Source of the DNA: Lacinutrix sp. WUR7
GTDB lineage: Bacteria > Bacteroidota > Bacteroidia > Flavobacteriales > Flavobacteriaceae
Direction: 5' to 3'
NCBI RefSeq assembly: GCF_016864015.1
Contig: NZ_CP045067.1
Coordinates: forward strand, 1,709,001 to 1,773,000
DNA: 64,000 nucleotides
A program made the translations under genes and the position numbers. This document shows, piece by piece, positions 1-64,000 of this stretch. The notes beneath the pieces are model-generated. The model was not told the origin of the DNA. It ran no database searches and saw only the letters and a list, made by a program, of their open reading frames with translations. Numbering within the stretch: position 1 is the stretch's first letter; the number at the start of each line of letters is the position of its first letter.

Positions 1-22
1 TAGATAAAGTTTATATATAGAT

Positions 23-1402
23 ATGTACACATTCTCAAATAAATTAAAGACATTTTCTTTCGCACTAATGATTTTAGGGTTATTAGGAGTTGGATATGGT
101 TTTATGACATCTCATAAATCCTTTGAAGACGTGGAAGCCATATTAGCGGAAGAAGCACATCATGGAGGTGGTCATGGCGAAGAAGCTGCACATGCTGCAG
201 TAACAGAAAACGCACATGATACACATGCAACAGAAAATGCACATGCAGAGGATTCGCATGGAACGGAAGCTGGTGCACATGTAGACGAACACAAAAAACA
301 TGTAGAACATGTACAACATCAAATTGCAAATAGACCTTGGGCTGCATTATATGTAGCGGCATTCTTCTTTATGATGATTGCACTTGGAGTTTTAGCTTTT
401 TATGCAGTACAATGGGCTTCCCAATCTGGTTGGTCTCCTGTTTTATTTAGAGTAATGGAAGGTATCACAGCATATTTACTTCCTGGTGCTTTAATAGTTA
501 TAGGTGTTGCAGCAGCATCCCACTTTATTGGTCACAACAATATATTTGTTTGGATGGATCCTGAAGTAGTTGCACATGATAAATTAATACAAGGAAAATC
601 TAGCTGGTTAAATATTGGCTGGTTTATTGTTAGAGGTTTAGTCTTTACAGGTGGTTGGGTTTTATATAGACAATTTTCTCGTAAATTCTCTATTGCTCAG
701 GATAATGCAACAGATGACAAAAACTTTAAAAAGACTTTCCGTATTTCAGCAGCATTCTTAGTGTTCTTTTTATACACTGAATCAATGATGTCTTGGGATT
801 GGATTATGAGTGTGGATCCACACTGGTTCTCTACCTTATTTGGATGGTATGTATTAGCAGGAATGATGGTTTGCGGTATTACTGTAATTGCATTTATTTC
901 ACTATACTTAAAATCTAGAGGGTATTTAGAACTAGTAAATGATAGTCATTTACATGATTTAGCTAAATATATGTTTGGGTTTAGTATTTTCTGGGCTTAC
1001 TTATGGTTCTCACAATTCATGTTAATTTGGTATGCTAATATTCCTGAAGAAGTAACATACTTTGTAACTAGAATTGAAGATTATAGATTACCATTCTTTG
1101 GAATGTTAGTACTTAATTTAGTATTCCCATTCTTAGTATTAATGAATAGTGATTATAAACGTATTCCTTGGTTTGTAGTTATGGCAGGTATTGTAATCTT
1201 AATAGGGCACTATGTAGATGTTTTCAATATGATTATGCCAGCAACAGTAGGAGATAGATGGTTTATAGGAATTCCTGAAATAAGCGCAGTATTTTTATTC
1301 GCAGGATTATTCATATATGTAGTATTTAATGCTTTAACAAAAGCACCGTTATTAGCAAAACGTAATCCTTTTGTAAAAGAAAGTGAACATTTCCATTATT
1401 AA
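23..1402 (+). CDS. actF: Alternative complex III subunit ActF (quinol:cytochrome c oxidoreductase membrane subunit)
   Basis: This is an integral inner-membrane subunit of alternative complex III, which oxidises menaquinol and passes electrons towards the terminal oxidase. The 459-residue protein has one N-terminal hydrophobic segment (about 10-28), a histidine-rich soluble stretch (about 46-99, 13 His) and then roughly nine to ten hydrophobic segments, as expected for the NrfD-like ActF family. Placement is the main argument: it lies 29 bases before coxB and then coxA, the usual actABCDEF-cox order in Flavobacteriia. Bases 1-3 read TAG and may be the stop of the preceding subunit gene, which lies outside the window. 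The long His-rich insertion is unusual. The ActF call rests on family pattern and position rather than on a catalytic motif. Confidence 0.85.
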   Translation: MYTFSNKLKTFSFALMILGLLGVGYGFMTSHKSFEDVEAILAEEAHHGGGHGEEAAHAAVTENAHDTHATENAHAEDSHGTEAGAHVDEHKKHVEHVQHQIANRPWAALYVAAFFFMMIALGVLAFYAVQWASQSGWSPVLFRVMEGITAYLLPGALIVIGVAAASHFIGHNNIFVWMDPEVVAHDKLIQGKSSWLNIGWFIVRGLVFTGGWVLYRQFSRKFSIAQDNATDDKNFKKTFRISAAFLVFFLYTESMMSWDWIMSVDPHWFSTLFGWYVLAGMMVCGITVIAFISLYLKSRGYLELVNDSHLHDLAKYMFGFSIFWAYLWFSQFMLIWYANIPEEVTYFVTRIEDYRLPFFGMLVLNLVFPFLVLMNSDYKRIPWFVVMAGIVILIGHYVDVFNMIMPATVGDRWFIGIPEISAVFLFAGLFIYVVFNALTKAPLLAKRNPFVKESEHFHY

Positions 1403-1431
1403 TAAGATATAAATAAAGACGATAGACAACA

Positions 1432-2499
1432 ATGACTGCTTTATTAACAATTTTAGTTTTAGTATTTATAGCAATTGCCATTTGGCAGATGGTTAAAATA
1501 TTTGATTTAGCTCAAGTAGGTACATCAAATAGCCAAGTTGCAACAGATAAAGATAATACCTTAAACGGTTATTTAATGATAGGTTTCTTAGCCTTCATTT
1601 ATTTAATAACTATTTGGAGTGTTGTAGAATTAGGTGATTTACCTTTAATGTCTAATTCGGCATCAGCACATGGTCCTGAAGTAGATAATTTAATGATTAT
1701 CTCCATGGCACTTATTTTTATAGTGCAAACCATTACACAATTTCTTTTACATTATTTCGCTTTTAAATACAAAGGAGAAAAAGGTAAGAAAGCATTATTC
1801 TTTGCAGACAATAACACATTAGAGTTTATCTGGACAATCATTCCAGTTATTGTATTAGCAGGTTTAATAATCTACGGATTGTTCACTTGGTCAGATATAA
1901 TGAATGTAAATGAAGATGATGATCCTTTAGTAGTTGAATTATATGCACAACAGTTTAACTGGAAAGCTAGATATGGTGGAGCAGATAATACTTTAGGAAA
2001 AGCAAATGTTCGTTTAATCGATATCGATAGAGCTAATATTTTAGGTCTAGACGAAGCGGATCCAAATGCACAAGATGATGTAATTACTTCTGAGTTGCAT
2101 TTACCAGTTGGTCGTACTGTATTATTTAAAATGCGTTCACAAGATGTATTACACTCTGCATACATGCCTCACTTTAGAGCACAAATGAACTGTGTTCCTG
2201 GTATGATAACACAATTTGGATTTACACCAACAGTTACTACTGCAGATATGCGCCAAAACCCAGACATGGTAGATAAGGTGGCTAATATTAACAGTATTAG
2301 AGTAGAAAAAAGCAAGAAATTAATTGCTAAAGGAGAAGAAGCTCTAGAAAGATATGATTTTGATTATTTGTTATTATGTAATAAGATTTGTGGAAAATCA
2401 CATTACAACATGCAAATGAAAATTATTGTAGAAACTCAAGAAGAGTATGACGCTTGGATGAAAGAACAAAAAGCTTTCAAAAACTCACTAATTAACTAA
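1432..2499 (+). CDS. coxB: Cytochrome c oxidase subunit II
   Basis: This subunit carries the CuA centre that accepts electrons from cytochrome c and passes them to subunit I. The 355-residue protein has a first hydrophobic segment at the extreme N-terminus, a transmembrane hairpin before about residue 150, and a periplasmic cupredoxin domain. The CuA signature is complete: C316, C320, H324 and M327 in the pattern CxxxCGxxHxxM, with an upstream histidine in VLHSAYMPHF. The extra N-terminal segment makes it longer than classical subunit II, which is common in Bacteroidota. No C-terminal cytochrome c domain is present. It lies between actF and coxA with short gaps and is surely co-transcribed with both. 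Confidence 0.95.
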   Translation: MTALLTILVLVFIAIAIWQMVKIFDLAQVGTSNSQVATDKDNTLNGYLMIGFLAFIYLITIWSVVELGDLPLMSNSASAHGPEVDNLMIISMALIFIVQTITQFLLHYFAFKYKGEKGKKALFFADNNTLEFIWTIIPVIVLAGLIIYGLFTWSDIMNVNEDDDPLVVELYAQQFNWKARYGGADNTLGKANVRLIDIDRANILGLDEADPNAQDDVITSELHLPVGRTVLFKMRSQDVLHSAYMPHFRAQMNCVPGMITQFGFTPTVTTADMRQNPDMVDKVANINSIRVEKSKKLIAKGEEALERYDFDYLLLCNKICGKSHYNMQMKIIVETQEEYDAWMKEQKAFKNSLIN

Positions 2500-2527
2500 A
2501 TTTAATAAGACAAAAGAATATTAAATT

Positions 2528-4321
2528 ATGTCAGCACACGCAGATACACACGATCACGAAGCACACGAAGAGCATCACCATAAAGAAACTTTTGTAACTA
2601 AATATATATTTAGCCAAGATCACAAAATGATTGCAAAACAGTATTTAGTTACTGGTACAATCATGGGAGTTATTGGAGTAATCATGTCTCTTATGTTTCG
2701 TATGCAAATTGCATGGCCAGAAGAGCCAAATGTAATTTTTGAAGCATTATTAGGTAAATGGGCTCCAGGAGGAGTTATGGATGCAGATATTTATCTTGCA
2801 TTGGTAACTATTCATGGTACCATCATGGTATTCTTTGTATTAACAGCAGGATTAAGTGGTACCTTTAGTAACTTATTAATTCCGTTGCAAATTGGTGCAC
2901 GAGATATGGCTTCCGGGTTCTTAAATATGGTATCCTATTGGTTATTTTTCATCTCTTGTGTGATTATGTTAGGTTCCATTTTTGTGGAAGCAGGACCAGC
3001 AGCAGCAGGATGGACAATCTATCCGCCATTATCTGCATTGCCAATGGCATCCGGTGGTTCTGGTATGGGGATGACGTTATGGCTAGTTTCTATGGCTATA
3101 TTTATTGCTTCTTCTTTATTAGGATCTTTAAATTATATAGTTACCGTAATTAACTTACGTACTAAAGGAATGTCTATGACTAGACTACCTTTAACTATTT
3201 GGGCATTCTTTATTACAGCTGTTATTGGTGTAGTATCATTCCCTGTTTTATTATCGGCATGTTTATTATTAATAATGGATAGAAGTTTCGGTACATCCTT
3301 CTTCTTGTCTGACATATTTATTCAAGGTGAAGTTTTACATTATCAAGGTGGTTCACCAGTATTATTCGAACACTTATTCTGGTTCCTTGGGCATCCAGAA
3401 GTATATATTGTAATTTTACCTGCAATGGGTCTAGTATCCGAAATTATGGCAACCAATTCCCGTAAACCTATTTTTGGTTACCGTGCAATGATTGCTTCTA
3501 TTTTAGCAATTGCTTTCCTTTCAACAATCGTTTGGGGTCACCATATGTTTATTTCAGGTATGAATCCTTTCTTAGGATCTGTATTTACATTCACAACCTT
3601 ATTGATTGCAATTCCTTCCGCAGTAAAAGCTTTTAACTGGATAACCACGATTTGGAAAGGAAACATTCAAATGAATCCAGCCATGCTGTTTTCTATTGGA
3701 TTTGTTTCTACTTTCATTACAGGAGGTTTAACGGGTATTATTCTTGGAGATTCTGCATTAGATATTAATGTACACGATACGTACTTTGTAATTGCACACT
3801 TCCACTTAGTAATGGGTATATCTGCTCTTTACGGAATGTTTGCAGGTATCTACCATTGGTATCCAAAAATGTTCGGAAGAATGTTAAATAAAAACCTTGG
3901 TTATATTCACTTCTGGATTACTGCAATATGTGCTTACGGTGTTTTCTTCCCAATGCACTTTATTGGAATGGCAGGTTTACCAAGACGTTATTATACAAAC
4001 TCAAACTTTCCATTATTTGACGATTTAGCAAATACAAACGTAATCATTACCGTTTTTGCTTTAGTTGGTGGAGCAGTACAATTGATTTACTTATATAACT
4101 TCTTTAGCAGTATGTTCTTTGGTAAGAAAGCAGAGAAAAACCCTTGGAGAGCAACGACTCTTGAATGGACAACAGAAGTTAAACACATACATGGTAACTG
4201 GGCAGGAGATATTCCTCACGTATACCGATGGTCTTATGACTATTCTAAACCAGGACATGATGTAGATTTCGTTCCTCAAAACGTTCCTTTAAAAGAAGGT
4301 GAAGAAGAACTTCAACATTAA
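2528..4321 (+). CDS. coxA: Cytochrome c oxidase subunit I
   Basis: This is the catalytic heme-copper subunit that reduces oxygen to water and pumps protons. At 597 residues it has about twelve transmembrane segments. The active-site histidine and the tyrosine that is cross-linked to it in this family lie in WFLGHPEVYIVILP, the CuB histidines in WGHHMFISG, and the heme ligands in HFHLVMG, all intact. The N-terminus is rich in histidine and acid (residues 4-19 contain eight His), echoing the tail of ActF two genes upstream. The gene ends the actF-coxB-coxA run and is followed by a strong terminator hairpin. Subunits III and IV are not here but about 23 kb downstream. Confidence 0.96.
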   Translation: MSAHADTHDHEAHEEHHHKETFVTKYIFSQDHKMIAKQYLVTGTIMGVIGVIMSLMFRMQIAWPEEPNVIFEALLGKWAPGGVMDADIYLALVTIHGTIMVFFVLTAGLSGTFSNLLIPLQIGARDMASGFLNMVSYWLFFISCVIMLGSIFVEAGPAAAGWTIYPPLSALPMASGGSGMGMTLWLVSMAIFIASSLLGSLNYIVTVINLRTKGMSMTRLPLTIWAFFITAVIGVVSFPVLLSACLLLIMDRSFGTSFFLSDIFIQGEVLHYQGGSPVLFEHLFWFLGHPEVYIVILPAMGLVSEIMATNSRKPIFGYRAMIASILAIAFLSTIVWGHHMFISGMNPFLGSVFTFTTLLIAIPSAVKAFNWITTIWKGNIQMNPAMLFSIGFVSTFITGGLTGIILGDSALDINVHDTYFVIAHFHLVMGISALYGMFAGIYHWYPKMFGRMLNKNLGYIHFWITAICAYGVFFPMHFIGMAGLPRRYYTNSNFPLFDDLANTNVIITVFALVGGAVQLIYLYNFFSSMFFGKKAEKNPWRATTLEWTTEVKHIHGNWAGDIPHVYRWSYDYSKPGHDVDFVPQNVPLKEGEEELQH

Positions 4322-4360
4322 GATATACCTGTATTAACAGGAACATCATAACAATTACGA

Positions 4361-4400
4361 AAAGACCTTTGGATATATATAATATTCCAAAGGTCTTTTT
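4361..4400 (+). terminator. Intrinsic terminator after coxA
   Basis: A perfect 13-bp stem (4361-4373 with 4386-4398) surrounds a 12-base AT loop and is followed by a T-run. It closes the ActF-CoxB-CoxA transcript. Confidence 0.9.
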
Positions 4401-4457
4401 CATTATATTTGTTTTGAGCTGAATGCACTTCAACTTTGTATTAGATAAATTAAAAGA

Positions 4458-4477
4458 GATTCCCACTTTCGTGGGAA
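4458..4477 (-). repeat. Short hairpin repeat, member 1 (six bases before ruvB start)
   Basis: On the minus strand this reads as stem TTCCCAC, loop GAAA, stem GTGGGAA, then TC. It belongs to the same family as the hairpins at 48533 and 27041, with a different but still complementary stem. The hairpin ends six bases before the ruvB ATG, so it would fold in the ruvB 5' leader. Confidence 0.7.
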
Positions 4478-4483
4478 GTAAAC

Positions 4484-5506
4484 ATGAACGAAAACCTAAA
4501 TCCAACCGACGAGAATTTTTCACCTGAAGAATTTGATGTCGAAAAACAGTTAAGACCACTATCTTTTGACGATTTTACTGGTCAAGATCAAGTATTAGAA
4601 AATCTTCAAATCTTTGTGCAAGCAGCAAATGGTAGAGGGGAAGCTTTAGATCATACGCTTTTTCATGGTCCTCCAGGTTTAGGTAAAACAACCTTGGCAC
4701 ATATTCTTGCAAATGAGTTAGAAGTCGGAATTAAAATTACTTCAGGGCCTGTTTTAGATAAACCAGGAGACCTCGCAGGATTACTTACCAATCTTGAAGA
4801 AAGAGATGTGCTATTTATAGATGAAATACATCGATTAAGTCCAATTGTGGAAGAGTATTTATATTCTGCAATGGAAGACTACAAAATAGATATTATGATT
4901 GAAACCGGACCCAACGCAAGAACGGTTCAAATCAATTTAAATCCATTTACACTAATAGGAGCAACCACTCGTTCTGGATTATTAACAGCACCAATGCGTG
5001 CGCGTTTTGGAATTCAAAGTAGACTCCAATATTATAAAACCGAATTACTAACTACCATAGTACAACGTAGTGCCGAAATATTAGATGTACCCATTTCTAT
5101 GGAATCTGCTATAGAAATTGCAGGACGAAGTAGAGGAACACCTAGAATAGCCAATGCATTACTGCGTCGCGTTCGTGATTTTGCGCAAATAAAAGGAAAC
5201 GGTAGCATAGATATTAAAATTGCCCGGTATGCATTAGAAGCACTGCATGTAGATGCACATGGTTTGGATGAAATGGATAATAAAATTCTAACCACTTTAA
5301 TCGATAAGTTTAAAGGAGGACCAGTAGGTATCACCACATTGGCAACAGCGGTAAGTGAAAACTCCGAAACTATTGAAGAAGTTTATGAGCCTTTTCTTAT
5401 TCAACAAGGATTTATTATGCGAACACCTCGTGGAAGAGAAGTAACAGAACTTGCTTATAAACATTTAGGAAGAGTTAAAGGTCCTACGCAAGGCGGTTTG
5501 TTTTAA
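4484..5506 (+). CDS. ruvB: Holliday junction branch migration helicase RuvB
   Basis: RuvB is the AAA+ motor that drives branch migration of Holliday junctions with RuvA. The 340-residue length is typical. The Walker A motif GPPGLGKTT is at 62-70, the Walker B DEIH box at 113-116, and sensor/arginine-finger sequence GATTRSGLL follows; the C-terminal winged-helix domain ends in the usual [11 protein letters not shown]-type tail. The ATG at 4484 is six bases after a hairpin repeat, and nothing better lies upstream. ruvA is present but 9 kb away, so the ruvAB operon of other bacteria is split here, as is common in this phylum. No downstream partner is tightly linked. Confidence 0.97.
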
Positions 5507-5609
5507 TTTATAACCGATTGAAAAGTATTTTATTATCCAACTATGAATCCTAAAAGGATTTAGTAAATGCGTAACTTAGAGGAGTATAAAATATTTATAT
5601 AATATATAA

Positions 5610-6938
5610 ATGAATAATAAAATACCAGAAGTTTCTCTTTTTAGTTTCGTTAAGCATTCCTTAGAAATCCTTAAAAACCCACTTCCTTTTCATCATAAAT
5701 ATTTTGAAAAATTAGGAGATGTTTTTTGTTTAAAAATAGGTTTTAAATCTAAAGTTGTTTTTAGTCGAGATGCAGCATTGGCAGAATATGCACTTCAGAA
5801 AAACCAAAAGAATTATATTAAGTCAAAAATTCAAACAGAAGATTTAGTAAAGTATGTTGGTAAGGGTTTGCTAACTTCGGAAGGAGAGCATTGGCGAAAA
5901 CAACGTAAACTGATTCAGCCAGCTTTTCATAAAAACCAATTAAATAATCTATTAGATAGTATTCGTGATGCTATTCTTTCCGAATACGGAAAAATTACAC
6001 TGCACCAAACTATAGATATTTTTCCTATATGCAATGATTTAGCATTTCAAACGGTGGTTAAATCGCTATTTAGTAGTGCCGTAAATCAGGAAGAGATTAA
6101 CAGATTACAACATATCACAGAATCTGGACAAAAAATGTTGGTTAAAGAATTGCGACAACCTTATTTAGGATGGTGGTTTCAGTTAAGCGGGAAATTAAAG
6201 CATGAATTGGATTTAACACAAGAAGCACGAAATATATTACGCCGTATTGTTAATGAACGCAAAGCTTCCGCTGAAAAACATAACGATTTATTAGATATGC
6301 TTTTAGATGCTAGATATGAAGATGGTCAAGCCATGGAAGAGGAGCAACTCATTGATGAAATTCTAATTCTTTTTACAGCAGGACATGAAACCACATCTAA
6401 TGCGCTAACCTTTATATTTCAATTGTTAGCAAAACATCCAGAATGGCAAGAAAAAATTCATGAAGAAATAGTTAAAGTGGATGCAGAAACCGATGATTTA
6501 ATGACGCAGATTATGTCTTCAAAAGTAACGCAACAAGTAATAGAAGAGGGCATGCGATTGTATCCTCCAGCTTATTTTATAGATCGTGTAAATGTGCAAT
6601 CTGATAGTTTTAACGGTTTAGATTTAGAAGCAGGTTCTAATTTATTATTTTCTGTTTACGAAATACATCGCCATCCTGATTTATGGGAGCAACCAGAACA
6701 GTTTATGCCAGAGCGATTTGGGGAAGGAAGCAGGAAATTCTCCTCCCAGTATTTTCCATTTGGAGCTGGACCAAGAAAATGTATAGGAAATAACTTTGCT
6801 ATGTTTGAAATGATTTTGGCAGTTAAAGAACTAGTGAAGAGTTTTAAAATTCAAGCCCAATTTGAAGCAATAGAAATTACGCCATTAATCACATTAAAAC
6901 CCAAAAATGCGTTTCTAAAGTTTGAGATAAGAGCATAA
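5610..6938 (+). CDS. Cytochrome P450
   Basis: This is a heme-thiolate monooxygenase of unknown substrate. All family landmarks are present: I-helix oxygen-binding motif AGHETTS at 257-263, the ExxR motif EGMR at 313-316, and the heme-binding loop [12 protein letters not shown] with the proximal cysteine at 391. The 442-residue length is typical of a soluble bacterial P450; no signal peptide or membrane anchor is seen. No ferredoxin or reductase gene is next to it, so its redox partner must be encoded elsewhere. Its stop codon overlaps the start of queG by one base, implying co-transcription, although a functional link to tRNA modification is not obvious. Confidence 0.93.
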
Positions 6939-7864
6939 TGATAGATAATAAAGCGAAATACACAAAAATGATAAAAGACGAAGCCAAACGCCTCGATTTT
7001 TTGTCTTGTGGTATTAGTAAAGCTACATTTTTAGAAACCGAAGCACCAAGATTGGAAAATTGGTTAAATCAAAACATGCATGGCGAAATGCAATACATGG
7101 AAAATCATTTTGATAAACGGTTGGACCCTACAAAATTGGTGGGCGATTCTAAATCTGTGATTTCGTTATTACTAAATTACTATCCTTCAGAAGTACAAAA
7201 TCAAGACAGTTATAAACTGTCGAAATACGCATATGGTACCGATTATCATTTCGTAATAAAAGATAAACTCAAACATCTTTTACAATACATTCAAGAGGAA
7301 ATTGGGGAAGTTTCGGGACGTGCCTTTGTGGATTCTGCTCCAGTTTTAGACAAAGCGTGGGCTGCAAAATCTGGTTTAGGGTGGATAGGCAAACACAGCA
7401 ACCTACTCACGCAACAAACAGGATCCTTTTATTTTATAGCCGAACTTATTGTAGATTTAGACTTAGAATACGATTCCATTACCACAGACCATTGCGGGAC
7501 ATGTACTGCTTGCATTGATGCTTGTCCTACACAAGCCATTACAGAACCGTATGTAGTAGATGGCAGTAAATGTATTTCCTACTTTACTATCGAGTTAAAA
7601 GAGCAACTACCAAACAGCATGAAAGGTGCTTTTGACGATTGGATGTTTGGTTGTGATGTTTGCCAAGATGTTTGTCCGTGGAATAAATTCTCAAAACCGC
7701 ATAAGGAGCCACTTTTTAATCCGCATCCAGAATTGTTAGCAATGACAAAAAAAGACTGGGAAGAAATTACGCAAGAAACCTTTAGTAAAGTGTTTCAAAA
7801 ATCTGCAGTAAAGCGTACCAAGTTCTCTGGGTTAACGCGAAATATTCAATTCCTTAAAGAATAA
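6938..7864 (+). CDS. queG: Epoxyqueuosine reductase QueG
   Basis: QueG catalyses the last step of queuosine synthesis, reducing epoxyqueuosine in tRNA with a cobalamin and two 4Fe-4S clusters. The 308-residue protein has the N-terminal reductase domain with the expected [12 protein letters not shown] stretch (the aspartate at 132 is the likely catalytic acid), then cluster ligands C186, C189, C192 and C196, and a second set at C212, C239, C242 and C246. Its length matches the short, HEAT-less form of the family. The ATG overlaps the P450 stop in ATAATG. It is cytoplasmic, and no other queuosine gene is nearby. Confidence 0.95.
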
Positions 7865-8193
7865 AATTCATCTTATCGTCTAATAATTAATGTTTTAGAA
7901 CAAAAACATTTTGTTTTGTATAGAAAATTTTCTATATTTAGTTATTGTTAATCATAAAAGTAGAATACGAAACAGAAAGGAAATAACTAAAAAAGAGAAA
8001 GCCTCTACTAGGTAAAGGCTCTCATAGGTTCGCTAAAACCAAAATAAACAGTGTTTATCTTCTATAAAGATACAAAAAAATTAAATAAGATAAAAGCAAG
8101 TTTGTTTTGAAGAGTGTAAAGCTTACACACTTTAAAAAGCCGTGCATACCGAAAAACGTATAGAGTAGGTGATCTTATTTAAAATATATAAAT
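7865..8193. other. 329-base intergenic region with hairpins and a possible promoter
   Basis: No convincing gene is seen. It holds a 14-base palindrome (7921-7934), a near-consensus promoter pair (TTG at 7911, TATATTTA at 7933, 19 bases between), an imperfect hairpin at 7995-8023 (GAG-A-GCCT against AGGC-T-CTC with a two-base bulge) and a short hairpin GTGTAA/TTACAC at 8114-8128. If the promoter is real, the next gene has a leader of roughly 245 bases. The 7995 hairpin lacks a T-run, so it is not a clear terminator for queG. Confidence 0.5.
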
Positions 8194-8913
8194 ATGAAAA
8201 ATTTTAAAAATGTAGTGTCGGTTATTACTTTGACTATGGTGATGTTGGTTTCATTTAATGTTAATGCGCAGAATAAAAAAACGGGACCGATTATTTTAGA
8301 TCCAGGGAATTCAACTATTCCTGATGATATTTCTAGACAACACAATGAGATGTGTTTAGATATAATGGAATATTCAGGAGTCTCTGGTAAAAATTCATTT
8401 TCAAAAAATCAACAAATAATAAATGAGTATGTTGCAAAAAAATATTCCGCACAAATTGTCAAAAACTTAGACTCTAAAACTCTATCTAGTCCATATTTAT
8501 TACTTAATGAATGTGAAAAGAATATTTCTGCAAACATGTTTGGTTCAATGAGGAGTATTTTAAATAAAACTGAAGGGCTTAAAAAAGCTGAAATTGTTAG
8601 TGTTTTAGATAAAATATTAACTGATAAAAACACGTATTCAAAGTTGAATGAAGTTGAATCAAAAAATTTAAAACGATCAATATCTTTATTTAAAGGGTCA
8701 TTAGAATTGTGGTCTTCTAAACAAATGGATGCGATTACAACCCACAAAGGATTTGGTGCAGTAAATAGCAATTATAAAGTTGATCCAGATGATTATTGGA
8801 AAATAGCAGCATGTGATTTTGTAGGTTCGTTTGCTGGATTATGGGCTGGTCCAGGTGGAGCTGTTGGTACAGCAGTAATTTGTTCTGTTAATGCATATAT
8901 AAACCAATCTTAA
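8194..8913 (+). CDS. Secreted protein of unknown function with glycine-rich hydrophobic C-terminus
   Basis: I do not recognise an experimentally known family. The 239-residue protein has a clear signal peptide (residues 1-25, ending NVNAQ). The mature part is mostly charged and helical, and the last 33 residues (about 207-239) form a hydrophobic Gly/Ala segment with the core GSFAGLWAGPGGAVGTA, flanked by C207 and C230. That tail resembles the membrane-active part of unmodified bacteriocins, but this is only a resemblance. There is no double-glycine leader and no type IX sorting domain. It is followed after 24 bases by a 56-codon two-helix membrane ORF, suggesting a pair. Export is well supported; function is unknown. 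Confidence 0.75.
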   Translation: MKNFKNVVSVITLTMVMLVSFNVNAQNKKTGPIILDPGNSTIPDDISRQHNEMCLDIMEYSGVSGKNSFSKNQQIINEYVAKKYSAQIVKNLDSKTLSSPYLLLNECEKNISANMFGSMRSILNKTEGLKKAEIVSVLDKILTDKNTYSKLNEVESKNLKRSISLFKGSLELWSSKQMDAITTHKGFGAVNSNYKVDPDDYWKIAACDFVGSFAGLWAGPGGAVGTAVICSVNAYINQS

Positions 8914-8937
8914 ATTTAACTTATTAAAATATTTCTT

Positions 8938-9108
8938 ATGAACAATTATCAAAAACTATCAGTTTCTGTATTATCTTTTATTTTTTTAATGCTATTCATG
9001 AATATTTGCTTTGAACTTTTAGAAAAAAAAGCAATTATTTCTAGCTTAATTTGTGGCACACTAGCAGGTGTTTTGATTTTTTACTTAAATAAGAAATTGA
9101 AAAAGTAG
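8938..9108 (+). CDS. Small two-helix membrane protein (56 aa)
   Basis: This short ORF begins with ATG 24 bases after the preceding secreted-protein gene and ends with TAG just before a strong terminator. Its product has two hydrophobic segments (about 7-25 and 33-50), separated by a charged turn with ELLEKK, and a lysine-rich end (NKKLKK). This is the layout of small inner-membrane helpers, including some immunity proteins. Support comes from its size, start, hydrophobic pattern and its place inside the transcription unit, not from homology. It could be an immunity-like partner of the upstream protein, or simply an orphan small protein. Confidence 0.6.
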   Translation: MNNYQKLSVSVLSFIFLMLFMNICFELLEKKAIISSLICGTLAGVLIFYLNKKLKK

Positions 9109-9117
9109 TTCAATATA

Positions 9118-9145
9118 AAGAAGAGAAGCATGCTTCTCTTCTTTT
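9118..9145 (+). terminator. Intrinsic terminator (perfect palindrome)
   Basis: A 26-base perfect palindrome (9118-9143) folds into an 11-bp stem with a four-base loop and is followed by T-rich sequence. It separates the secreted/membrane pair from the next gene. Confidence 0.8.
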
Positions 9146-9159
9146 CTATAGATTTTCAA

Positions 9160-9600
9160 ATGAAAAAAATAATACACATAGCAATGCTGTGCCTAACCAC
9201 TATTGCCTTTTCTCAAGAGAAAACAGTAAGACAAACTATTTTTGTAAATACAAGTTGGGAAGGGAAAAGGTGTAATGGTAGTAATGGTTTGTGTTATATA
9301 AGTAGCACAAACAAAGCTCAAGCAAACACACAAATAACCTATAATAAAGAGAACACCATAACTTTAATTATAGATAGAACTAAAATTACAAAAGAGGAAG
9401 AATATAAAATTGTTGGGCAGCACCTAACCGCAACCTCTAAAGTAAATGAATTAACCTTTATAATGGAGGAGGATTTAACGCTAGAAGCAGAAACCAAAAC
9501 AGGTTTGAAAACAGCAAACCATCTAACCAAAATAGCAAAGGGGAATTATCCAGTAGTAATTACAAAAGAGACGTTTACTATAACTTTAAGACTAGAATAA
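9160..9600 (+). CDS. Small secreted protein of unknown function
   Basis: The start at 9160 gives a 146-residue protein with a typical signal peptide (MKKIIHIAMLCLTTIAFSQ, residues 1-19). An in-frame ATG at 9130 is rejected because it lies inside the terminator palindrome and spoils the signal peptide. The mature part (about 127 residues) is rich in Thr, Lys and beta-type sequence, with two cysteines in RCNGSNGLC that could form a small disulfide loop. No family is recognised. Its stop is separated by one base from the next secreted-protein gene, so the two are probably one operon. Confidence 0.7.
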   Translation: MKKIIHIAMLCLTTIAFSQEKTVRQTIFVNTSWEGKRCNGSNGLCYISSTNKAQANTQITYNKENTITLIIDRTKITKEEEYKIVGQHLTATSKVNELTFIMEEDLTLEAETKTGLKTANHLTKIAKGNYPVVITKETFTITLRLE

Positions 9601-9601
9601 T

Positions 9602-10765
9602 ATGGTACAATTTGTAAAACATTTAATAGCAATTATACTCTTGTTCTTTATATCCTATTCTGGTTTTGCACATGTAAAACCAGAAAATGATATAGCTATT
9701 GTTTTAAACGAATTAGAACAAGAAACAAAAGCTGTAACTTCACATTATGATTTGAAAAACACTAGTTTACAGCAAAGACTTATCGTTATAAACACAAAAC
9801 TCGCAACAACAAATAATACAACCAAGCAAGTTGCACTTCTTGTAAAAAAAGACAAATTAAAGGAAGAATTAAATTTAAGCGCTTTATCCGAAGCCAGTGA
9901 TATTAGTAAAATACGCTATTTAAAAGGCTTGCAGATTATTAAAATACTATATGAAAAAACCTTGAGTTTAGATCATCATTTTGCAACCGTGGCTACTTTT
10001 AATGAAATTAATAATTTGAGCAATCCTAACAACTATCCAGAGTTTGCTAAGATGAAAGACGTAATTAGTAGTAAGCAAGATAAAAAAACAGGATTTAACT
10101 TATCTAGCATTTTAGGAGATAATATATATACTTCTGTCGTGCATTCCATAGTATCCTTATTTACAAATTCTAGTTCTAGTCAGATAGAAAAAGAAACAGA
10201 TTTAAAAGATGTCGAATGTATTTTAGATTTTACGTTGCGTATGCATAATGATTTAAATACCATCTATTTTGAAACTGCTTTTTTGCAAAAGAGTAATGAT
10301 AATATTATTATAGAGTTAGAACAGTTATTTGTAGATTTTACAAAACCTATTCAGTATAAAACACCTTTAAAGGAATGCAGAAATGCAGACGATTGGGACG
10401 CTGTTAGAGAAAATCTTAATGGGTTTTTAGAAGAATTAAATAAAGTGATCAGTGACGAGGCACAACGCTATAAAGCGCATAAAATGCAAATAAATCTAGA
10501 GTTTCCTATAGATAGGTTATTGCAATTTATTACCCAATATAATTCGCATATAAATCAAGGTGCAAAATTCTATGAAAAGTTTGGTATTATGCTTAATAGT
10601 TATGAAAATGAAAAGCAATGTGCTTCAAAAATACCTGCAGAGTATAAAACCTTAAAAGAAAATATTAAAATCAGTATTGATAAGTTTAATACGGCTTACA
10701 AACCTGTTGAAATTAATGGAAGTAAAATGAAACAAGTCCTCTACGGAATTAATGAATACGATTAG
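9602..10765 (+). CDS. Secreted, mainly helical protein of unknown function
   Basis: The 387-residue protein begins with a signal peptide (about 1-23, ending SGFAH). The rest is lysine- and glutamate-rich and looks alpha-helical, with long heptad-like stretches around 30-95 and 250-330, and cysteines in pairs spread over the chain (for example VECILDF, LKECRN and KQCASK). No enzyme motif, transmembrane segment after the signal, or sorting domain is seen. It follows the 146-residue secreted protein by one base, so they are likely made together and may act together in the periplasm. I do not recognise a family. Confidence 0.65.
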   Translation: MVQFVKHLIAIILLFFISYSGFAHVKPENDIAIVLNELEQETKAVTSHYDLKNTSLQQRLIVINTKLATTNNTTKQVALLVKKDKLKEELNLSALSEASDISKIRYLKGLQIIKILYEKTLSLDHHFATVATFNEINNLSNPNNYPEFAKMKDVISSKQDKKTGFNLSSILGDNIYTSVVHSIVSLFTNSSSSQIEKETDLKDVECILDFTLRMHNDLNTIYFETAFLQKSNDNIIIELEQLFVDFTKPIQYKTPLKECRNADDWDAVRENLNGFLEELNKVISDEAQRYKAHKMQINLEFPIDRLLQFITQYNSHINQGAKFYEKFGIMLNSYENEKQCASKIPAEYKTLKENIKISIDKFNTAYKPVEINGSKMKQVLYGINEYD

Positions 10766-10891
10766 TTTCTTTATTTCACATAGGAAAAACTACGGAATCA
10801 AATATTAGGTATGTAACGATAGAAACATTAGGTTGTAGATAAGAGTAACATACGACATCAAAATAAAATTAGTTAATTTTGAAATGTCTGA

Positions 10892-10918
10892 AGAATTTTC
10901 TCGACTACTATCGATTAA
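10892..10918 (-). repeat. Degenerate copy of the 26-base TCGAG repeat
   Basis: The sequence around TTTCTCGACTAC followed by ATCGA resembles the minus-strand form of the repeats at 31023 and 49401. It is decayed and the match is partial. Confidence 0.35.
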
Positions 10919-10938
10919 TTAAAAAAAGAAAATAAAAA

Positions 10939-11844
10939 ATGAAAATAGCACATAACCTTTTAGGTTTGTTTTTAGTACTAAATCTTGTAGCATGTAAAGA
11001 AACTACAAAAAAAGAAACAGCTACTAGTACGGAAGTGAAAATAACGGAAGCTGAATATAATATTCCAGATTCTTGGGTGCAAGAAAGAGTTGCAAAAGCA
11101 AATAAAAGACTAAATGCTACAGAAGCAGGTAAAGTGTTATGGAGTGCTATGGAAGCACATGGAGGATTAGATAAATGGTATGGGAATGGTTATTTTTCTA
11201 TGCGTTTTAATTATGAACCAGTAGATGGTAAAGGAATTAGAGATTCTTATCAAACGATAGACACTTGGAGTAATAAGGCAAGACATAATAGTATTACAGA
11301 CACAACATCTATTTTTGGTTGGGATGGTCAAGAAGCTTGGATAAAAGCAAAAGATAGCACATCGTTTGCCTATGATACTAAATTTTGGGCTTTAACACCA
11401 TTGTATTTTTCAGGGCATCCATTTGTCTTGGATGGTGAAGGTGTGAATCTAGAATTATTACCAGAACAGGAATTTCAAGGAACTATGCAAAAGGTAATAA
11501 AAGCGACTTATGATGCAGGTGTAGGTTCTGCTCCAGATGATTATTATATTCTGTATATAAATACAAAGACGAATTTGGTAGACGCCTTTAAATATATTGT
11601 TTCTTATCCAAAGTACTTTCCAAATGGAGGGCACGCACCAGAAAAAATTACGGTTACACAAGGAACGACTACTGTAGACGGAATTGTTTTTGCAACCGGG
11701 TTTAAAACCTATTGGTCAACTAATGATAAAGATGGACTAGGGGAATATATCACTAAAATAAGTGTTAGTGATCTTAGTTTTTCTCCAACTGTAGAAGAGA
11801 ATTTCTTTTCTAAACCAGAAGGAGCAAAAGTGTTAAAGAATTAG
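10939..11844 (+). CDS. Lipoprotein of unknown function (possibly DUF6503-like)
   Basis: The 301-residue protein has a lipoprotein signal peptide with lipobox LVAC and the modified cysteine at residue 19, so it should be anchored to the envelope, probably in the outer membrane. The motif AHGGLDKW near residue 73 and the following beta-rich sequence resemble flavobacterial proteins grouped as DUF6503, which look like lipoprotein-carrier folds; that assignment is from memory and tentative. It stands alone with its own A-rich leader and a strong terminator after it. No enzyme motif is visible. Confidence 0.7.
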   Translation: MKIAHNLLGLFLVLNLVACKETTKKETATSTEVKITEAEYNIPDSWVQERVAKANKRLNATEAGKVLWSAMEAHGGLDKWYGNGYFSMRFNYEPVDGKGIRDSYQTIDTWSNKARHNSITDTTSIFGWDGQEAWIKAKDSTSFAYDTKFWALTPLYFSGHPFVLDGEGVNLELLPEQEFQGTMQKVIKATYDAGVGSAPDDYYILYINTKTNLVDAFKYIVSYPKYFPNGGHAPEKITVTQGTTTVDGIVFATGFKTYWSTNDKDGLGEYITKISVSDLSFSPTVEENFFSKPEGAKVLKN

Positions 11845-11866
11845 TTTTAATAACGAATAGTATAAT

Positions 11867-11906
11867 AAAAGCCTTAGTAATCCTCCTGTGATTACTAAGG
11901 CTTTTT
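11867..11906 (+). terminator. Intrinsic terminator after the lipoprotein gene
   Basis: A perfect 16-bp stem (11867-11882 with 11890-11905) with a seven-base loop is followed by T residues. Confidence 0.92.
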
Positions 11907-12008
11907 GTTTTTAACAGGTTTTATTTGCTTCCATATGAAGGGGTTTATTACATCCGTTATTATACTATTTCTGTTTGCTTTTTTCTATGCTCTGTTCTAC
12001 TAATAGTT

Positions 12009-12016
12009 TATATTTG
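12009..12016 (+). promoter_or_regulatory. Promoter -7 box for maeB
   Basis: TATATTTG matches the Bacteroidota consensus TAnnTTTG and lies 26 bases before the maeB start. No clear -33 box was found at the usual distance. Confidence 0.5.
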
Positions 12017-12041
12017 CTAGTTCCATAAAACGATAGTAATT

Positions 12042-14348
12042 ATGAGTAAACAAAGCAAAAGAAGAGAAGCTTTAGTATATCACGCAAAGCCAACTCCAGG
12101 AAAGATAGAAGTAGTACCTACAAAAAAATATACAACACAAAGAGACTTGTCTTTAGCGTATTCGCCAGGTGTAGCAGAGCCTTGTTTAGAAATAGAAAAA
12201 GATAAAGAAAACGCTTATAAGTATACCGCAAAAGGTAATCTTGTAGCGGTAATATCTAACGGAACAGCAGTTTTAGGATTAGGTAATATTGGTCCGGAAG
12301 CATCCAAACCAGTGATGGAAGGAAAAGGACTTCTGTTTAAAATATTTGCAGGAATAGATGTTTTTGATATTGAAGTAGACACCGAAAATGTTGAAGAATT
12401 TATAGCTACTGTTAAAAATATAGCGCCAACTTTTGGAGGAATTAATCTAGAAGATATCAAAGCTCCCGAAGCTTTCGAAATTGAAAGACGCTTAAAAGAA
12501 GAGTTAGATATTCCGGTAATGCATGACGACCAACATGGTACAGCAATCATTTCCGCGGCAGCATTATTAAATGCATTAGAACTTTCAGAAAAAAAGATTG
12601 AAAATGCTAGAATAGTGGTTAGTGGTGCTGGAGCCGCGGCAATTTCATGTACGCGATTGTATCAAGCCTTTGGTGCAAAACGCGAAAATATTGTCATGGT
12701 AGATAGTAAAGGTGTGATTCGTGATGATAGAGATAATCTAACCTCACAAAAAGCAGAATTTGCAACCCATAGAAAAATTGACACCTTAGACCAAGCAATG
12801 GAAGATGCAGATGTGTTTATTGGTTTGTCAAGGGCAGATGTGGTAACACCAAGCATGTTAAAAGTCATGGCCAAAAACCCAATAGTTTTTGCAATGGCTA
12901 ATCCAGATCCAGAAATAAGCTATCAACTAGCAGTAGATACTAGAGATGATATTATTATGGCAACAGGTAGAAGTGACCATCCTAATCAAGTGAATAATGT
13001 ACTAGGATTTCCATTTATTTTTAGAGGTGCTTTAGATGTTCGAGCTACTGCAATTAACGAAGCTATGAAAATGGCAGCAGTTAAAGCGCTAGCAGAATTA
13101 GCAAAAGAAGCCGTTCCTGAACAAGTAAATATTGCTTACGGCGAAACTAGATTAACATTTAGTAAAGAGTATATTATCCCAAAACCTTTTGATCCTCGTT
13201 TAATAACAACGGTTCCTCCAGCTGTAGCAAAAGCAGCTATGGAAAGTGGTGTAGCAAAAGAACCAATAGAAGATTGGCAAAAATATGAAGACGAATTATT
13301 AGATCGTCTTGGTAGTGATAATAAAATAGTTAGGCTTTTATTAAATAGAGCCAAAACAAACCCAAAGCGTGTAGTATTTGCTGAAGCAGATCAATTAGAT
13401 GTTTTAAAAGCGGCACAAATTGTATATGAAGAAGGGATTGCACATCCAATTCTTTTAGGAAGAAGAGATGAAATTGAAAGACTAAAAGAAGAAATAGAGT
13501 TTGATGCAGATGTGTTAATTATCGATCCTAAATCGGACGAAGAATTAGAACGTAAAAACAGATATGCAGATGCCTATTGGCAACAACGTAAACGTAGAGG
13601 AATTACATTGTATTCTTCGCAAAAAATTATGCGTGAGCGTAACTATTTTGCAGCCATGATGGTGAATGAAGGCGATGCAGATGCACTTATTTCTGGTTAT
13701 TCTAGAAGTTATCCTTCGGTAGTAAAACCAATGTTAGAACTTATTGGGATGGCACACGGAACAACGCGTGTTGCTACTACCAATTTAATGATGACCAAAC
13801 GCGGACCTTTATTTTTAAGTGATACCGCAATTAATATTGATCCAACAGCAAAAGATCTAGCGATTATTGCGCAAATGACTGCTAGAACAGTAAAAATGTT
13901 TGGTATGGATCCTGTGATGGCAATGACTAGTTATTCTAACTTTGGTTCTTCCACAAATGAGAAAGCTTCCAAAGTAAGAGATGCAGTTACTATACTTCAT
14001 AAAGCATACCCAGAAATGGCAGTAGATGGTGAATTGCAAACCGATTTTGCTTTAAATAGTGAAAAAATTAAAGAAGTTTTTCCTTTTTCTAAATTAGCTG
14101 GAAAAAAAGTAAATACGTTGATTTTTCCTAATCTAGATGCAGCAAATATTACGTACAAATTATTAAAAGTGCTTAATAAAGCAGATTCTATTGGGCCAAT
14201 AATGATGGGAATGCGCAAGCCTGTTCATATTCTTCAGCTTGGTGCAAGTGTAGACGAAATTGTAAACATGACTGCAATTGCTGTTATTGATGCACAAGAA
14301 AAAGAAAAATGGAAATTAAAACAGAAGAAAAAGTTAAGTAACATGTAA
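12042..14348 (+). CDS. maeB: NADP-dependent malic enzyme with C-terminal phosphotransacetylase-like domain
   Basis: The enzyme converts malate to pyruvate and CO2 with reduction of NADP. Residues 1 to about 400 form the malic enzyme part, with SLAYSPGVAEPC, the GNLVAVISNGTAVLGLGNIG stretch, the DDQHGTA metal/substrate motif and a VVSGAGAAA dinucleotide-binding loop. Residues from about 430 to 768 form a phosphate acetyltransferase-like domain, which in characterised MaeB proteins is regulatory and binds acetyl-CoA rather than being a full transacetylase. The 768-residue length is normal for this fusion. The gene has its own promoter box and lies upstream of ruvA and sprA, a neighbourhood I recall from other Flavobacteriaceae. 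Confidence 0.95.
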   Translation: MSKQSKRREALVYHAKPTPGKIEVVPTKKYTTQRDLSLAYSPGVAEPCLEIEKDKENAYKYTAKGNLVAVISNGTAVLGLGNIGPEASKPVMEGKGLLFKIFAGIDVFDIEVDTENVEEFIATVKNIAPTFGGINLEDIKAPEAFEIERRLKEELDIPVMHDDQHGTAIISAAALLNALELSEKKIENARIVVSGAGAAAISCTRLYQAFGAKRENIVMVDSKGVIRDDRDNLTSQKAEFATHRKIDTLDQAMEDADVFIGLSRADVVTPSMLKVMAKNPIVFAMANPDPEISYQLAVDTRDDIIMATGRSDHPNQVNNVLGFPFIFRGALDVRATAINEAMKMAAVKALAELAKEAVPEQVNIAYGETRLTFSKEYIIPKPFDPRLITTVPPAVAKAAMESGVAKEPIEDWQKYEDELLDRLGSDNKIVRLLLNRAKTNPKRVVFAEADQLDVLKAAQIVYEEGIAHPILLGRRDEIERLKEEIEFDADVLIIDPKSDEELERKNRYADAYWQQRKRRGITLYSSQKIMRERNYFAAMMVNEGDADALISGYSRSYPSVVKPMLELIGMAHGTTRVATTNLMMTKRGPLFLSDTAINIDPTAKDLAIIAQMTARTVKMFGMDPVMAMTSYSNFGSSTNEKASKVRDAVTILHKAYPEMAVDGELQTDFALNSEKIKEVFPFSKLAGKKVNTLIFPNLDAANITYKLLKVLNKADSIGPIMMGMRKPVHILQLGASVDEIVNMTAIAVIDAQEKEKWKLKQKKKLSNM

Positions 14349-14419
14349 GTATTTTACCGATTAAATTAACATTTTATTGTGATTTAACATATCACAATGG
14401 TATTGCACAATAATTTTAT

Positions 14420-14427
14420 TACATTTG
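14420..14427 (+). promoter_or_regulatory. Promoter -7 box for ruvA-sprA
   Basis: TACATTTG matches TAnnTTTG, 22 bases before the ruvA start. It is likely to drive ruvA and the closely linked sprA. Confidence 0.5.
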
Positions 14428-14449
14428 AGAGTTTAATGCGAACTTTTAC

Positions 14450-15031
14450 ATGATTACACACATACAAGGAAAATTAGTAGAGAAAAATCCAACAGATGTT
14501 GTTATAGACTGCAATGGAGTAGGTTATATGCTTAATATTTCTTTACATACATATTCTCAAATACCAGATCAAGAAAACCTAAAATTGTATACGCATCTTC
14601 AAGTGAAAGAAGATTCGCATACTTTATTTGGGTTTTCTTCATTAGCAGAAAGAGAAATGTTTAAATTGCTAATATCTGTAAGTGGTATTGGTGCAAGTAT
14701 TGCACGTACTATGCTTTCTTCATTAACGCCAAAACAGGTTAGAGAAGGAATAGCAATTGGAGATGTAGCTTTAATTCAATCTATAAAAGGAATTGGAGCA
14801 AAAACAGCACAACGTGTTATATTAGATTTAAAAGACAAGGTTTTAAAGATTTATGATATTGATGAAGTTTCAGTATCTCAAAACAATACAAGTAAAGATG
14901 AAGCGTTATCTGCTTTAGAAGTTCTTGGTTTTAATAAAAAGCAGGCAGAGCGTGTGGTGGATAAAGTTATTGCTATCCAGCCAGATGCTACCGTAGAAGT
15001 AATTATAAAACAAGCTTTAAAAAATTTATAA
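14450..15031 (+). CDS. ruvA: Holliday junction DNA helicase subunit RuvA
   Basis: RuvA binds Holliday junctions as a tetramer and loads RuvB. The 193-residue protein has the N-terminal OB-fold (MITHIQGKLVEKNP start, DCNGVGYMLN), two helix-hairpin-helix motifs (VSGIGASIA and IKGIGAKTAQ), and a C-terminal domain III (EALSALEVLGFNKKQAE) that contacts RuvB. Length and start are typical. It ends six bases before the sprA start codon, so sprA translation probably depends on the same transcript. The ruvB gene lies 9 kb upstream on the same strand. Confidence 0.96.
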   Translation: MITHIQGKLVEKNPTDVVIDCNGVGYMLNISLHTYSQIPDQENLKLYTHLQVKEDSHTLFGFSSLAEREMFKLLISVSGIGASIARTMLSSLTPKQVREGIAIGDVALIQSIKGIGAKTAQRVILDLKDKVLKIYDIDEVSVSQNNTSKDEALSALEVLGFNKKQAERVVDKVIAIQPDATVEVIIKQALKNL

Positions 15032-15037
15032 TAAGAT

Positions 15038-18000
15038 TTGAATACAACTAACTATAAGTCCGCAATCGAAATTAAAACGCAACTTTTTACTATAGCTGCA
15101 ATTTTATTGTCTTTTGTAGCTTGGTCACAAGAACCAACACCGCAAGATTCTACAAGCACAGGGTACAGTTTAGGTAATTTGCAAATGCCTAATCCTACCA
15201 GTATTGTTTCGCAATACACCTATGACCCTGTTACAGATAGATATATTTATACAGAATCTGTAGGAACATTCAATATTAACTATCCGGTAATTTTAACTCC
15301 AAAAGAATTTCAAAGTCTAGTTGCAAAAGAAAATCAAAGAAGCTACTACAAACAAAAAATAGATGCTTTTGATGGTAAAAAAGAAGGAAGTGAAGAGGAA
15401 CAAAAAAACCTATTGCCAGAATTTTATGTAAACTCCGGGCTTTTTGAAACTATTTTTGGAAGTAATACCATTGAAGTGGTGCCACAAGGATCTGTAGAAA
15501 TGGATTTAGGAGTGCTATTCACCAAACAAGATAATCCTTCATTTTCTCCTAGAAATAGAAGTAATTTTACTTTTGATTTTGATCAACGTATTAGCTTAAG
15601 TTTATTAGGAAAAGTAGGAACGCGTTTGCAAGTAACAGCAAACTATGATACAGAATCTACTTTCGATTTTCAAAATTTAGTAAAGTTAGAATACACACCA
15701 ACGGAAGATGATATTATTCAAAAAATAGAAGTAGGTAACGTAAGTATGCCACTTAATAGTTCTTTAATTACGGGAGCACAAAGTTTATTTGGTGTAAAAA
15801 CACAATTGCAATTTGGTAAAACTACCATTACAGCCGTTTATTCTGAACAAAAATCAGATACTAAAACCGTAGTTGCTCAAGGAGGAGGAACATTGGAAGA
15901 GTTCGACTTTTATGCTAGAGACTATGATGAAAACAGACACTTCTTTTTAGCACATTATTTTAGAGATAATTATGATAATGCCTTAAATAACTATCCTTTT
16001 ATAAACTCCCAAGTACAAATTACTAGAATAGAAGCTTGGATTACAAATAGAAGTAACAGAACAGAAAACGTAAGAAATATTGTTGCATTACAAGATTTAG
16101 GAGAATCCAATCCAAATAATATAGGTTCTACTGTAAATATCCTAGATCCGAATCCAAATGCATATCCAGATAATGATAATAATGCTTTCGATCCAACAAA
16201 CATTGGCGGAGGAGGATCTCAGCTTAATGATCTAATTAGAGATATTGCTACTGTACAAAATGGTATTACAGTTCCAGGTGTTTCTGAAGGAGCAGATTAT
16301 GCAAAACTAGAAAACGCAAGAAAACTATTAGAAGGGCAAGAGTATGTGTTAAATACGCAATTAGGTTATATTTCTTTAAACCAACGTTTAAATAATGATG
16401 AAGTATTAGCCGTTGCCTTTCAATTTACCGTGGCAGGAGTAGTATATCAAGTTGGTGAATTTGCAAATGATGGTGTAGATGCTACTGGAGTTACTACAGA
16501 TGTGGACGGAAACGTTACATCGGTTACCAATAACAACTTAGTTTTAAAATTAATAAAAAGTCCAATTACATCTACTTCCCAACCAATTTGGGATTTAATG
16601 ATGAAAAATATTTATGATACAGGAGCGTATCAATTAAGTCAAGAAGATTTTAAATTAAATATTTTTTATAACGAAGGTTCTCCAGTAAACTTTATTACGC
16701 CAGAAGGCGGAACTTTTGGTGTAGATATTAATGGGAGTATTATAACTGCAAGTACACCTTCAGAAGATTTAATAGAAAATAATCCTTTACTTCGTCTGTT
16801 TCATTTAGACAAATTGAACTACAATAATGATCCGCAAGTTGGTGGAGATGGTTTCTTCGATTTTGTTTCTGGGATTACCGTAATTCCGCAAAACGGAAAA
16901 ATTGTATTTACAAAAGTGGAGCCTTTTGGTGAGTATATATTTGATAAACTTTCTTTAGGAACAGAAGATTATGAAATGTCAACGTCATATAATCCTAATC
17001 AGGCAAAATTTGTATATGATATCCTATATAAAGAAACCAAAACCGCTGCTTTAGAGGAAGTAGAGAAAAATAAATTCCAAATTAATGGGCGTTATACATC
17101 CTCTGGTAGTGGAGGAGGTATTTCCATTGGTGCGTTTAATGTGCCAAGAGGTTCTGTGGTTGTTACAGCTGGAGGGCGTGTTTTAGTAGAAGGTATCGAT
17201 TATACCGTAAACTATCAATTAGGTACCGTGCAAATTTTAGACGAAGCGCTAAAAGCATCCAATACACCAATTCAAGTATCTACAGAGAATAATTCTATTT
17301 TCGGACAAACATCAAAGCGTTTTTTCGGATTAAATGTAGAGCATAAGTTTAATGAAAATTTTGTTATTGGTGCAACTTATATAGGGTTAAAAGAAAGGCC
17401 GGTAACCCAAAAAGCAAACTACAATAGTGAGCCAATAAACAATCAAATTTATGGTTTAAATGTAAACTACTCTACAGAAGTTCCTTTTCTAACTAGATTA
17501 GTAAATAAACTACCAAATATTGATACCGATGCACCTTCTAACTTTTCCATAAGAGGAGAAGTTGCTGCATTAAAACCAGGATCGCCTAGCGGAACAGATT
17601 TTGATGGAGAAGCAACTTCTTATATAGATGATTTTGAAGGGTCACAAAGTGCAATAGATTTAAAATCGGCTAGTTCTTGGTACTTATCTAGTAGACCAAA
17701 AGGATTAACATCACCAGGTTCTTCAGAAGATAATGTAATTCAAAATGGTTTTGGTAGAGCAATGTTAAACTGGTATCATGTAGATCCAATTTTTTATAGT
17801 AGCAGTAGACCAGATGGGATTAGTGATGATGATATGTCTGGTTTATATTCTTCAAGAGTATTTATTAATGAACTTTTCCCGCAACAAGATATAGCACAAG
17901 GACAAACAACCGTTTTAAATACGTTAGACTTGGCTTACTATCCGGAAGAACGTGGTCCTTATAACTTTGAACTAGGAGCTCAAAGTGGTACTTTAAATAC

Positions 18001-21000
18001 ACCTCAAAATTCTTGGGCAGGAATTTCACGACAACTTACTTCTACAGATTTTGAGCAAGCAAATGTAGAATATATTGAGTTTTGGTTACAAGATCCTTTT
18101 CAGGAAAACACTACCAATCCAGGAGGTAAATTAGTGTTTAATCTTGGTAATATTTCAGAAGATATTATTAAAGATGGTAGAAAAATATATGAAAATGGTT
18201 TACCACAAGATGGTAATATTGCTTTAGGAACTACAAGTACAAGTTGGGGAACCGTTGTACCACAAAATCAATCTTTAATTTATGCCTTTGATACCACAGG
18301 GCAGGAACGTACCAATCAAGATGTTGGTTATGATGGGCTTGATGATAGTGAAGAAGCTGTTCTTCCTCCAAATTTTATAGATGATCCAGTATTAGATGAT
18401 ATTTATCGTCCTTTTAGAGGGTTGGATGATCCTTCAAATGATAACTACTCTTACTTTTTAAATACAGATGGAGATGTTTTTGAAAGATATAAACGTTATA
18501 ATGGAGTAGATGGTAATTCACCAGATACCTTTAGTGATACCAACAGAGGAAGCTCTACACAACCAGATGTTGAAGATATTAATAGAGATAACACAATGAA
18601 TACCATTGATGGTTATTTTGAATATGAGCTAGATATTACTCGTGCAACGTTAAATGTAGATAGTAATCCGTTAATTGTAGATTCTAAAGTAGCATCTAGA
18701 AATATGCCAAACGGAACATCACAAACCGTAAATTGGTATCAATTTAGGGTTCCTATTTCAGAACCTACAACAGATCAAGGAGGTGATATTCGTTCTATGC
18801 GTTTTGCACGTATGTATGTTAAAGAGTTTACAGAGCCTACATTTTTTAGATTTGGTTCTTTAGATTTAGTACGTAGTGAATGGAGAAGGTACTCGCAAAC
18901 CTTAGATTTAGATGATGTAGATCCTACAGATGATGATACTAATTTTAGTATTGGTGTAATTAGTACTTTAGAAAATGATGGGGATTATGATTCTCCTCCA
19001 GGAGTAGATCCAGAAGAATTATATAACAACAATACCGTAATTAGACAAAACGAACAATCCTTAGTGGTTAATGTTTGCGATTTGGAAGAAGAAGATGCAA
19101 GGGCTGTTTACAAAAATATAAATGTAGATATGAGGCAGTATAAACAACTTAAAATGTTTATGCATGCAGAAGCAGGAGAAGATTTTTCTTCTTTATCCGA
19201 CGGAGAATTAGTTGGTTTTATAAGAATGGGTAATGACCTTTCACAAAACTATTACCAAATTGAAGTACCTCTTGTAGTATCAACAGGTAGATCTAGAACA
19301 GATCTTTGGCCTGAAGCTAATGAGTTAAATATTGAATTAGCGCTTTTACAAGAAATGAAAGCAAAAGCTATTTCAGATAATTTTAGTGCAACAGAAGCTA
19401 CCTTTTATGATGTTATAGACGGAAACTTAAGTGAGAATGCGGTTGCAGAATTTTCAGATTATGTAGTTGGACAACAACGTGTAGCAATATTTGGTAATCC
19501 TAATTTTGGAGACATAAGAAGTTTAATGGTTGGTGTTAAAAACGCTAGTACGACAGAAAAATGTGGGGAAATTTGGTTTAATGAGCTTCGTCTTGCAGAA
19601 ATGGATAATGAAGGTGGTTGGGCAACTGTAGTAAGTGCAGATGCAAACATTGCAGATTTTGCAAATGTTAGCGCAACAGGTAGATATAGCACTTCTGGTT
19701 TTGGTTCTATAGAACAAGGACCTCAAGAGCGTAGTCTAGAAGATGTGCAACAATATGATGTAGTTACCAATATAAACGCAGGGCAGTTGTTACCAAAAAA
19801 ATGGGGAATTCAAATCCCATTTAATTATGGCCAAGGAGAGGAAAGTATTACTCCTAAATACGATCAACTTTACGAAGATATTGAGTTGCAAACAAGAATA
19901 GATGCGGCAACAACTAACGAGGAAAAAGAAACTATTAGAGAGCAATCTGAAACTTATACTAAAAGAAAGAGTATCAATTTTATTGGTGTAAGAAAAAATA
20001 GAACTACAGACAAAAAACCGCAATTCTATGATGTAGAAAACTTAACATTAAGTTACTCTTATAACAAAGTAGAGCATCGTGATTTTGAAATAGAACGCTC
20101 TCTAGACCAACAAGTGCGAACAGGAGCAACTTATGCTTATAGTTTTGCGCCATTTTCTATAGAACCATTTAAAAAGAACGATTCTTTATTTACTGGAAAA
20201 TACTGGAAAATATTAAAAGATTTTAATATCAACCCTTTACCTTCAAGCTTTACCGTTAATTCTAATTTTAACAGACAGTTTAATAAACAGAAATTTAGAG
20301 ACATAGATTTAGGAGGTTCTAATATAGGTTTAGAAGAATTATATAAAAGAAATTACACCTACGATTTTCAATATACATTAAATTTCAATCTAACAAAATC
20401 ATTAAGTTTAGACTTTACTTCTTCAAGTGATAAAATTGTAAGAAACTATTATATTGATGATGAGTTAAACGGAAGACAAGATCCAGAATTAACCGTTTGG
20501 GATGGCTTTTTCGATTTTGGAGACCCAAACAGATTATACCAAAAACTTGGCGTAAACTACCAATTGCCTATAAATAAAATACCAACCTTTAGCTTTATTG
20601 ATGCAACATATACTTATAGTGGTGAGTTTCAATGGCAAAAAGGATCTGATTTATATGGGGATATAGAGTATGTAGATGCCAGTGGTGGAGGATTGTCTGG
20701 AACGTATGATTTAGGAAATTCTATTTCTAATGCAAGTCAGCATAATATTAATACATCTTTAGATATGAAAAAGTTGTATAAATATATTGGGATATCGCAA
20801 AAAAAATCTAGAACCAGTAGTAAAATTAGTAGACCGCAAAGAGCAACACCTCCTGGTGCAGAGGATAAAACAAAAAAACCGAAACAAGCTAAGAAAACAG
20901 GAAAACTAGCAAATTTCGGAATAGGCTTATTGACAAGTGTAAAACGTATTCAGTTAAATTATAACGAAGCTAATGGTACGTATCTTCCAGGTTATAAACA

Positions 21001-22300
21001 ATCACCAGGATTTGCAGGTACATTAAAACCTACTGTTGGTTATACTTTTGGTAGTCAACGTGATATTAGAGATTTAGCTGCACGAAATGGATGGTTAACG
21101 CAATACCCAGAATTTAATCAACAGTATACAGAAACACATTCTAAGCAATTTGATTACGCGATTAATGTAGAGCCGTTTAACGATTTGAAACTAGATATTG
21201 TTGGTAATAGAATATATGCTGAGAATTTAACCGAAAACTATAACGTAAATAGTGATTACGAATATGTGCACCAAACACCAAATACATACGGTAACTTTAC
21301 AATTTCAACAGCTTTAATTAAAACAGCATTTAATAAAAGTGATGAAAATGAATCTAAAACTTTTGATGTTTTTAGAACAAATAGATTAGTAATTGCAAAT
21401 CGATTAGCGAATAAATTTTATGGTAATGCAACTTTTAATAGAGATGCAGATGGTTATCCAGAAGGATTTGGTAAATCTAGTCAAGCCGTATTATTACCTT
21501 CCTTTGTATCTGCATACCAAGGTCAAGATGCTAGCAAGACAAAAACTAGTGCTTTAAGAAATATACCAATTCCTAATTGGGATTTAAAGTATACAGGTTT
21601 CATGAAATTAAAATGGTTTAAAAAACGATTTAAGCGTTTTTCTTTATCACATGGGTATCGCTCTGCATATACTATTAATCAGTTTAGAACAAACCTAGAT
21701 TTAAATTTAGATCCAGATGATAATGAGGCTCCAGTTCCAGGCGTAGACTATGCTAGCCAACCAACAGAAGCATTAGACCAAAATGGGGATTTTAAAAATG
21801 AAAAATTATACAGTAATATTAACTTAACAGAAATGTTTAGTCCATTATTTCGTATAGATTTTGAATCTAAAAGTGCTATAAAAGTACTTTTAGAAATGAA
21901 AAAAGATAGAATGCTATCCTTAAGTTTCGATAATAATTTAATGACAGAAATTCAAGGTAAAGAATACGTAGTAGGTTTAGGGTACCGAATTAAAGATGTA
22001 AGAATGAAATCTAAACTTGCAGGGCCAACTAAAACCATAATTAGTGACATCAACCTTAAGGCAGATGTTTCTTTTAGAGATAATAAAACAATAATTAGAT
22101 ATTTAGATTTAGAAAACAATCAAATAACATCGGGTCAATCGCTATGGAGTGGTAAGTTTACAGCCGATTATGCATTTAGTAAAAACTTAACAGGGATTTT
22201 CTATTTTGATTATACGTTTTCAGAATATGCAATATCTACAGCGTTTCCACAAACCACAATTAGATCTGGTTTAACATTAAGATATAATTTTGGTAATTAA
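15038..22300 (+). CDS. sprA: Type IX secretion translocon / gliding motility protein SprA (Sov)
   Basis: SprA is the giant outer-membrane beta-barrel that forms the protein-conducting pore of the type IX secretion system, needed for gliding and secretion of surface adhesins. The 2420-residue length is right for the family, and the sequence is beta-rich with many Asn/Asp/Thr repeats. A signal peptide spans about 1-31 (ending AWSQ). A strongly basic stretch lies near residues 1921-1957. The start is TTG at 15038: an in-frame TAA sits at 15032 and no ATG occurs before the signal peptide ends, so TTG is the only sensible start. It lies six bases after ruvA and before gcvH, an order I recall from related genomes. 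Confidence 0.96.
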   Translation: MNTTNYKSAIEIKTQLFTIAAILLSFVAWSQEPTPQDSTSTGYSLGNLQMPNPTSIVSQYTYDPVTDRYIYTESVGTFNINYPVILTPKEFQSLVAKENQRSYYKQKIDAFDGKKEGSEEEQKNLLPEFYVNSGLFETIFGSNTIEVVPQGSVEMDLGVLFTKQDNPSFSPRNRSNFTFDFDQRISLSLLGKVGTRLQVTANYDTESTFDFQNLVKLEYTPTEDDIIQKIEVGNVSMPLNSSLITGAQSLFGVKTQLQFGKTTITAVYSEQKSDTKTVVAQGGGTLEEFDFYARDYDENRHFFLAHYFRDNYDNALNNYPFINSQVQITRIEAWITNRSNRTENVRNIVALQDLGESNPNNIGSTVNILDPNPNAYPDNDNNAFDPTNIGGGGSQLNDLIRDIATVQNGITVPGVSEGADYAKLENARKLLEGQEYVLNTQLGYISLNQRLNNDEVLAVAFQFTVAGVVYQVGEFANDGVDATGVTTDVDGNVTSVTNNNLVLKLIKSPITSTSQPIWDLMMKNIYDTGAYQLSQEDFKLNIFYNEGSPVNFITPEGGTFGVDINGSIITASTPSEDLIENNPLLRLFHLDKLNYNNDPQVGGDGFFDFVSGITVIPQNGKIVFTKVEPFGEYIFDKLSLGTEDYEMSTSYNPNQAKFVYDILYKETKTAALEEVEKNKFQINGRYTSSGSGGGISIGAFNVPRGSVVVTAGGRVLVEGIDYTVNYQLGTVQILDEALKASNTPIQVSTENNSIFGQTSKRFFGLNVEHKFNENFVIGATYIGLKERPVTQKANYNSEPINNQIYGLNVNYSTEVPFLTRLVNKLPNIDTDAPSNFSIRGEVAALKPGSPSGTDFDGEATSYIDDFEGSQSAIDLKSASSWYLSSRPKGLTSPGSSEDNVIQNGFGRAMLNWYHVDPIFYSSSRPDGISDDDMSGLYSSRVFINELFPQQDIAQGQTTVLNTLDLAYYPEERGPYNFELGAQSGTLNTPQNSWAGISRQLTSTDFEQANVEYIEFWLQDPFQENTTNPGGKLVFNLGNISEDIIKDGRKIYENGLPQDGNIALGTTSTSWGTVVPQNQSLIYAFDTTGQERTNQDVGYDGLDDSEEAVLPPNFIDDPVLDDIYRPFRGLDDPSNDNYSYFLNTDGDVFERYKRYNGVDGNSPDTFSDTNRGSSTQPDVEDINRDNTMNTIDGYFEYELDITRATLNVDSNPLIVDSKVASRNMPNGTSQTVNWYQFRVPISEPTTDQGGDIRSMRFARMYVKEFTEPTFFRFGSLDLVRSEWRRYSQTLDLDDVDPTDDDTNFSIGVISTLENDGDYDSPPGVDPEELYNNNTVIRQNEQSLVVNVCDLEEEDARAVYKNINVDMRQYKQLKMFMHAEAGEDFSSLSDGELVGFIRMGNDLSQNYYQIEVPLVVSTGRSRTDLWPEANELNIELALLQEMKAKAISDNFSATEATFYDVIDGNLSENAVAEFSDYVVGQQRVAIFGNPNFGDIRSLMVGVKNASTTEKCGEIWFNELRLAEMDNEGGWATVVSADANIADFANVSATGRYSTSGFGSIEQGPQERSLEDVQQYDVVTNINAGQLLPKKWGIQIPFNYGQGEESITPKYDQLYEDIELQTRIDAATTNEEKETIREQSETYTKRKSINFIGVRKNRTTDKKPQFYDVENLTLSYSYNKVEHRDFEIERSLDQQVRTGATYAYSFAPFSIEPFKKNDSLFTGKYWKILKDFNINPLPSSFTVNSNFNRQFNKQKFRDIDLGGSNIGLEELYKRNYTYDFQYTLNFNLTKSLSLDFTSSSDKIVRNYYIDDELNGRQDPELTVWDGFFDFGDPNRLYQKLGVNYQLPINKIPTFSFIDATYTYSGEFQWQKGSDLYGDIEYVDASGGGLSGTYDLGNSISNASQHNINTSLDMKKLYKYIGISQKKSRTSSKISRPQRATPPGAEDKTKKPKQAKKTGKLANFGIGLLTSVKRIQLNYNEANGTYLPGYKQSPGFAGTLKPTVGYTFGSQRDIRDLAARNGWLTQYPEFNQQYTETHSKQFDYAINVEPFNDLKLDIVGNRIYAENLTENYNVNSDYEYVHQTPNTYGNFTISTALIKTAFNKSDENESKTFDVFRTNRLVIANRLANKFYGNATFNRDADGYPEGFGKSSQAVLLPSFVSAYQGQDASKTKTSALRNIPIPNWDLKYTGFMKLKWFKKRFKRFSLSHGYRSAYTINQFRTNLDLNLDPDDNEAPVPGVDYASQPTEALDQNGDFKNEKLYSNINLTEMFSPLFRIDFESKSAIKVLLEMKKDRMLSLSFDNNLMTEIQGKEYVVGLGYRIKDVRMKSKLAGPTKTIISDINLKADVSFRDNKTIIRYLDLENNQITSGQSLWSGKFTADYAFSKNLTGIFYFDYTFSEYAISTAFPQTTIRSGLTLRYNFGN

Positions 22301-22326
22301 AAGTTTAAAATTAAAAGACAATTAAA

Positions 22327-22334
22327 TACATTTG
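22327..22334 (+). promoter_or_regulatory. Promoter -7 box for gcvH
   Basis: TACATTTG matches TAnnTTTG and sits 26 bases before the gcvH start. A weak TTTA at 22304 lies 19 bases upstream, in the position of a -33 box. Confidence 0.55.
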
Positions 22335-22360
22335 CGAATAACAATAATTTAAAAAATAAA

Positions 22361-22741
22361 ATGAATATTCCAACAGAATTAAAATATACTAAAGATCACG
22401 AGTGGATCAAAATAGAAGGTGATGTAGCAACAGTAGGTATTACAGATTTCGCGCAAAGCGAATTAGGTGATATTGTTTATGTGGAAGTAGAAACTGTAGA
22501 CGAAACACTAGAAGCAGAAGAAATTTTTGGTACCGTGGAAGCTGTAAAGACCGTTTCAGACTTGTTTTTACCATTATCTGGAGAAATTACAGCTTTTAAC
22601 GAAGCTTTAGAAGATGAACCAGAAAAGGTAAATGCAGACCCTTATGGAGATGGTTGGATGATAAAAATGAAATGTTCTGATTTATCACAAGTAGAAAACT
22701 TGATGTCTGCAGAAGATTATAAATCACTAATAGGTGCTTAA
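22361..22741 (+). CDS. gcvH: Glycine cleavage system H protein
   Basis: GcvH carries the lipoyl arm that shuttles the aminomethyl group between the P, T and L proteins of the glycine cleavage system. The 126-residue length is typical. The lipoylated lysine is K63 within GTVEAVKTVSD, and the conserved KDHEW and DFAQSELGDIVYVE stretches are present. No other gcv gene is nearby. Its last bases overlap the start of the following VanZ-like gene by eight bases, so the two share a transcript, with no obvious metabolic link. Confidence 0.97.
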   Translation: MNIPTELKYTKDHEWIKIEGDVATVGITDFAQSELGDIVYVEVETVDETLEAEEIFGTVEAVKTVSDLFLPLSGEITAFNEALEDEPEKVNADPYGDGWMIKMKCSDLSQVENLMSAEDYKSLIGA

Positions 22742-23108
22742 AAAATATGTATTATTTGTTACTTTGTGCTATACTATTGCTTTAACAATAGTAAGTCTTA
22801 TCAACGTTTCAGGTTTACCAGAAATCAATTATTCCAATACAGATAAAATATTTCACTTTATAGCGTATAGTGCTTTAACGTGGTTTTGGTTTCAAGTATT
22901 TTATAGTAAATTTAAATGGTCTTTTAATAAAGGATTGCTAGTTTCAGCAATTGTTTCTGTTATTTTTGGTATACTTATTGAGGTTATGCAAAGTATGTTT
23001 ACTAATACAAGAGTAGCAGATAATAATGATATTTTAGCGAACACTTTAGGGGTAAGCTTAACTATTATTCTTTTATTGCTATTTAAAAAAAGTCTAGTTA
23101 AAAAATAA
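22734..23108 (+). CDS. VanZ-like membrane protein
   Basis: The 124-residue protein has four predicted transmembrane segments and the VanZ-type signature DKIFHFIAYSALTW near residue 36. VanZ-like proteins are widespread small membrane proteins; the founding member gives teicoplanin resistance, but most have no known role. The start is GTG at 22734, overlapping gcvH by eight bases; no in-frame ATG lies before the first membrane segment, and GTG gives a proper MLKKYVLF start. The fold assignment is fairly sure, the role is not. Confidence 0.8.
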   Translation: MLKKYVLFVTLCYTIALTIVSLINVSGLPEINYSNTDKIFHFIAYSALTWFWFQVFYSKFKWSFNKGLLVSAIVSVIFGILIEVMQSMFTNTRVADNNDILANTLGVSLTIILLLLFKKSLVKK

Positions 23109-23169
23109 TAAACCCTTGCTTATTTGCCAAATAAATGGTTATTTTAGCAACAAGTAAAAACATATAATC

Positions 23170-23898
23170 ATGGAACTTAAGAAAAATCCAAAAGCAAACG
23201 TTGGTAGAAATAGTGGTCTATACTTTTTAATAGGTTTAGCGCTAATGTTATTTTTAACAAATTTTGCAATTAATTATAAAACATACGATAAGTCTGTTAT
23301 AGATATCGGACAATTAGATTTAGGTGAAGATTTAGACGAAGAAGTGCCTATTACAGAGCAAATACAAACACCACCACCACCACCACCACCACCAGCAGCA
23401 CCAGAAGTTATTGAGGTTGTTGAAGATGAGGTAGAAGTTGAGGAAACAGTTATAGAGTCTACAGAAACAGATCAAGAAGAAGAAATTGTTGAGGTTGAAG
23501 AAGTAGAAGAAATCGAAGAAGTAGAAGAAGATATTGAAGTTCCTTTTGCGGTTATTGAAAACGTTCCTGTTTTTCCAGGATGCGAAAAGGAAGCGAACAA
23601 CAATGCAAGAAAAAAATGTATGTCTGAAAAAATCAGCAAGTTTGTAAATAAAAAATTCAACACAGACTTAGCACAAGATTTAGGATTAAATGCAGGTAAG
23701 CACAGAATTAGCATTCAATTTAAAGTAGATAAAAATGGAAATGTTGTTGGTGTAAGAGCAAGAGCTCCACATCCAAAATTAGAGCAAGAAGCTGTAAAAG
23801 TGGTAAGTCAATTACCTAAAATGAAGCCAGGTATGCAACGTGGTAAAGCGGTAACAGTACCTTACGGTTTCCCAATCTCATTCCAAGTACAAGACTAA
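23170..23898 (+). CDS. tonB: Energy transducer TonB (first of two)
   Basis: TonB transmits proton-motive force from ExbB/ExbD to outer-membrane transporters. The 242-residue protein has a single N-terminal membrane anchor (about 16-35), a run of eight prolines near residue 68, a very acidic Glu/Val linker (about 78-127), and a C-terminal TonB domain starting after the motif PVFPGCE (about 133-139) and containing KVDKNGNVVGVRAR. The motif and two conserved cysteines are typical of Bacteroidota. No exbBD or TonB-dependent receptor gene is adjacent. A terminator follows, so it is expressed separately from the second tonB. Confidence 0.92.
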   Translation: MELKKNPKANVGRNSGLYFLIGLALMLFLTNFAINYKTYDKSVIDIGQLDLGEDLDEEVPITEQIQTPPPPPPPPAAPEVIEVVEDEVEVEETVIESTETDQEEEIVEVEEVEEIEEVEEDIEVPFAVIENVPVFPGCEKEANNNARKKCMSEKISKFVNKKFNTDLAQDLGLNAGKHRISIQFKVDKNGNVVGVRARAPHPKLEQEAVKVVSQLPKMKPGMQRGKAVTVPYGFPISFQVQD

Positions 23899-23924
23899 AA
23901 AGAATTTCTTTTTAAATTATATTA

Positions 23925-23961
23925 AAATCCCGTTACAAATAATGTAACGGGATTTCTTTTT
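23925..23961 (+). terminator. Intrinsic terminator between the two tonB genes
   Basis: A 12-bp perfect stem (23925-23936 with 23944-23955) with a seven-base loop is followed by a T-run. Confidence 0.9.
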
Positions 23962-24014
23962 TGGTATGCTTATTGTGATTTTATCAAAATATTAACATTA
24001 AAACCTTTAATATT

Positions 24015-24809
24015 ATGAGAAATCTAAAGAATTCTTACGACCTCAATGACCAAAAAGAGGAAAGCGTAAAAAAATCACAAAAGCATGATGTAAATTTACA
24101 AAAAAACACTACTATTTACTTTCAAATAGGTTTAATTGTATGTTTACTATTTAGCTACGGACTTTTAGAAATGGAGTTTGCTAGCAAAACGTACACGACC
24201 GCAGTAGCTTGGGTAGATGATTTACCAGTAGATTATGTTCCAGATACCTTTAAGGTTTATGAGGAACCCGTTAAAGAGGTAAAAGAAACGCCAAAGAAGG
24301 AGGAGCCTAAATTTGTAGATAAAGTAAAAGTTGTTGATGATGATGATACTATTGCCAAAGAAACAGCAGGAATCATCACAGAACCTGAAATAACAAATGT
24401 AGTGCCAAGCGAGCCAGATTTTAGAGGTTTAGAAAAAGTTCCAGAAGAAGTAACTCTTCCTTATGCTAAGGTGGAAGTGACCCCTGTGTTTCCAGGTTGT
24501 GAAAAAGCAACAACCAATGCAGAACGTAAAGCATGTATGTCTAAAAAAATAGCAAGACACATTCAGAAAAAGTTTGACACAGATATTGCTAGTGAATTAG
24601 GTTTATCTGGAAGACAAAGAATTAATGTAGCTTTTAAGATTGACCAAAATGGAGATATAACAGAAGTTACTGCAATTACAAAACACAAAGAATTAAAATT
24701 AGAGGCAGAAGATGTAATAGGTAAATTACCAAAAATGATTCCTGGTAAACAACATAATAAAAATGTTTCTGTTGTCTATTCACAACCTATTATTTTTAAT
24801 GTAAATTAA
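24015..24809 (+). CDS. Energy transducer TonB (second of two)
   Basis: This 264-residue TonB paralogue has a longer cytoplasmic tail (about 33 residues, lysine-rich) before its membrane anchor (about 34-54), a linker rich in Lys, Glu and Val but without the poly-proline run of its neighbour, and a C-terminal TonB domain starting with PVFPGCEKA near residue 157. The C-terminal domains of the two proteins are clearly alike, so the pair arose by duplication, while the linkers have diverged. Flanking terminators on both sides make it an independent unit. It probably serves different receptors or has different reach across the periplasm. Confidence 0.9.
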   Translation: MRNLKNSYDLNDQKEESVKKSQKHDVNLQKNTTIYFQIGLIVCLLFSYGLLEMEFASKTYTTAVAWVDDLPVDYVPDTFKVYEEPVKEVKETPKKEEPKFVDKVKVVDDDDTIAKETAGIITEPEITNVVPSEPDFRGLEKVPEEVTLPYAKVEVTPVFPGCEKATTNAERKACMSKKIARHIQKKFDTDIASELGLSGRQRINVAFKIDQNGDITEVTAITKHKELKLEAEDVIGKLPKMIPGKQHNKNVSVVYSQPIIFNVN

Positions 24810-24837
24810 TAGGGGTAATCATATTAGTTTTTAAATC

Positions 24838-24874
24838 AAAGTCGTTAATAAGTTATTATTAACGACTTTTTTTT
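24838..24874 (+). terminator. Intrinsic terminator after the second tonB
   Basis: A perfect 14-bp stem (24838-24851 with 24856-24869) with a GTTA loop is followed by a run of T. Confidence 0.93.
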
Positions 24875-24934
24875 AATTTAACGGATTGTAAAAAAATAGT
24901 ATCTTACCACTTTATTAAAAACAGCAAACACACT

Positions 24935-27037
24935 ATGAAGAAATTCATCTTTTTACTTCTTCTTATTCCATACGTTACCTTTTCACAAGAAGATTCTTTT
25001 TTCGAAAAGCCTCCCGTTTTTCCAAATTGCGAAGCTTCAGAAATAGAAAGCCTTCAAAATTGTTTTGATGCGAACGTGTTAAATCATATTTTCAATACAT
25101 TTAAAACACCGGAAGTCGTTTCCGAAGAAAAGTATGTAGGAGAAGTAGTTGTGCTTTTTGAAGTAGATAAGGAAGGTGCTTTTCGTGTTATATACGTTGA
25201 TGCCATGTATGATGAACTAAAAGACGAAGCAACGCGTGTTTTTGATGCATTACCAAAAATTAAACCAGGAACCTATAATGGGAAACCAACGTTTAAACAA
25301 TATTCTATTCCTATTCAGATTCCTATTGTAAACCAAGCGGTTGCAACCAAGAGTCTTGCATCTAAAAATCTTGAAAAGGAAGAAGAGAAAATGTCTATTG
25401 AAGAAGCTATTAAAACCGAATATGATAGCGTTAATAAAAAGCTGGTTCCATACACGAATAAAGAATATACGAGTCAGTTAAATATACCTTTTACACATAG
25501 TGGATATGCTAAATTTGATAGAAATATTAATCTAGTTGGTACAAATAGCCATACTGCATCTAAGCCATTTGTATATGAAGACGTTTCTAAATATTACGAT
25601 TTTAAAGCAGAAAAAGAAGCATTAACAAAAGGAAAGGAAACCTTAGTCTCTAGAAAATTATGGAACGAACATCTTGTGCGTTATCAGGCAGAAAACTACT
25701 GGTTTACTATAGATCCTATTTTTGATTTTGAAGTTGGTAAAGATACCGACGCCGATTTTAGTTCTACCTATAATAATACAAGAGGAATTAATATTCAAGG
25801 AGGATTAGGGGAGAAGTTTAGTTTCTATGCTTCGGTTTTTGAAAGTCAAGGACGCTTTGCACAATATTATAACCAATATGCGGAATCTATAAAAGCTTCC
25901 GATGAAGTTGCTATAATTCCGGGTAGAGGAATTGCAAAACGATTTAAAGATGATTCTTATGATTATCCTGTTGCTGAAGCATATTTATCGTATTCACCTA
26001 CCGATTTTTTAAACGTACAATTTGGTCATGGTAAAAACTTTATTGGAGATGGGTATCGTTCACTGTTTGTAAGTGATGTTGCTAGTCCTTCCCCGTTTTT
26101 AAAGATTAACACTAAATTCTGGAAGATAAAGTACACCAATACTTGGATGTGGTTAAAAGATGTTACACCAGCAGGAACAGATGCAGAAGGTGCTTATTTA
26201 AGTAAATACATGGCAACGCACTTTTTAAGTTGGAATGCCACAAAACGTTTAAATGTTGGTTTTTTCGAATCCATTGTTTGGGCAAAATCGCAAAACAGAG
26301 GTTTTGATATAAATTACATCAACCCAATTATATTTTATCGTGCTATCGAGTTTGAAACTGGGCAAGATGCAGGAAATGCAATAATGGGTTTATCTGCTAA
26401 ATATAAAATTAACGATAACATCAATGCATACAGTCAGTTTGTGCTAGATGAATTTTCATTAAGCGATATTACAGGAGGAGAACAAAGCTGGAAAAACAAA
26501 TTTGGATATCAATTAGGTGTAAAGTATTACAATGCTTTTAAAGTGGACAACCTGATGTTACAAGCAGAATATAATAGAGTACGACCATATACCTACTCGC
26601 ACAACAGTACTTTTTTAAATTACGGACATAACAACCAATCGATGGCACATCTTTGGGGAGCCAATTTTAGTGAGTTGGTTTTAATTGGTCGTTACCACTA
26701 TAAACGCTGGTTTGCAAATGCAAAAATAAATCTAGGAGTTAGAGGTTTAGATTTTGATAATAATGTTAGTTATGGAAATAATATTTACCAAAGTTATAAC
26801 GATAGACCAGGAGATACAGGAATTACAGTAGGACAAGGAAACAAGACTAAAACATTCTATTCCAACCTGCAAGCTGGTTACCTAATTAATCCTGCAACCA
26901 ATCTAAAAATATTTGCAGATATAAGTGTTAGAGATTTTAATCCGGAAGCACAAACAGCCACTACCTTTAAAAATAATACCGTTTGGTTTAATTTTGGAAT
27001 TAGAACCGACTTGTTTAACTGGTATTTTGATTTGTAG
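24935..27037 (+). CDS. remB: RemB-like gliding motility outer-membrane protein with N-terminal TonB-type domain
   Basis: The 700-residue protein has a signal peptide (1-17, ending VTFS), then a domain at about 26-132 that aligns with the TonB C-terminal domains of the two genes upstream: it starts PPVFPNCE and has FEVDKEGAF and LPKIKPGTYNGKP in matching order. The remainder, from about 190 onward, is rich in aromatic beta strands and resembles outer-membrane proteins of the capsule-assembly/RemB kind. RemB was linked to gliding in Flavobacterium johnsoniae; the name is assigned from memory of sequence style and context and is less sure than the outer-membrane location. No plug domain is present, so it is not a TonB-dependent receptor. 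Confidence 0.65.
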   Translation: MKKFIFLLLLIPYVTFSQEDSFFEKPPVFPNCEASEIESLQNCFDANVLNHIFNTFKTPEVVSEEKYVGEVVVLFEVDKEGAFRVIYVDAMYDELKDEATRVFDALPKIKPGTYNGKPTFKQYSIPIQIPIVNQAVATKSLASKNLEKEEEKMSIEEAIKTEYDSVNKKLVPYTNKEYTSQLNIPFTHSGYAKFDRNINLVGTNSHTASKPFVYEDVSKYYDFKAEKEALTKGKETLVSRKLWNEHLVRYQAENYWFTIDPIFDFEVGKDTDADFSSTYNNTRGINIQGGLGEKFSFYASVFESQGRFAQYYNQYAESIKASDEVAIIPGRGIAKRFKDDSYDYPVAEAYLSYSPTDFLNVQFGHGKNFIGDGYRSLFVSDVASPSPFLKINTKFWKIKYTNTWMWLKDVTPAGTDAEGAYLSKYMATHFLSWNATKRLNVGFFESIVWAKSQNRGFDINYINPIIFYRAIEFETGQDAGNAIMGLSAKYKINDNINAYSQFVLDEFSLSDITGGEQSWKNKFGYQLGVKYYNAFKVDNLMLQAEYNRVRPYTYSHNSTFLNYGHNNQSMAHLWGANFSELVLIGRYHYKRWFANAKINLGVRGLDFDNNVSYGNNIYQSYNDRPGDTGITVGQGNKTKTFYSNLQAGYLINPATNLKIFADISVRDFNPEAQTATTFKNNTVWFNFGIRTDLFNWYFDL

Positions 27038-27040
27038 ACA

Positions 27041-27061
27041 ATTCCTTCGAAAGAAGGAATC
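27041..27061 (+). repeat. Short hairpin repeat, member 2
   Basis: A perfect 8-bp stem ATTCCTTC/GAAGGAAT closes a GAAA loop, followed by CTATAGAATACA. It starts three bases after the remB stop. The stem differs from members 1 and 3 but keeps complementarity. Confidence 0.7.
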
Positions 27062-27112
27062 TATAGAATACACTTTCAAAAACAGATAATTTAAACAACA
27101 TCCAGTAACTCT

Positions 27113-27150
27113 AAAAACTACAAGTAAAAACCTTGTGGTTTTTTTCTTTT
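27113..27150 (+). terminator. Intrinsic terminator after remB
   Basis: AAAAACTACAAG (27113-27124) pairs with CTTGTGGTTTTT (27132-27143) with one wobble, followed by a T-rich stretch. Confidence 0.8.
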
Positions 27151-27169
27151 TAAATATGCTTTTATAATC

Positions 27170-27177
27170 TATCTTTG
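27170..27177 (+). promoter_or_regulatory. Promoter -7 box for ctaB
   Basis: TATCTTTG fits TAnnTTTG. It overlaps a TTG at 27175 that could otherwise be read as an earlier start, so the real start must lie downstream at 27202. Confidence 0.6.
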
Positions 27178-27201
27178 CACTCGCAAAACAAAGCGTTTTA
27201 T

Positions 27202-28095
27202 TTGAGTACAACAGCCACATCTACAGTACAACATAGCATAATTTCAGATTTTAAAGAAATTACCAAAATGCGCTTGGCATTAAGTGTCGTGTTTTCTTCG
27301 CTTGCTGGTTACTTATTAGGTGTAGATACGGTAGATTATAAAACCCTTATTCTATTAGCCTTTGGAGGTTATTTTATGGTTGGTGCATCTAATGCGTTCA
27401 ATCAAATTATAGAGAAAGATCTAGATGCTTTAATGGATAGAACCAAAGACAGGCCAGTTGCTGCAGGACGTATGTCTGTAAATACGGCCTTTGCCATTGC
27501 TTCTATTTTTACCGTTTTAGGAATCGTTATTTTATATATAATAAATCCGCAAACAGCCATGTTTGGAGCGATTTCTATATTTTTATATGCTTGTGTGTAT
27601 ACACCATTAAAAACAAAAACACCATTATCTGTGTTTGTAGGTGCTATTCCAGGAGCAATTCCATTTATGTTAGGTTGGGTTGCTGCTACTAATGATTTTG
27701 GTATCGAATCAGGGACCTTATTTGCTATACAGTTTTTCTGGCAATTCCCTCATTTCTGGGCTATTGGCTGGTTTTTATACGACGATTATAAAAAGGGAGG
27801 TTTCTTTATGTTACCTACTAGAAAAAAAGATAAAGGTACAGCAGTACAAACTATTGTATATACGGTATGGACGGTTTTAGCTTCGCTAATTCCAGCATTT
27901 GGTTTTACAGGAAAATTATACCTAACCCCAATTTCGGCAATTATTGTTGGACTTTTAGGTTTAGGATTGCTTTATTTTGCTTTACAATTATTTAAAAAAA
28001 TGACAACACAAGCAGCAAAAACATTAATGATTGCTAGTGTTTCTTATATTACATTGCTACAAATAGTATATGTATTAGATAAATTTATACGTTAA
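27202..28095 (+). CDS. ctaB: Protoheme IX farnesyltransferase (heme O synthase)
   Basis: CtaB (CyoE) attaches a farnesyl group to heme B, giving heme O, the precursor of the heme A used by cytochrome oxidase. It is a polytopic membrane protein of about 297 residues. The first prenyl-diphosphate motif reads NAFNQIIEKDLDALMDRTKDRP, split here as NAFNQ...DLDALMD, and a second acidic loop DDYKKGGFFML is present. The start chosen is TTG at 27202 (LSTTATSTVQ), because the TTG at 27175 lies inside the promoter box. The gene heads the second oxidase cluster and ends two bases before a subunit III gene, so it is co-expressed with its target. Confidence 0.95.
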   Translation: MSTTATSTVQHSIISDFKEITKMRLALSVVFSSLAGYLLGVDTVDYKTLILLAFGGYFMVGASNAFNQIIEKDLDALMDRTKDRPVAAGRMSVNTAFAIASIFTVLGIVILYIINPQTAMFGAISIFLYACVYTPLKTKTPLSVFVGAIPGAIPFMLGWVAATNDFGIESGTLFAIQFFWQFPHFWAIGWFLYDDYKKGGFFMLPTRKKDKGTAVQTIVYTVWTVLASLIPAFGFTGKLYLTPISAIIVGLLGLGLLYFALQLFKKMTTQAAKTLMIASVSYITLLQIVYVLDKFIR

Positions 28096-28097
28096 TC

Positions 28098-28679
28098 ATG
28101 GATTTAACTCAAGGTACTTTACAAGAAAAACATGGCAGAGCAAAAAAGATGATGCTTTGGTTTGGTATAATTTCATTAGTGATGTCTTTTGCAGGATGGA
28201 CAAGTGCTTTTGTAGTAAGTAGTGCTAGACCAGATTGGTTAAAAGATTTTGTATTACCTAATGCTTTTATAGTTAGTACCATTGTAATTATACTAAGTAG
28301 CATCACATTTATTTTAGCAAAACGTGCTTTAAAAAACAATAACAGACAACAAACTACTATATGGTTATTAACCACTTTAGTTTTAGGTGTTGTTTTCATA
28401 ATTAATCAATTTCAAGGCTTTCAGCAAATCATAGATTTAGGGTATAACTTCACTGGTCCAACTAGTAATGTAACCATGTCTTATATCTATTTAATCGCAA
28501 TGGTGCATATTTTGCACGTTATTGTTGGCTTGTTTTGCTTGTTGGTGGTAATTTATAATCATTTTAAACAAAAGTATAATGCTGCAAATATGCTAGGCTT
28601 CGAGCTAGCTGCAACCTTTTGGCATTTTATTGATATACTTTGGGTATATCTCTTTTTGTTTTTATATTTCGTGAGATAA
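28098..28679 (+). CDS. Heme-copper oxidase subunit III (short form)
   Basis: The 193-residue protein has five predicted membrane segments and the subunit III pattern MVHILHVIVGL and FWHFIDILWVYLFLFLY near the C-terminus. Subunit III stabilises the oxidase core and proton uptake. It starts two bases after ctaB. A second, larger subunit III follows at 28818, so this cluster has two. The short form has the classical five-helix layout of caa3-type oxidases and lacks the periplasmic insert of its paralogue. Which of the two sits in the assembled enzyme, or whether both do, cannot be told from sequence. Confidence 0.9.
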   Translation: MDLTQGTLQEKHGRAKKMMLWFGIISLVMSFAGWTSAFVVSSARPDWLKDFVLPNAFIVSTIVIILSSITFILAKRALKNNNRQQTTIWLLTTLVLGVVFIINQFQGFQQIIDLGYNFTGPTSNVTMSYIYLIAMVHILHVIVGLFCLLVVIYNHFKQKYNAANMLGFELAATFWHFIDILWVYLFLFLYFVR

Positions 28680-28758
28680 TTTTAACGCTTTTTTAAGGTT
28701 CTTTTTTAGCGTATTAGCTAAAGCTTACTTAGAGTCTTTTAAAATTTAGGGTTGGATG

Positions 28759-28789
28759 TTTCGTTAGAAAAATAAAATGATTATTTTTG
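28759..28789 (+). promoter_or_regulatory. Possible promoter before the second subunit III gene
   Basis: TATTTTTG (28782-28789) is a consensus -7 box. TTTC at 28759-28762, 19 bases upstream, is one base from the -33 TTTG. It would give the second subunit III gene its own expression. Confidence 0.55.
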
Positions 28790-28817
28790 TGCAACTTTTA
28801 ATAACTAAACCAATTAT

Positions 28818-29795
28818 ATGAATACTACAGTAGCTACTGGAACAGAAGGTAAAACTTGGGGTGGAGGGAATAAACCTCTAACAGCAAGTTATGGAAAGAT
28901 GATGATGTGGTTTTTCATCGTTTCCGATGCATTAACCTTCTCAGCGTTTTTAGCAGCCTATGGCTTCTCAAGATTTAAATTTATTGATTCTTGGCCAATT
29001 GCCGATGAAGTGTTTACTCACTTTCCTTTCTTACATGGTGTAGAAGCACCAATGTATTATGTTGCATTTATGACATTTGTACTTATTATGTCGTCTGTAA
29101 CCATGGTACTTGCCGTAGATGCAGGTCACCATATGAATAAAGCAAAAGTTACTATTTACATGTTTTTAACTGTAATTGGTGGTATTATATTCGTTGGTTC
29201 TCAAGCTTGGGAATGGAATACTTTTATTAAAGGGGAGTTTGGAGCGGTACAAACTAAAGGTGGAAACATTTTACAGTTTGTGGATGCAGAAGGACACCGT
29301 GTTGCTGTAGCAGATTTCGCAAAAGTGGAAACAGGAACAAGAACACAACACGAAAGCAAAAACGGTTTATGGTTTGTAGATGAAGGTGCTTTACCAACAT
29401 ATACAATGGCGGAAATAAATAATGGTTTAGCTGCACATCCAGATGTGTTAGTAAGAACTCAAATTATTAACGCAGAAGGTGAAAAGACGGTCTTATCTAG
29501 AGAAGAGTCTATTAAACAACTAAAAGAAAATGGAAGATTATTTGTGCAAGGAGCAAACCTTCATGTAAATGAATACGGTTCTCCATTGTTTGCGGACTTC
29601 TTTTTCTTTATCACAGGTTTTCACGGTTTTCACGTATTTTCTGGGGTGGTACTTAATATCATTATATTCTTTAATGTTATTTTAGGAACTTATGAAAGAC
29701 GTAAAAGCTACGAAATGGTTGAGAAAGTTGGTCTTTACTGGCACTTTGTAGATTTAGTTTGGGTATTTGTATTTACTTTCTTCTACCTAGTTTAA
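28818..29795 (+). CDS. Cytochrome c oxidase subunit III (long form with periplasmic insert)
   Basis: The 325-residue protein has the subunit III membrane pattern, including SDALTFSAFLAAY near the N-terminus and GFHGFHVFSGVV plus YWHFVDLVWVFVFTFFYL near the C-terminus. Between the third and fourth helices lies a soluble insert of about 118 residues (about 138-255) that classical subunit III proteins lack. Similar long forms occur in other Bacteroidota, to my knowledge, but the insert's role is unknown to me. It lies between the short subunit III and the subunit IV gene, with a promoter-like box in front. Confidence 0.92.
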   Translation: MNTTVATGTEGKTWGGGNKPLTASYGKMMMWFFIVSDALTFSAFLAAYGFSRFKFIDSWPIADEVFTHFPFLHGVEAPMYYVAFMTFVLIMSSVTMVLAVDAGHHMNKAKVTIYMFLTVIGGIIFVGSQAWEWNTFIKGEFGAVQTKGGNILQFVDAEGHRVAVADFAKVETGTRTQHESKNGLWFVDEGALPTYTMAEINNGLAAHPDVLVRTQIINAEGEKTVLSREESIKQLKENGRLFVQGANLHVNEYGSPLFADFFFFITGFHGFHVFSGVVLNIIIFFNVILGTYERRKSYEMVEKVGLYWHFVDLVWVFVFTFFYLV

Positions 29796-29816
29796 TTAAT
29801 TAAAAATTTATTTTTC

Positions 29817-29839
29817 ATTTCCTGGAAGAAGGAAATCTA
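29817..29839 (+). repeat. Short hairpin repeat, possible member
   Basis: ATTTCCT (29817-29823) pairs with AGGAAAT (29830-29836) around a six-base loop, followed by CTAAAAAACACA. The hairpin-plus-ATCTA ending matches member 2, but the loop differs. It lies 13 bases before the subunit IV start. Confidence 0.5.
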
Positions 29840-29852
29840 AAAAACACATAGA

Positions 29853-30233
29853 ATGGCACACGAACATAAATTAGAAATATTTAGAGGTTTAGTTAAATTT
29901 AAATCCAATACAGCAAAAATCTGGGGTGTTTTAGCATTCTTAACTTTTGTTACAATAATTGAAGTAGCATTGGGTATTGCTAAACCAGAAGCTTTAATGG
30001 GTAAGTTTTTAGGGATGAAAATCTTAAACTGGATATTTATCATCTTAACCATTGTAAAAGCATATTACATTACTTGGGATTTCATGCACATGCGTGATGA
30101 AGTAAAAGCTTTAAGACGTATGGTAGTATGGACAGCAGTGTTCTTAATATTATACCTTGTATTTATTCTTTTACAAGAAGGAGGTTATATAGAATCTGTA
30201 TATGCTTCAGGTTTTATTAAAAATGATTTTTAA
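29853..30233 (+). CDS. Cytochrome c oxidase subunit IV (caa3 type)
   Basis: The 126-residue protein has three predicted membrane segments with the pattern of bacterial oxidase subunit IV (prokaryotic cytochrome C oxidase subunit IV family), including YYITWDFMHMRDE, in which the aspartate and histidine-rich loop is characteristic. It is the last structural oxidase gene of this cluster: a terminator hairpin follows within 31 bases of its stop. It probably stabilises the subunit I-CuB region. The start ATG follows a hairpin repeat and an A-rich leader. Confidence 0.88.
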   Translation: MAHEHKLEIFRGLVKFKSNTAKIWGVLAFLTFVTIIEVALGIAKPEALMGKFLGMKILNWIFIILTIVKAYYITWDFMHMRDEVKALRRMVVWTAVFLILYLVFILLQEGGYIESVYASGFIKNDF

Positions 30234-30263
30234 AACATAATTTTTCAGTTAAATTATATATAA

Positions 30264-30290
30264 AAGGCGGTTATTAAACCGTCTTTTTTT
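30264..30290 (+). terminator. Intrinsic terminator after subunit IV
   Basis: AAGGCGGTT (30264-30272) pairs with AACCGTCTT (30277-30285) with one G-T wobble and an ATTA loop, followed by a T-run. Confidence 0.85.
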
Positions 30291-30297
30291 ATTTTTG
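30290..30297 (+). promoter_or_regulatory. Promoter-like box directly before a start codon
   Basis: TATTTTTG, a consensus -7 box, overlaps the end of the preceding terminator and lies only four bases before the ATG of the next gene. If used, the mRNA would be nearly leaderless. Confidence 0.45.
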
Positions 30298-30301
30298 TAC
30301 T

Positions 30302-31018
30302 ATGAACAAAAAACTGATTAAAAGAAATGTAATTCTTGGAATTTTATTCTTCCTTCCAGTAGTATTTCTCTTGTTTTTATATCCTGCAAAACACAATTAT
30401 ATTGCTTTAGATATTTTAGAAGAAAATGTATTAGACATTGCTTCTTTTACTTCCACAGAAAACGAAAGCATCTTACTTAAAGATCATATAACTATTTTAG
30501 GATTTCTAGGAAATAATCCCTTAGATAAGCTTACTGCAATGTCTAACTTAAAGGAGTTGATGTATGATAAGTTTAAAGGTTTTAAAAAGTTTCAGATTGT
30601 TATGGTGTTTCCAGATAGCGCTAAAGCGGAAGTGGAACAACTAAAAACCGAACTAAGTAAATACGAGTATTTAGAATATTGGAAATACGTTTCGGCTTCC
30701 GATGAAGAAATTCAAAAACTATATAGAAGTTTGCATTTAATTAAAGATTTGGATGCAAATCTTGCAACTAATGATGTGGTTATTATTGATAAAGAATTAA
30801 ACTTAAGAGGAAGGATAGACGATAGATCCGACAGCGAAAAGCAAAAGAACAAGCCAGCATATCAAATGAAATCGTATGATTGTATTGAGGTTGCCGAATT
30901 GAAAAATAAAATGAGTGAAGATGTAAGAATCCTTTTTACAGAATACAGACAAAAACGAAAAGGAAACTTTAACTCCGAAACCAGAAGAGCCAACGATTTA
31001 AAAAACGTAACCGAATAA
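30302..31018 (+). CDS. Membrane-anchored Sco/thioredoxin-like protein lacking the copper-binding cysteines
   Basis: The 238-residue protein has one N-terminal membrane anchor (about 9-27) and a periplasmic domain that follows the Sco pattern: ITILGFLGNNPLDKL corresponds to the place where the next gene has the CPTICP copper motif, and the later VVIIDKELNLRGRIDDR matches the Sco strand around IDKNGFIRSR. Neither copper-binding cysteine is present; there is one cysteine in SYDCIEV. So it has a thioredoxin-like fold but cannot bind copper in the known way. It lies just upstream of a normal Sco gene and after the oxidase genes, so a role in oxidase assembly is likely. The family link is my reading, not a database match. 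Confidence 0.65.
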   Translation: MNKKLIKRNVILGILFFLPVVFLLFLYPAKHNYIALDILEENVLDIASFTSTENESILLKDHITILGFLGNNPLDKLTAMSNLKELMYDKFKGFKKFQIVMVFPDSAKAEVEQLKTELSKYEYLEYWKYVSASDEEIQKLYRSLHLIKDLDANLATNDVVIIDKELNLRGRIDDRSDSEKQKNKPAYQMKSYDCIEVAELKNKMSEDVRILFTEYRQKRKGNFNSETRRANDLKNVTE

Positions 31019-31022
31019 ATTT

Positions 31023-31048
31023 GTCATTTCGAGCTTGTCGAGAAATCT
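31023..31048 (+). repeat. 26-base TCGAG repeat, copy 1
   Basis: GTCATTTCGAGCTTGTCGAG followed by AAATCT. It differs at one base from the copy at 49401. It lies between the Sco-like and sco genes and is followed by ATAAAATACA. Confidence 0.8.
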
Positions 31049-31077
31049 ATAAAATACATTCGTTTAAAATATAAGTT

Positions 31078-31827
31078 ATGAGCAAAAAAGCCAATTATTC
31101 ATATATAGGTATCGCATTAACCGTTTTAGTATTCGGAATTATTTTTATTCCTAGAATAGTAGATAGAGTTACAAGCAATGATATTACAAGAGAAGAGAGT
31201 AGAAGTGTTAGTGTGTCTAATGAAGATAGAACGATGCGAACTTCCGATTTAGCTTTTCTTGAAATTAATGGCGAAGCAAAAAAAGTACCTAGCTTTAGTT
31301 TTACAAACCAAGATGGTAGAACCATAACAGATAAAGATTATCTTGGAAAGGTTTACGTTATAGAATTTTTCTTTACAACATGTCCTACAATTTGTCCTAG
31401 AATGAGTAGTAACTTGGTAGAGATTCAAAATACATTTCCAGATAATAGAAACTTTGGTGTTGCCTCATTTACTATAAATCCTACACATGATACTCCGGAA
31501 GTATTAAAGGCTTATGCAGAAAAATATGGAATTACAAATCCGAATTGGAATCTAATGACAGGAGATGAAGAAGCCATCTATAAACTGGCGAATCAAGGTT
31601 TTAATTTATATACAGCAGTAGAAGCAGAAGCTGAAGGAGGTTTTGAACATTCTGGAAACTTTGCGCTAATAGATAAAAATGGTTTTATACGTTCTAGAAT
31701 GGTAAACGGAAATCTAGTTATTTATTACAACGGAATGATCTCGGAAGAAGAACAAGTAGATGATGAAGGTCAAGAACAGCAAATAACCATGCTTAAAGAA
31801 GATATCAATAAATTACTAAACGAGTAG
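31078..31827 (+). CDS. Sco-family copper chaperone for cytochrome oxidase
   Basis: Sco proteins deliver copper to the CuA site of subunit II. The 249-residue protein has an N-terminal membrane anchor (about 9-25) and a thioredoxin-like domain with the copper motif CPTIC (C102, C106) in TTCPTICPRM and the third ligand at H191 in FEHSGNFALID. All three ligands are therefore present. It is in the second oxidase cluster, while the CuA subunit it should serve (coxB) is 29 kb upstream. It follows a Sco-like paralogue without cysteines and precedes a DUF420 gene. Confidence 0.93.
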   Translation: MSKKANYSYIGIALTVLVFGIIFIPRIVDRVTSNDITREESRSVSVSNEDRTMRTSDLAFLEINGEAKKVPSFSFTNQDGRTITDKDYLGKVYVIEFFFTTCPTICPRMSSNLVEIQNTFPDNRNFGVASFTINPTHDTPEVLKAYAEKYGITNPNWNLMTGDEEAIYKLANQGFNLYTAVEAEAEGGFEHSGNFALIDKNGFIRSRMVNGNLVIYYNGMISEEEQVDDEGQEQQITMLKEDINKLLNE

Positions 31828-31910
31828 CATTAATAATTAAACGCCTTGTCTAATTTAAGGGAAGGTGCATTTTGTTTTTAAAAAAAAACAAAATACGGAA
31901 GGGTTAAAAT

Positions 31911-32447
31911 ATGAATCAAGAAGAAAAATTACAGGCAGAAAAAAAGTATAATAAATGGATTGTTATTTTATCTATAGCTGTTCCTATTGTTGTAGCTATT
32001 TTATTTGGCGTTAGAATACCAAATGTAGCACCTTTATCTTTTTTGCCTCCTATTTATGCTACCATAAACGGGTTCACTGCACTTTTTTTAGTGATTGCAT
32101 TTGTTGCCATTAAAAAGAAGAATATTGTCCTTCATGAAAACCTCATGACTACAGCTGTACTTTGTTCTGCTGTGTTTTTAGTACTCTATGTCGCGTACCA
32201 CATGACTAGTGATTCTACTAAATTTGGAGGAGAAGGTGCTATTAAATATGTTTATTACTTTATCTTAATAACACATATTTTACTTTCTATAATAATTATA
32301 CCATTTGTGTTAATTACGTATGTAAGAGCTATTACCGAAAATTTTGAAAGACATAAAAAAATAGCGCGCATCACTTTCCCGTTATGGTTATATGTTGCAG
32401 TTACAGGAGTTATTGTGTATATTATGATTGCACCTTATTATGTTTAA
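31911..32447 (+). CDS. DUF420 membrane protein
   Basis: The 178-residue protein has five predicted membrane segments with conserved histidines in the pattern HENLMTTA, YHMTSD and THILLSIIIIP, matching DUF420 (related to CtaM/YozB of Bacillus, needed for aa3-oxidase assembly). Its place after sco and near the oxidase genes supports a role in heme-copper oxidase maturation. The name YozB/CtaM is a family-level link, not a proven orthology. The start follows an A-rich leader; no terminator separates it from the small CxxC gene downstream. Confidence 0.88.
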   Translation: MNQEEKLQAEKKYNKWIVILSIAVPIVVAILFGVRIPNVAPLSFLPPIYATINGFTALFLVIAFVAIKKKNIVLHENLMTTAVLCSAVFLVLYVAYHMTSDSTKFGGEGAIKYVYYFILITHILLSIIIIPFVLITYVRAITENFERHKKIARITFPLWLYVAVTGVIVYIMIAPYYV

Positions 32448-32495
32448 ATTGGTTATCATGCTACGCTAGTCGAAGCAACTTTTATTTCAATAGTT

Positions 32496-32717
32496 ATGAA
32501 ACAAAAAATATTGTTTTTTATTTTCTCTTTCCTCTTTTTCATAGAGACTAACGCGCAATGCGCCATGTGTAGAGCAGTCTTAGAAAGTGAAGATGGCCAA
32601 GCTACAGCAGCCGGTGTTAATGATGGTATTATATATTTAATGGCCTTGCCTTATATTCTAGTTGGTGGAATTGCATTCTTCATTTATAAAAAGTTTTCTA
32701 AAGCTAATGCAGAATAA
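32496..32717 (+). CDS. Small membrane protein with CxxC motif, in the oxidase cluster
   Basis: The 73-residue product has an N-terminal signal-like segment (1-20, ending TNAQ), immediately followed by CAMC (C22, C25) and one transmembrane segment (about 46-65) with a lysine-rich end. The layout places the CxxC pair near the membrane surface in the periplasm, where it could bind a metal or form a disulfide. I do not recognise a named family, but its place after sco and DUF420 makes a role in oxidase or copper handling plausible. It is small, but its codon use and leader look genuine. Confidence 0.75.
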   Translation: MKQKILFFIFSFLFFIETNAQCAMCRAVLESEDGQATAAGVNDGIIYLMALPYILVGGIAFFIYKKFSKANAE

Positions 32718-32853
32718 TTTCATTTTTCTGTAACATTTCTACATAAAAACAGTCTTACTACTATAGTGTTAAAATTTCTTAACAGTTTGTTAGCATAAAT
32801 CATTTCAAGGTTTATGTAATATTGCAATGCTAATCAATCATCAATCAATCATC

Positions 32854-33555
32854 ATGATAGAAATCAAAGATTTACACAAATCTTATCACATGGGGAATAA
32901 TTCTCTTCACGTGTTAAAAGGTATTAATTTTAATGTGGAAGAAGGAGAGCTTGTGTCTATAATGGGTTCTTCCGGATCTGGAAAATCCACCTTACTTAAT
33001 ATTTTGGGTATGTTGGACGAAGCAGACTCAGGTTCATATACGCTAGGAAACGTTCCCATTAAAAATCTTAACGAAAAAATAGCAGCAAACTATAGAAATA
33101 AGTTTTTAGGATTCATCTTTCAATCCTTCAACTTAATCAACTACAAATCGGCATTAGACAATGTTGCCTTACCATTATACTACCAAGGTGTAAAACGAAA
33201 AGAGCGTGCAGATAAAGCAATGCACTATTTAGAAAAAGTAGGTTTGGCAGAATGGTCTCACCATTTACCAAGCGAACTTTCTGGTGGTCAAAAACAACGT
33301 GTTGCAATAGCAAGAGCATTAGCAAGTGATCCTAAAGTTTTATTAGCAGATGAACCAACAGGTGCATTAGATACGAAAACCTCTTATGAAGTTATGGATC
33401 TTATTCAAGGGATTAATGACGAAGGGAAAACAATACTTATCGTTACACATGAGCCAGATATTGCGCAAATGACAAAACGTATTGTAAACTTAAAAGATGG
33501 TTTAATTATAGACGATAGTAAAGTAGAACAAATAAGAGCTTCAGCACATGTTTGA
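32854..33555 (+). CDS. ABC transporter ATP-binding protein (MacB/LolD type)
   Basis: This ATPase would power the permeases encoded next. The 233-residue form starting at 32854 (MIEIKDLHKSY) is preferred over the ATG at 32827, which adds nine unusual residues. Walker A is GSSGSGKST, the ABC signature is LSGGQKQR, and Walker B with the catalytic glutamate is VLLADEPT. The sequence is of the MacB/LolD group, in which the transporter pulls substrates from the inner membrane or periplasm rather than moving them through a channel. It overlaps the first permease gene by eight bases and begins a five-gene export system. Confidence 0.92.
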   Translation: MIEIKDLHKSYHMGNNSLHVLKGINFNVEEGELVSIMGSSGSGKSTLLNILGMLDEADSGSYTLGNVPIKNLNEKIAANYRNKFLGFIFQSFNLINYKSALDNVALPLYYQGVKRKERADKAMHYLEKVGLAEWSHHLPSELSGGQKQRVAIARALASDPKVLLADEPTGALDTKTSYEVMDLIQGINDEGKTILIVTHEPDIAQMTKRIVNLKDGLIIDDSKVEQIRASAHV

Positions 33556-34792
33556 TCTAGAACGTTGGCAAGAAATATTTGATACCTTAAGTAAAAATAA
33601 GCTTCGTACTTTTTTAACAGGGCTTTCTGTAGCTTCTGGTATTTTTATATTAGTAATCCTTTTAGGTTTTAGTACCGGAATTCAAAATGGTGTTAAGTCT
33701 CAGTTTCAAAGAGACGCAACCAATTTGGTGAGTATTTGGGCTGGAACAACTACTAAAGAATATAAAGGACTAAACCCAGGAAGACGTATCCAGCTTAAAA
33801 ATGATGATTTTAATGCGGTATCTAATAAATATGCGGATAATATTGAACATGAATCTTCTTTCTATACTATTTGGGGCGGATTAGTAAACTACAAAAATGA
33901 ATCTGGAAATTATAGAATTCAAGGAATTTTACCAGGAAATCAATTCATTGAAAATGCAGATGTAAGCCAAGGACGCTTTATCAATATTTCAGATATTGAT
34001 AACATTAAAAAAGTAGCAGTAATTGGTAATAAAGTAGCAGAAGACTTGTTTAAAGGAGAAGATCCTATAGATAAATACATCACACTTTATGGTATTAGCT
34101 TTAAAGTAGTAGGTGTTTTTTATGATCCAGGAGGAGAACGAGATGAAAGTAAGGTATTCTTGCCATTACCAACAGCGCAATTAGCTTTTAATGGAGCAGA
34201 TAATATTCGTAACATGATGTTTACGTTAAAAATGGCAGACGATTTTGATCAAGCAGTTGCAGAATCTCAAGCGATCGCTGCTGCGATAGAAAATGAAATA
34301 AAGTTAAGACAAACCGTTGCTCCAGATGATACCAATGCTATACGAGTGAATAACACACTGGAACAGGCAACAAAAATATATTCTTTAGTAGACACCATAG
34401 CCGCTGTTTTTTGGTTTGTAGGTATAGGTACTATTATAGCTGGAGTAGTTGGTGTTGGTAACATTATGCTTATTATAGTAAAAGAACGTACCAAAGAAAT
34501 TGGAATACGTAAAGCACTTGGTGCACAACCTTGGTCTATTGTAGGGATGATTTTACAGGAATCTGTTTTTGTAACTATGTTTTCTGGCTTATTCGGACTT
34601 ATTCTTGGTTTAGGTTTACTAGAACTCGTTGGTCCACTCATAGAAAGTGATTTTATAAAATATCCACAAGTAGATTTTAATACCGCAATAACAACCGTTT
34701 TTATTTTAGTATTTGCAGGTGCTTTAGCAGGATTTATTCCAGCATATAGAGCCGCTAAAATTAGACCAATTGTAGCACTTAGAGACGAATAA
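33548..34792 (+). CDS. MacB-like ABC permease, first of two
   Basis: The 414-residue protein has the MacB layout: one N-terminal helix (about 20-45), a large periplasmic domain (about 50-270) and three C-terminal helices with the FtsX pattern, including VGNIMLIIVKERTKEIGIRKALGAQPW just before the third helix. It overlaps the ATPase gene and ends one base before the second permease. The two permeases are paralogues and probably form a heterodimer, instead of the MacB homodimer fused to its ATPase. Substrate unknown. Confidence 0.92.
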   Translation: MFDLERWQEIFDTLSKNKLRTFLTGLSVASGIFILVILLGFSTGIQNGVKSQFQRDATNLVSIWAGTTTKEYKGLNPGRRIQLKNDDFNAVSNKYADNIEHESSFYTIWGGLVNYKNESGNYRIQGILPGNQFIENADVSQGRFINISDIDNIKKVAVIGNKVAEDLFKGEDPIDKYITLYGISFKVVGVFYDPGGERDESKVFLPLPTAQLAFNGADNIRNMMFTLKMADDFDQAVAESQAIAAAIENEIKLRQTVAPDDTNAIRVNNTLEQATKIYSLVDTIAAVFWFVGIGTIIAGVVGVGNIMLIIVKERTKEIGIRKALGAQPWSIVGMILQESVFVTMFSGLFGLILGLGLLELVGPLIESDFIKYPQVDFNTAITTVFILVFAGALAGFIPAYRAAKIRPIVALRDE

Positions 34793-34793
34793 T

Positions 34794-36050
34794 ATGTTTA
34801 GCAGAGATCGTTGGGACGAAATATTACAAGCACTTACAGCAAATAAGTTTAGAACTTTTTTGACTGCTTTTGGTGTGTTTTGGGGAATTACCATTCTAGT
34901 GCTACTTCTTGCATTAACAAATGGTTTAAGAAATGGGGTAACCGCAGATTTTGGAAACTTTGCTACAAACTCTATGTTTATGTGGACGCAAGGAACCACA
35001 AAAGCATACAAAGGTTTACCAAAAGGAAGACGTTTTAATTTTAAATTGGATGATGTAGAAACACTTAAACGTGAGATACCAGAATTGCGATATGTTTCTC
35101 CTAGACATCAATTAGGTGGTTTTAATGGCGCAAATAATGTGATAAGAGGAACAAAAACTGGCGCGTTTTCCATTTATGGAGATTATCCGGAATTTATCAA
35201 ACAACAACCTATGGATATTCTTCAAGGACGTTTTATAAGTTATTCCGATATCGATAGTAAACGTAAAGTTTGTGTTATTGGCCAGGATGTAGTGAAGGCT
35301 ATGTATGATAAAGACGAAGATGCGCTTGGTACTTATATTAAAATTAATGGCGTAAACTTTTTAGTTATAGGAACTTTTAAAGCTTCCAATAGTGGTGATG
35401 AAGAAGAAGATGCAAATACTATTTTTATGCCTTTTACTACTTTCGGACAAGCTTTTAATAGAGGAGATAGTGTAGGTTGGATGGCTATTACTGCTAAAGA
35501 TGGTACTAGCGTAACTTCGGTAAAAGCTAAGATTTTAGAATTAATGCGAGCAAGCCACAAAGTGCATCCAGATGATGAACGTGCTATTGGTAATTTCGAT
35601 TTATCGGAAGCATTTGGCCGTGTAAATGGTCTGTTTTCTATACTTGGAGTTGTTGGTTATTTTGTAGGTGCTTTGGTACTAATGTCTGGAATCATTGGTA
35701 TTAGTAACATCATGCTTATTGTAGTGAAAGAACGTACCAGAGAAATTGGAGTAAGACGTGCTTTAGGTGCTTCGCCTTGGACTATCAAATCACAGGTATT
35801 ACAGGAAAGTTTATTGCTAACTATTATTTCAGGAATGGTAGGGATATCTTTTGCTGCATTTGTGATTTTCATTTTAAATTACATTTTAGATAAGAGTGGT
35901 CCAGTAGATAATTTTGCAAACCCAAGTGTAAGTATGTCGGTAATATTTATTGCCCTATTTATATTAGTAATCTCTGGTTTATTAGCAGGATTAATTCCGG
36001 CAAATAGTGCAACAAAGATGAAGCCAGTAGACGCTTTACGTATGGAGTAA
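34794..36050 (+). CDS. MacB-like ABC permease, second of two
   Basis: This 418-residue permease has the same layout as its neighbour: a helix at about 18-42, a periplasmic domain, then three helices with the FtsX pattern IGISNIMLIVVKERTREIGVRRALGASPW. The N-terminal start MFSRDRWDEIL parallels MFDLERWQEIF of the first permease, supporting duplication. A 107-base gap follows before the first adaptor gene. It is expected to work with the ATPase at 32854 and with the adaptors and TolC downstream. Confidence 0.92.
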   Translation: MFSRDRWDEILQALTANKFRTFLTAFGVFWGITILVLLLALTNGLRNGVTADFGNFATNSMFMWTQGTTKAYKGLPKGRRFNFKLDDVETLKREIPELRYVSPRHQLGGFNGANNVIRGTKTGAFSIYGDYPEFIKQQPMDILQGRFISYSDIDSKRKVCVIGQDVVKAMYDKDEDALGTYIKINGVNFLVIGTFKASNSGDEEEDANTIFMPFTTFGQAFNRGDSVGWMAITAKDGTSVTSVKAKILELMRASHKVHPDDERAIGNFDLSEAFGRVNGLFSILGVVGYFVGALVLMSGIIGISNIMLIVVKERTREIGVRRALGASPWTIKSQVLQESLLLTIISGMVGISFAAFVIFILNYILDKSGPVDNFANPSVSMSVIFIALFILVISGLLAGLIPANSATKMKPVDALRME

Positions 36051-36157
36051 GAAGGTATTCCGTAAAGAAAAAAAAGAAATCAAATAATTAATAAACCATC
36101 CCGAATGCATACGAAGGATGTTATACGTTACAATCAAAAAACAATAAATTCAAACTC

Positions 36158-37321
36158 ATGAAAAGAACCAAAACCCTAATCGTACTAGCAATTATTATTG
36201 CTGTTTTTGGTGGATCGCTATATTACTTATGGCAAAAAAATCAAGAAGATCCAGTTAGTTATACCACAGATACTGCTAGTGAACAAACGATAATCGTAAA
36301 AACGGTAGCAACAGGAAGTATTGTGCCAAAAGATGAAGTTTTAATTAAATCAAATATTTCTGGAGTAGTAGAAGAAATTTTTGTGGAAGCAGGAGAGTAT
36401 GTAACCGCTGGAGATTTAATTGCTAAAATTAGAGTAATTCCTAATGTGTCTTCTTTAACAAATGCAAAAGGAAGTATCGCTAGTAATCAAACCGCATTAC
36501 AAACGGCTAATATTAATCTGCAAACGCAACAAGTAAGTTATGATCGTCAAAAAGCATTATTTGATAAAGGCGTAATTTCAGCAAATGATTTTGAAGCTAT
36601 TAATAACACGTATTTACAAGCAAAACAAAGTGTTACTCAAGCAAAAATAAATGTGAATACCGCTAGACAAAACTATGATATTGTAAAAACAGGAACTACA
36701 AGTGGTGTAGGTAATATTGCGCAAACACAAGTAAGAGCAACGGTTTCAGGAATGGTTTTAGATGTTCCAGTAAAAGAAGGAAACCAAGTAATTGAAGCGA
36801 ATAACTTTAACGAAGGTACTTCTATTGCATCCTTAGCAGATGTGAAAAAAATGATTTTTGAAGGGAAAGTCGATGAAAGTGAGGTTGGTAAAATAAAAGA
36901 AGGTTTACCATTAGAAATCACCGTTGGGGCCATTGAAGATACAAAATTTGACGCTGTTTTAGATTATATAGCACCAAAAGGTGTTGCCGAAAATGGAGCC
37001 ATTCAATTTGAAATAAAAGGAACACTTCAAAAAATAGATTCTATTTTTATTAGAGCTGGATTAAGCGCAAATGCATCTATTATTTTAGATAAAGCAGATA
37101 AAGTTCTAGCGATTAAAGAAGCTTTAGTACAATATGATGAAGAAACAAAAAAGCCTTTTGTAGAATTAGAAACGGGTGATCAAAAATTTGAGAGAAAAGA
37201 TGTCGAACTTGGTATTAGTGATGGTATTTTTGTAGAAATTAAAAGTGGTATTTCTAAAGAAGATAAGATTAAGGTTTGGAACCAAGTTCAAGGAGTTCCT
37301 GAATACGCAAAAAAGAATTAA
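36158..37321 (+). CDS. Periplasmic adaptor (membrane fusion) protein, first of two
   Basis: The 387-residue protein has an N-terminal membrane anchor (about 5-25), biotinyl-lipoyl-like half motifs (around IKSNISGVVEEIFVEAGEYV and the later VRATVSGMVLDVP), a helical hairpin between them (about 105-185) and a beta-barrel part, as in MacA/HlyD-type adaptors. It would bridge the MacB-like permeases to the outer-membrane TolC channel. A second adaptor, somewhat longer, is encoded after tolC, so the system has two. A promoter-like box lies between this gene and tolC. Confidence 0.9.
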   Translation: MKRTKTLIVLAIIIAVFGGSLYYLWQKNQEDPVSYTTDTASEQTIIVKTVATGSIVPKDEVLIKSNISGVVEEIFVEAGEYVTAGDLIAKIRVIPNVSSLTNAKGSIASNQTALQTANINLQTQQVSYDRQKALFDKGVISANDFEAINNTYLQAKQSVTQAKINVNTARQNYDIVKTGTTSGVGNIAQTQVRATVSGMVLDVPVKEGNQVIEANNFNEGTSIASLADVKKMIFEGKVDESEVGKIKEGLPLEITVGAIEDTKFDAVLDYIAPKGVAENGAIQFEIKGTLQKIDSIFIRAGLSANASIILDKADKVLAIKEALVQYDEETKKPFVELETGDQKFERKDVELGISDGIFVEIKSGISKEDKIKVWNQVQGVPEYAKKN

Positions 37322-37363
37322 TAAATAACTGTAACACATTTACATTTATATAGACTTATATTT

Positions 37364-37371
37364 TAATTTTG
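37364..37371 (+). promoter_or_regulatory. Possible promoter -7 box before tolC-like gene
   Basis: TAATTTTG matches TAnnTTTG and lies 40 bases before the tolC-like start. A -33 box is not clear. Confidence 0.35.
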
Positions 37372-37411
37372 AAACGAGCATGTAAACGTGAATAACAATA
37401 AGAATTGAAAC

Positions 37412-38854
37412 ATGAAAAAAATAATTTTTATACTGTTTGCTTTTTTAAGCATTACAACGCAAGCCCAAGATAAAAAGTGGACGCTTCAAGAGTGCGTAAA
37501 CTATGCATTAGATAACAATATCTCTGTAAAACAAAGTGAGTTAGATTTACAAAATGCAGAACTTAATAAAAAAGATGCCTTTGGTAATTTTTTACCTAGT
37601 CTTAATGCTTCTGGATCGCATTCTTGGAATATTGGATTAAACCAGAATATTACAACTGGTTTACTTGAAAATCAAACGACCCAATTTAGCTCGTTAGGAT
37701 TAAATTCTAGTGTGGATATTTATAAAGGTTTAAGAAACTTCAATCAATTAAGACGTTCTAATCTAGAAATATTAGCGGGTCAATACCAATTAGATAATAT
37801 AAAAGATAACATGTCGCTAAACATAGCAAATGCTTTTCTTCAAATATTATTTAATAAGGAACAACTAAAAGTATTACAAGCGCAACAAGAAATTACTCAA
37901 CAAGAATTGCAACGTACTAATGACTTAGTAGAAGCTGGGTCCTTACCAAGAGGAGATTTGTTAGAAATTCAAGCAACCATTGCAACACAAGAACAACAAG
38001 TTGTAGTTGCTGAAAATGCAATTTCATTATCTAAAATAAGTTTAGCACAATTACTTTTATTAGAGGATTATGAAACTTTTGATATTGTTGATAATGAGTA
38101 CCAAGTACCTCCAACTAATATTTTAAACGAGTCTCCTAAGACTATTATAGCAAAAGCTAAAGAAGCACGTTATGAGATTAAAATTGCGGAAAACAATAGT
38201 GAAATTGCAGCATATAATCTTAAAATAGCAAAAGGAGCTTTACAGCCAACACTTTCAGGGTTCTATAGTTATAGTACTAGAGCATCCTATAGTGATCAGA
38301 TAACTGGTTTTAGTGTAGATTCAAGTAATCCTACAACAACGACTCAAATTGGTGTTGTAGAAGGTACAGGGCAATCTGTATTTAATACTTCTCCTAATCT
38401 TAATCCAATTTTGGGAGGTCCAGATCCAATCTTTGATCAATTTAGCGCTAATGATGGTCATAATTTTGGAGTACAATTAAGTATTCCTATCTTTAATGGC
38501 TTTGCAGTTAAAAATAATATTAGCAGAAGTAAAATAAATTTAGAGAGTACAAAGTATCAATTACAACAAGCAAATCTAGATTTAGAAACGAATGTATATC
38601 AAGCATATAATGATGCAAAAGGAACTTTAAAAGCATATGAAGCTGCTTTAAAAACGGAAGCAGCAAGAAGAGAAGCATTTAATTATTCGCAAGAAAGATA
38701 TAATGTTGGTATGCTAAATGCTTTCGATTTTAGCCAATCTAAAAACAGACTTGAAAACGCGGAAAGCGAAGTAGTAAGAACCAAATACGATTATATATTT
38801 AAACTTAAAGTATTAGAATTCTATTTCGGAATTCCTATTACAGACCTAAACTAA
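37412..38854 (+). CDS. TolC-family outer-membrane channel
   Basis: TolC-like proteins form the outer-membrane exit duct of tripartite exporters. The 480-residue length is typical. It has a signal peptide (1-18, ending TQAQ), the conserved start WTLQECVNYALDNN, and two similar halves rich in long helices with alternating beta strands, each with the pattern of an OEP repeat. It is placed between two adaptor genes, which strongly suggests that it serves them. It ends six bases before the second adaptor. Confidence 0.93.
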   Translation: MKKIIFILFAFLSITTQAQDKKWTLQECVNYALDNNISVKQSELDLQNAELNKKDAFGNFLPSLNASGSHSWNIGLNQNITTGLLENQTTQFSSLGLNSSVDIYKGLRNFNQLRRSNLEILAGQYQLDNIKDNMSLNIANAFLQILFNKEQLKVLQAQQEITQQELQRTNDLVEAGSLPRGDLLEIQATIATQEQQVVVAENAISLSKISLAQLLLLEDYETFDIVDNEYQVPPTNILNESPKTIIAKAKEARYEIKIAENNSEIAAYNLKIAKGALQPTLSGFYSYSTRASYSDQITGFSVDSSNPTTTTQIGVVEGTGQSVFNTSPNLNPILGGPDPIFDQFSANDGHNFGVQLSIPIFNGFAVKNNISRSKINLESTKYQLQQANLDLETNVYQAYNDAKGTLKAYEAALKTEAARREAFNYSQERYNVGMLNAFDFSQSKNRLENAESEVVRTKYDYIFKLKVLEFYFGIPITDLN

Positions 38855-38859
38855 CAACC

Positions 38860-40152
38860 ATGAGTAAGAAAACAGTAACTATTCTTGTTATTGCAGTAAT
38901 TGCAGTACTAGCCCTATTAATAGGAGGAAAAAAAGCAGGATGGTTTGGTAAACAAGGTAATTTTAAGGAAGTAGAAACCAAAAAAATTGCTAGAATTGAT
39001 ATTATTGAAACCGTTTCTGCTACTGGGAAAATTCAACCAGAAATAGAAGTAAAACTTTCTAGTGAAGTTTCTGGGGAAGTTATTGAACTTCCAATTGTGG
39101 AAGGGCAACAGGTGAAAAAAGGAGACTTATTAGCACGTGTAAACCCAGATATTTATCAGTCTAGTTTAAACCGTTCGCAAGCATCTTTACAAAATGTTCG
39201 TTCTGGTTTAAATCAAGCGGAAGCTTCCCTTAAAGAGGCAAAGTCTAACTACGACAGAAACCAACAATTATATGATAAAGGAATTATCTCTAAAGCAGAT
39301 TGGGACAAAGTAGTATCTTCTTACGAAATTGCACAAGCAAGCAAACAATCGGCATATTACAGTGTGCAAAGTTCTGCAGCAACAGTAAATGAAGCTAGAG
39401 ATAACTTAAATAGAACCAATATTTATGCGCCAATGAGTGGAACCATTTCTAAATTAGATGTGGAACTTGGAGAACGTGTAGTTGGTACACAGCAAATGGC
39501 TGGAACAGAAATTATGCGTGTTGCAAACTTAACCAACATGGAAGTAGAGGTAGATGTTAACGAAAATGATATTGTTAAAGTAAACATTGGTGATTCTACA
39601 ATTGTGGAAGTAGATGCATATTTAAAGAAAGAATTTAAAGGATTAGTTACAGAAATTGCAAACTCTGCAGATGGTGTTTTAACAGCAGATCAAGTAACAA
39701 ATTTTAAAGTAAAAGTTAGAATTCTTGAAGAATCTTACAAAGATTTATTAGAAGGTAAAGACGAAAGTTATTCCCCTTTTAGACCAGGAATGACAGCTAC
39801 AGTAGATATTATTACCAATAAACGTGAAAATGTAGTTGGTGTACCAATTAGTGCCATTGTTATTAAAACGGATACATCTTCCACTAAACAAACTAGAAAA
39901 AAAGATGCTATTAAAAGTGAAAACGAAGAAAAATTTGAATGCGTTTTTATTAAAGATGGTAGTAAGGCAAAACTTCGAGTAGTAAAAACAGGAGTGCAAG
40001 ATAATTCTAATATTGAAATTATTGAAGGCTTACAAGAAGATGAAGAGATTATTACTGGACCATATAATACAGTAACAAAATCGTTGAAAAACGGGGATGA
40101 TGTAGAAATTAAGAAAGTCGAAAAAACGAAAGATAAAAACCAAGACGATTAA
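38860..40152 (+). CDS. Periplasmic adaptor (membrane fusion) protein, second of two
   Basis: The 430-residue protein has an N-terminal anchor (about 6-24), lipoyl-like halves (around VKLSSEVSGEVIELPIVEGQ and NIYAPMSGTISKLDV) with a helical hairpin between (about 100-185), and an extended, charged C-terminus rich in Lys and Glu. It belongs to the MacA/HlyD group like the adaptor at 36158 but is about 40 residues longer. The pair may form mixed hexamers or serve different complexes. It ends just before tsaB (eight-base gap), which is likely read from the same message. Confidence 0.9.
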   Translation: MSKKTVTILVIAVIAVLALLIGGKKAGWFGKQGNFKEVETKKIARIDIIETVSATGKIQPEIEVKLSSEVSGEVIELPIVEGQQVKKGDLLARVNPDIYQSSLNRSQASLQNVRSGLNQAEASLKEAKSNYDRNQQLYDKGIISKADWDKVVSSYEIAQASKQSAYYSVQSSAATVNEARDNLNRTNIYAPMSGTISKLDVELGERVVGTQQMAGTEIMRVANLTNMEVEVDVNENDIVKVNIGDSTIVEVDAYLKKEFKGLVTEIANSADGVLTADQVTNFKVKVRILEESYKDLLEGKDESYSPFRPGMTATVDIITNKRENVVGVPISAIVIKTDTSSTKQTRKKDAIKSENEEKFECVFIKDGSKAKLRVVKTGVQDNSNIEIIEGLQEDEEIITGPYNTVTKSLKNGDDVEIKKVEKTKDKNQDD

Positions 40153-40160
40153 TACATATT

Positions 40161-40838
40161 TTGGCAATAATACTTAACATAGAAACAGCAACAACAAACT
40201 GCTCAGTCTCTCTTTCTAAAGAAGGAGAGACTTTTGCTTTACAAGAAGATAATAGTAAGCAATACTCGCATGCAGAACGTTTGCATGTGTATATAGATGA
40301 CTTGTTACAACAAAATAACATAAAACCCACAGAACTGGATGCCATTGCGGTTAGTAAAGGTCCTGGTTCTTACACCGGATTACGTATTGGTGTGTCTGCA
40401 GCAAAAGGATTGTGTTTTGCGTTAGACAAGCCATTAATATCTATTTCTACCTTAGAAGCGTTAGCAAGACAGGTTAAAGTAGAAGAAGGTCTTATTGTAC
40501 CAATGTTGGATGCAAGACGTATGGAGGTCTATTCTGCTATTTTTGATGCGAATTACAATACCGTTAGAAAGATTGAAGCACAGATTTTGGAGGAGCAGTC
40601 TTTTGCTAGTTATTTAGATAAGGGAAAAGTATATTTTATTGGTAACGGTGTAGAGAAAACTAAAACCCTTATCACCCATGAAAATGCCGTTTTTATAGAT
40701 GATAAATTGCCATCGGCAAATGAAATGTCTGTAATAGCTTTTCATAAGTACAAAAATAATGACATAGAAGATGTTGCTTATTTTGAACCCTATTATTTAA
40801 AAGACTTTGTGGCTTTAAAGCCCAAACCTAAAGTATAA
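40161..40838 (+). CDS. tsaB: tRNA threonylcarbamoyladenosine biosynthesis protein TsaB
   Basis: TsaB is the partner that stabilises TsaD in forming the t6A modification of tRNA. The 225-residue length is normal. Family patterns are present: ILNIETATTNCSVSL at the start, the SKGPGSYTGLRIGVSAAKGL loop, and a C-terminal EPYYLKDF. The start is TTG at 40161; no in-frame ATG lies before the conserved ILNIETA start, so TTG is the natural choice. It follows the exporter genes by eight bases and ends before a terminator, so it may be co-expressed with them by chance. Confidence 0.94.
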   Translation: MAIILNIETATTNCSVSLSKEGETFALQEDNSKQYSHAERLHVYIDDLLQQNNIKPTELDAIAVSKGPGSYTGLRIGVSAAKGLCFALDKPLISISTLEALARQVKVEEGLIVPMLDARRMEVYSAIFDANYNTVRKIEAQILEEQSFASYLDKGKVYFIGNGVEKTKTLITHENAVFIDDKLPSANEMSVIAFHKYKNNDIEDVAYFEPYYLKDFVALKPKPKV

Positions 40839-40861
40839 AATATAAATATGTATAAAACATA

Positions 40862-40900
40862 AAAAAACCTTTCCACTTTTAAAGTAGAAAGGTTTTTCTT
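40862..40900. terminator. Bidirectional terminator between tsaB and mscS
   Basis: AAAAACCTTTC pairs with GAAAGGTTTTT (an 11-bp stem) with an inner ACT/AGT step and A/T-runs on both sides, suiting both converging genes. Confidence 0.85.
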
Positions 40901-40920
40901 TTTAGAAAACAAAAGCTTAA

Positions 40921-41730
40921 TTATTCTTTATGTATTTCTACGTGATGTGGATACGGAATTTCTATTCCAGCAGCATCAAGAGCTTCTTTAACATTTTCTG
41001 TAGTTTCAAAGTAAACATCCCAATAGTGCTCTGCTTTACACCAAGGTCTTACCGCAAAATTAATTGAACTATCTGCCAATTCGGAAACATTTACAGTAGG
41101 AGCAGGATCTTTAAGTACTTTTGGATTAGCAGTTAAAACTTGCATTAAAACTTCTTTGGTTTTTTTGATATCTGAATCATAACCAACTCCGAAAGTTAAA
41201 TCTACACGACGTGTACCTTCTGTACTGTAATTAATAATATTTCCGTTAGATAAAGATCCATTAGGAATAATAATTTCACGATTAGAAAGTCCTGTTAATT
41301 TCGTAGTAAAAATTTCAATTTCTTTTACAACACCAACTTCACCTTGTGCTTCAATTAAATCACCAATTTTAATTGGTTTAAAAATCATAAGTAAAACACC
41401 TCCTGCAAAATTACCAAGAGATCCTTGTAAAGCCATACCTATTGCTAAACCAGCAGCAGCTAAAAGTGCAGCAAAAGAAGTAGTTTCTACTCCTAATTTT
41501 CCAAGAATAGTTATTACTAAAAGTATTTTTAAAATCCAGCCAATTAGGTTTAATAGAAATTTTTTAAGACTTTCATCATAGTCTCTTTTATCCATTATTT
41601 TACTAGTAGCTTTTATTATTTTTTTAATAACCCAAGAACCAATAATCCATATTGCAATCGCTCCAAGAACTTTAATACCATAAGTATTTAAGAACTCGAT
41701 GCCCATGTCTGTCCATTTTTGTATTTCCAT
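40921..41730 (-). CDS. Small-conductance mechanosensitive channel (MscS family)
   Basis: MscS channels release solutes under osmotic shock. The 269-residue protein has three N-terminal helices, the third being the Gly/Ala-rich pore helix (AALLAAAGLAIGMALQGSLGNFAGG), followed by the beta domain IKIGDLIEAQGEVGVVKEI and the ITKTKLTGLSNREIIIPNG-type motif (here FTTKLTGLSNREIIIPNGS), then a mixed C-terminal domain. Length matches the small E. coli-type MscS. It is on the minus strand, convergent with tsaB, and has a promoter-like box in front. Confidence 0.95.
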   Translation of the reverse strand: MEIQKWTDMGIEFLNTYGIKVLGAIAIWIIGSWVIKKIIKATSKIMDKRDYDESLKKFLLNLIGWILKILLVITILGKLGVETTSFAALLAAAGLAIGMALQGSLGNFAGGVLLMIFKPIKIGDLIEAQGEVGVVKEIEIFTTKLTGLSNREIIIPNGSLSNGNIINYSTEGTRRVDLTFGVGYDSDIKKTKEVLMQVLTANPKVLKDPAPTVNVSELADSSINFAVRPWCKAEHYWDVYFETTENVKEALDAAGIEIPYPHHVEIHKE

Positions 41731-41765
41731 AATTTTATTTTGTGATTAATTAATAATTTATTTTG

Positions 41766-41773
41766 CAAAAATA
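41766..41773 (-). promoter_or_regulatory. Promoter -7 box for mscS
   Basis: On the minus strand this reads TATTTTTG (TAnnTTTG), 35 bases upstream of the start codon of the channel gene. Confidence 0.5.
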
Positions 41774-41851
41774 AGTACTTAATTAAAGAGTAGTGTTAAA
41801 CAAGTACTATTTAAAAAGCTATTCTTTGAAATTCTTATTTCATCGGTGTAA

Positions 41852-42211
41852 TTAGAAAAAGAATAACACAGATACTAATGCTAGTATTGCAGGAACAGAT
41901 TGAAAGTAAAACAATTTAATTTTTTTAGTAGAATATGCGCCGTAAATACCAGCAACGATAATACAACTTAATAAAAAGACTATCATATTGGTATTATTAA
42001 AGAGTACCCCAAAAACTAATCCTGCGGCTAAAAAACCATTGTATAATCCTTGGTTTGCTGCTAATACTTTTGTTTTTTCCGCAAAATCTGTACTTTCAAT
42101 ACCAAAGGCTTTAATTGCTTTAGGTGTAGTCCATAAAAACATTTCTAGTACTAAAAAGTAAAAATGTTCAAAAGCTACAAAGGCTACTAATACGGTTGCT
42201 AATATGGTCAT
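41852..42211 (-). CDS. DUF1304 membrane protein
   Basis: The 119-residue protein has four predicted membrane segments and matches the DUF1304 pattern, with EHFYFLVLEMFLW near the N-terminus and KVLAANQGLYNGFLAAGL in the second helical hairpin. The function of the family is unknown to me. It lies between mscS and the dodecin gene on the minus strand, with a terminator between it and dodecin, so it is probably expressed on its own. Confidence 0.9.
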   Translation of the reverse strand: MTILATVLVAFVAFEHFYFLVLEMFLWTTPKAIKAFGIESTDFAEKTKVLAANQGLYNGFLAAGLVFGVLFNNTNMIVFLLSCIIVAGIYGAYSTKKIKLFYFQSVPAILALVSVLFFF

Positions 42212-42263
42212 ATCTATAAAAGTTTTTATAAAAGGTTATAGCCAAAGTTAGCTAAATTAAAGC

Positions 42264-42294
42264 AAAAAAAAAGCGCTCTATGCATAGAACGCTT
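42264..42294 (-). terminator. Intrinsic terminator after the dodecin gene
   Basis: AAGCG-(C)-TCTA-TGCA-TAGA-(A)-CGCTT forms a nearly perfect hairpin; read on the minus strand it is followed by a run of nine T. Confidence 0.88.
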
Positions 42295-42316
42295 ATAAGA
42301 TTATATACTTTTGAAA

Positions 42317-42517
42317 TTATTTTACTTCAAAAGTTAGTTTTAAGTTTACTCTAAACTCTGTAACTTCATCATCATTAACAACTGCACTTTGCGATTGTAC
42401 AAAAACAGATTTAATATTTTTCACACTTTTTGAAGCATGTTTTACTGCTTTTTTTGTTGCATCTTCCCAACTTTTGTCCGAATTAGCAAGTACTTCAATT
42501 ACTTTCATTATTGCCAT
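42317..42517 (-). CDS. Dodecin
   Basis: Dodecins are small flavin-storage proteins that form hollow dodecamers. The 66-residue product has the family length and pattern (VIEVLANSDKSWEDATKKAV near the start and the C-terminal VNLKLTFEV strand). The conserved tryptophan that stacks on the flavin is W18. The gene is monocistronic, between a NifU-type gene and a DUF1304 gene, all on the minus strand, with a terminator right after its stop. Confidence 0.92.
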   Translation of the reverse strand: MAIMKVIEVLANSDKSWEDATKKAVKHASKSVKNIKSVFVQSQSAVVNDDEVTEFRVNLKLTFEVK

Positions 42518-42645
42518 AATATGTATTTATTTAAGTTAAACTTTGTTTGAAACCTAAATTTACGAATAATTAATGCAAAAGTGAAATGTAATTAATACGG
42601 ATCGAACTATTAGATAAAAAGCCTTTTTCGCTGTTAAAAGGAGGT

Positions 42646-43548
42646 TTATCCGTTTATCGCTTCCACAATCTCTACTCTACCTTTCATCATTTCTCTAAGC
42701 ATGTTTTCAATACCGCTTTTTAAAGTATATGTTGAAGAAGGACAACCACTACATGCACCTTGTAAAATTACTTTCACTGTTTTGGTAGTAGGATCATACG
42801 ATTCAAATTGAATGTTTCCTCCATCACTAGCTACAGCTGGTTTTACATATTCTTCTAAAATATTTATTATTTCTTTAGAGGTATCGTCTAGGTTTTCATA
42901 GGTCTTGTCTAATGCTTCCGTAGATTTTTTTACTACTTCTGGTGCATTTGCTATTACTACTTCTTTTCCGTTTTCTATAAATGTTCTAATAAATTCACGA
43001 AGTTCCATCGTGATATCATTCCAATCTGCTACTTCATATTTAGTAATAGAAACGTAGTTTTCATCTAAAAAGACACTTTTTACAAAAGGAAAGTGAAATA
43101 ATTCGGAAGCTAGAGGAGAAGCTTTTGCTTCATCAATAGAAGTAAACTCAAAAGTAGCAGCAACTAATTTTTTGTTCGCTACAAATTTTATTACAGAAGG
43201 ATTAGGTGTACTTTCTGCATAAACCGTTACTGGAACTTTTTTTGGCGTTGCTTCTTCTTCAACAACAATACCATCATTATTTAAATAACTTTCTATTTGT
43301 TCTGCAACTTCAGCTTGTACATCTTTCCATTCTACAATGTTAAAACGTTCTACAGCGATAAAATTACTAGTTATATATACCTTCTTTACAAAAGGAAGAT
43401 AGAATAATTGTTGTGCTAAAGGAGAGTTTTTTGCTTCGTCAATGTTGTTAAACTCAAAGCTTTGGTGTTTGGTTACAAATTGGTTTAACTCAAACTTAAT
43501 TATAGTAGGATTGTTGGTTTCTTGTATAGAGACTTTAAACGTATTCAT
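42646..43548 (-). CDS. Iron-sulfur scaffold protein of the NfuA type with two N-terminal domains
   Basis: Nfu proteins carry or repair 4Fe-4S clusters. The 300-residue protein has two tandem copies of the Nfu N-terminal domain (about 4-95 and 106-200, both containing a TNNP/STPNPT-like start, then SPLAxxLFxxPFVK, then a W at the same place), followed by a NifU C-terminal domain (about 222-298) with the cluster motif CSGCPSS. Usual Nfu proteins have one such N-terminal domain or none, so the doubled form is notable, though I believe it occurs elsewhere in Bacteroidota. It is on the minus strand with its own promoter box. Confidence 0.92.
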   Translation of the reverse strand: MNTFKVSIQETNNPTIIKFELNQFVTKHQSFEFNNIDEAKNSPLAQQLFYLPFVKKVYITSNFIAVERFNIVEWKDVQAEVAEQIESYLNNDGIVVEEEATPKKVPVTVYAESTPNPSVIKFVANKKLVAATFEFTSIDEAKASPLASELFHFPFVKSVFLDENYVSITKYEVADWNDITMELREFIRTFIENGKEVVIANAPEVVKKSTEALDKTYENLDDTSKEIINILEEYVKPAVASDGGNIQFESYDPTTKTVKVILQGACSGCPSSTYTLKSGIENMLREMMKGRVEIVEAING

Positions 43549-43567
43549 TGTCTATCAATTTTTTTTG

Positions 43568-43575
43568 CAAAAATA
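43568..43575 (-). promoter_or_regulatory. Promoter -7 box for the nfu gene
   Basis: Minus-strand TATTTTTG (TAnnTTTG) lies 19 bases upstream of the start codon. Confidence 0.55.
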
Positions 43576-43694
43576 CTAAAAGAACTCAACAGTTATCTAT
43601 ATATTTAGCTTTTCTTATGTGTGTTATTATGGATTTACGACAAAGAACTCAAATCTTTAACTTTTATATCATTATTTATAAAGACTAAATTTTA

Positions 43695-43702
43695 TATATT
43701 TG
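43695..43702 (+). promoter_or_regulatory. Promoter -7 box for the porP-like gene
   Basis: TATATTTG fits TAnnTTTG. It lies about 90 bases before the chosen start and on the opposite strand from the nfu promoter. Confidence 0.45.
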
Positions 43703-43792
43703 GTGACTGATAATATAATTTAATAGGAAATATTAAGTTGTAACACATGAAAGAAAGTGCATTTCTACCAATTTGCCTTGAAAAATAAAACT

Positions 43793-44794
43793 ATGAATTT
43801 AAAAAAGTTATCCCTTTTAGCTGTTGTTATATTTTGTACACAGTTTGTAAACGCTCAAGAAGGACTCCCAATTTATACCGATTATTTAACCGATAATTAC
43901 TATTTGATCCACCCATCAATGGCTGGAGCTGCAACTTGTGCAAAGCTAAGAGTAACAGGAAGACAACAATGGTTTGGTCAAGAAGATGCACCACAACTAG
44001 CAACAGTAAGTGTTAATAGCAGAATTGGTGAAACACAATCTGGTATTGGAGCTATTGTATATTCAGACAAAAATGGATATCATTCTCAAAATGGAATTTA
44101 TTTAACCTACGCGCATCATTTAATGTTTTCTAGAAATGAAATTGATTTAAATCAACTTTCTTTTGGATTAAGTATAGGAATGATACAATATAAATTAGAT
44201 GAGACTGCTTTTTTAAATGAGCCTTTTGATCCTATTATTGCAGGAATAGAGCAAAGCTCTACCAACTTTAATATGGACTTTGGTTTTTCTTATAACTTAT
44301 ATAATTTTTATGCGCATGCAACAGTAAAGAATGTGCTAAACAATAAAGGGATTAATAACGACATACATGTTACAAGTAACCTAAGACGTTATTTACTTTC
44401 TGCTGGTTATGGTTTTGGTAAGTTTGGTAGCGATTGGTCTTATGAGCCTTCTATATTGTTTCAATATAAAGATGGAACAAAAGAAGCTTCTTTTGATATT
44501 AACCTAAAAGCGTACAAGAAAATGGAGTTTGGTAAACTTTGGGGAGGGTTATCTTACAGACGTAGTTTAGATGGTGCAGAATATATTGATGGTACTAGTA
44601 TTAATAGTCAGAAATTACAATACATTTCGCCAATACTAGGATTAGATTATAATAACTTTATGGTTGCATATACGTATGCATATCAAGCCAACTCTGTAGT
44701 ATTTAATAATGCAGGTTTTCATCAAATAACACTTGGTTTAAACTTTAATTGTAGAAAAGAGAAATACCACTGTAACTGTCCTGCAGTTAACTAA
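43793..44794 (+). CDS. PorP/SprF-family type IX secretion outer-membrane protein
   Basis: PorP/SprF proteins form a beta-barrel family that helps attach type IX cargo at the outer membrane. The start at 43793 gives 333 residues with a signal peptide (MNLKKLSLLAVVIFCTQFVNAQ, 1-22); an ATG at 43757 is rejected because it spoils the signal. The family start GLPIYTDYLTDNYYLIHPSMAGAA (here split) and the RQQW motif follow. Usually a partner adhesin with a type B sorting domain lies just upstream; here the upstream gene is nfu on the opposite strand, so it is an orphan copy. A bidirectional terminator follows. Confidence 0.9.
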   Translation: MNLKKLSLLAVVIFCTQFVNAQEGLPIYTDYLTDNYYLIHPSMAGAATCAKLRVTGRQQWFGQEDAPQLATVSVNSRIGETQSGIGAIVYSDKNGYHSQNGIYLTYAHHLMFSRNEIDLNQLSFGLSIGMIQYKLDETAFLNEPFDPIIAGIEQSSTNFNMDFGFSYNLYNFYAHATVKNVLNNKGINNDIHVTSNLRRYLLSAGYGFGKFGSDWSYEPSILFQYKDGTKEASFDINLKAYKKMEFGKLWGGLSYRRSLDGAEYIDGTSINSQKLQYISPILGLDYNNFMVAYTYAYQANSVVFNNAGFHQITLGLNFNCRKEKYHCNCPAVN

Positions 44795-44810
44795 GGAATT
44801 CCAAAATATA

Positions 44811-44843
44811 AAAAAAGCCTTCATAATTTATGAAGGCTTTTTT
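44811..44843. terminator. Bidirectional terminator between porP-like and vWA genes
   Basis: AAAAAAGCCTTCATA pairs with TATGAAGGCTTTTTT (15-bp stem), with A- and T-runs on both sides. It suits both converging genes. Confidence 0.92.
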
Positions 44844-44903
44844 ATTGCTTTTATTTTAAATTCTAAAACGAGTTCTTATTAATAAACTTGTAGTTTTTAA
44901 AAA

Positions 44904-46061
44904 TTACTCCCAGGTATAGTTTTTCTTTTTGGCTTGTGTTTTTATTGCACCAAGCATTGCGTTTTCTAGATTGTCACTATCCCCTTTTTGTTGTTTTGCA
45001 AGATGTTGCTTACGCTTTATGTTTAAATCTTGAATTTGCGTTTGTATGGCTTCACGCTCTTTTCGTTTGGTATCTAAATAGGATTTTATTTCTGCTTCCT
45101 CTTTCCCTTTTAGTTCTTCTGGTAATTCGCTATCTTTTAATGTTTCATACGCAAAGGATTCGTCTTCACTAGCATCAATTAAATCCCAAGAAGCATTTTT
45201 ATATAAATGCGAACTTTTACTCACAGCTCTACTCACCGCATTTGCTTCACTATAACCTTGTGCGTTATCATCTTGCTCTGCTTGATTTTCCATTTTTTTA
45301 TTTCCATTGCTTCCATAAGCAACATAGGTTTTGTTAAGCTTTCTGTTTAGTTGCAAAATAGAATCATCATAAGGAGAAGCTACATGTACGGTTGCTCGAT
45401 TATGGTTTATTGCCATATAATTACCATGTGTTAAATCGGCACCATCTTTCCAATAGCTAGAAATACCTTGGTTGTAATCTCCACAAAAAATAGTGTTTAC
45501 GGTAACATCTTTGCTGTTTGCTAATGTACTAGCGTCTTTATAACTAACGCTTCCTTGTGTAAAAGGCTCATTTCCTGCGATGAATATTAATTTAAGGTCG
45601 TCTGGATTGGTTCCCCATTTTAATTGATCTATGGACGTTTTTATAACATAGCCACAAAATTCATTTCCGCCTCTTGTAGTTAGAGAAAATAATTCTTTAG
45701 AGATATCATCTAAATCTTGACTAAACGCTAATACTTGTCTGATGTAACCTTCGTCGCCATTTAAATTGTCATTACCATATTCGTATAAAGCGATTTGAAG
45801 ATTTGGTTTTGCATCTTCACATTTGGCATACGAAAGCTCGTTTACAATTTCCCAAAGTTGTGCTTTTGCTTGGTCTATTAATCCGTCCATGCTATTACTC
45901 GTGTCTAGTAACAAAGCCACTTTTATAAACTGCTTGCTAGGTTCAATAGTTTTGGTTTCGTGAATCACTAAAGCCGTGTTTTGATTCTTTTCTTTGGCTT
46001 GACATGCTGTGAGGCTAACAAAAAATAAGGATAGTACACTCATTTTAAATACTGTTTTCAT
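44904..46061 (-). CDS. vWA-domain lipoprotein
   Basis: The start at 46061 (MKTVFKMSVLSLFFVSLTAC) gives a 385-residue lipoprotein with lipobox LTAC and the modified cysteine at residue 20; the longer in-frame start at 46100 would bury the signal and is rejected. The vWA domain begins at VALLLDTSNSM, which holds the metal-binding DxSxS motif. After it comes a charged helical C-terminus rich in Lys, Glu and Gln. vWA lipoproteins mediate protein-protein contacts; the partner is unknown. It is a single minus-strand gene between convergent and divergent neighbours. Confidence 0.85.
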   Translation of the reverse strand: MKTVFKMSVLSLFFVSLTACQAKEKNQNTALVIHETKTIEPSKQFIKVALLLDTSNSMDGLIDQAKAQLWEIVNELSYAKCEDAKPNLQIALYEYGNDNLNGDEGYIRQVLAFSQDLDDISKELFSLTTRGGNEFCGYVIKTSIDQLKWGTNPDDLKLIFIAGNEPFTQGSVSYKDASTLANSKDVTVNTIFCGDYNQGISSYWKDGADLTHGNYMAINHNRATVHVASPYDDSILQLNRKLNKTYVAYGSNGNKKMENQAEQDDNAQGYSEANAVSRAVSKSSHLYKNASWDLIDASEDESFAYETLKDSELPEELKGKEEAEIKSYLDTKRKEREAIQTQIQDLNIKRKQHLAKQQKGDSDNLENAMLGAIKTQAKKKNYTWE

Positions 46062-46269
46062 AGGTGTTGTTTTTTTAATTCCTAGTAAACCTATGACCAA
46101 AGTTTTTCAATTAAAAGCAACAATTAGTAAAACAGGCAAATGAGTGCGTCAAGTAACTTTTATAATTAGTTAACAGGCCTTTTAATACTTAAAAAAGAAC
46201 AAAAGACAAGGATTGATGTTTTTAAGTGTTAATTAAAGTGTGTAAGTTTATACTTTGTAACTATAATAA

Positions 46270-48441
46270 ATGAAAGACATAAAAAAATATAGTATCCTCT
46301 TCAGCTTTTTGTTTTTAAGTCACTTTTTGTTTTCGCAACAAAAGGATGAAAGTGTTGTAGAGAAACAAGAAACAAGTTTTGTGGTTCGAGGTTCTGTAAA
46401 TGAAGTGGAAACTCATAAACCAATTTCTCATGTAGAAGTTTCTGTAAATGGAGGCGCTTATACAACTACTAATCTTACTGGAGATTTTAGAATTGAAGTT
46501 AAAAAAGGAGATAAGTTAATAATTAGTCATAAAGATTTTATTACTGTTAATTATACGATTAAAAATGACGAAAGAATCGTTGTTCAAGTACATCCAGAAT
46601 CAGAAGAAGGCGCTTTATATAAGCGAAAAATAGCAGTTAAACCATTTAATAGTATCATCGATTCTGCGGAAGTATATTTAAAAAAAGATGCCGGAAAAAG
46701 TATTCAGTTTATAACCGAAGCATTATCACAAAGCAACGCTACCAAACAAAATGCGGAAGCGTATGAGGTTCTTGCAGATGTATATTTACATTGGAAACAA
46801 TATGATTTAGCAATTTCAAACTATAAAATTAGCCTTCAAAACAATACTTTAAATGAAGTCGTTTTAAAATTAGCAAAAGCATATTATAAAAATAAAGATT
46901 ACCAAGAAAGCTTACAAACCTATCAAAACATAAATCTAGCTAGTCTTTCTAACTATCAAAAAACGGTTTATTATGAAGGTTTAGGAGATGTGTACAAGAA
47001 AATTGTACAACTAGATACCGCAATTTCCAACTACAAAAAAGGACTGGCTATTGCCGAAAAACATCTTATTAAACCAAAAATCACAGACTTGAATTCTAAA
47101 ATTGGTGAAGCATATAATGCAAGCGGAGAATTAAAGGAAGCAAATAACTATTTTGAAAATGCGTTAGACTTAGCGTCGCAAGAAAACAAAAAAAGAGCAG
47201 TAGAAGAGAAGGTGAAGGTTGCCGATTTTCAGAATGATAATATGGCTTACGACGATGAAATTCAGTTACGTAAAGAAGCCATTGAAGAAATTTCAGAACT
47301 AGAGTCCGATACCTTAATAGATAACGAAAGTGCTTTAACCTTACAAAAGCAAAACTATAAGATTGGAAACGCCTATTACCAACAAAAAGATTATGTAAAT
47401 GCGGTTCCTTATTTAGAGAAAAGTATTGCCGAAGCAGAAAGTAGAGAAGATTTTTTAGTGAAAAAAGATGCTATCCGTAAGCTCTCTGAAACCCATAGAG
47501 ATGCAGGAGATTATAACAAAGCACTAGAAACCTACATCGCTTACCAAGAAGCAGTAGATACTTTGTACGCTAAAATGGATCAGGAAATTACGCAAGCAAG
47601 AAGATTTAACAAAAGTATTGCCGAAAAGCAAAACAGAATTTCCAGCTTAGAAAGTGATCGAGCATTAAGTCTGAGTAATTACCAACTTTCTATAGAACAA
47701 AGTAAAAGACAAAAACTGATTATTTATTCCCTTTTTGGAGGTATGCTTTTATTGCTAATTGCAGCATATTTAATGTATAAATATATCAAACAACAAAAAC
47801 TAGCAAACAATCTTTTGGCTTTAAAATCGCTACGAAGCCAAATGAATCCACATTTTATTTTCAATGCATTAAACTCGGTAAATAGTTTTATAGCATCCAA
47901 TGATGAGCGAACGGCAAATAGATATCTTTCCGATTTTTCCCAACTCATGCGAGCCGTTTTAGAAAATAGCGAACAAGACTTTATTCCATTACAAAAAGAA
48001 GTCGATCTATTAGAACTTTATACACAATTAGAACATTTTAGATTTAAAGATAAGTTTGATTATAGCATTACCGTAGAGGATAATGTGGCTATTAATGAAT
48101 TTCAAATTCCGCCAATGTTACTACAACCATATATCGAAAATGCGGTTTGGCATGGCTTACGCTATAAAGAGGAAAAAGGAAAACTAGAAATAAATATAAG
48201 CCAAAAGAGTGCAGATGAAATTACCATTGCTATTATAGATGATGGAATAGGAAGGGAAAAGTCGAAAAGCCTAAAAACCGAAAACCAGAAAAAACAAAAT
48301 TCGCAAGGGATGAACAACATTAAAAAACGTGTTGCCATTTTAAACGAAATGTATAAAGATAAAGTAGATGTTTTTATTGATGATTATAAACTGGAAGGAG
48401 ATAAAGGAACTAGAGTGGTAGTAACGCTGAAAAAGGATTAA
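46270..48441 (+). CDS. Sensor histidine kinase with carboxypeptidase-like, TPR and LytS-type kinase domains
   Basis: The 723-residue protein has a signal peptide (1-22, ending LFSQQ), a carboxypeptidase regulatory-like beta domain (about 36-115), a TPR region (about 140-440), a coiled coil, one membrane segment (about 486-505) and a LytS-type kinase domain. The phosphorylated histidine is H528 in QMNPHFIFNALNS, and the ATP-binding part shows DDGIGREKS. The sensing part is thus periplasmic and the kinase cytoplasmic. It is followed after 117 bases by a LytTR response regulator, its probable partner. The carboxypeptidase-like domain at the front is unusual for this kinase class. Confidence 0.9.
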   Translation: MKDIKKYSILFSFLFLSHFLFSQQKDESVVEKQETSFVVRGSVNEVETHKPISHVEVSVNGGAYTTTNLTGDFRIEVKKGDKLIISHKDFITVNYTIKNDERIVVQVHPESEEGALYKRKIAVKPFNSIIDSAEVYLKKDAGKSIQFITEALSQSNATKQNAEAYEVLADVYLHWKQYDLAISNYKISLQNNTLNEVVLKLAKAYYKNKDYQESLQTYQNINLASLSNYQKTVYYEGLGDVYKKIVQLDTAISNYKKGLAIAEKHLIKPKITDLNSKIGEAYNASGELKEANNYFENALDLASQENKKRAVEEKVKVADFQNDNMAYDDEIQLRKEAIEEISELESDTLIDNESALTLQKQNYKIGNAYYQQKDYVNAVPYLEKSIAEAESREDFLVKKDAIRKLSETHRDAGDYNKALETYIAYQEAVDTLYAKMDQEITQARRFNKSIAEKQNRISSLESDRALSLSNYQLSIEQSKRQKLIIYSLFGGMLLLLIAAYLMYKYIKQQKLANNLLALKSLRSQMNPHFIFNALNSVNSFIASNDERTANRYLSDFSQLMRAVLENSEQDFIPLQKEVDLLELYTQLEHFRFKDKFDYSITVEDNVAINEFQIPPMLLQPYIENAVWHGLRYKEEKGKLEINISQKSADEITIAIIDDGIGREKSKSLKTENQKKQNSQGMNNIKKRVAILNEMYKDKVDVFIDDYKLEGDKGTRVVVTLKKD

Positions 48442-48532
48442 CGATTGAAGATTTGCGATTGTTGATGCAACAATATTTATCATTCTTAAATGGATTCCGT
48501 ATCTAAAAAAACATAAGTAATAACCTTAATAA

Positions 48533-48552
48533 GATTCCTGCCTTCGCAGGAA
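48533..48552 (-). repeat. Short hairpin repeat, member 3 (six bases before regulator start)
   Basis: On the minus strand it reads stem TTCCTGC, loop GAAG, stem GCAGGAA, then TC. It ends six bases before the ATG of the response-regulator gene, the same spacing as member 1 before ruvB. Confidence 0.7.
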
Positions 48553-48558
48553 GTGACC

Positions 48559-49293
48559 ATGAAACTAAACGCCATCATAGTAGAAGACGAAAAAACAAGC
48601 AGAGATATTTTAAAAAACTATCTCGCTAAATACTGTCCTAATGTCAATATTCTAGGCGAAGCTGCAAATGTAGAAGAAGCTTTGGTATTAATTCGGAATA
48701 ACGATTTAGACCTGGTTTTTCTAGATGTAGAAATGCCGTATGGTAATGCCTTCGATTTGCTTGATAAAGTTGGTGACAGAACCTTCGAAACCGTTTTTGT
48801 AACCGCTTACAATTATTATGCAATAGATGCTTTAAATGCACACGCGAGCTATTATTTAATGAAACCAATTTCTATAGACGAACTTATAAAAGCAGTAGAT
48901 TATGTTGTAGAAATTAAAACCAAAGAAGACGCATTACAAGATGAAGTGTTAGTGCCAAAAACAAATACCGTAAACGGAAAAATAACCATTCCGCAACAAG
49001 ATGGTTTTGAAGTTTTAGAAACTGCGAATATCTTGTATTGCAAGGCAGATGATAATTACACCGAAATATATTTAAATAACAATAAAAAGAAACTAGTAAG
49101 CAAGACGCTAAAATATTTTGAAGAAGCTTTAAATGGTTCCGGCTTTGCACGAGTACATAAAAGCTATTTGATAAACGTTAACGAAATCACCAAATACGTA
49201 AAAGGAAAAGGAGGACACGTTGTTTTAAGTAGCGGAAAAGAAATATTAGTTTCTGCATCTCGAAAAGCCGATTTACTTTCGTATTTTAAGTAA
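48559..49293 (+). CDS. LytTR-family response regulator
   Basis: The 244-residue protein has a receiver domain (about 1-120) with the phosphoacceptor D56 in DLVFLDVEMP, acidic pocket EDE at 9-11, the switch threonine in VTAYN and the lysine in MKPI, followed by a LytTR DNA-binding domain (about 150-240) with the pattern ILYCKADDNYTEIY and FARVHKSYLINV. The ATG at 48559 is chosen over an in-frame GTG at 48553, which lies inside the repeat-derived leader. It follows the LytS-type kinase gene, and the two almost certainly form a two-component system. Targets are not visible. Confidence 0.95.
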   Translation: MKLNAIIVEDEKTSRDILKNYLAKYCPNVNILGEAANVEEALVLIRNNDLDLVFLDVEMPYGNAFDLLDKVGDRTFETVFVTAYNYYAIDALNAHASYYLMKPISIDELIKAVDYVVEIKTKEDALQDEVLVPKTNTVNGKITIPQQDGFEVLETANILYCKADDNYTEIYLNNNKKKLVSKTLKYFEEALNGSGFARVHKSYLINVNEITKYVKGKGGHVVLSSGKEILVSASRKADLLSYFK

Positions 49294-49295
49294 TG

Positions 49296-49320
49296 CATTC
49301 CTGCGTTAGGCAGAAATCTA
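49296..49320 (+). repeat. Short hairpin repeat, imperfect member 4
   Basis: TTCCTGC, a five-base loop, and GCAGAAA, then TCTA. One stem mismatch. It begins three bases after the response-regulator stop and is in opposite orientation to member 3, so the regulator gene is flanked by inverted copies. Confidence 0.55.
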
Positions 49321-49400
49321 ATTAATAAGAATGATGCTGTAACAGATTAAGAAGGTCTAAAATATTCGAGCGAAGCAAGAATTTATATAATACAGCTATT

Positions 49401-49426
49401 GTCATTTCGAGCATGTCGAGAAATCT
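49401..49426 (+). repeat. 26-base TCGAG repeat, copy 2
   Basis: GTCATTTCGAGCATGTCGAG followed by AAATCT. It differs at one base from the copy at 31023. Confidence 0.8.
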
Positions 49427-49463
49427 CTAAGAATAAATTAAAACTAACATAAAGCAATTAAAG

Positions 49464-49979
49464 ATGCCAGTAATACTACCAGTAAACAATAAACATCCAC
49501 AAATACCAGAAGACTGCTTCGTAGCAGAAAACGCAACCATAGTTGGCGAAGTAAGTTTTGGAAGCCAATGTAGCGTGTGGTTTAACGCAGTCATTCGTGG
49601 CGATGTTCATTTTATAAAAATGGGCAACAAAGTCAATGTTCAAGATGGAGCAGTAATACATGCCACTTATCAAAAGTCCCCAACAACCATTGGGAATAAC
49701 GTTTCTATTGGTCATAATGCCATCGTGCATGGTTGCACGATTCACGATAATGTTTTAATAGGAATGGGAAGTATTGTTATGGACGATTGTGTGATAGAAA
49801 GTAATAGTATTGTAGCAGCGGGAGCAGTAGTTACCGCAAACACTAGAGTAGAAGCAGGTACTATTTACGCAGGAGTTCCAGCTAAGAAAGTAAAAGATAT
49901 TAGCAAAGAATTAATTCATGGGGAGATTAATCGCATTGCCGAAAACTATGTAAAATATTCTAGTTGGTTTAAGGAGTAA
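49464..49979 (+). CDS. Gamma-class carbonic anhydrase-like protein
   Basis: The 171-residue protein is a left-handed beta-helix of hexapeptide repeats, as in YrdA/PaaY and gamma-carbonic anhydrases. Metal-ligand histidines are present in the usual places (VIHATYQ, IGHNAIVHGC), and the family start FVAENATIVGEVSFG and NAVIRGDV follow. It is cytoplasmic and probably binds zinc or iron in a trimer, but many such proteins have no proven carbonic anhydrase activity. It stands alone, with a repeat-rich region both before and after it. Confidence 0.92.
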   Translation: MPVILPVNNKHPQIPEDCFVAENATIVGEVSFGSQCSVWFNAVIRGDVHFIKMGNKVNVQDGAVIHATYQKSPTTIGNNVSIGHNAIVHGCTIHDNVLIGMGSIVMDDCVIESNSIVAAGAVVTANTRVEAGTIYAGVPAKKVKDISKELIHGEINRIAENYVKYSSWFKE

Positions 49980-49989
49980 TTTTTTGGCG

Positions 49990-50009
49990 CCTGCCTGCTG
50001 GCAGGCAGG
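49990..50009. repeat. GC-rich 20-base palindrome
   Basis: CCTGCCTGC-TG-GCAGGCAGG, a 9-bp stem with a two-base centre. No T-run follows, so it is not a typical terminator. It is much richer in GC than its surroundings. Confidence 0.75.
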
Positions 50010-50050
50010 TTACCACAGGGGGCGCGCTTTCCGTTGTATCTTTTTTTCGT

Positions 50051-50093
50051 GTTCTCGATACAATGCTCCTTTAGTGTATCACTCGAACTGACG
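50051..50093 (-). repeat. Dispersed-repeat-like element (GTTCTCGATAC...CACTCGAACTGACG)
   Basis: This segment begins GTTCTCGATAC and ends CACTCGAACTGACG. I recall similar paired ends in other flavobacterial intergenic regions, in which the outer parts are kept and the middle varies. Only one copy is in this window, so this rests on memory. Confidence 0.45.
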
Positions 50094-50142
50094 TGAAAAA
50101 GTATGTCACTGCAAATAGAACTTCAATAGTAAAATAGAATAT

Positions 50143-50922
50143 TTAAAAATCTAAATAATCCACATCAAAGCCTTCCCCTAAAAGTTGCGACATCACTTTT
50201 GGGTTTCCATTAGAATAGAATTGTAGTTTTGGTTTATTGGTAGTGTTGTTTAAAAGTTCATGTTGTCTTAGAACCGCTTTGGTTTGTTTAGCAACCGCTT
50301 CACCAGAATCTATTATTTTCACATGACTTGGTAGTATTTCTAATAACTGCGGAATTAAATACGGGTAGTGTGTGCAGCCCAAAACTAGATAATCTATATT
50401 AGCATCCAGCATCGGTTTTAAGTATACTTGTAGAAGCGCTTTCATTTCTTTGCTATCCACATTACCATTTTCAATTAAAGGCACAATACCTTCGCCTACT
50501 TGCTCTATAACTTGGATATCATTAGTAAATAAATCGGTTGTTTTATGAAACAACTCACTAGAAAGGGTTCCTTTTGTAGCAAGAATACCAATGGTTTTTG
50601 TTTTTGTATTTAAAGCTGCAGGTTTAATCGCTGGCTCGATGCCTATAAATGGCACATTATAGTTTTCGCGTAAATGTTGTACTGCATTAGTAGTTGCTGT
50701 ATTACAAGCTACGACAATGAGTTTACTGCCTTTGTCTAATAATAGTTCTGTATTCTTTTTACTTAATGCAATTATTTCTTCTTTACTTTTATTACCATAA
50801 GGAGCATATTTGCTATCCGCTAAATAAATTGTGTTTTCATGCGGAAGTAAAGCGTTAAGTTCTCTCCATATAGAAGTGCCACCAACACCAGAATCAAAAA
50901 TACCAATAGCTTGTTTGCTCAT
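50143..50922 (-). CDS. murI: Glutamate racemase
   Basis: MurI makes D-glutamate for peptidoglycan. The 259-residue protein has the start IGIFDSGVGGTSIW, the first catalytic cysteine in VVACNTATTNA and the second in VLGCTHYPYL, plus the PYGNKS motif. Length is typical. It is on the minus strand, convergent with the carbonic anhydrase-like gene, and follows the Skp-like/BamA operon, whose terminator lies just upstream of it. It is cytoplasmic. Confidence 0.96.
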   Translation of the reverse strand: MSKQAIGIFDSGVGGTSIWRELNALLPHENTIYLADSKYAPYGNKSKEEIIALSKKNTELLLDKGSKLIVVACNTATTNAVQHLRENYNVPFIGIEPAIKPAALNTKTKTIGILATKGTLSSELFHKTTDLFTNDIQVIEQVGEGIVPLIENGNVDSKEMKALLQVYLKPMLDANIDYLVLGCTHYPYLIPQLLEILPSHVKIIDSGEAVAKQTKAVLRQHELLNNTTNKPKLQFYSNGNPKVMSQLLGEGFDVDYLDF

Positions 50923-50984
50923 GTTTTGTTTATTGCTTATAAAAGTAAATAATTCCTTTTAAATAGTTTTAAAGTTTATGGCAT

Positions 50985-51017
50985 AAAAAAAGCTGTCTTT
51001 TTAAAAGACAGCTTTTT
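50985..51017 (-). terminator. Intrinsic terminator ending the bamA-skp operon
   Basis: AAAAAGCTGTCTTTT (50987-51001) pairs with AAAAGACAGCTTTTT (51003-51017), a 15-bp stem around one base; on the minus strand it is followed by a T-run. Confidence 0.9.
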
Positions 51018-51039
51018 AATTGTTTCGTGTAAATGTTAA

Positions 51040-51549
51040 TTAGAAACCTAATTCTTTTTTAACATCAGCAAGTAAATCTTTACCATCTGCCATGATAACT
51101 CCACCACCTTGAGTAGAATCTAAAACATAGTCAAAACCTTGTGCTTTTGCTACTTTTAAAATTGCAGCTTTTGCTTTTTCAGTAATAGGCTTAAGTAAGT
51201 CTACTTCTTTCTTTTGCATGTCTTGTTGTGCTTGACCTTGGTAGGATTGAATGTTTTGTTGCATTGTTTGTACTTCTACCATACGTTTTTGATTTTCTTC
51301 TGCTGTTTTAGTAGCAGCTTCTGCATCGTATAACTTCATTTTGTTTTGGTACTCAGTAACCATTGCTTTAATGTCCGCTTCGTAGGTTTTACCTAGTTTG
51401 TCCATTTCTGCTTGTGCCGTTTTCATTGCAGGCATTGCAGCAATAAGATCTTGTGTGTTTATATGCGCAACTTTAGTTTGTGCTTGCATAAAGCTAGTTC
51501 CTGCAATAAATAATGTTGCTGCTAATAATAAAGTTTTAATTTGTTTCAT
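51040..51549 (-). CDS. Skp/OmpH-family periplasmic chaperone
   Basis: Skp-like proteins hold outer-membrane proteins in the periplasm on their way to BamA. The 169-residue protein has a signal peptide (1-24, ending MQAQ), the family start KVAHINTQDLIAAMP, a long helical hairpin (about 45-130) and the ending FDYVLDSTQGGGVIMADGKDL. It is the second of two Skp-like genes after bamA, 30 bases after the other one, and is followed by a terminator. Confidence 0.92.
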   Translation of the reverse strand: MKQIKTLLLAATLFIAGTSFMQAQTKVAHINTQDLIAAMPAMKTAQAEMDKLGKTYEADIKAMVTEYQNKMKLYDAEAATKTAEENQKRMVEVQTMQQNIQSYQGQAQQDMQKKEVDLLKPITEKAKAAILKVAKAQGFDYVLDSTQGGGVIMADGKDLLADVKKELGF

Positions 51550-51579
51550 TTTTAATAGTTTAATGTGTGTTATAAATTG

Positions 51580-52608
51580 TTAATTATCTTCGCCTTCTTC
51601 TTCTTCTTCTTCGGCATTATTGTTTTCGCGTTCTTCTTTTGCTTTTCTACGCTCTTCTAATATTTTCGCTTTTCTTTCTTCTAGCTCTTGTTTGCGTGCT
51701 TCTCTATCTCTTAATTTTTTTGCTGCTGCTTCTTCTCTAGTGGTAGGTTCTTTACCTTCTGTTGTTTTAGAATCCTTTTCATCTCCTGAGGCTGCACTTA
51801 CTTCTTTTTGGTCTTCGGTATTATTTTTTGCATCAAGTGCACCTTCTTTTAATTGTTTTCTCGCCTGAACAATACTATCTCTTCTGTTCTGTGCTGCTTC
51901 TTTTTTAGCTTCACGTGCTTCTAGAATTTCTTTTCTGCGTTGTTCTGCTTCTGCTGCACGGGTTGCTTTTTTATCTTCTAATGCTTGTTTTCTAGCATCT
52001 AATGTTTCGTTTACTTCAGGAACAACTTCTTCTTCTTTAGCATTTTTTCTTTCTTTTTTAGAATTTGCTTGATCCCTTTTAGAAGTACGTACAATAGCTC
52101 TTATTACTTGTTCACTTATATCAAATCTATCTGCGGAATAAAGCATTACTACGTCTGCAGATTTATCGAATATAAAATCATACTTTTTTGTAGAAGCAAT
52201 ATCTTGTACTGCTGCAAATATTTGATCTTGTATAGGTTGGATTAATTGTCTTTTTTGAATCATTAAATCACCAGTAGGACCAAATCTATTTTGTTGGTAT
52301 TCTAATATTTCAAGTTCTTCAAAATCAAGATCTTCTTCACGTTCCTTAACAAGTTCACTAGTTAAAAGCGTTTTTTCGTTACTTAAGTCTTTTCGTTTTT
52401 GTTCTATTACACCTAAACGAGAGTCAATTTCAGATTTCCATTTTTGAACTTTGCTTTCCAGCTGCGTTGTTGCTTCTTGGTATTCCGGTATGTTTTCTAA
52501 AATGTACTCTGTATCAATATAACCTATTCTTACACCACGTTGTGCTTGAGTAGTAGATATGCTAAGCATGAATACAATTGCCAGTAAAAAAAGAACTTTT
52601 AATTTCAT
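51580..52608 (-). CDS. Skp/OmpH-family periplasmic chaperone with long charged tail
   Basis: The first 190 residues resemble Skp: a signal peptide (1-22, ending TQAQ), VRIGYIDTEYILENIPEYQ and the helical hairpin. Unlike its neighbour it has an added C-terminal tail of about 150 residues (about 190-342), dense in Lys, Glu and Arg with repeated patterns such as EARKQ and ending in EEEEEEGEDN, likely a long coiled coil. The tail is not part of the usual Skp fold. It follows bamA in the same direction, so both Skp-like genes are probably read with it. Confidence 0.9.
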   Translation of the reverse strand: MKLKVLFLLAIVFMLSISTTQAQRGVRIGYIDTEYILENIPEYQEATTQLESKVQKWKSEIDSRLGVIEQKRKDLSNEKTLLTSELVKEREEDLDFEELEILEYQQNRFGPTGDLMIQKRQLIQPIQDQIFAAVQDIASTKKYDFIFDKSADVVMLYSADRFDISEQVIRAIVRTSKRDQANSKKERKNAKEEEVVPEVNETLDARKQALEDKKATRAAEAEQRRKEILEAREAKKEAAQNRRDSIVQARKQLKEGALDAKNNTEDQKEVSAASGDEKDSKTTEGKEPTTREEAAAKKLRDREARKQELEERKAKILEERRKAKEERENNNAEEEEEEGEDN

Positions 52609-52860
52609 CTGTTTTATATTTTATAAATTATTGGCTTTATAAACTCTAAAAAGGACAAACGATTATTTATAGCTTTTTGTCATTTTTGGAATTAAGCTTT
52701 TCAAAATTAACGAATTTTAACTTTAAAAATTTTAATTCTTCTTTTAAATAATCAAAATGTTTATAGAAAATATCGTGCCAAATTTTTTTAGATTCTTATT
52801 TTGGTTAGAAAAATAAGAAAATTTGTTATCAATACCTATAGCATTGAAATGCAATATTTT

Positions 52861-55479
52861 CTAGAATTGTTGTCCAATAATAAAGTGCGTTTGCCATCCA
52901 CTTATTTGATTTGGTTGCCCAGGAATATTATCAAATCCATAACCAAAATCAATTCCTAATAATCCGAAAGCAGGCATGAATAAACGTAGACCTAGACCAG
53001 AAGATCTTTTAAGATCAAAAGGATTGTAGTCTTTAAAGTTATTATAAGCAATACCACCTTCTAGAAAACCTAACATATAAATTTTTGCAGATGGTTTTAA
53101 TGTAATTGGGTAACGTAATTCTAAAGAGAACTTGTTATATATAGAACCACCATCACTGGTTACAAATCCATCTTCATCTACTGGTTGTATAGATTGGTTT
53201 TCATAACCACGTAAAGCAATAGATTCTCTACCATCTAAACTATAGCTACCTAAACCATCTCCACCTACGAAGAAACGCTCAAAAGGAATAACACCTCTAT
53301 CATTATTATACGCTCCTAAGAAACCAAATTCTAAACTTGGACGTAAAACTAATTTACCTACCACTTTAGTATACCAATCTGCTTTGAATTTTATTTTGTA
53401 AAACTCTAACATTTTAAAACGCTCTTGATCTATTTCTGATATTCTATTAAAAGCATCGTCATTACCATTCGTGGTTTCCATTAGTTCTGCTCTTTCGTCT
53501 GCTAATTCACCATAATCTACATTATTAAATAAAGAATATGGTAAAGATAATTTTGCACTTACGTTGAAGTTAGAACCTCCAGTTGGGAAAACAGGGTCGT
53601 TAAATGTGTTGTTTCTACTTAATCCAATGGTATATGCTAAGTTATTTGAATAACCATCACCAAAAGTAAATAGTCCAGTGTTATAATTTTTTAAATCATA
53701 GTGTTGGAAACTTACCGCTTGAGAAAGTGTAAAGTAATCATCAGGTACCGAAAGTCTTTTTGCTAAACCAACAGATAGACCTGTAATATTAAAACGCTTG
53801 TCTTTATCTGCATTTCCAGTACTTGAATCGTATAAAAACTGCTTAGAGTGCGAAACAGACGTAGAAAATTGTACTGGTTTTTTACCACCTAACCATGGTT
53901 CTGTAAATGAGAAACTATAGGTTTGGTAAAATTTACTTGCTTGTAAACGAAGTGCTAGTTTTTGACCATCACCACGAGGTACAGGTTTGTATGCTTTTTT
54001 GTTTAAAATGTTTTTAATAGAAAAGTTATTAAAGGATAAACCTAGAGTTCCAATAAAACCACCTCCACCATAACCACCTTGTAGTTCTATTTGGCTAGAA
54101 CCCGTTTCTACAACACCATATTGTAAATCGATAGTACCTTCATTAGGGTTTGGATTTTTAAAGTCTGTAGATATTTGTTCTGCATCAAAGAATCCTAATT
54201 GACTTAATTCTCTAATAGTACGAACTACATTTGCTTTACTATATAATTGTCCTGGTCTGGTACGAAGTTCACGGTAAATTACTTTATCGTTTGTAACATC
54301 ATTACCATGTACAGTTACGCTATTGAAATAGGTAGGTTTTCCTTCAGAAATTCTAATTTCCATATCAATAACATTACCTTCAGCATTAACTTCTACTGGG
54401 TTTATAGTAGAAAATAAATAACCATTATTTTGATATAAATTGGTTAAATCTGCTGCATCCGGTTTCGTGTTGTCTGCAATTCTTTCTTGTAATAAAACAC
54501 CATTGTAGGTTTCACCTTTATTAACACGTAGCACTCTTTTTAATTGCTCGTCTGAATATACTGTGTTACCAATAAATGAAATATCTCCAAAACTATATTT
54601 CTCTCCTTCTTCTAGATTAATTTTTAAAGAAACGGTGTTATCATTGTTTTTTATTAAGCTGTCAGATAATATTCTAGCATCTCTATAACCGTTTTCTTTA
54701 TACTTGTTTATTAAACTAGTTAAGTCTGTTTTATAGTCTTCTTCAATATATTTAGAACGCTTCCAAACTCTTGGGTAGATTCTTTTTTTAGTATTCTTCA
54801 TTGTACCACGTAGCTTTTTATCTGTTAAAACAGAATTACCAGTAAATACAATGTCTTTTACTTTTACTTTTTTCCCTCTATCTATTGCTAAAACCATATT
54901 GACTTTAGCTTTATTTAAAGTATCTATAACTTCTATGGTGTTTATATTAACTTTCGTATTATAAAAACCATCTTTTTTGTACTTGTTTTGTAAGTAGTTT
55001 TTTGTTGTGGTTACTAAGTTTTCTGTAACCTTTACTCCTTTTTCAAGTTTGTTTTCTTTTGTTATAGTTTCTTTTTTACCTTTTTTAACTCCTGTAATTT
55101 TAAGAGCATTAAGTTCTGGTAAATCAGATAATCTAATTTCTAAGAATGCAGTGTTATCTTCTACTTTTAATAGATAGATGTCGATATCATTAAAAAGATT
55201 GGAGTTCCAAAGTTTTTTAATGGCAGCACTAATGTCCTCACCAGGGATCTGTATCTCGCTTCCTTTTCTTAACCCAGAATAGGTAATAATGGTTTGCTCA
55301 CTAAATGATGTGTTACCATTTACTGTAATTTCTGCAATAGTGTATTTGTTACCTTTTGTAAATGTAGTTTCTTGAGCATAAGTGCTTAAACTAAATATGG
55401 TTACTATTACTGCTAAAAAATGTTTAGTACTTCTTTTTAAATACTTTAGCTTAGCTAAGTTGTTCACTTGTTTTCCCAA
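52861..55479 (-). CDS. bamA: Outer-membrane protein assembly factor BamA
   Basis: BamA folds and inserts outer-membrane beta-barrels. The 872-residue protein has a signal peptide (about 1-35), five POTRA domains (about 45-425; for example YTIAEITVNGNTSF) and a C-terminal 16-strand barrel starting near 450 and ending with phenylalanine in HFIIGQQF, the classical terminal signature. The signature VFPTGG and the RGYENQSI loop are present. The ATG overlaps the end of uppS by 29 bases, so the two are translationally coupled. The order uppS-bamA-skp-skp is common in Bacteroidota. Confidence 0.96.
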   Translation of the reverse strand: MGKQVNNLAKLKYLKRSTKHFLAVIVTIFSLSTYAQETTFTKGNKYTIAEITVNGNTSFSEQTIITYSGLRKGSEIQIPGEDISAAIKKLWNSNLFNDIDIYLLKVEDNTAFLEIRLSDLPELNALKITGVKKGKKETITKENKLEKGVKVTENLVTTTKNYLQNKYKKDGFYNTKVNINTIEVIDTLNKAKVNMVLAIDRGKKVKVKDIVFTGNSVLTDKKLRGTMKNTKKRIYPRVWKRSKYIEEDYKTDLTSLINKYKENGYRDARILSDSLIKNNDNTVSLKINLEEGEKYSFGDISFIGNTVYSDEQLKRVLRVNKGETYNGVLLQERIADNTKPDAADLTNLYQNNGYLFSTINPVEVNAEGNVIDMEIRISEGKPTYFNSVTVHGNDVTNDKVIYRELRTRPGQLYSKANVVRTIRELSQLGFFDAEQISTDFKNPNPNEGTIDLQYGVVETGSSQIELQGGYGGGGFIGTLGLSFNNFSIKNILNKKAYKPVPRGDGQKLALRLQASKFYQTYSFSFTEPWLGGKKPVQFSTSVSHSKQFLYDSSTGNADKDKRFNITGLSVGLAKRLSVPDDYFTLSQAVSFQHYDLKNYNTGLFTFGDGYSNNLAYTIGLSRNNTFNDPVFPTGGSNFNVSAKLSLPYSLFNNVDYGELADERAELMETTNGNDDAFNRISEIDQERFKMLEFYKIKFKADWYTKVVGKLVLRPSLEFGFLGAYNNDRGVIPFERFFVGGDGLGSYSLDGRESIALRGYENQSIQPVDEDGFVTSDGGSIYNKFSLELRYPITLKPSAKIYMLGFLEGGIAYNNFKDYNPFDLKRSSGLGLRLFMPAFGLLGIDFGYGFDNIPGQPNQISGWQTHFIIGQQF

Positions 55480-56191
55480 ATCTTCTTTCTCTTTTTTGAT
55501 ATTCTATTATGGCTTCGTATAAATTTTGCTTCGTAAAATCAGGCCATAATGTTTCCGTAAAATACAATTCTGCATAGGCAATTTGCCAGAGCAGAAAGTT
55601 ACTAATACGTTGTTCGCCACTAGTTCTAATCAGCAAATCTACATCTGGTAAATTTTGCGTGTAAAGATGCTCATTAATAAATGATTCATCAATATTTTCG
55701 GGCGAAATTATATTATTTTTAACTTTAATTGCTATTTTTTTAACGGTATTTAGTATTTCCTCTCTGGAACCATAGCTTAAAGCTAAGGTAAGAGTCATTC
55801 TATTATTCGTTTTTGTTTTATCTATAACTTCAAGAAGTTCACGATGTGCTTTTGCAGGTAAATCGGATAAATTACCAATAGCAGATAATTTAATATTGTT
55901 TTTTTGAAGTGTTTTTATTTCTTTCTTTAGTGCAGAAACTAAAAGTTTCATTAATGTTTGTACCTCTAGCTTTGGTCTGTTCCAGTTTTCTGTAGAAAAA
56001 GCATATAGCGTTAGGTTTTCAATACCTAGTTCTGCCGTTGCTTCCACGGTTTCCCGAACAGATTTTGTGCCATTTTCATGACCAAAAGCACGAAGCATAC
56101 CTTTCTGTTTTGCCCATCTACCGTTCCCATCCATTATAATAGCTAGATGTTTTGGTAATTTGTTGATATTTATATTTTCTTTTAAATCCAT
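55451..56191 (-). CDS. uppS: Undecaprenyl diphosphate synthase
   Basis: UppS makes the C55 lipid carrier for peptidoglycan and other wall polymers. The 246-residue protein shows the family start LAIIMDGNGRWAKQKG, with the catalytic aspartate in MDGN, the HENGTKSVRE region, FSTENWNRP, and the ending RTSGEQRISNFLLWQIAYAEL. Length is typical. It starts one base before the porG-like gene ends, and its own end overlaps bamA by 29 bases. Confidence 0.97.
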   Translation of the reverse strand: MDLKENININKLPKHLAIIMDGNGRWAKQKGMLRAFGHENGTKSVRETVEATAELGIENLTLYAFSTENWNRPKLEVQTLMKLLVSALKKEIKTLQKNNIKLSAIGNLSDLPAKAHRELLEVIDKTKTNNRMTLTLALSYGSREEILNTVKKIAIKVKNNIISPENIDESFINEHLYTQNLPDVDLLIRTSGEQRISNFLLWQIAYAELYFTETLWPDFTKQNLYEAIIEYQKRERRFGKTSEQLS

Positions 56192-56884
56192 TTAGAAGGA
56201 ACAATAACAAGGCGTTTCACCAAAAGTATAGGTTAGTATAAAACCAGTAAATACGTACCAGTCATTATTATTTAAATTTCCAAAAGCAAATCTATCATAA
56301 GCTTCTACTGCATCTGGTACACTTCCATCAATTTCGTCTGTGAAGGTGTAACGTGCTCCAACTTCTCCTGCAAGTATTAAGTTTTGTGCTATTTGATGCT
56401 TGTATCCTAAAACCATTGGTATTCCAAAAGCAACGCTGGACGTTTCATCGTCTACTAGTTCTCCCTGGAAATTGAAATGAAAATTATCGTGTGTGGCAAC
56501 GGTTATTCCTGTATATAAATATGGTGTAGAGTTTGTTTTTCTACTGTGTAAGTTAAAATCAAGGAAAGTAAATTCTATACCTAATGAAGCTTCAATTATT
56601 GGATTGGTAAACTTGTAATCTCTTTCTTTCCTTCTTGGATCTTTAGATTTACTATCGTCTGCTTCTAGTTCTGAGTATATTAATGAAAAACGAAAAGAAT
56701 GTCTAGCACTTCTATTCCATTTAAAGACACCACCAATTGCTGGTTGGTTTGGCGAAATGTATTTTGTTGCACCAACATCACCAATAAAATTACTGCCACC
56801 AGCGAACACACCTATTTCATAGGTTTGTGCTTGCGATAGCTGAAAAGTTAAAGCGCTTATTAAAAAAATAATAAAATACCTCAT
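56192..56884 (-). CDS. PorG-like outer-membrane protein (DUF6089 family)
   Basis: The 230-residue protein has a signal peptide (1-19, ending SQAQ) and a beta-rich body with the pattern YEIGVFAGGSNFIGDVG at the start, which is typical of DUF6089 proteins. A member in Porphyromonas gingivalis, PorG, is a type IX secretion component encoded next to uppS and an omp85 gene; the same order here supports that assignment. The last residues (CYCSF) hold a pair of cysteines. Identity is by family and order, not by direct test. Confidence 0.8.
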   Translation of the reverse strand: MRYFIIFLISALTFQLSQAQTYEIGVFAGGSNFIGDVGATKYISPNQPAIGGVFKWNRSARHSFRFSLIYSELEADDSKSKDPRRKERDYKFTNPIIEASLGIEFTFLDFNLHSRKTNSTPYLYTGITVATHDNFHFNFQGELVDDETSSVAFGIPMVLGYKHQIAQNLILAGEVGARYTFTDEIDGSVPDAVEAYDRFAFGNLNNNDWYVFTGFILTYTFGETPCYCSF

Positions 56885-56982
56885 ATACGATTAAAGTTTG
56901 CAAATATAATAAATAAGATTAGCCAATAACAATTTGAGACAAATTGTATGGGAATAAAACAGTATTTCGGTTAAAATATTGT

Positions 56983-57855
56983 TTAATTCCGTTTATCCTC
57001 ACCCCAAAGTAGTTTTTTTCTGAGTGTGTCTAAGAAGCTTTCTTCTATTAATTCTAGCATTTTTACTGTAAAATCTGCTTTTTTAATCTTTATTATGGTG
57101 TTATTATTTAGTGTGGCTATTCTAGAATCTAAAGAAACTAAATGCTGGTCTTCTCTACCATCTACTTTTAATTCTATTTCTGTAGAGTCTGGTATTACTA
57201 ATGGTCTTGCGCTTAGATTATGAGGTGCAATTGGTGTTAGTACAAAACTATTGGTGTCTGGCGTTATTACTGGTCCGCCGCAACTTAGCGAATATCCTGT
57301 AGATCCCGTTGGCGTAGATACTATCAAGCCATCACTCCAGTACGACGTTAAATACTCACCATTCAATTTGGTGTCTACAGTAATCATAGAAGTGGTGTTT
57401 TTTCTACTTACTGCAATTTCATTTAAGGCAAAGTTTATATCTTTAATATCCTTATTCTCAGGAAATGTTTCAATACTTAATAAACTGCGTTCTGATATTT
57501 TATAATTTTTATTTAAAATATTTTTAAAAGCGTCCTCGATATCGTCTGTTTGTATCGTTGCTAAAAAACCTAAACGTCCAGTGTTTATTCCAACAATTGG
57601 AATGTCTAAATCTTTTACATAGGTTATTGCTCGTAAAATGGTGCCGTCTCCACCAATGCTTATTAATAAATCAAAACTTCTATTTAATTCTGTGAAAGTG
57701 GTAATAAATGCGTTTTTTATTGAAGATTTTATATGATTTAAAAACTCTTTTTCTATGCATATTTCGACTTCTTCCTTTAAAAGTACGCGAAGTAAAATTT
57801 GAAAGGCATCCACGGTTTTTTCAGAATAGTACTGACTATAAATAGCTATCTTCAT
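56983..57855 (-). CDS. nadK: NAD kinase
   Basis: NadK phosphorylates NAD to NADP. The 290-residue protein has the GGDGT motif (in ISIGGDGTILRA) near residue 69, the later motifs SDGLIVSTPTGSTGYSLSCGGP (split here as DGLIVSTPTG...YSLSCGG) and VLTPIAPHNLSARP. Length fits the family. It lies one base after the CBS-domain gene and about 100 bases before the porG-like gene, within the same minus-strand run. Confidence 0.97.
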   Translation of the reverse strand: MKIAIYSQYYSEKTVDAFQILLRVLLKEEVEICIEKEFLNHIKSSIKNAFITTFTELNRSFDLLISIGGDGTILRAITYVKDLDIPIVGINTGRLGFLATIQTDDIEDAFKNILNKNYKISERSLLSIETFPENKDIKDINFALNEIAVSRKNTTSMITVDTKLNGEYLTSYWSDGLIVSTPTGSTGYSLSCGGPVITPDTNSFVLTPIAPHNLSARPLVIPDSTEIELKVDGREDQHLVSLDSRIATLNNNTIIKIKKADFTVKMLELIEESFLDTLRKKLLWGEDKRN

Positions 57856-57856
57856 C

Positions 57857-58516
57857 TTATATATTTAGATATTTGTTAAGATAGTCCGATCGTTCTTTTA
57901 AACTTTCAAGATAACTGTCTTCTTCATGGCCAGAAACTACATTATAGCTATAACGTCTAAAAGTTTGCATAATGTCATTCAATCCTGTGTTTCCTACTTT
58001 TAAAGTTATTTGTACCACATCGTTTTCCATTTTAGAAATAAAAGCACCTAATAATTTTCCGTCATTAGATTCTACAATTTGGCTTATTTCGCTAAAGGAA
58101 TAGTCATTTAAGCCTTTCTCTACTATTAAAATACCTCCAGCTTCAGAGAAAAAAGGAGTTTCATTAAATAAACCGATAACATCTTTAAGTTCATAATACC
58201 CTAAGTAAATATTGTTTTTATTTAAAACAGGCATAATGTTCGTCGAATTCTGCGCAAAAGCTTCTAATGTGTCTAACCAGTTTGTATCTTCTCTAACAAA
58301 AAAACCTTCCACAGAATACGTGATTTCACTTACTAGTTTTGTAGCCTCAAAACAATGTACGTCTGTTTCAGAAATACAACCTAAATAGACACCTTCCTTA
58401 CTTTTTATAGGAATATGGGAATAGGTAAGTTGGTTAAACAGTACTTGTAAGTCACGAACACTATCTGTTAGTGTAAGTGGTTTAATGTCGTTTATTAAAT
58501 AATTAGAAAGATTCAT
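57857..58516 (-). CDS. CBS-domain protein
   Basis: The 219-residue protein has two CBS motifs in its first half (about 10-60 and 70-120; patterns such as LFNQLTYSHIPIKSKEG and NIMPVLNKNNIYLGYYELKDV) and a C-terminal domain (about 140-215) with ACT-like strand pattern. CBS pairs usually bind adenosine nucleotides and regulate partner proteins. It is encoded one base before nadK, and could sense an adenylate for that pathway, but this is inference. It is divergent from pdxJ. Confidence 0.88.
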   Translation of the reverse strand: MNLSNYLINDIKPLTLTDSVRDLQVLFNQLTYSHIPIKSKEGVYLGCISETDVHCFEATKLVSEITYSVEGFFVREDTNWLDTLEAFAQNSTNIMPVLNKNNIYLGYYELKDVIGLFNETPFFSEAGGILIVEKGLNDYSFSEISQIVESNDGKLLGAFISKMENDVVQITLKVGNTGLNDIMQTFRRYSYNVVSGHEEDSYLESLKERSDYLNKYLNI

Positions 58517-58580
58517 TTTTCTTCATTTTTACTTCTGCAAATTAATCAAAAAAATAGTACAATAAGCTTGTTCTAGTTTG

Positions 58581-58588
58581 TATTTTTG
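58581..58588 (+). promoter_or_regulatory. Promoter -7 box for pdxJ
   Basis: TATTTTTG (TAnnTTTG) lies 19 bases before the chosen ATG at 58608; it overlaps a longer ORF start at 58578, which is therefore not the real start. Confidence 0.5.
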
Positions 58589-58607
58589 TACTATAATACT
58601 TTATATA

Positions 58608-59321
58608 ATGACAAAACTAAGTGTAAATATTAATAAGATAGCAACTTTACGAAATTCTCGAGGTGGAGATTTGCCAAATGTAGTACAGTTTGCAAAAGAT
58701 GTTCAGCGTTTTGGAGCAGAAGGTGTAACGATTCATCCAAGACCAGATGAAAGACATATTCGCTATCAAGATGCTTATGATCTAAAACCAGAAGTATACA
58801 CAGAATACAATATAGAAGGAAATCCAATTCCGAAATTTATAGATATGGTTTTAGCCATAAAACCAACCCAAGTTACTTTGGTTCCAGATAGTGTAGATGC
58901 CATTACTAGTAACGCTGGTTGGGACACTATTAAGCATAAAGGTTTTTTAGTGGAAGTCATTAAAGAGTTTCAAGCTAACGGAATACGAACCTCCATTTTT
59001 GTGGATCCAGATTTAAATCAAATGGAAGGCGCAAAAGCTACAGGAACAGATAGAATTGAGTTGTACACCGAAGCATTTGCACACCAATACAGTTTAGGTA
59101 ATCACGACGCTATTAAGCCATATACCGCATGTGCAGAATTATGTAATACATTAGGTTTAGGAATAAACGCAGGACACGATTTGTCTTTAGATAATTTGAA
59201 GTTTTTTAAAGAAAATATTCCTGGCCTATTAGAAGTCTCTATTGGTCATGCATTAATTTCTGAAAGCCTTTATCTTGGTGTAGAAAATGTAATACAAATG
59301 TATTTACAACGACTGAAGTAG
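58608..59321 (+). CDS. pdxJ: Pyridoxine 5'-phosphate synthase
   Basis: PdxJ condenses 1-deoxyxylulose 5-phosphate with aminoacetone phosphate to make pyridoxine 5'-phosphate. With the ATG at 58608 the protein has 237 residues, starting MTKLSVNINKIATLRNSRGG. The family motif IHPRPDERHIRYQD, the VTLVPD strand and the C-terminal GINAGHDL and IGHALI are present. The longer form from 58578 is rejected because its leader lies in the promoter. The gene is divergent from the CBS gene and followed by a hydrolase gene. Confidence 0.96.
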   Translation: MTKLSVNINKIATLRNSRGGDLPNVVQFAKDVQRFGAEGVTIHPRPDERHIRYQDAYDLKPEVYTEYNIEGNPIPKFIDMVLAIKPTQVTLVPDSVDAITSNAGWDTIKHKGFLVEVIKEFQANGIRTSIFVDPDLNQMEGAKATGTDRIELYTEAFAHQYSLGNHDAIKPYTACAELCNTLGLGINAGHDLSLDNLKFFKENIPGLLEVSIGHALISESLYLGVENVIQMYLQRLK

Positions 59322-59369
59322 TAGTAAAAAATAACCAAAGAATCAATAGTTAAAAACATTCGAGCGTTC

Positions 59370-60146
59370 GTGGGAGATAAAGAAATATTACATTCAAATA
59401 TAATAGGTGAAGGAAGACCATTTGTAATTCTTCATGGTTTTTTAGGTATGAGCGATAACTGGAAAACCCTTGGTAATCAGTTTAGCGAAGCTGGTTTTCA
59501 AGTACATCTTGTAGATCAACGTAATCATGGAAGAAGTTTTCATAGTGATCTTTTTAATTATGAAGTTTTAGTAGAAGACTTAAAAAACTATTGTGAAGCA
59601 CATCATTTAGAAGATATTGTATTACTTGGTCATTCTATGGGAGGGAAAACAGCGATGTTGTTTGCTACAGAATATCCAGAATTAGTTTCTAAATTAATAA
59701 TCGCAGATATTTCACCAAGATTTTATCCAGTACATCACGATGCTATTTTAGAAGGATTAAGTAATTTGAATTTTGAAGAATTAAAAACAAGAGGAGCTGC
59801 AGATAAAGTGTTATCTAATTATGTTTCCGATTTTGGTACAAGGCAGTTTTTACTTAAAAATCTATATTGGATAGAAAAAGGAAAACTAGCACTCCGTATA
59901 AATTTAGATGTTTTAAAAGAAAATGTAAGTGAAGTAGGCGAAGCATTACCAATGCATGCAAAATTTGATAAAGACACTTTGTTTCTTCGTGGAGACAAAA
60001 GTGAATACATTTCGCTACAAGACGAAGCGATAATTACTAGACATTTTCCTTTAGCAAAAATTATAACTATTGCAAATGCAGGACATTGGTTGCATGCAGA
60101 AAATCCCGAAGATTTTTATCAAGCTGTTATAGATTTTGTAAATTAG
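59370..60146 (+). CDS. Alpha/beta hydrolase (YbfF-like esterase)
   Basis: The 258-residue protein has an alpha/beta-hydrolase fold: the oxyanion loop LHGFLGMSDNW (about 21-31), the nucleophile elbow GHSMGG with S89, and the terminal histidine in NAGHWLHAENP. The VDQRNHGRSF pattern (about 48-57) is typical of small esterases of the YbfF type. The start is GTG at 59370; no ATG lies before the conserved region. It is likely cytoplasmic. Substrate unknown. Confidence 0.9.
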   Translation: MGDKEILHSNIIGEGRPFVILHGFLGMSDNWKTLGNQFSEAGFQVHLVDQRNHGRSFHSDLFNYEVLVEDLKNYCEAHHLEDIVLLGHSMGGKTAMLFATEYPELVSKLIIADISPRFYPVHHDAILEGLSNLNFEELKTRGAADKVLSNYVSDFGTRQFLLKNLYWIEKGKLALRINLDVLKENVSEVGEALPMHAKFDKDTLFLRGDKSEYISLQDEAIITRHFPLAKIITIANAGHWLHAENPEDFYQAVIDFVN

Positions 60147-60193
60147 ACTAAACGAATTGTAGTTACTATATACTAATTAAATAAACAAAAACG

Positions 60194-60535
60194 ATGAACT
60201 TAATTTTAAGACTTCTATTAAATGCTATAGCCGTATTCGCTTTAGCTAATATTTTAAGTGGTGTACAAGTAGATGGTTATCAAACGGCAATTATTGTAGC
60301 CATTGTACTTTCTCTTTTAAACCTTATAGTAAAACCTATTTTAGTAATTCTAACCTTGCCAATAACCATTATAACACTAGGCTTATTTATGTTTGTTATT
60401 AATGCTTGCATTATACTTTTAGCAGATAATTTTATAGATGGCTTTACGGTTAGTAGCTTCTGGACAGCAATGCTTTTTAGTGTGCTATTAAGCATCTTAC
60501 AATCTATCTTACAATCTTTTTTGAAACAAGATTAA
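60194..60535 (+). CDS. Small four-helix membrane protein (phage holin 4-2 family)
   Basis: The 113-residue protein has four predicted membrane segments with the family pattern LNLIVKPILVILTLPITIITLGLF (split here as LNLIVKP...PITIITLGLF). The family is named after phage holins but is broadly found in chromosomes, with no lysis role shown. No other phage gene is nearby. It lies between the hydrolase and tig genes. Confidence 0.85.
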   Translation: MNLILRLLLNAIAVFALANILSGVQVDGYQTAIIVAIVLSLLNLIVKPILVILTLPITIITLGLFMFVINACIILLADNFIDGFTVSSFWTAMLFSVLLSILQSILQSFLKQD

Positions 60536-60565
60536 AAGTGGGCTAATTTTCAATACGTTAAAAAC

Positions 60566-60596
60566 TTTGTTCTAGTGTAAAAAAGTAGTATTTTTG
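60566..60596 (+). promoter_or_regulatory. Promoter for tig (best in window)
   Basis: TTTG at 60566-60569 and TATTTTTG at 60589-60596 are separated by 19 bases, matching the Bacteroidota consensus TTTG-N17-23-TAnnTTTG. The start codon is about 107 bases downstream, leaving a long leader. Confidence 0.75.
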
Positions 60597-60638
60597 CACT
60601 CCTTTAAAAGAAATTATTTGAAGTTTCTTTTAAATTTT

Positions 60639-60664
60639 ATTTCTCGTAAAACGGAAATCTAAAC
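60639..60664 (+). repeat. Possible short hairpin repeat in the tig leader
   Basis: TTTCTCGT, AAA, ACGGAAA, then TCTAAA. The stem is imperfect, but the hairpin-plus-ATCTA ending matches the other members. It lies 40 bases before the tig start. Confidence 0.35.
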
Positions 60665-60703
60665 TAGTGTTAAATGCCCTTTTAGGGTTTTATATCATTT
60701 ATA

Positions 60704-62032
60704 ATGAATATTACAAGAGAAAACATTGATGCATTAAATGCAGTAGTAAAAGTAGAAATCGCGAAAGAAGATTATAGCGACAAAATTGAAAAAATCTTAG
60801 TTGATTATAGAAAAACTGCTAACATTCCTGGATTTAGAAAAGGGCACGTGCCAATGGGAATGGTTAAGAAACAATATGGTAAAGCCGTTTTAGTAGACGA
60901 AGTTAACAAACTTTTACAAGAAGGTTTAAATAAATATTTAACCGAAGAAAAGTTAGATGTTTTAGGGCAACCATTACCTAAAGTACAAGACGAAATTAAC
61001 TGGGATGCGGAAAGCTTTTCTTTTGAATTCGAATTAGGTTTAGCACCAGAATTTAATGTAGACTTAAAAAGCAAAAAAGCAATAACACACTATAATATTG
61101 TTGCAGGAGATAAAATGATTGATGATCAAATCATAAACATCCAAAAACAATATGGTACATTAATTCCACAAACTGCAATCGAAAAAGACAGTGAAATAAC
61201 TGGAACTTTTAAGAACGAAGAAAAAGAAATTGAAAATACAGTAACCTTAACTTTAGATAAACTTAAAGGAGCTGCAAACGCAAAGAAATTTATTGGAGCT
61301 AAAGTTGGTGATGTAATTACTTTAAAAACAAAAGGGTTATATAGTGATGATCATGATTTAATGCATGCATTAAAAGTGCAACATGAGGATGCACACGGTT
61401 TAGAAATTGAAGTAACTTTTACGGTTACAGAAATTAATAAGCGTGAGCTTGCAGATTTAGACCAAGAGTTATTTTCTAAATTATTTGCAGATGGTAGTGT
61501 AACTTCTGTTTCCGAATTAAAAGAAAAGATTAAAGAAGATGCCGAAAAACAATTCGTGCAACAAGGAGATCAAAAACTTTTAAATGATGTTACAGAATAT
61601 TTAGTAGCGAATACTAAATTTGATTTACCAGCAGCATTTTTACAAAAATGGATGCAAACTGCAGGTGAACAACAATTAAGTGAAGACCAAGCTAAAGACG
61701 AATATGAAAAATCTGAAAAGAGCTTACGTTACCAATTAATTGAAGGGAAATTAATCACGGATAACAAAATTCAAGTAACCTTAGAAGATATTCAAGGACA
61801 TGCTAAAAACATGATTAAAGCACAAATGGCGCAGTTCGGACAAATGAATCCTTCAGAAAAAGAACTAGACGATATTGCTGCTCGTGTTTTATCTAACCAA
61901 GAAGAAGCTCGTAAAATATCAGAACAAATCGTTAGCCAACGCTTATTAGATATCTATAAAGAAAAGGCAAATGTTAAGGTTAAAGAATTAACGTACGAAG
62001 ACTTTGTAAAAGAAGTTTACGGAGATAAATAA
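60704..62032 (+). CDS. tig: Trigger factor
   Basis: Trigger factor is the ribosome-bound chaperone with prolyl isomerase activity. The 442-residue protein has the N-terminal ribosome-binding domain with GFRKGHVPMG (about 42-51; the classical loop has GFRxGKxP, so the lysine is replaced by histidine here), a middle isomerase-like domain (about 150-245) that appears diverged, and a C-terminal helical chaperone domain (about 250-442). It precedes clpP and clpX, the usual tig-clpP-clpX order, and has the best promoter in this window. Confidence 0.95.
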   Translation: MNITRENIDALNAVVKVEIAKEDYSDKIEKILVDYRKTANIPGFRKGHVPMGMVKKQYGKAVLVDEVNKLLQEGLNKYLTEEKLDVLGQPLPKVQDEINWDAESFSFEFELGLAPEFNVDLKSKKAITHYNIVAGDKMIDDQIINIQKQYGTLIPQTAIEKDSEITGTFKNEEKEIENTVTLTLDKLKGAANAKKFIGAKVGDVITLKTKGLYSDDHDLMHALKVQHEDAHGLEIEVTFTVTEINKRELADLDQELFSKLFADGSVTSVSELKEKIKEDAEKQFVQQGDQKLLNDVTEYLVANTKFDLPAAFLQKWMQTAGEQQLSEDQAKDEYEKSEKSLRYQLIEGKLITDNKIQVTLEDIQGHAKNMIKAQMAQFGQMNPSEKELDDIAARVLSNQEEARKISEQIVSQRLLDIYKEKANVKVKELTYEDFVKEVYGDK

Positions 62033-62161
62033 TAAGCAAAATTAGTTGCACTTAGCTTATGTAAGTGTTAACATAATTTTAAAGAATAAATCCTTATATT
62101 TAGGCGTTGAAACTTTTCGGTTTTAACGCCTTTTTAATAACTATAATTTTTATATCAACAT

Positions 62162-62836
62162 ATGGATTACGGAAAAGAATTCGAAAAATTCGCAATTAAA
62201 GACCAAGGGATTAGTAGTACTTATTACAATAAGATAATTAGTAGTATGTATCCTACAAACTTGACGCCAAATATTATTGAGGAACGTCAAATGAACATCG
62301 CTATATTCGATGTGTTTTCACGTTTAATGATGGATAGAATCATCTTCTTAGGAACAGGGATTAACGATCAAGTTGCTAATATTATTCAAGCACAATTACT
62401 GTTCTTAGAAAGTACAGATGCTAATAAAGACATTCAAATTTACATCAATTCTCCAGGAGGAAGTGTATATGCTGGACTGGGTATTTATGATACCATGCAA
62501 TTTATTAAACCAGACGTAGCAACTATTTGTACAGGAATGGCAGCATCTATGGGAGCTGTTTTATTATGTGCAGGAACAAAAGGAAAACGTAGTGGTTTAA
62601 CGCATTCTCGTGTTATGATTCACCAACCTTTAGGTGGCGCACAAGGACAAGCTAGTGATATAGAAATTACTGCGCGTGAAATCTTAATCTTAAAAGAAGA
62701 ACTTTACAATATTATTAGTAAGCATTCTGGTCAAGATTACGACAAAGTATACAACGATTCAGATCGTGATTACTGGATGAAATCTGATAAAGCGAAAGAA
62801 TACGGAATGATTGATGAGATTTTAGTGAGAAGCTAA
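62162..62836 (+). CDS. clpP: ATP-dependent Clp protease proteolytic subunit
   Basis: ClpP is the serine protease barrel of the Clp system. The 224-residue protein has the catalytic serine S129 in [11 protein letters not shown] and histidine H154 in MIHQPLGG; the oxyanion-type loop [10 protein letters not shown] precedes them. The acidic member of the triad lies in the DRDYW region. The first 35 residues look like a propeptide. It sits between tig and clpX on the same strand, the common operon order. Confidence 0.96.
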
Positions 62837-62969
62837 AACGAATAAATTAAAATGGAATGTCCTATTACGGCGTTGTCGAAATAGCTCCATTTTATTATAT
62901 AGAAGAATTAAGGTAAAGCTTAGAAGAACTAGTGAAAACTTTTAAGCTTTATACTTTTAAACTTAAATA

Positions 62970-64000
62970 ATGGCAAAAGAAGATTTAGAATGTTCGTTTT
63001 GTGGACGTAAAAAGCCAGAAACCAACTTATTAATTGCAGGATTAGATGCACACATTTGTGATCGCTGTATTGAGCAAGCACATGGTATTGTTATTGAAGA
63101 ATCAAAACAAACCGATAACAGCGACCTTTCTGCTGAATTAGTATTGCGCAAACCAAAAAAAATTAAAGGTTTTTTAGACGAATATATCATCGGACAAGAA
63201 GCTACTAAAAAAGTAATGTCTGTTGCGGTATATAACCACTATAAAAGATTATTACAACCACCAAGTGATGATGATATTGAGATTCAAAAATCAAATATCA
63301 TTATGGTTGGGCAAACGGGAACTGGTAAAACTTTAATGGCTAAAACTATTGCTAAAATGCTTAATGTGCCTTTAGCTATTGTAGATGCAACTGTTTTAAC
63401 AGAAGCTGGTTATGTTGGTGAAGATGTAGAAAGTATTTTAACAAGATTACTTCAGGCTGCTGATTACAATTTGGAAAAAGCAGAAAAGGGTATTGTTTTT
63501 ATTGACGAAATAGATAAAATTGCGCGTAAGAGTGATAATCCATCTATTACTCGTGATGTTTCTGGTGAAGGTGTACAACAAGCATTATTAAAGTTGCTTG
63601 AAGGTACTGTTGTAAATGTGCCGCCAAAAGGAGGACGTAAGCATCCAGACCAGAAATTTATAGAAGTAAATACAGAAAATATTTTATTCATAGCTGGAGG
63701 AGCATTTGATGGTATTGATCGTGTAATCTCTAAAAGATTAAACATGCAAGCTGTTGGTTACTCTGCTTCTATGAGTGATAATGTTGTAGATCAAAACCAC
63801 TTATTACAGTATATTATTCCTAAAGATTTAAAAGACTTTGGTTTAATTCCTGAGATTATTGGTCGTCTTCCTGTATTAACATACATGGATCCTTTAGATG
63901 CTAAAACGTTAAGAGCTATTTTAACGGAGCCTAAAAATGCAATCATTAAACAATACAAGAAATTGTTTGAGATGGATGATATCGAGTTTACCATTACAGA
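62970..64000 (+). CDS. clpX: ATP-dependent Clp protease ATPase subunit ClpX (5' part, cut by window end)
   Basis: ClpX unfolds substrates for ClpP. The frame from ATG 62970 is open to the last base, giving 343 complete codons of a protein normally a little over 400 residues, so the gene continues beyond the window. The N-terminal zinc-binding domain is complete (C8, C11, C30, C33). Walker A GQTGTGKT is at about 114-121, Walker [10 protein letters not shown] follows, and the ClpX pore and sensor regions (for example [10 protein letters not shown]) are visible. It follows clpP by 133 bases. Confidence 0.96.

Follow-up and report, generated by a model that had tools for sequence, protein, structure and literature searches.

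A TonB C-terminal-type domain joined to a Wzi-like barrel in the RemB-like protein of a flavobacterial gene row

Organisation of the remB locus

The window, meaning the whole 64,000-nucleotide stretch of DNA analysed, contains sprA, gcvH, a vanZ-like gene, tonB1, tonB2, a remB-like gene, and a cyoE-like gene, in that order and all on the forward strand. The type IX secretion gene sprA (15038-22300) is the first gene of the conserved row, and a TIGR04189 match lies inside its ORF (G000:C1:1724179-1731294). tonB1 (23170-23898) and tonB2 (24015-24809) each encode a TonB protein, with C-terminal domains at about 23548-23895 and 24465-24806, respectively. The remB-like gene (24935-27037) is an ORF of 700 amino acids, followed downstream by the cyoE-like ORF (27175-28095). 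The names gcvH and cyoE are presumptive for these neighbours. Across the loci compared, the conserved row is sprA-gcvH-vanZ-(tonB)-remB-cyoE, and a test of gene order found both sprA upstream and cyoE downstream of remB. In some loci, such as L016, L020, and L021, tonB1 and remB have no tonB2 found between them. In a profile search of the window's family, most of the 150 matching genomes had a single remB-like match.

The RemB-like protein (hereafter RemB) can be divided into five parts. A signal-peptide-like start, judged by eye from the sequence, occupies residues 1-18 (24935-24988) and is followed by a TonB C-terminal-type domain at residues 22-131 (24998-25327), delimited by sequence, structure, and conservation and containing the conserved Cys32 and Cys43. 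Residues 132-154 (25328-25396) form a variable, charged linker of low conservation, of which residues 136-153 have a pLDDT below 50 in the full-length model. A helical region at residues 155-243 (25397-25663), seen as helices in the model, stands ahead of a Wzi-like beta-barrel at residues 248-691 (25676-27007), modelled with 18 long strands and one short strand. The barrel includes the conserved stretch GKNFIGDGYRSL. Full-length RemB is found in 79 of the 80 named loci, with the domain present in them, and is interrupted in L015. At L015:6467-8565 and L191, from a close relative, the remB frame appears broken inside the TonB-like domain, leaving ORFs that correspond to residues 1-76 and 91-700.

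RemB begins with a TonB C-terminal-type domain

The original prediction assigned a TonB-type domain to the N-terminal part of RemB from motifs shared with the two upstream TonB proteins, and this assignment is borne out. In alignments of RemB with TonB1 and TonB2, the PVFPxCE start, a D-x-x-G turn between strands, and the LPKxxPG motif occur in the same order. Two-sequence BLASTP of RemB residues 21-142 gave 30% identity to TonB1 (E 1e-12) and 34% identity to TonB2 (E 9e-13). A hidden Markov model built from 139 TonB1 and TonB2 C-terminal sequences, with RemB excluded, matches RemB residues 23-130 with an E-value of 4.7e-19, and among the 108 window ORFs of at least 60 amino acids just TonB1 and TonB2 score higher. 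The Pfam TonB_C model (PF03544) gives a borderline match to residues 59-127 (E 0.0011; 19.8 bits, under the 24.6-bit cut-off), and in the genome scan it gave this stretch 24.2 bits, or 24.8 bits counting neighbours in frame.

Structure prediction, which had been suggested as a check in case the domain aligned poorly to TonB, gave a good match. Modelled alone with AF2, the domain has a mean pLDDT of 93.9. Foldseek returned two matches at E <= 0.001, 6i97 (8.8e-4) and 5lw8 (1.0e-3), each of them a TonB C-terminal domain. In the VIA comparison, rows 1-23 are TonB (including the homologue FusB) or TolA C-terminal domains with Z-scores from 8.5 to 4.6, and the first unrelated protein follows in row 24 (Z 3.9). 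The VIA rows of the full-length model include no TonB, that part of the model being barely tested there. A profile of the domain searched against PDB sequences did not find TonB, and the matches it returned are taken as chance. The domain begins at residue 22 of RemB, whereas those of TonB1 and TonB2 begin at residues 127 and 152, respectively. Across 64 aligned RemB proteins Cys32 and Cys43 never vary, and in 72 rows of the domain their conservation is at least 95%.

A TonB C-terminal fold following a signal-peptide-like start and joined to a barrel was thus predicted correctly, as judged from sequence and models. The accompanying idea that export sets this domain apart was not upheld, since the genome encodes other exported TonB-fold domains. 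The Pfam scan of the genome lists ten TonB_C matches, RemB among them. Within this genome the domain most similar to that of RemB is not a neighbour's; with 43% identity, it belongs to a TonB encoded about 0.92 Mb from remB on the same contig.

Several further TonB-type proteins were observed. Three adjacent short TonB_C-type ORFs (L003, L005, and L009; G000:C1 about 1806885-1808592), two of them with signal-peptide-like starts, lie beside a gene that is presumably thymidylate-synthase-like. An M56 (BlaR1-type) peptidase with a TonB_C domain (L006:1522-2958) adjoins a lipoprotein-like ORF with a weak TonB-type domain (L006:886-1422). Tandem arrangements of at least two TonB-type domains occur in L187 (G636), where both such proteins have signal-peptide-like starts, at G006:C36 67438-68676, and at G001:C6 117464-118255.

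Relation of the domain to the neighbouring tonB genes

The original prediction treated adjacency to tonB as part of the domain's nature, a view that is not supported: RemB proteins bearing the domain are found without an adjacent tonB in L029, L030, L046, L063, and L215-L217, one of the two outcomes that it had named as refuting. Of 140 loci, 136 extend at least 900 bases upstream of remB; in 108 of these 136 a TonB-domain ORF is found inside that stretch, and in 28 it is missing. Most loci from the phylum search reach 900-1000 bases upstream. In L029, L030, L046, and L063, no TonB-domain ORF occurs in about 6 kb upstream of remB. Twenty of the 28 loci lacking tonB (L130-L149) come from one genus, g128, which we take as Flavobacterium. 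In L215-L217, which are from the same genus and have longer flanks, the order is sprA-gcvH-vanZ-deoC-remB-cyoE with no tonB between sprA and remB; the gene between vanZ and remB is deoC-like by our reading. L150 and L152, counted as lacking tonB, carry it further upstream (L219 and L218, respectively), and L106 and L123 are tonB-less only within the upstream bases covered.

Phylogeny had been proposed as a way to learn whether the domain came from the neighbouring tonB genes. In the domain tree, which is based on 116 columns, has long branches meeting, and misses one L078 row, the domains of RemB group in a single clade (99/92), and those of both neighbours fall in another supported branch (98/90) to which this clade does not belong. 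The stem of the RemB clade is long, at 1.6 changes per column, and its link to TonB proteins of G002 and to a lipoprotein-like row of very great length is weak (50/82). We considered a recent duplication of a neighbouring tonB and provisionally rejected it given the position of the clade outside the neighbours' branch and its long stem; yet a forced clade of RemB with TonB2 is not rejected by the AU test (p 0.26) on these 116 columns. In L218 and L219, tonB, a deoC-like gene, and an acetyltransferase-like gene precede remB, so that capture of the RemB domain from a then-neighbouring tonB is possible.

The domain could alternatively serve as a decoy or dimer partner for TonB, binding the TonB boxes of receptors or the C-terminal domains of TonB and so tuning TonB traffic. 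Such a role would suit the closest structural row, the TonB domain of 6i97 in complex with the receptor FoxA (Z 8.5), as well as the frequent presence of tonB within 900 bases and the cysteine pair, which is common to TonB1 and TonB2. Against it, RemB keeps the domain where tonB is not near. The last strand of a TonB C-terminal domain pairs with the TonB box, and in RemB this strand (residues 121-129) has a mean conservation of 0.62 versus 0.81 for the strand at residues 69-77 (72 rows), a mild point against a TonB-box-type role. We consider a decoy function unlikely.

The modelled barrel of RemB resembles Wzi

The full-length AF2 model of RemB, whose confidence is middling (pLDDT 68.5, pTM 0.61), shows helices followed by 18 long strands; an 18-stranded barrel preceded by helices is therefore present in a model of moderate confidence. 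Its best VIA match is Wzi (2ynk; Z 20.3, rmsd 3.9, 354 residues aligned from residue 180), which has both the best Z-score and the longest alignment among the 50 rows listed. The second row is OccK3 (Z 18.4, 293 aligned), AlgE scores 17.9, and the Occ porins and AlgE thus lie 2 to 3 Z units from Wzi. Foldseek places OccD2, OccAB2, and AlgE on top, and Wzi is not among the 50 matches listed. According to the available parts of PMC9601211, Wzi is a barrel of 18 strands with a helical bundle at its N-terminus that shuts it towards the periplasm, and it is needed to anchor capsule but not for capsule export. On the basis of the model we take residues 155-243 as the probable counterpart of the helical plug of Wzi, the alignment with which begins at residue 180.

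RemB and Wzi have 11% identity in the structural alignment. RemB itself does not match the Pfam model Caps_assemb_Wzi (PF14052) at E <= 1, and all ten order-level barrels scanned miss its cut-off; the cut-off is reached by seven of the 28 barrel proteins scanned, RemB counted (L156 and L161-L166). Against PDB sequences, the single RemB sequence returned nothing at E <= 1, and profiles of the RemB barrel and of diverse barrels did not find Wzi, their matches being taken as chance. Because its own sequence misses the Pfam model while seven relatives pass it, we name RemB Wzi-like without filing it in PF14052: it is linked to Wzi in sequence through intermediates.

Barrel relatives and their gene neighbourhoods

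Of 395 genomes from the phylum, 201 contain relatives that match the barrel profile; within the order, 84 of 196 do. Ten proteins encoded first or second from the barrel in eight loci (L168, L200, L203, L204, L206, L208, L209, and L210), picked by eye as resembling products of sugar genes, were searched against Pfam, and all ten had matches: four to Glycos_transf_4, three to Polysacc_synt_2, and one each to UDP-GlcNAc 2-epimerase, GDP-mannose dehydratase, and the general hexapeptide-transferase repeat. Seven of these eight loci come from the 15 order-level loci, the rest of which were read by eye. Also by eye, a cyoE-like gene follows the barrel in L207, L209, and L168, and cox-like genes do so in L206; more generally, a cyoE-like gene adjoins some barrels that have no TonB-type domain. 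This shared cyoE- or cox-like place after the barrel suggests that RemB is the form taken by the same barrel gene in the window's family. There, remB sits in the sprA-cox gene row, outside a polysaccharide locus; the genome has two Poly_export matches.

Two other arrangements were seen around these barrels. In L168, from another order, two Wzi-like barrels (2839-4338 and 5464-7014) flank a Glycos_transf_4 gene just ahead of the cyoE-like gene. An acetyltransferase-like gene with hexapeptide repeats, the repeats being a Pfam result for L200 alone, adjoins remB or a domain-less barrel in L200, L201, L218, L219, L220, L121, and L123.

The neighbouring glycosyltransferase and sugar-nucleotide genes of some relatives would also fit an AlgE- or EpsX-type polysaccharide exporter, or a porin, with a periplasmic adaptor domain. 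EpsX offers a precedent in the available parts of PMC9601211, and the top Foldseek matches and the AlgE row in VIA point the same way. The RemB model, though, has a Wzi-like helical region before the barrel, which EpsX lacks as described in that source, and Wzi leads the listed VIA rows in both Z-score and alignment length. An exporter or porin of this kind seems to us improbable.

Distribution and history of the fusion

The TonB hidden Markov model matched 71 of 105 barrel proteins and missed 34. By origin, the domain is present in 71 of 74 barrel proteins from the window's family, L120, L121, and L122 being the exceptions, and in none of 31 from outside it. This count takes in 12 of the 80 named loci and identical barrels once, with L086 titled just Bacteroidetes; the family loci L091-L119 come from a full-length-profile search biased to domain-bearing proteins, and 30 outside loci were hand-picked from match lists. 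A search of the order with the barrel alone gave 24 matches in the family, all 24 in open frames of 686-733 amino acids; in 60 other genomes of the order, the matches listed lie in frames of at most 588 amino acids except for one of 847, which has no TonB domain.

The full-length-profile search of the family gave matches in 150 genomes, of which 142, by our reading of the listing, have a match beginning at profile position 7 or earlier. Among the other eight, G128, G228, and G234 are without the domain, G214 has a diverged domain, and G116 holds a piece at a contig end, while the rows for G186, G204, and G208 are not among the matches listed. A quick barrel tree of 67 of the 105 proteins, leaving out near-duplicates and the distant L165-L167, needs two changes in the state of the TonB domain. 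We read these as one gain near the base of the family and one loss in L121, the placing of L120 and L122 being tentative.

Proposed role of RemB and its relation to gliding

We propose, with a probability of roughly 55%, that RemB is a Wzi-like polysaccharide-binding barrel to which a periplasmic docking domain was added early in the history of the family. The observations behind this proposal are that the domain has a TonB-type fold and the model a Wzi-like one, that relatives lie beside polysaccharide-type genes in the examined loci, and that the distribution is consistent with a single gain. The barrel would lie in the outer membrane and hold or organise surface polysaccharide, its N-terminus having gained the TonB C-terminal-type domain early in family history. 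The signal-peptide-like start and the layout of Wzi suggest a protein with no inner-membrane anchor and a periplasmic domain. Signal-peptide cleavage, which we infer, would leave the domain on the periplasmic side, in front of the helical plug. There it would most likely serve as a passive dock that attaches to peptidoglycan or to a strand of some other envelope protein and thereby keeps the barrel in place within the envelope. Pulling of the TonB kind is not expected of it, since it has neither the long linker of TonB nor, by sequence, an inner-membrane anchor. Polysaccharide binding, docking, and any link to gliding are likewise inferred.

A far bolder version, and one that we think very unlikely, has the domain pair with TonB proteins of the inner membrane through their C-terminal domains, or else with a component of the gliding or type IX machinery, so that the proton-motive force would indirectly drive a capsule-holding barrel. 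If it were true, energised envelope machinery would move or remodel surface polysaccharide, with a Wzi-type lectin driven from the periplasm.

In their available parts, two gene tables head secretion-system rows with the secretion of RemA/RemB (PMC4572689, PMC4891872); these headings, if data-based, fit a protein secreted to the surface better than an integral barrel. RemB could instead be chiefly an adhesin for gliding that is exported to the cell surface, its TonB-like domain being an anchor or a remnant. This reading agrees with those tables, where remB is given as adhesin-like, and with the joint absence of remA, remB, and sprB from two non-gliding species in the available parts of PMC6801697. 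It is unlikely given that the model is a membrane barrel, that 201 of the 395 phylum genomes have relatives, and that 142 of the 150 family genomes have a match beginning at profile position 7 or earlier, hardly expected of a remnant.

We also considered whether type IX secretion requires RemB and rejected this as a rule: at E <= 1e-20, 244 of the 249 family genomes have SprA, and 150 have RemB. The name RemB has also been given to a Sphingobacterium protein, according to the available parts of PMC4666044.

A Wzi-like barrel with a docking domain would give RemB, listed as adhesin-like in gliding tables, a testable mechanism: a polysaccharide barrel combined with a TonB-fold dock. If the Wzi-like reading holds, the surface polysaccharide of gliding flavobacteria would be tied to the sprA-remB gene row. 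RemB is, moreover, a case of the TonB C-terminal fold used apart from an energy-transducing machine, the gain of which can be traced to about the base of a single family. In our judgement, the meaning of the finding lies in a Wzi-like barrel gaining a TonB-fold dock more than in rivalry with the adjacent tonB genes. In the open-licence literature we did not find RemB described with a TonB-type domain, and a prior description is possible in subscription papers, which were mostly outside this scope; nor did the available parts of that literature link Wzi to flavobacterial gliding.

Comparison with known systems

RemB of Flavobacterium johnsoniae (Fjoh_1657) is the likely named counterpart, by locus tags and gene order: in the available parts of the sources, the tags Fjoh_1653 (sprA) and Fjoh_1657 (remB) fit the row sprA-gcvH-vanZ-deoC-remB of L215-L217. 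The remB products of these three loci match the RemB of the window at 51-56%, and they differ from it in having no adjacent tonB.

The N-terminal domain shares with the TonB C-terminal domain (PF03544) its fold and the PVFPxC, DxxG, and LPKxxPG pattern of the neighbouring TonB proteins. Unlike TonB energy transducers, RemB has no long periplasmic linker, and the domain stands straight after a signal-peptide-like segment and is joined to a barrel. Other exported TonB-fold proteins of the same genome are a TonB_C-bearing M56 peptidase and a short protein that combines a signal-peptide-like start with a TonB_C domain; neither is joined to a barrel.

Wzi, the outer-membrane lectin of E. coli group 1 capsules (2ynk), resembles RemB in its 18-stranded barrel with helices ahead of it. 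RemB differs in adding a TonB-type domain and a linker, and in having no direct match to the Pfam Wzi model.
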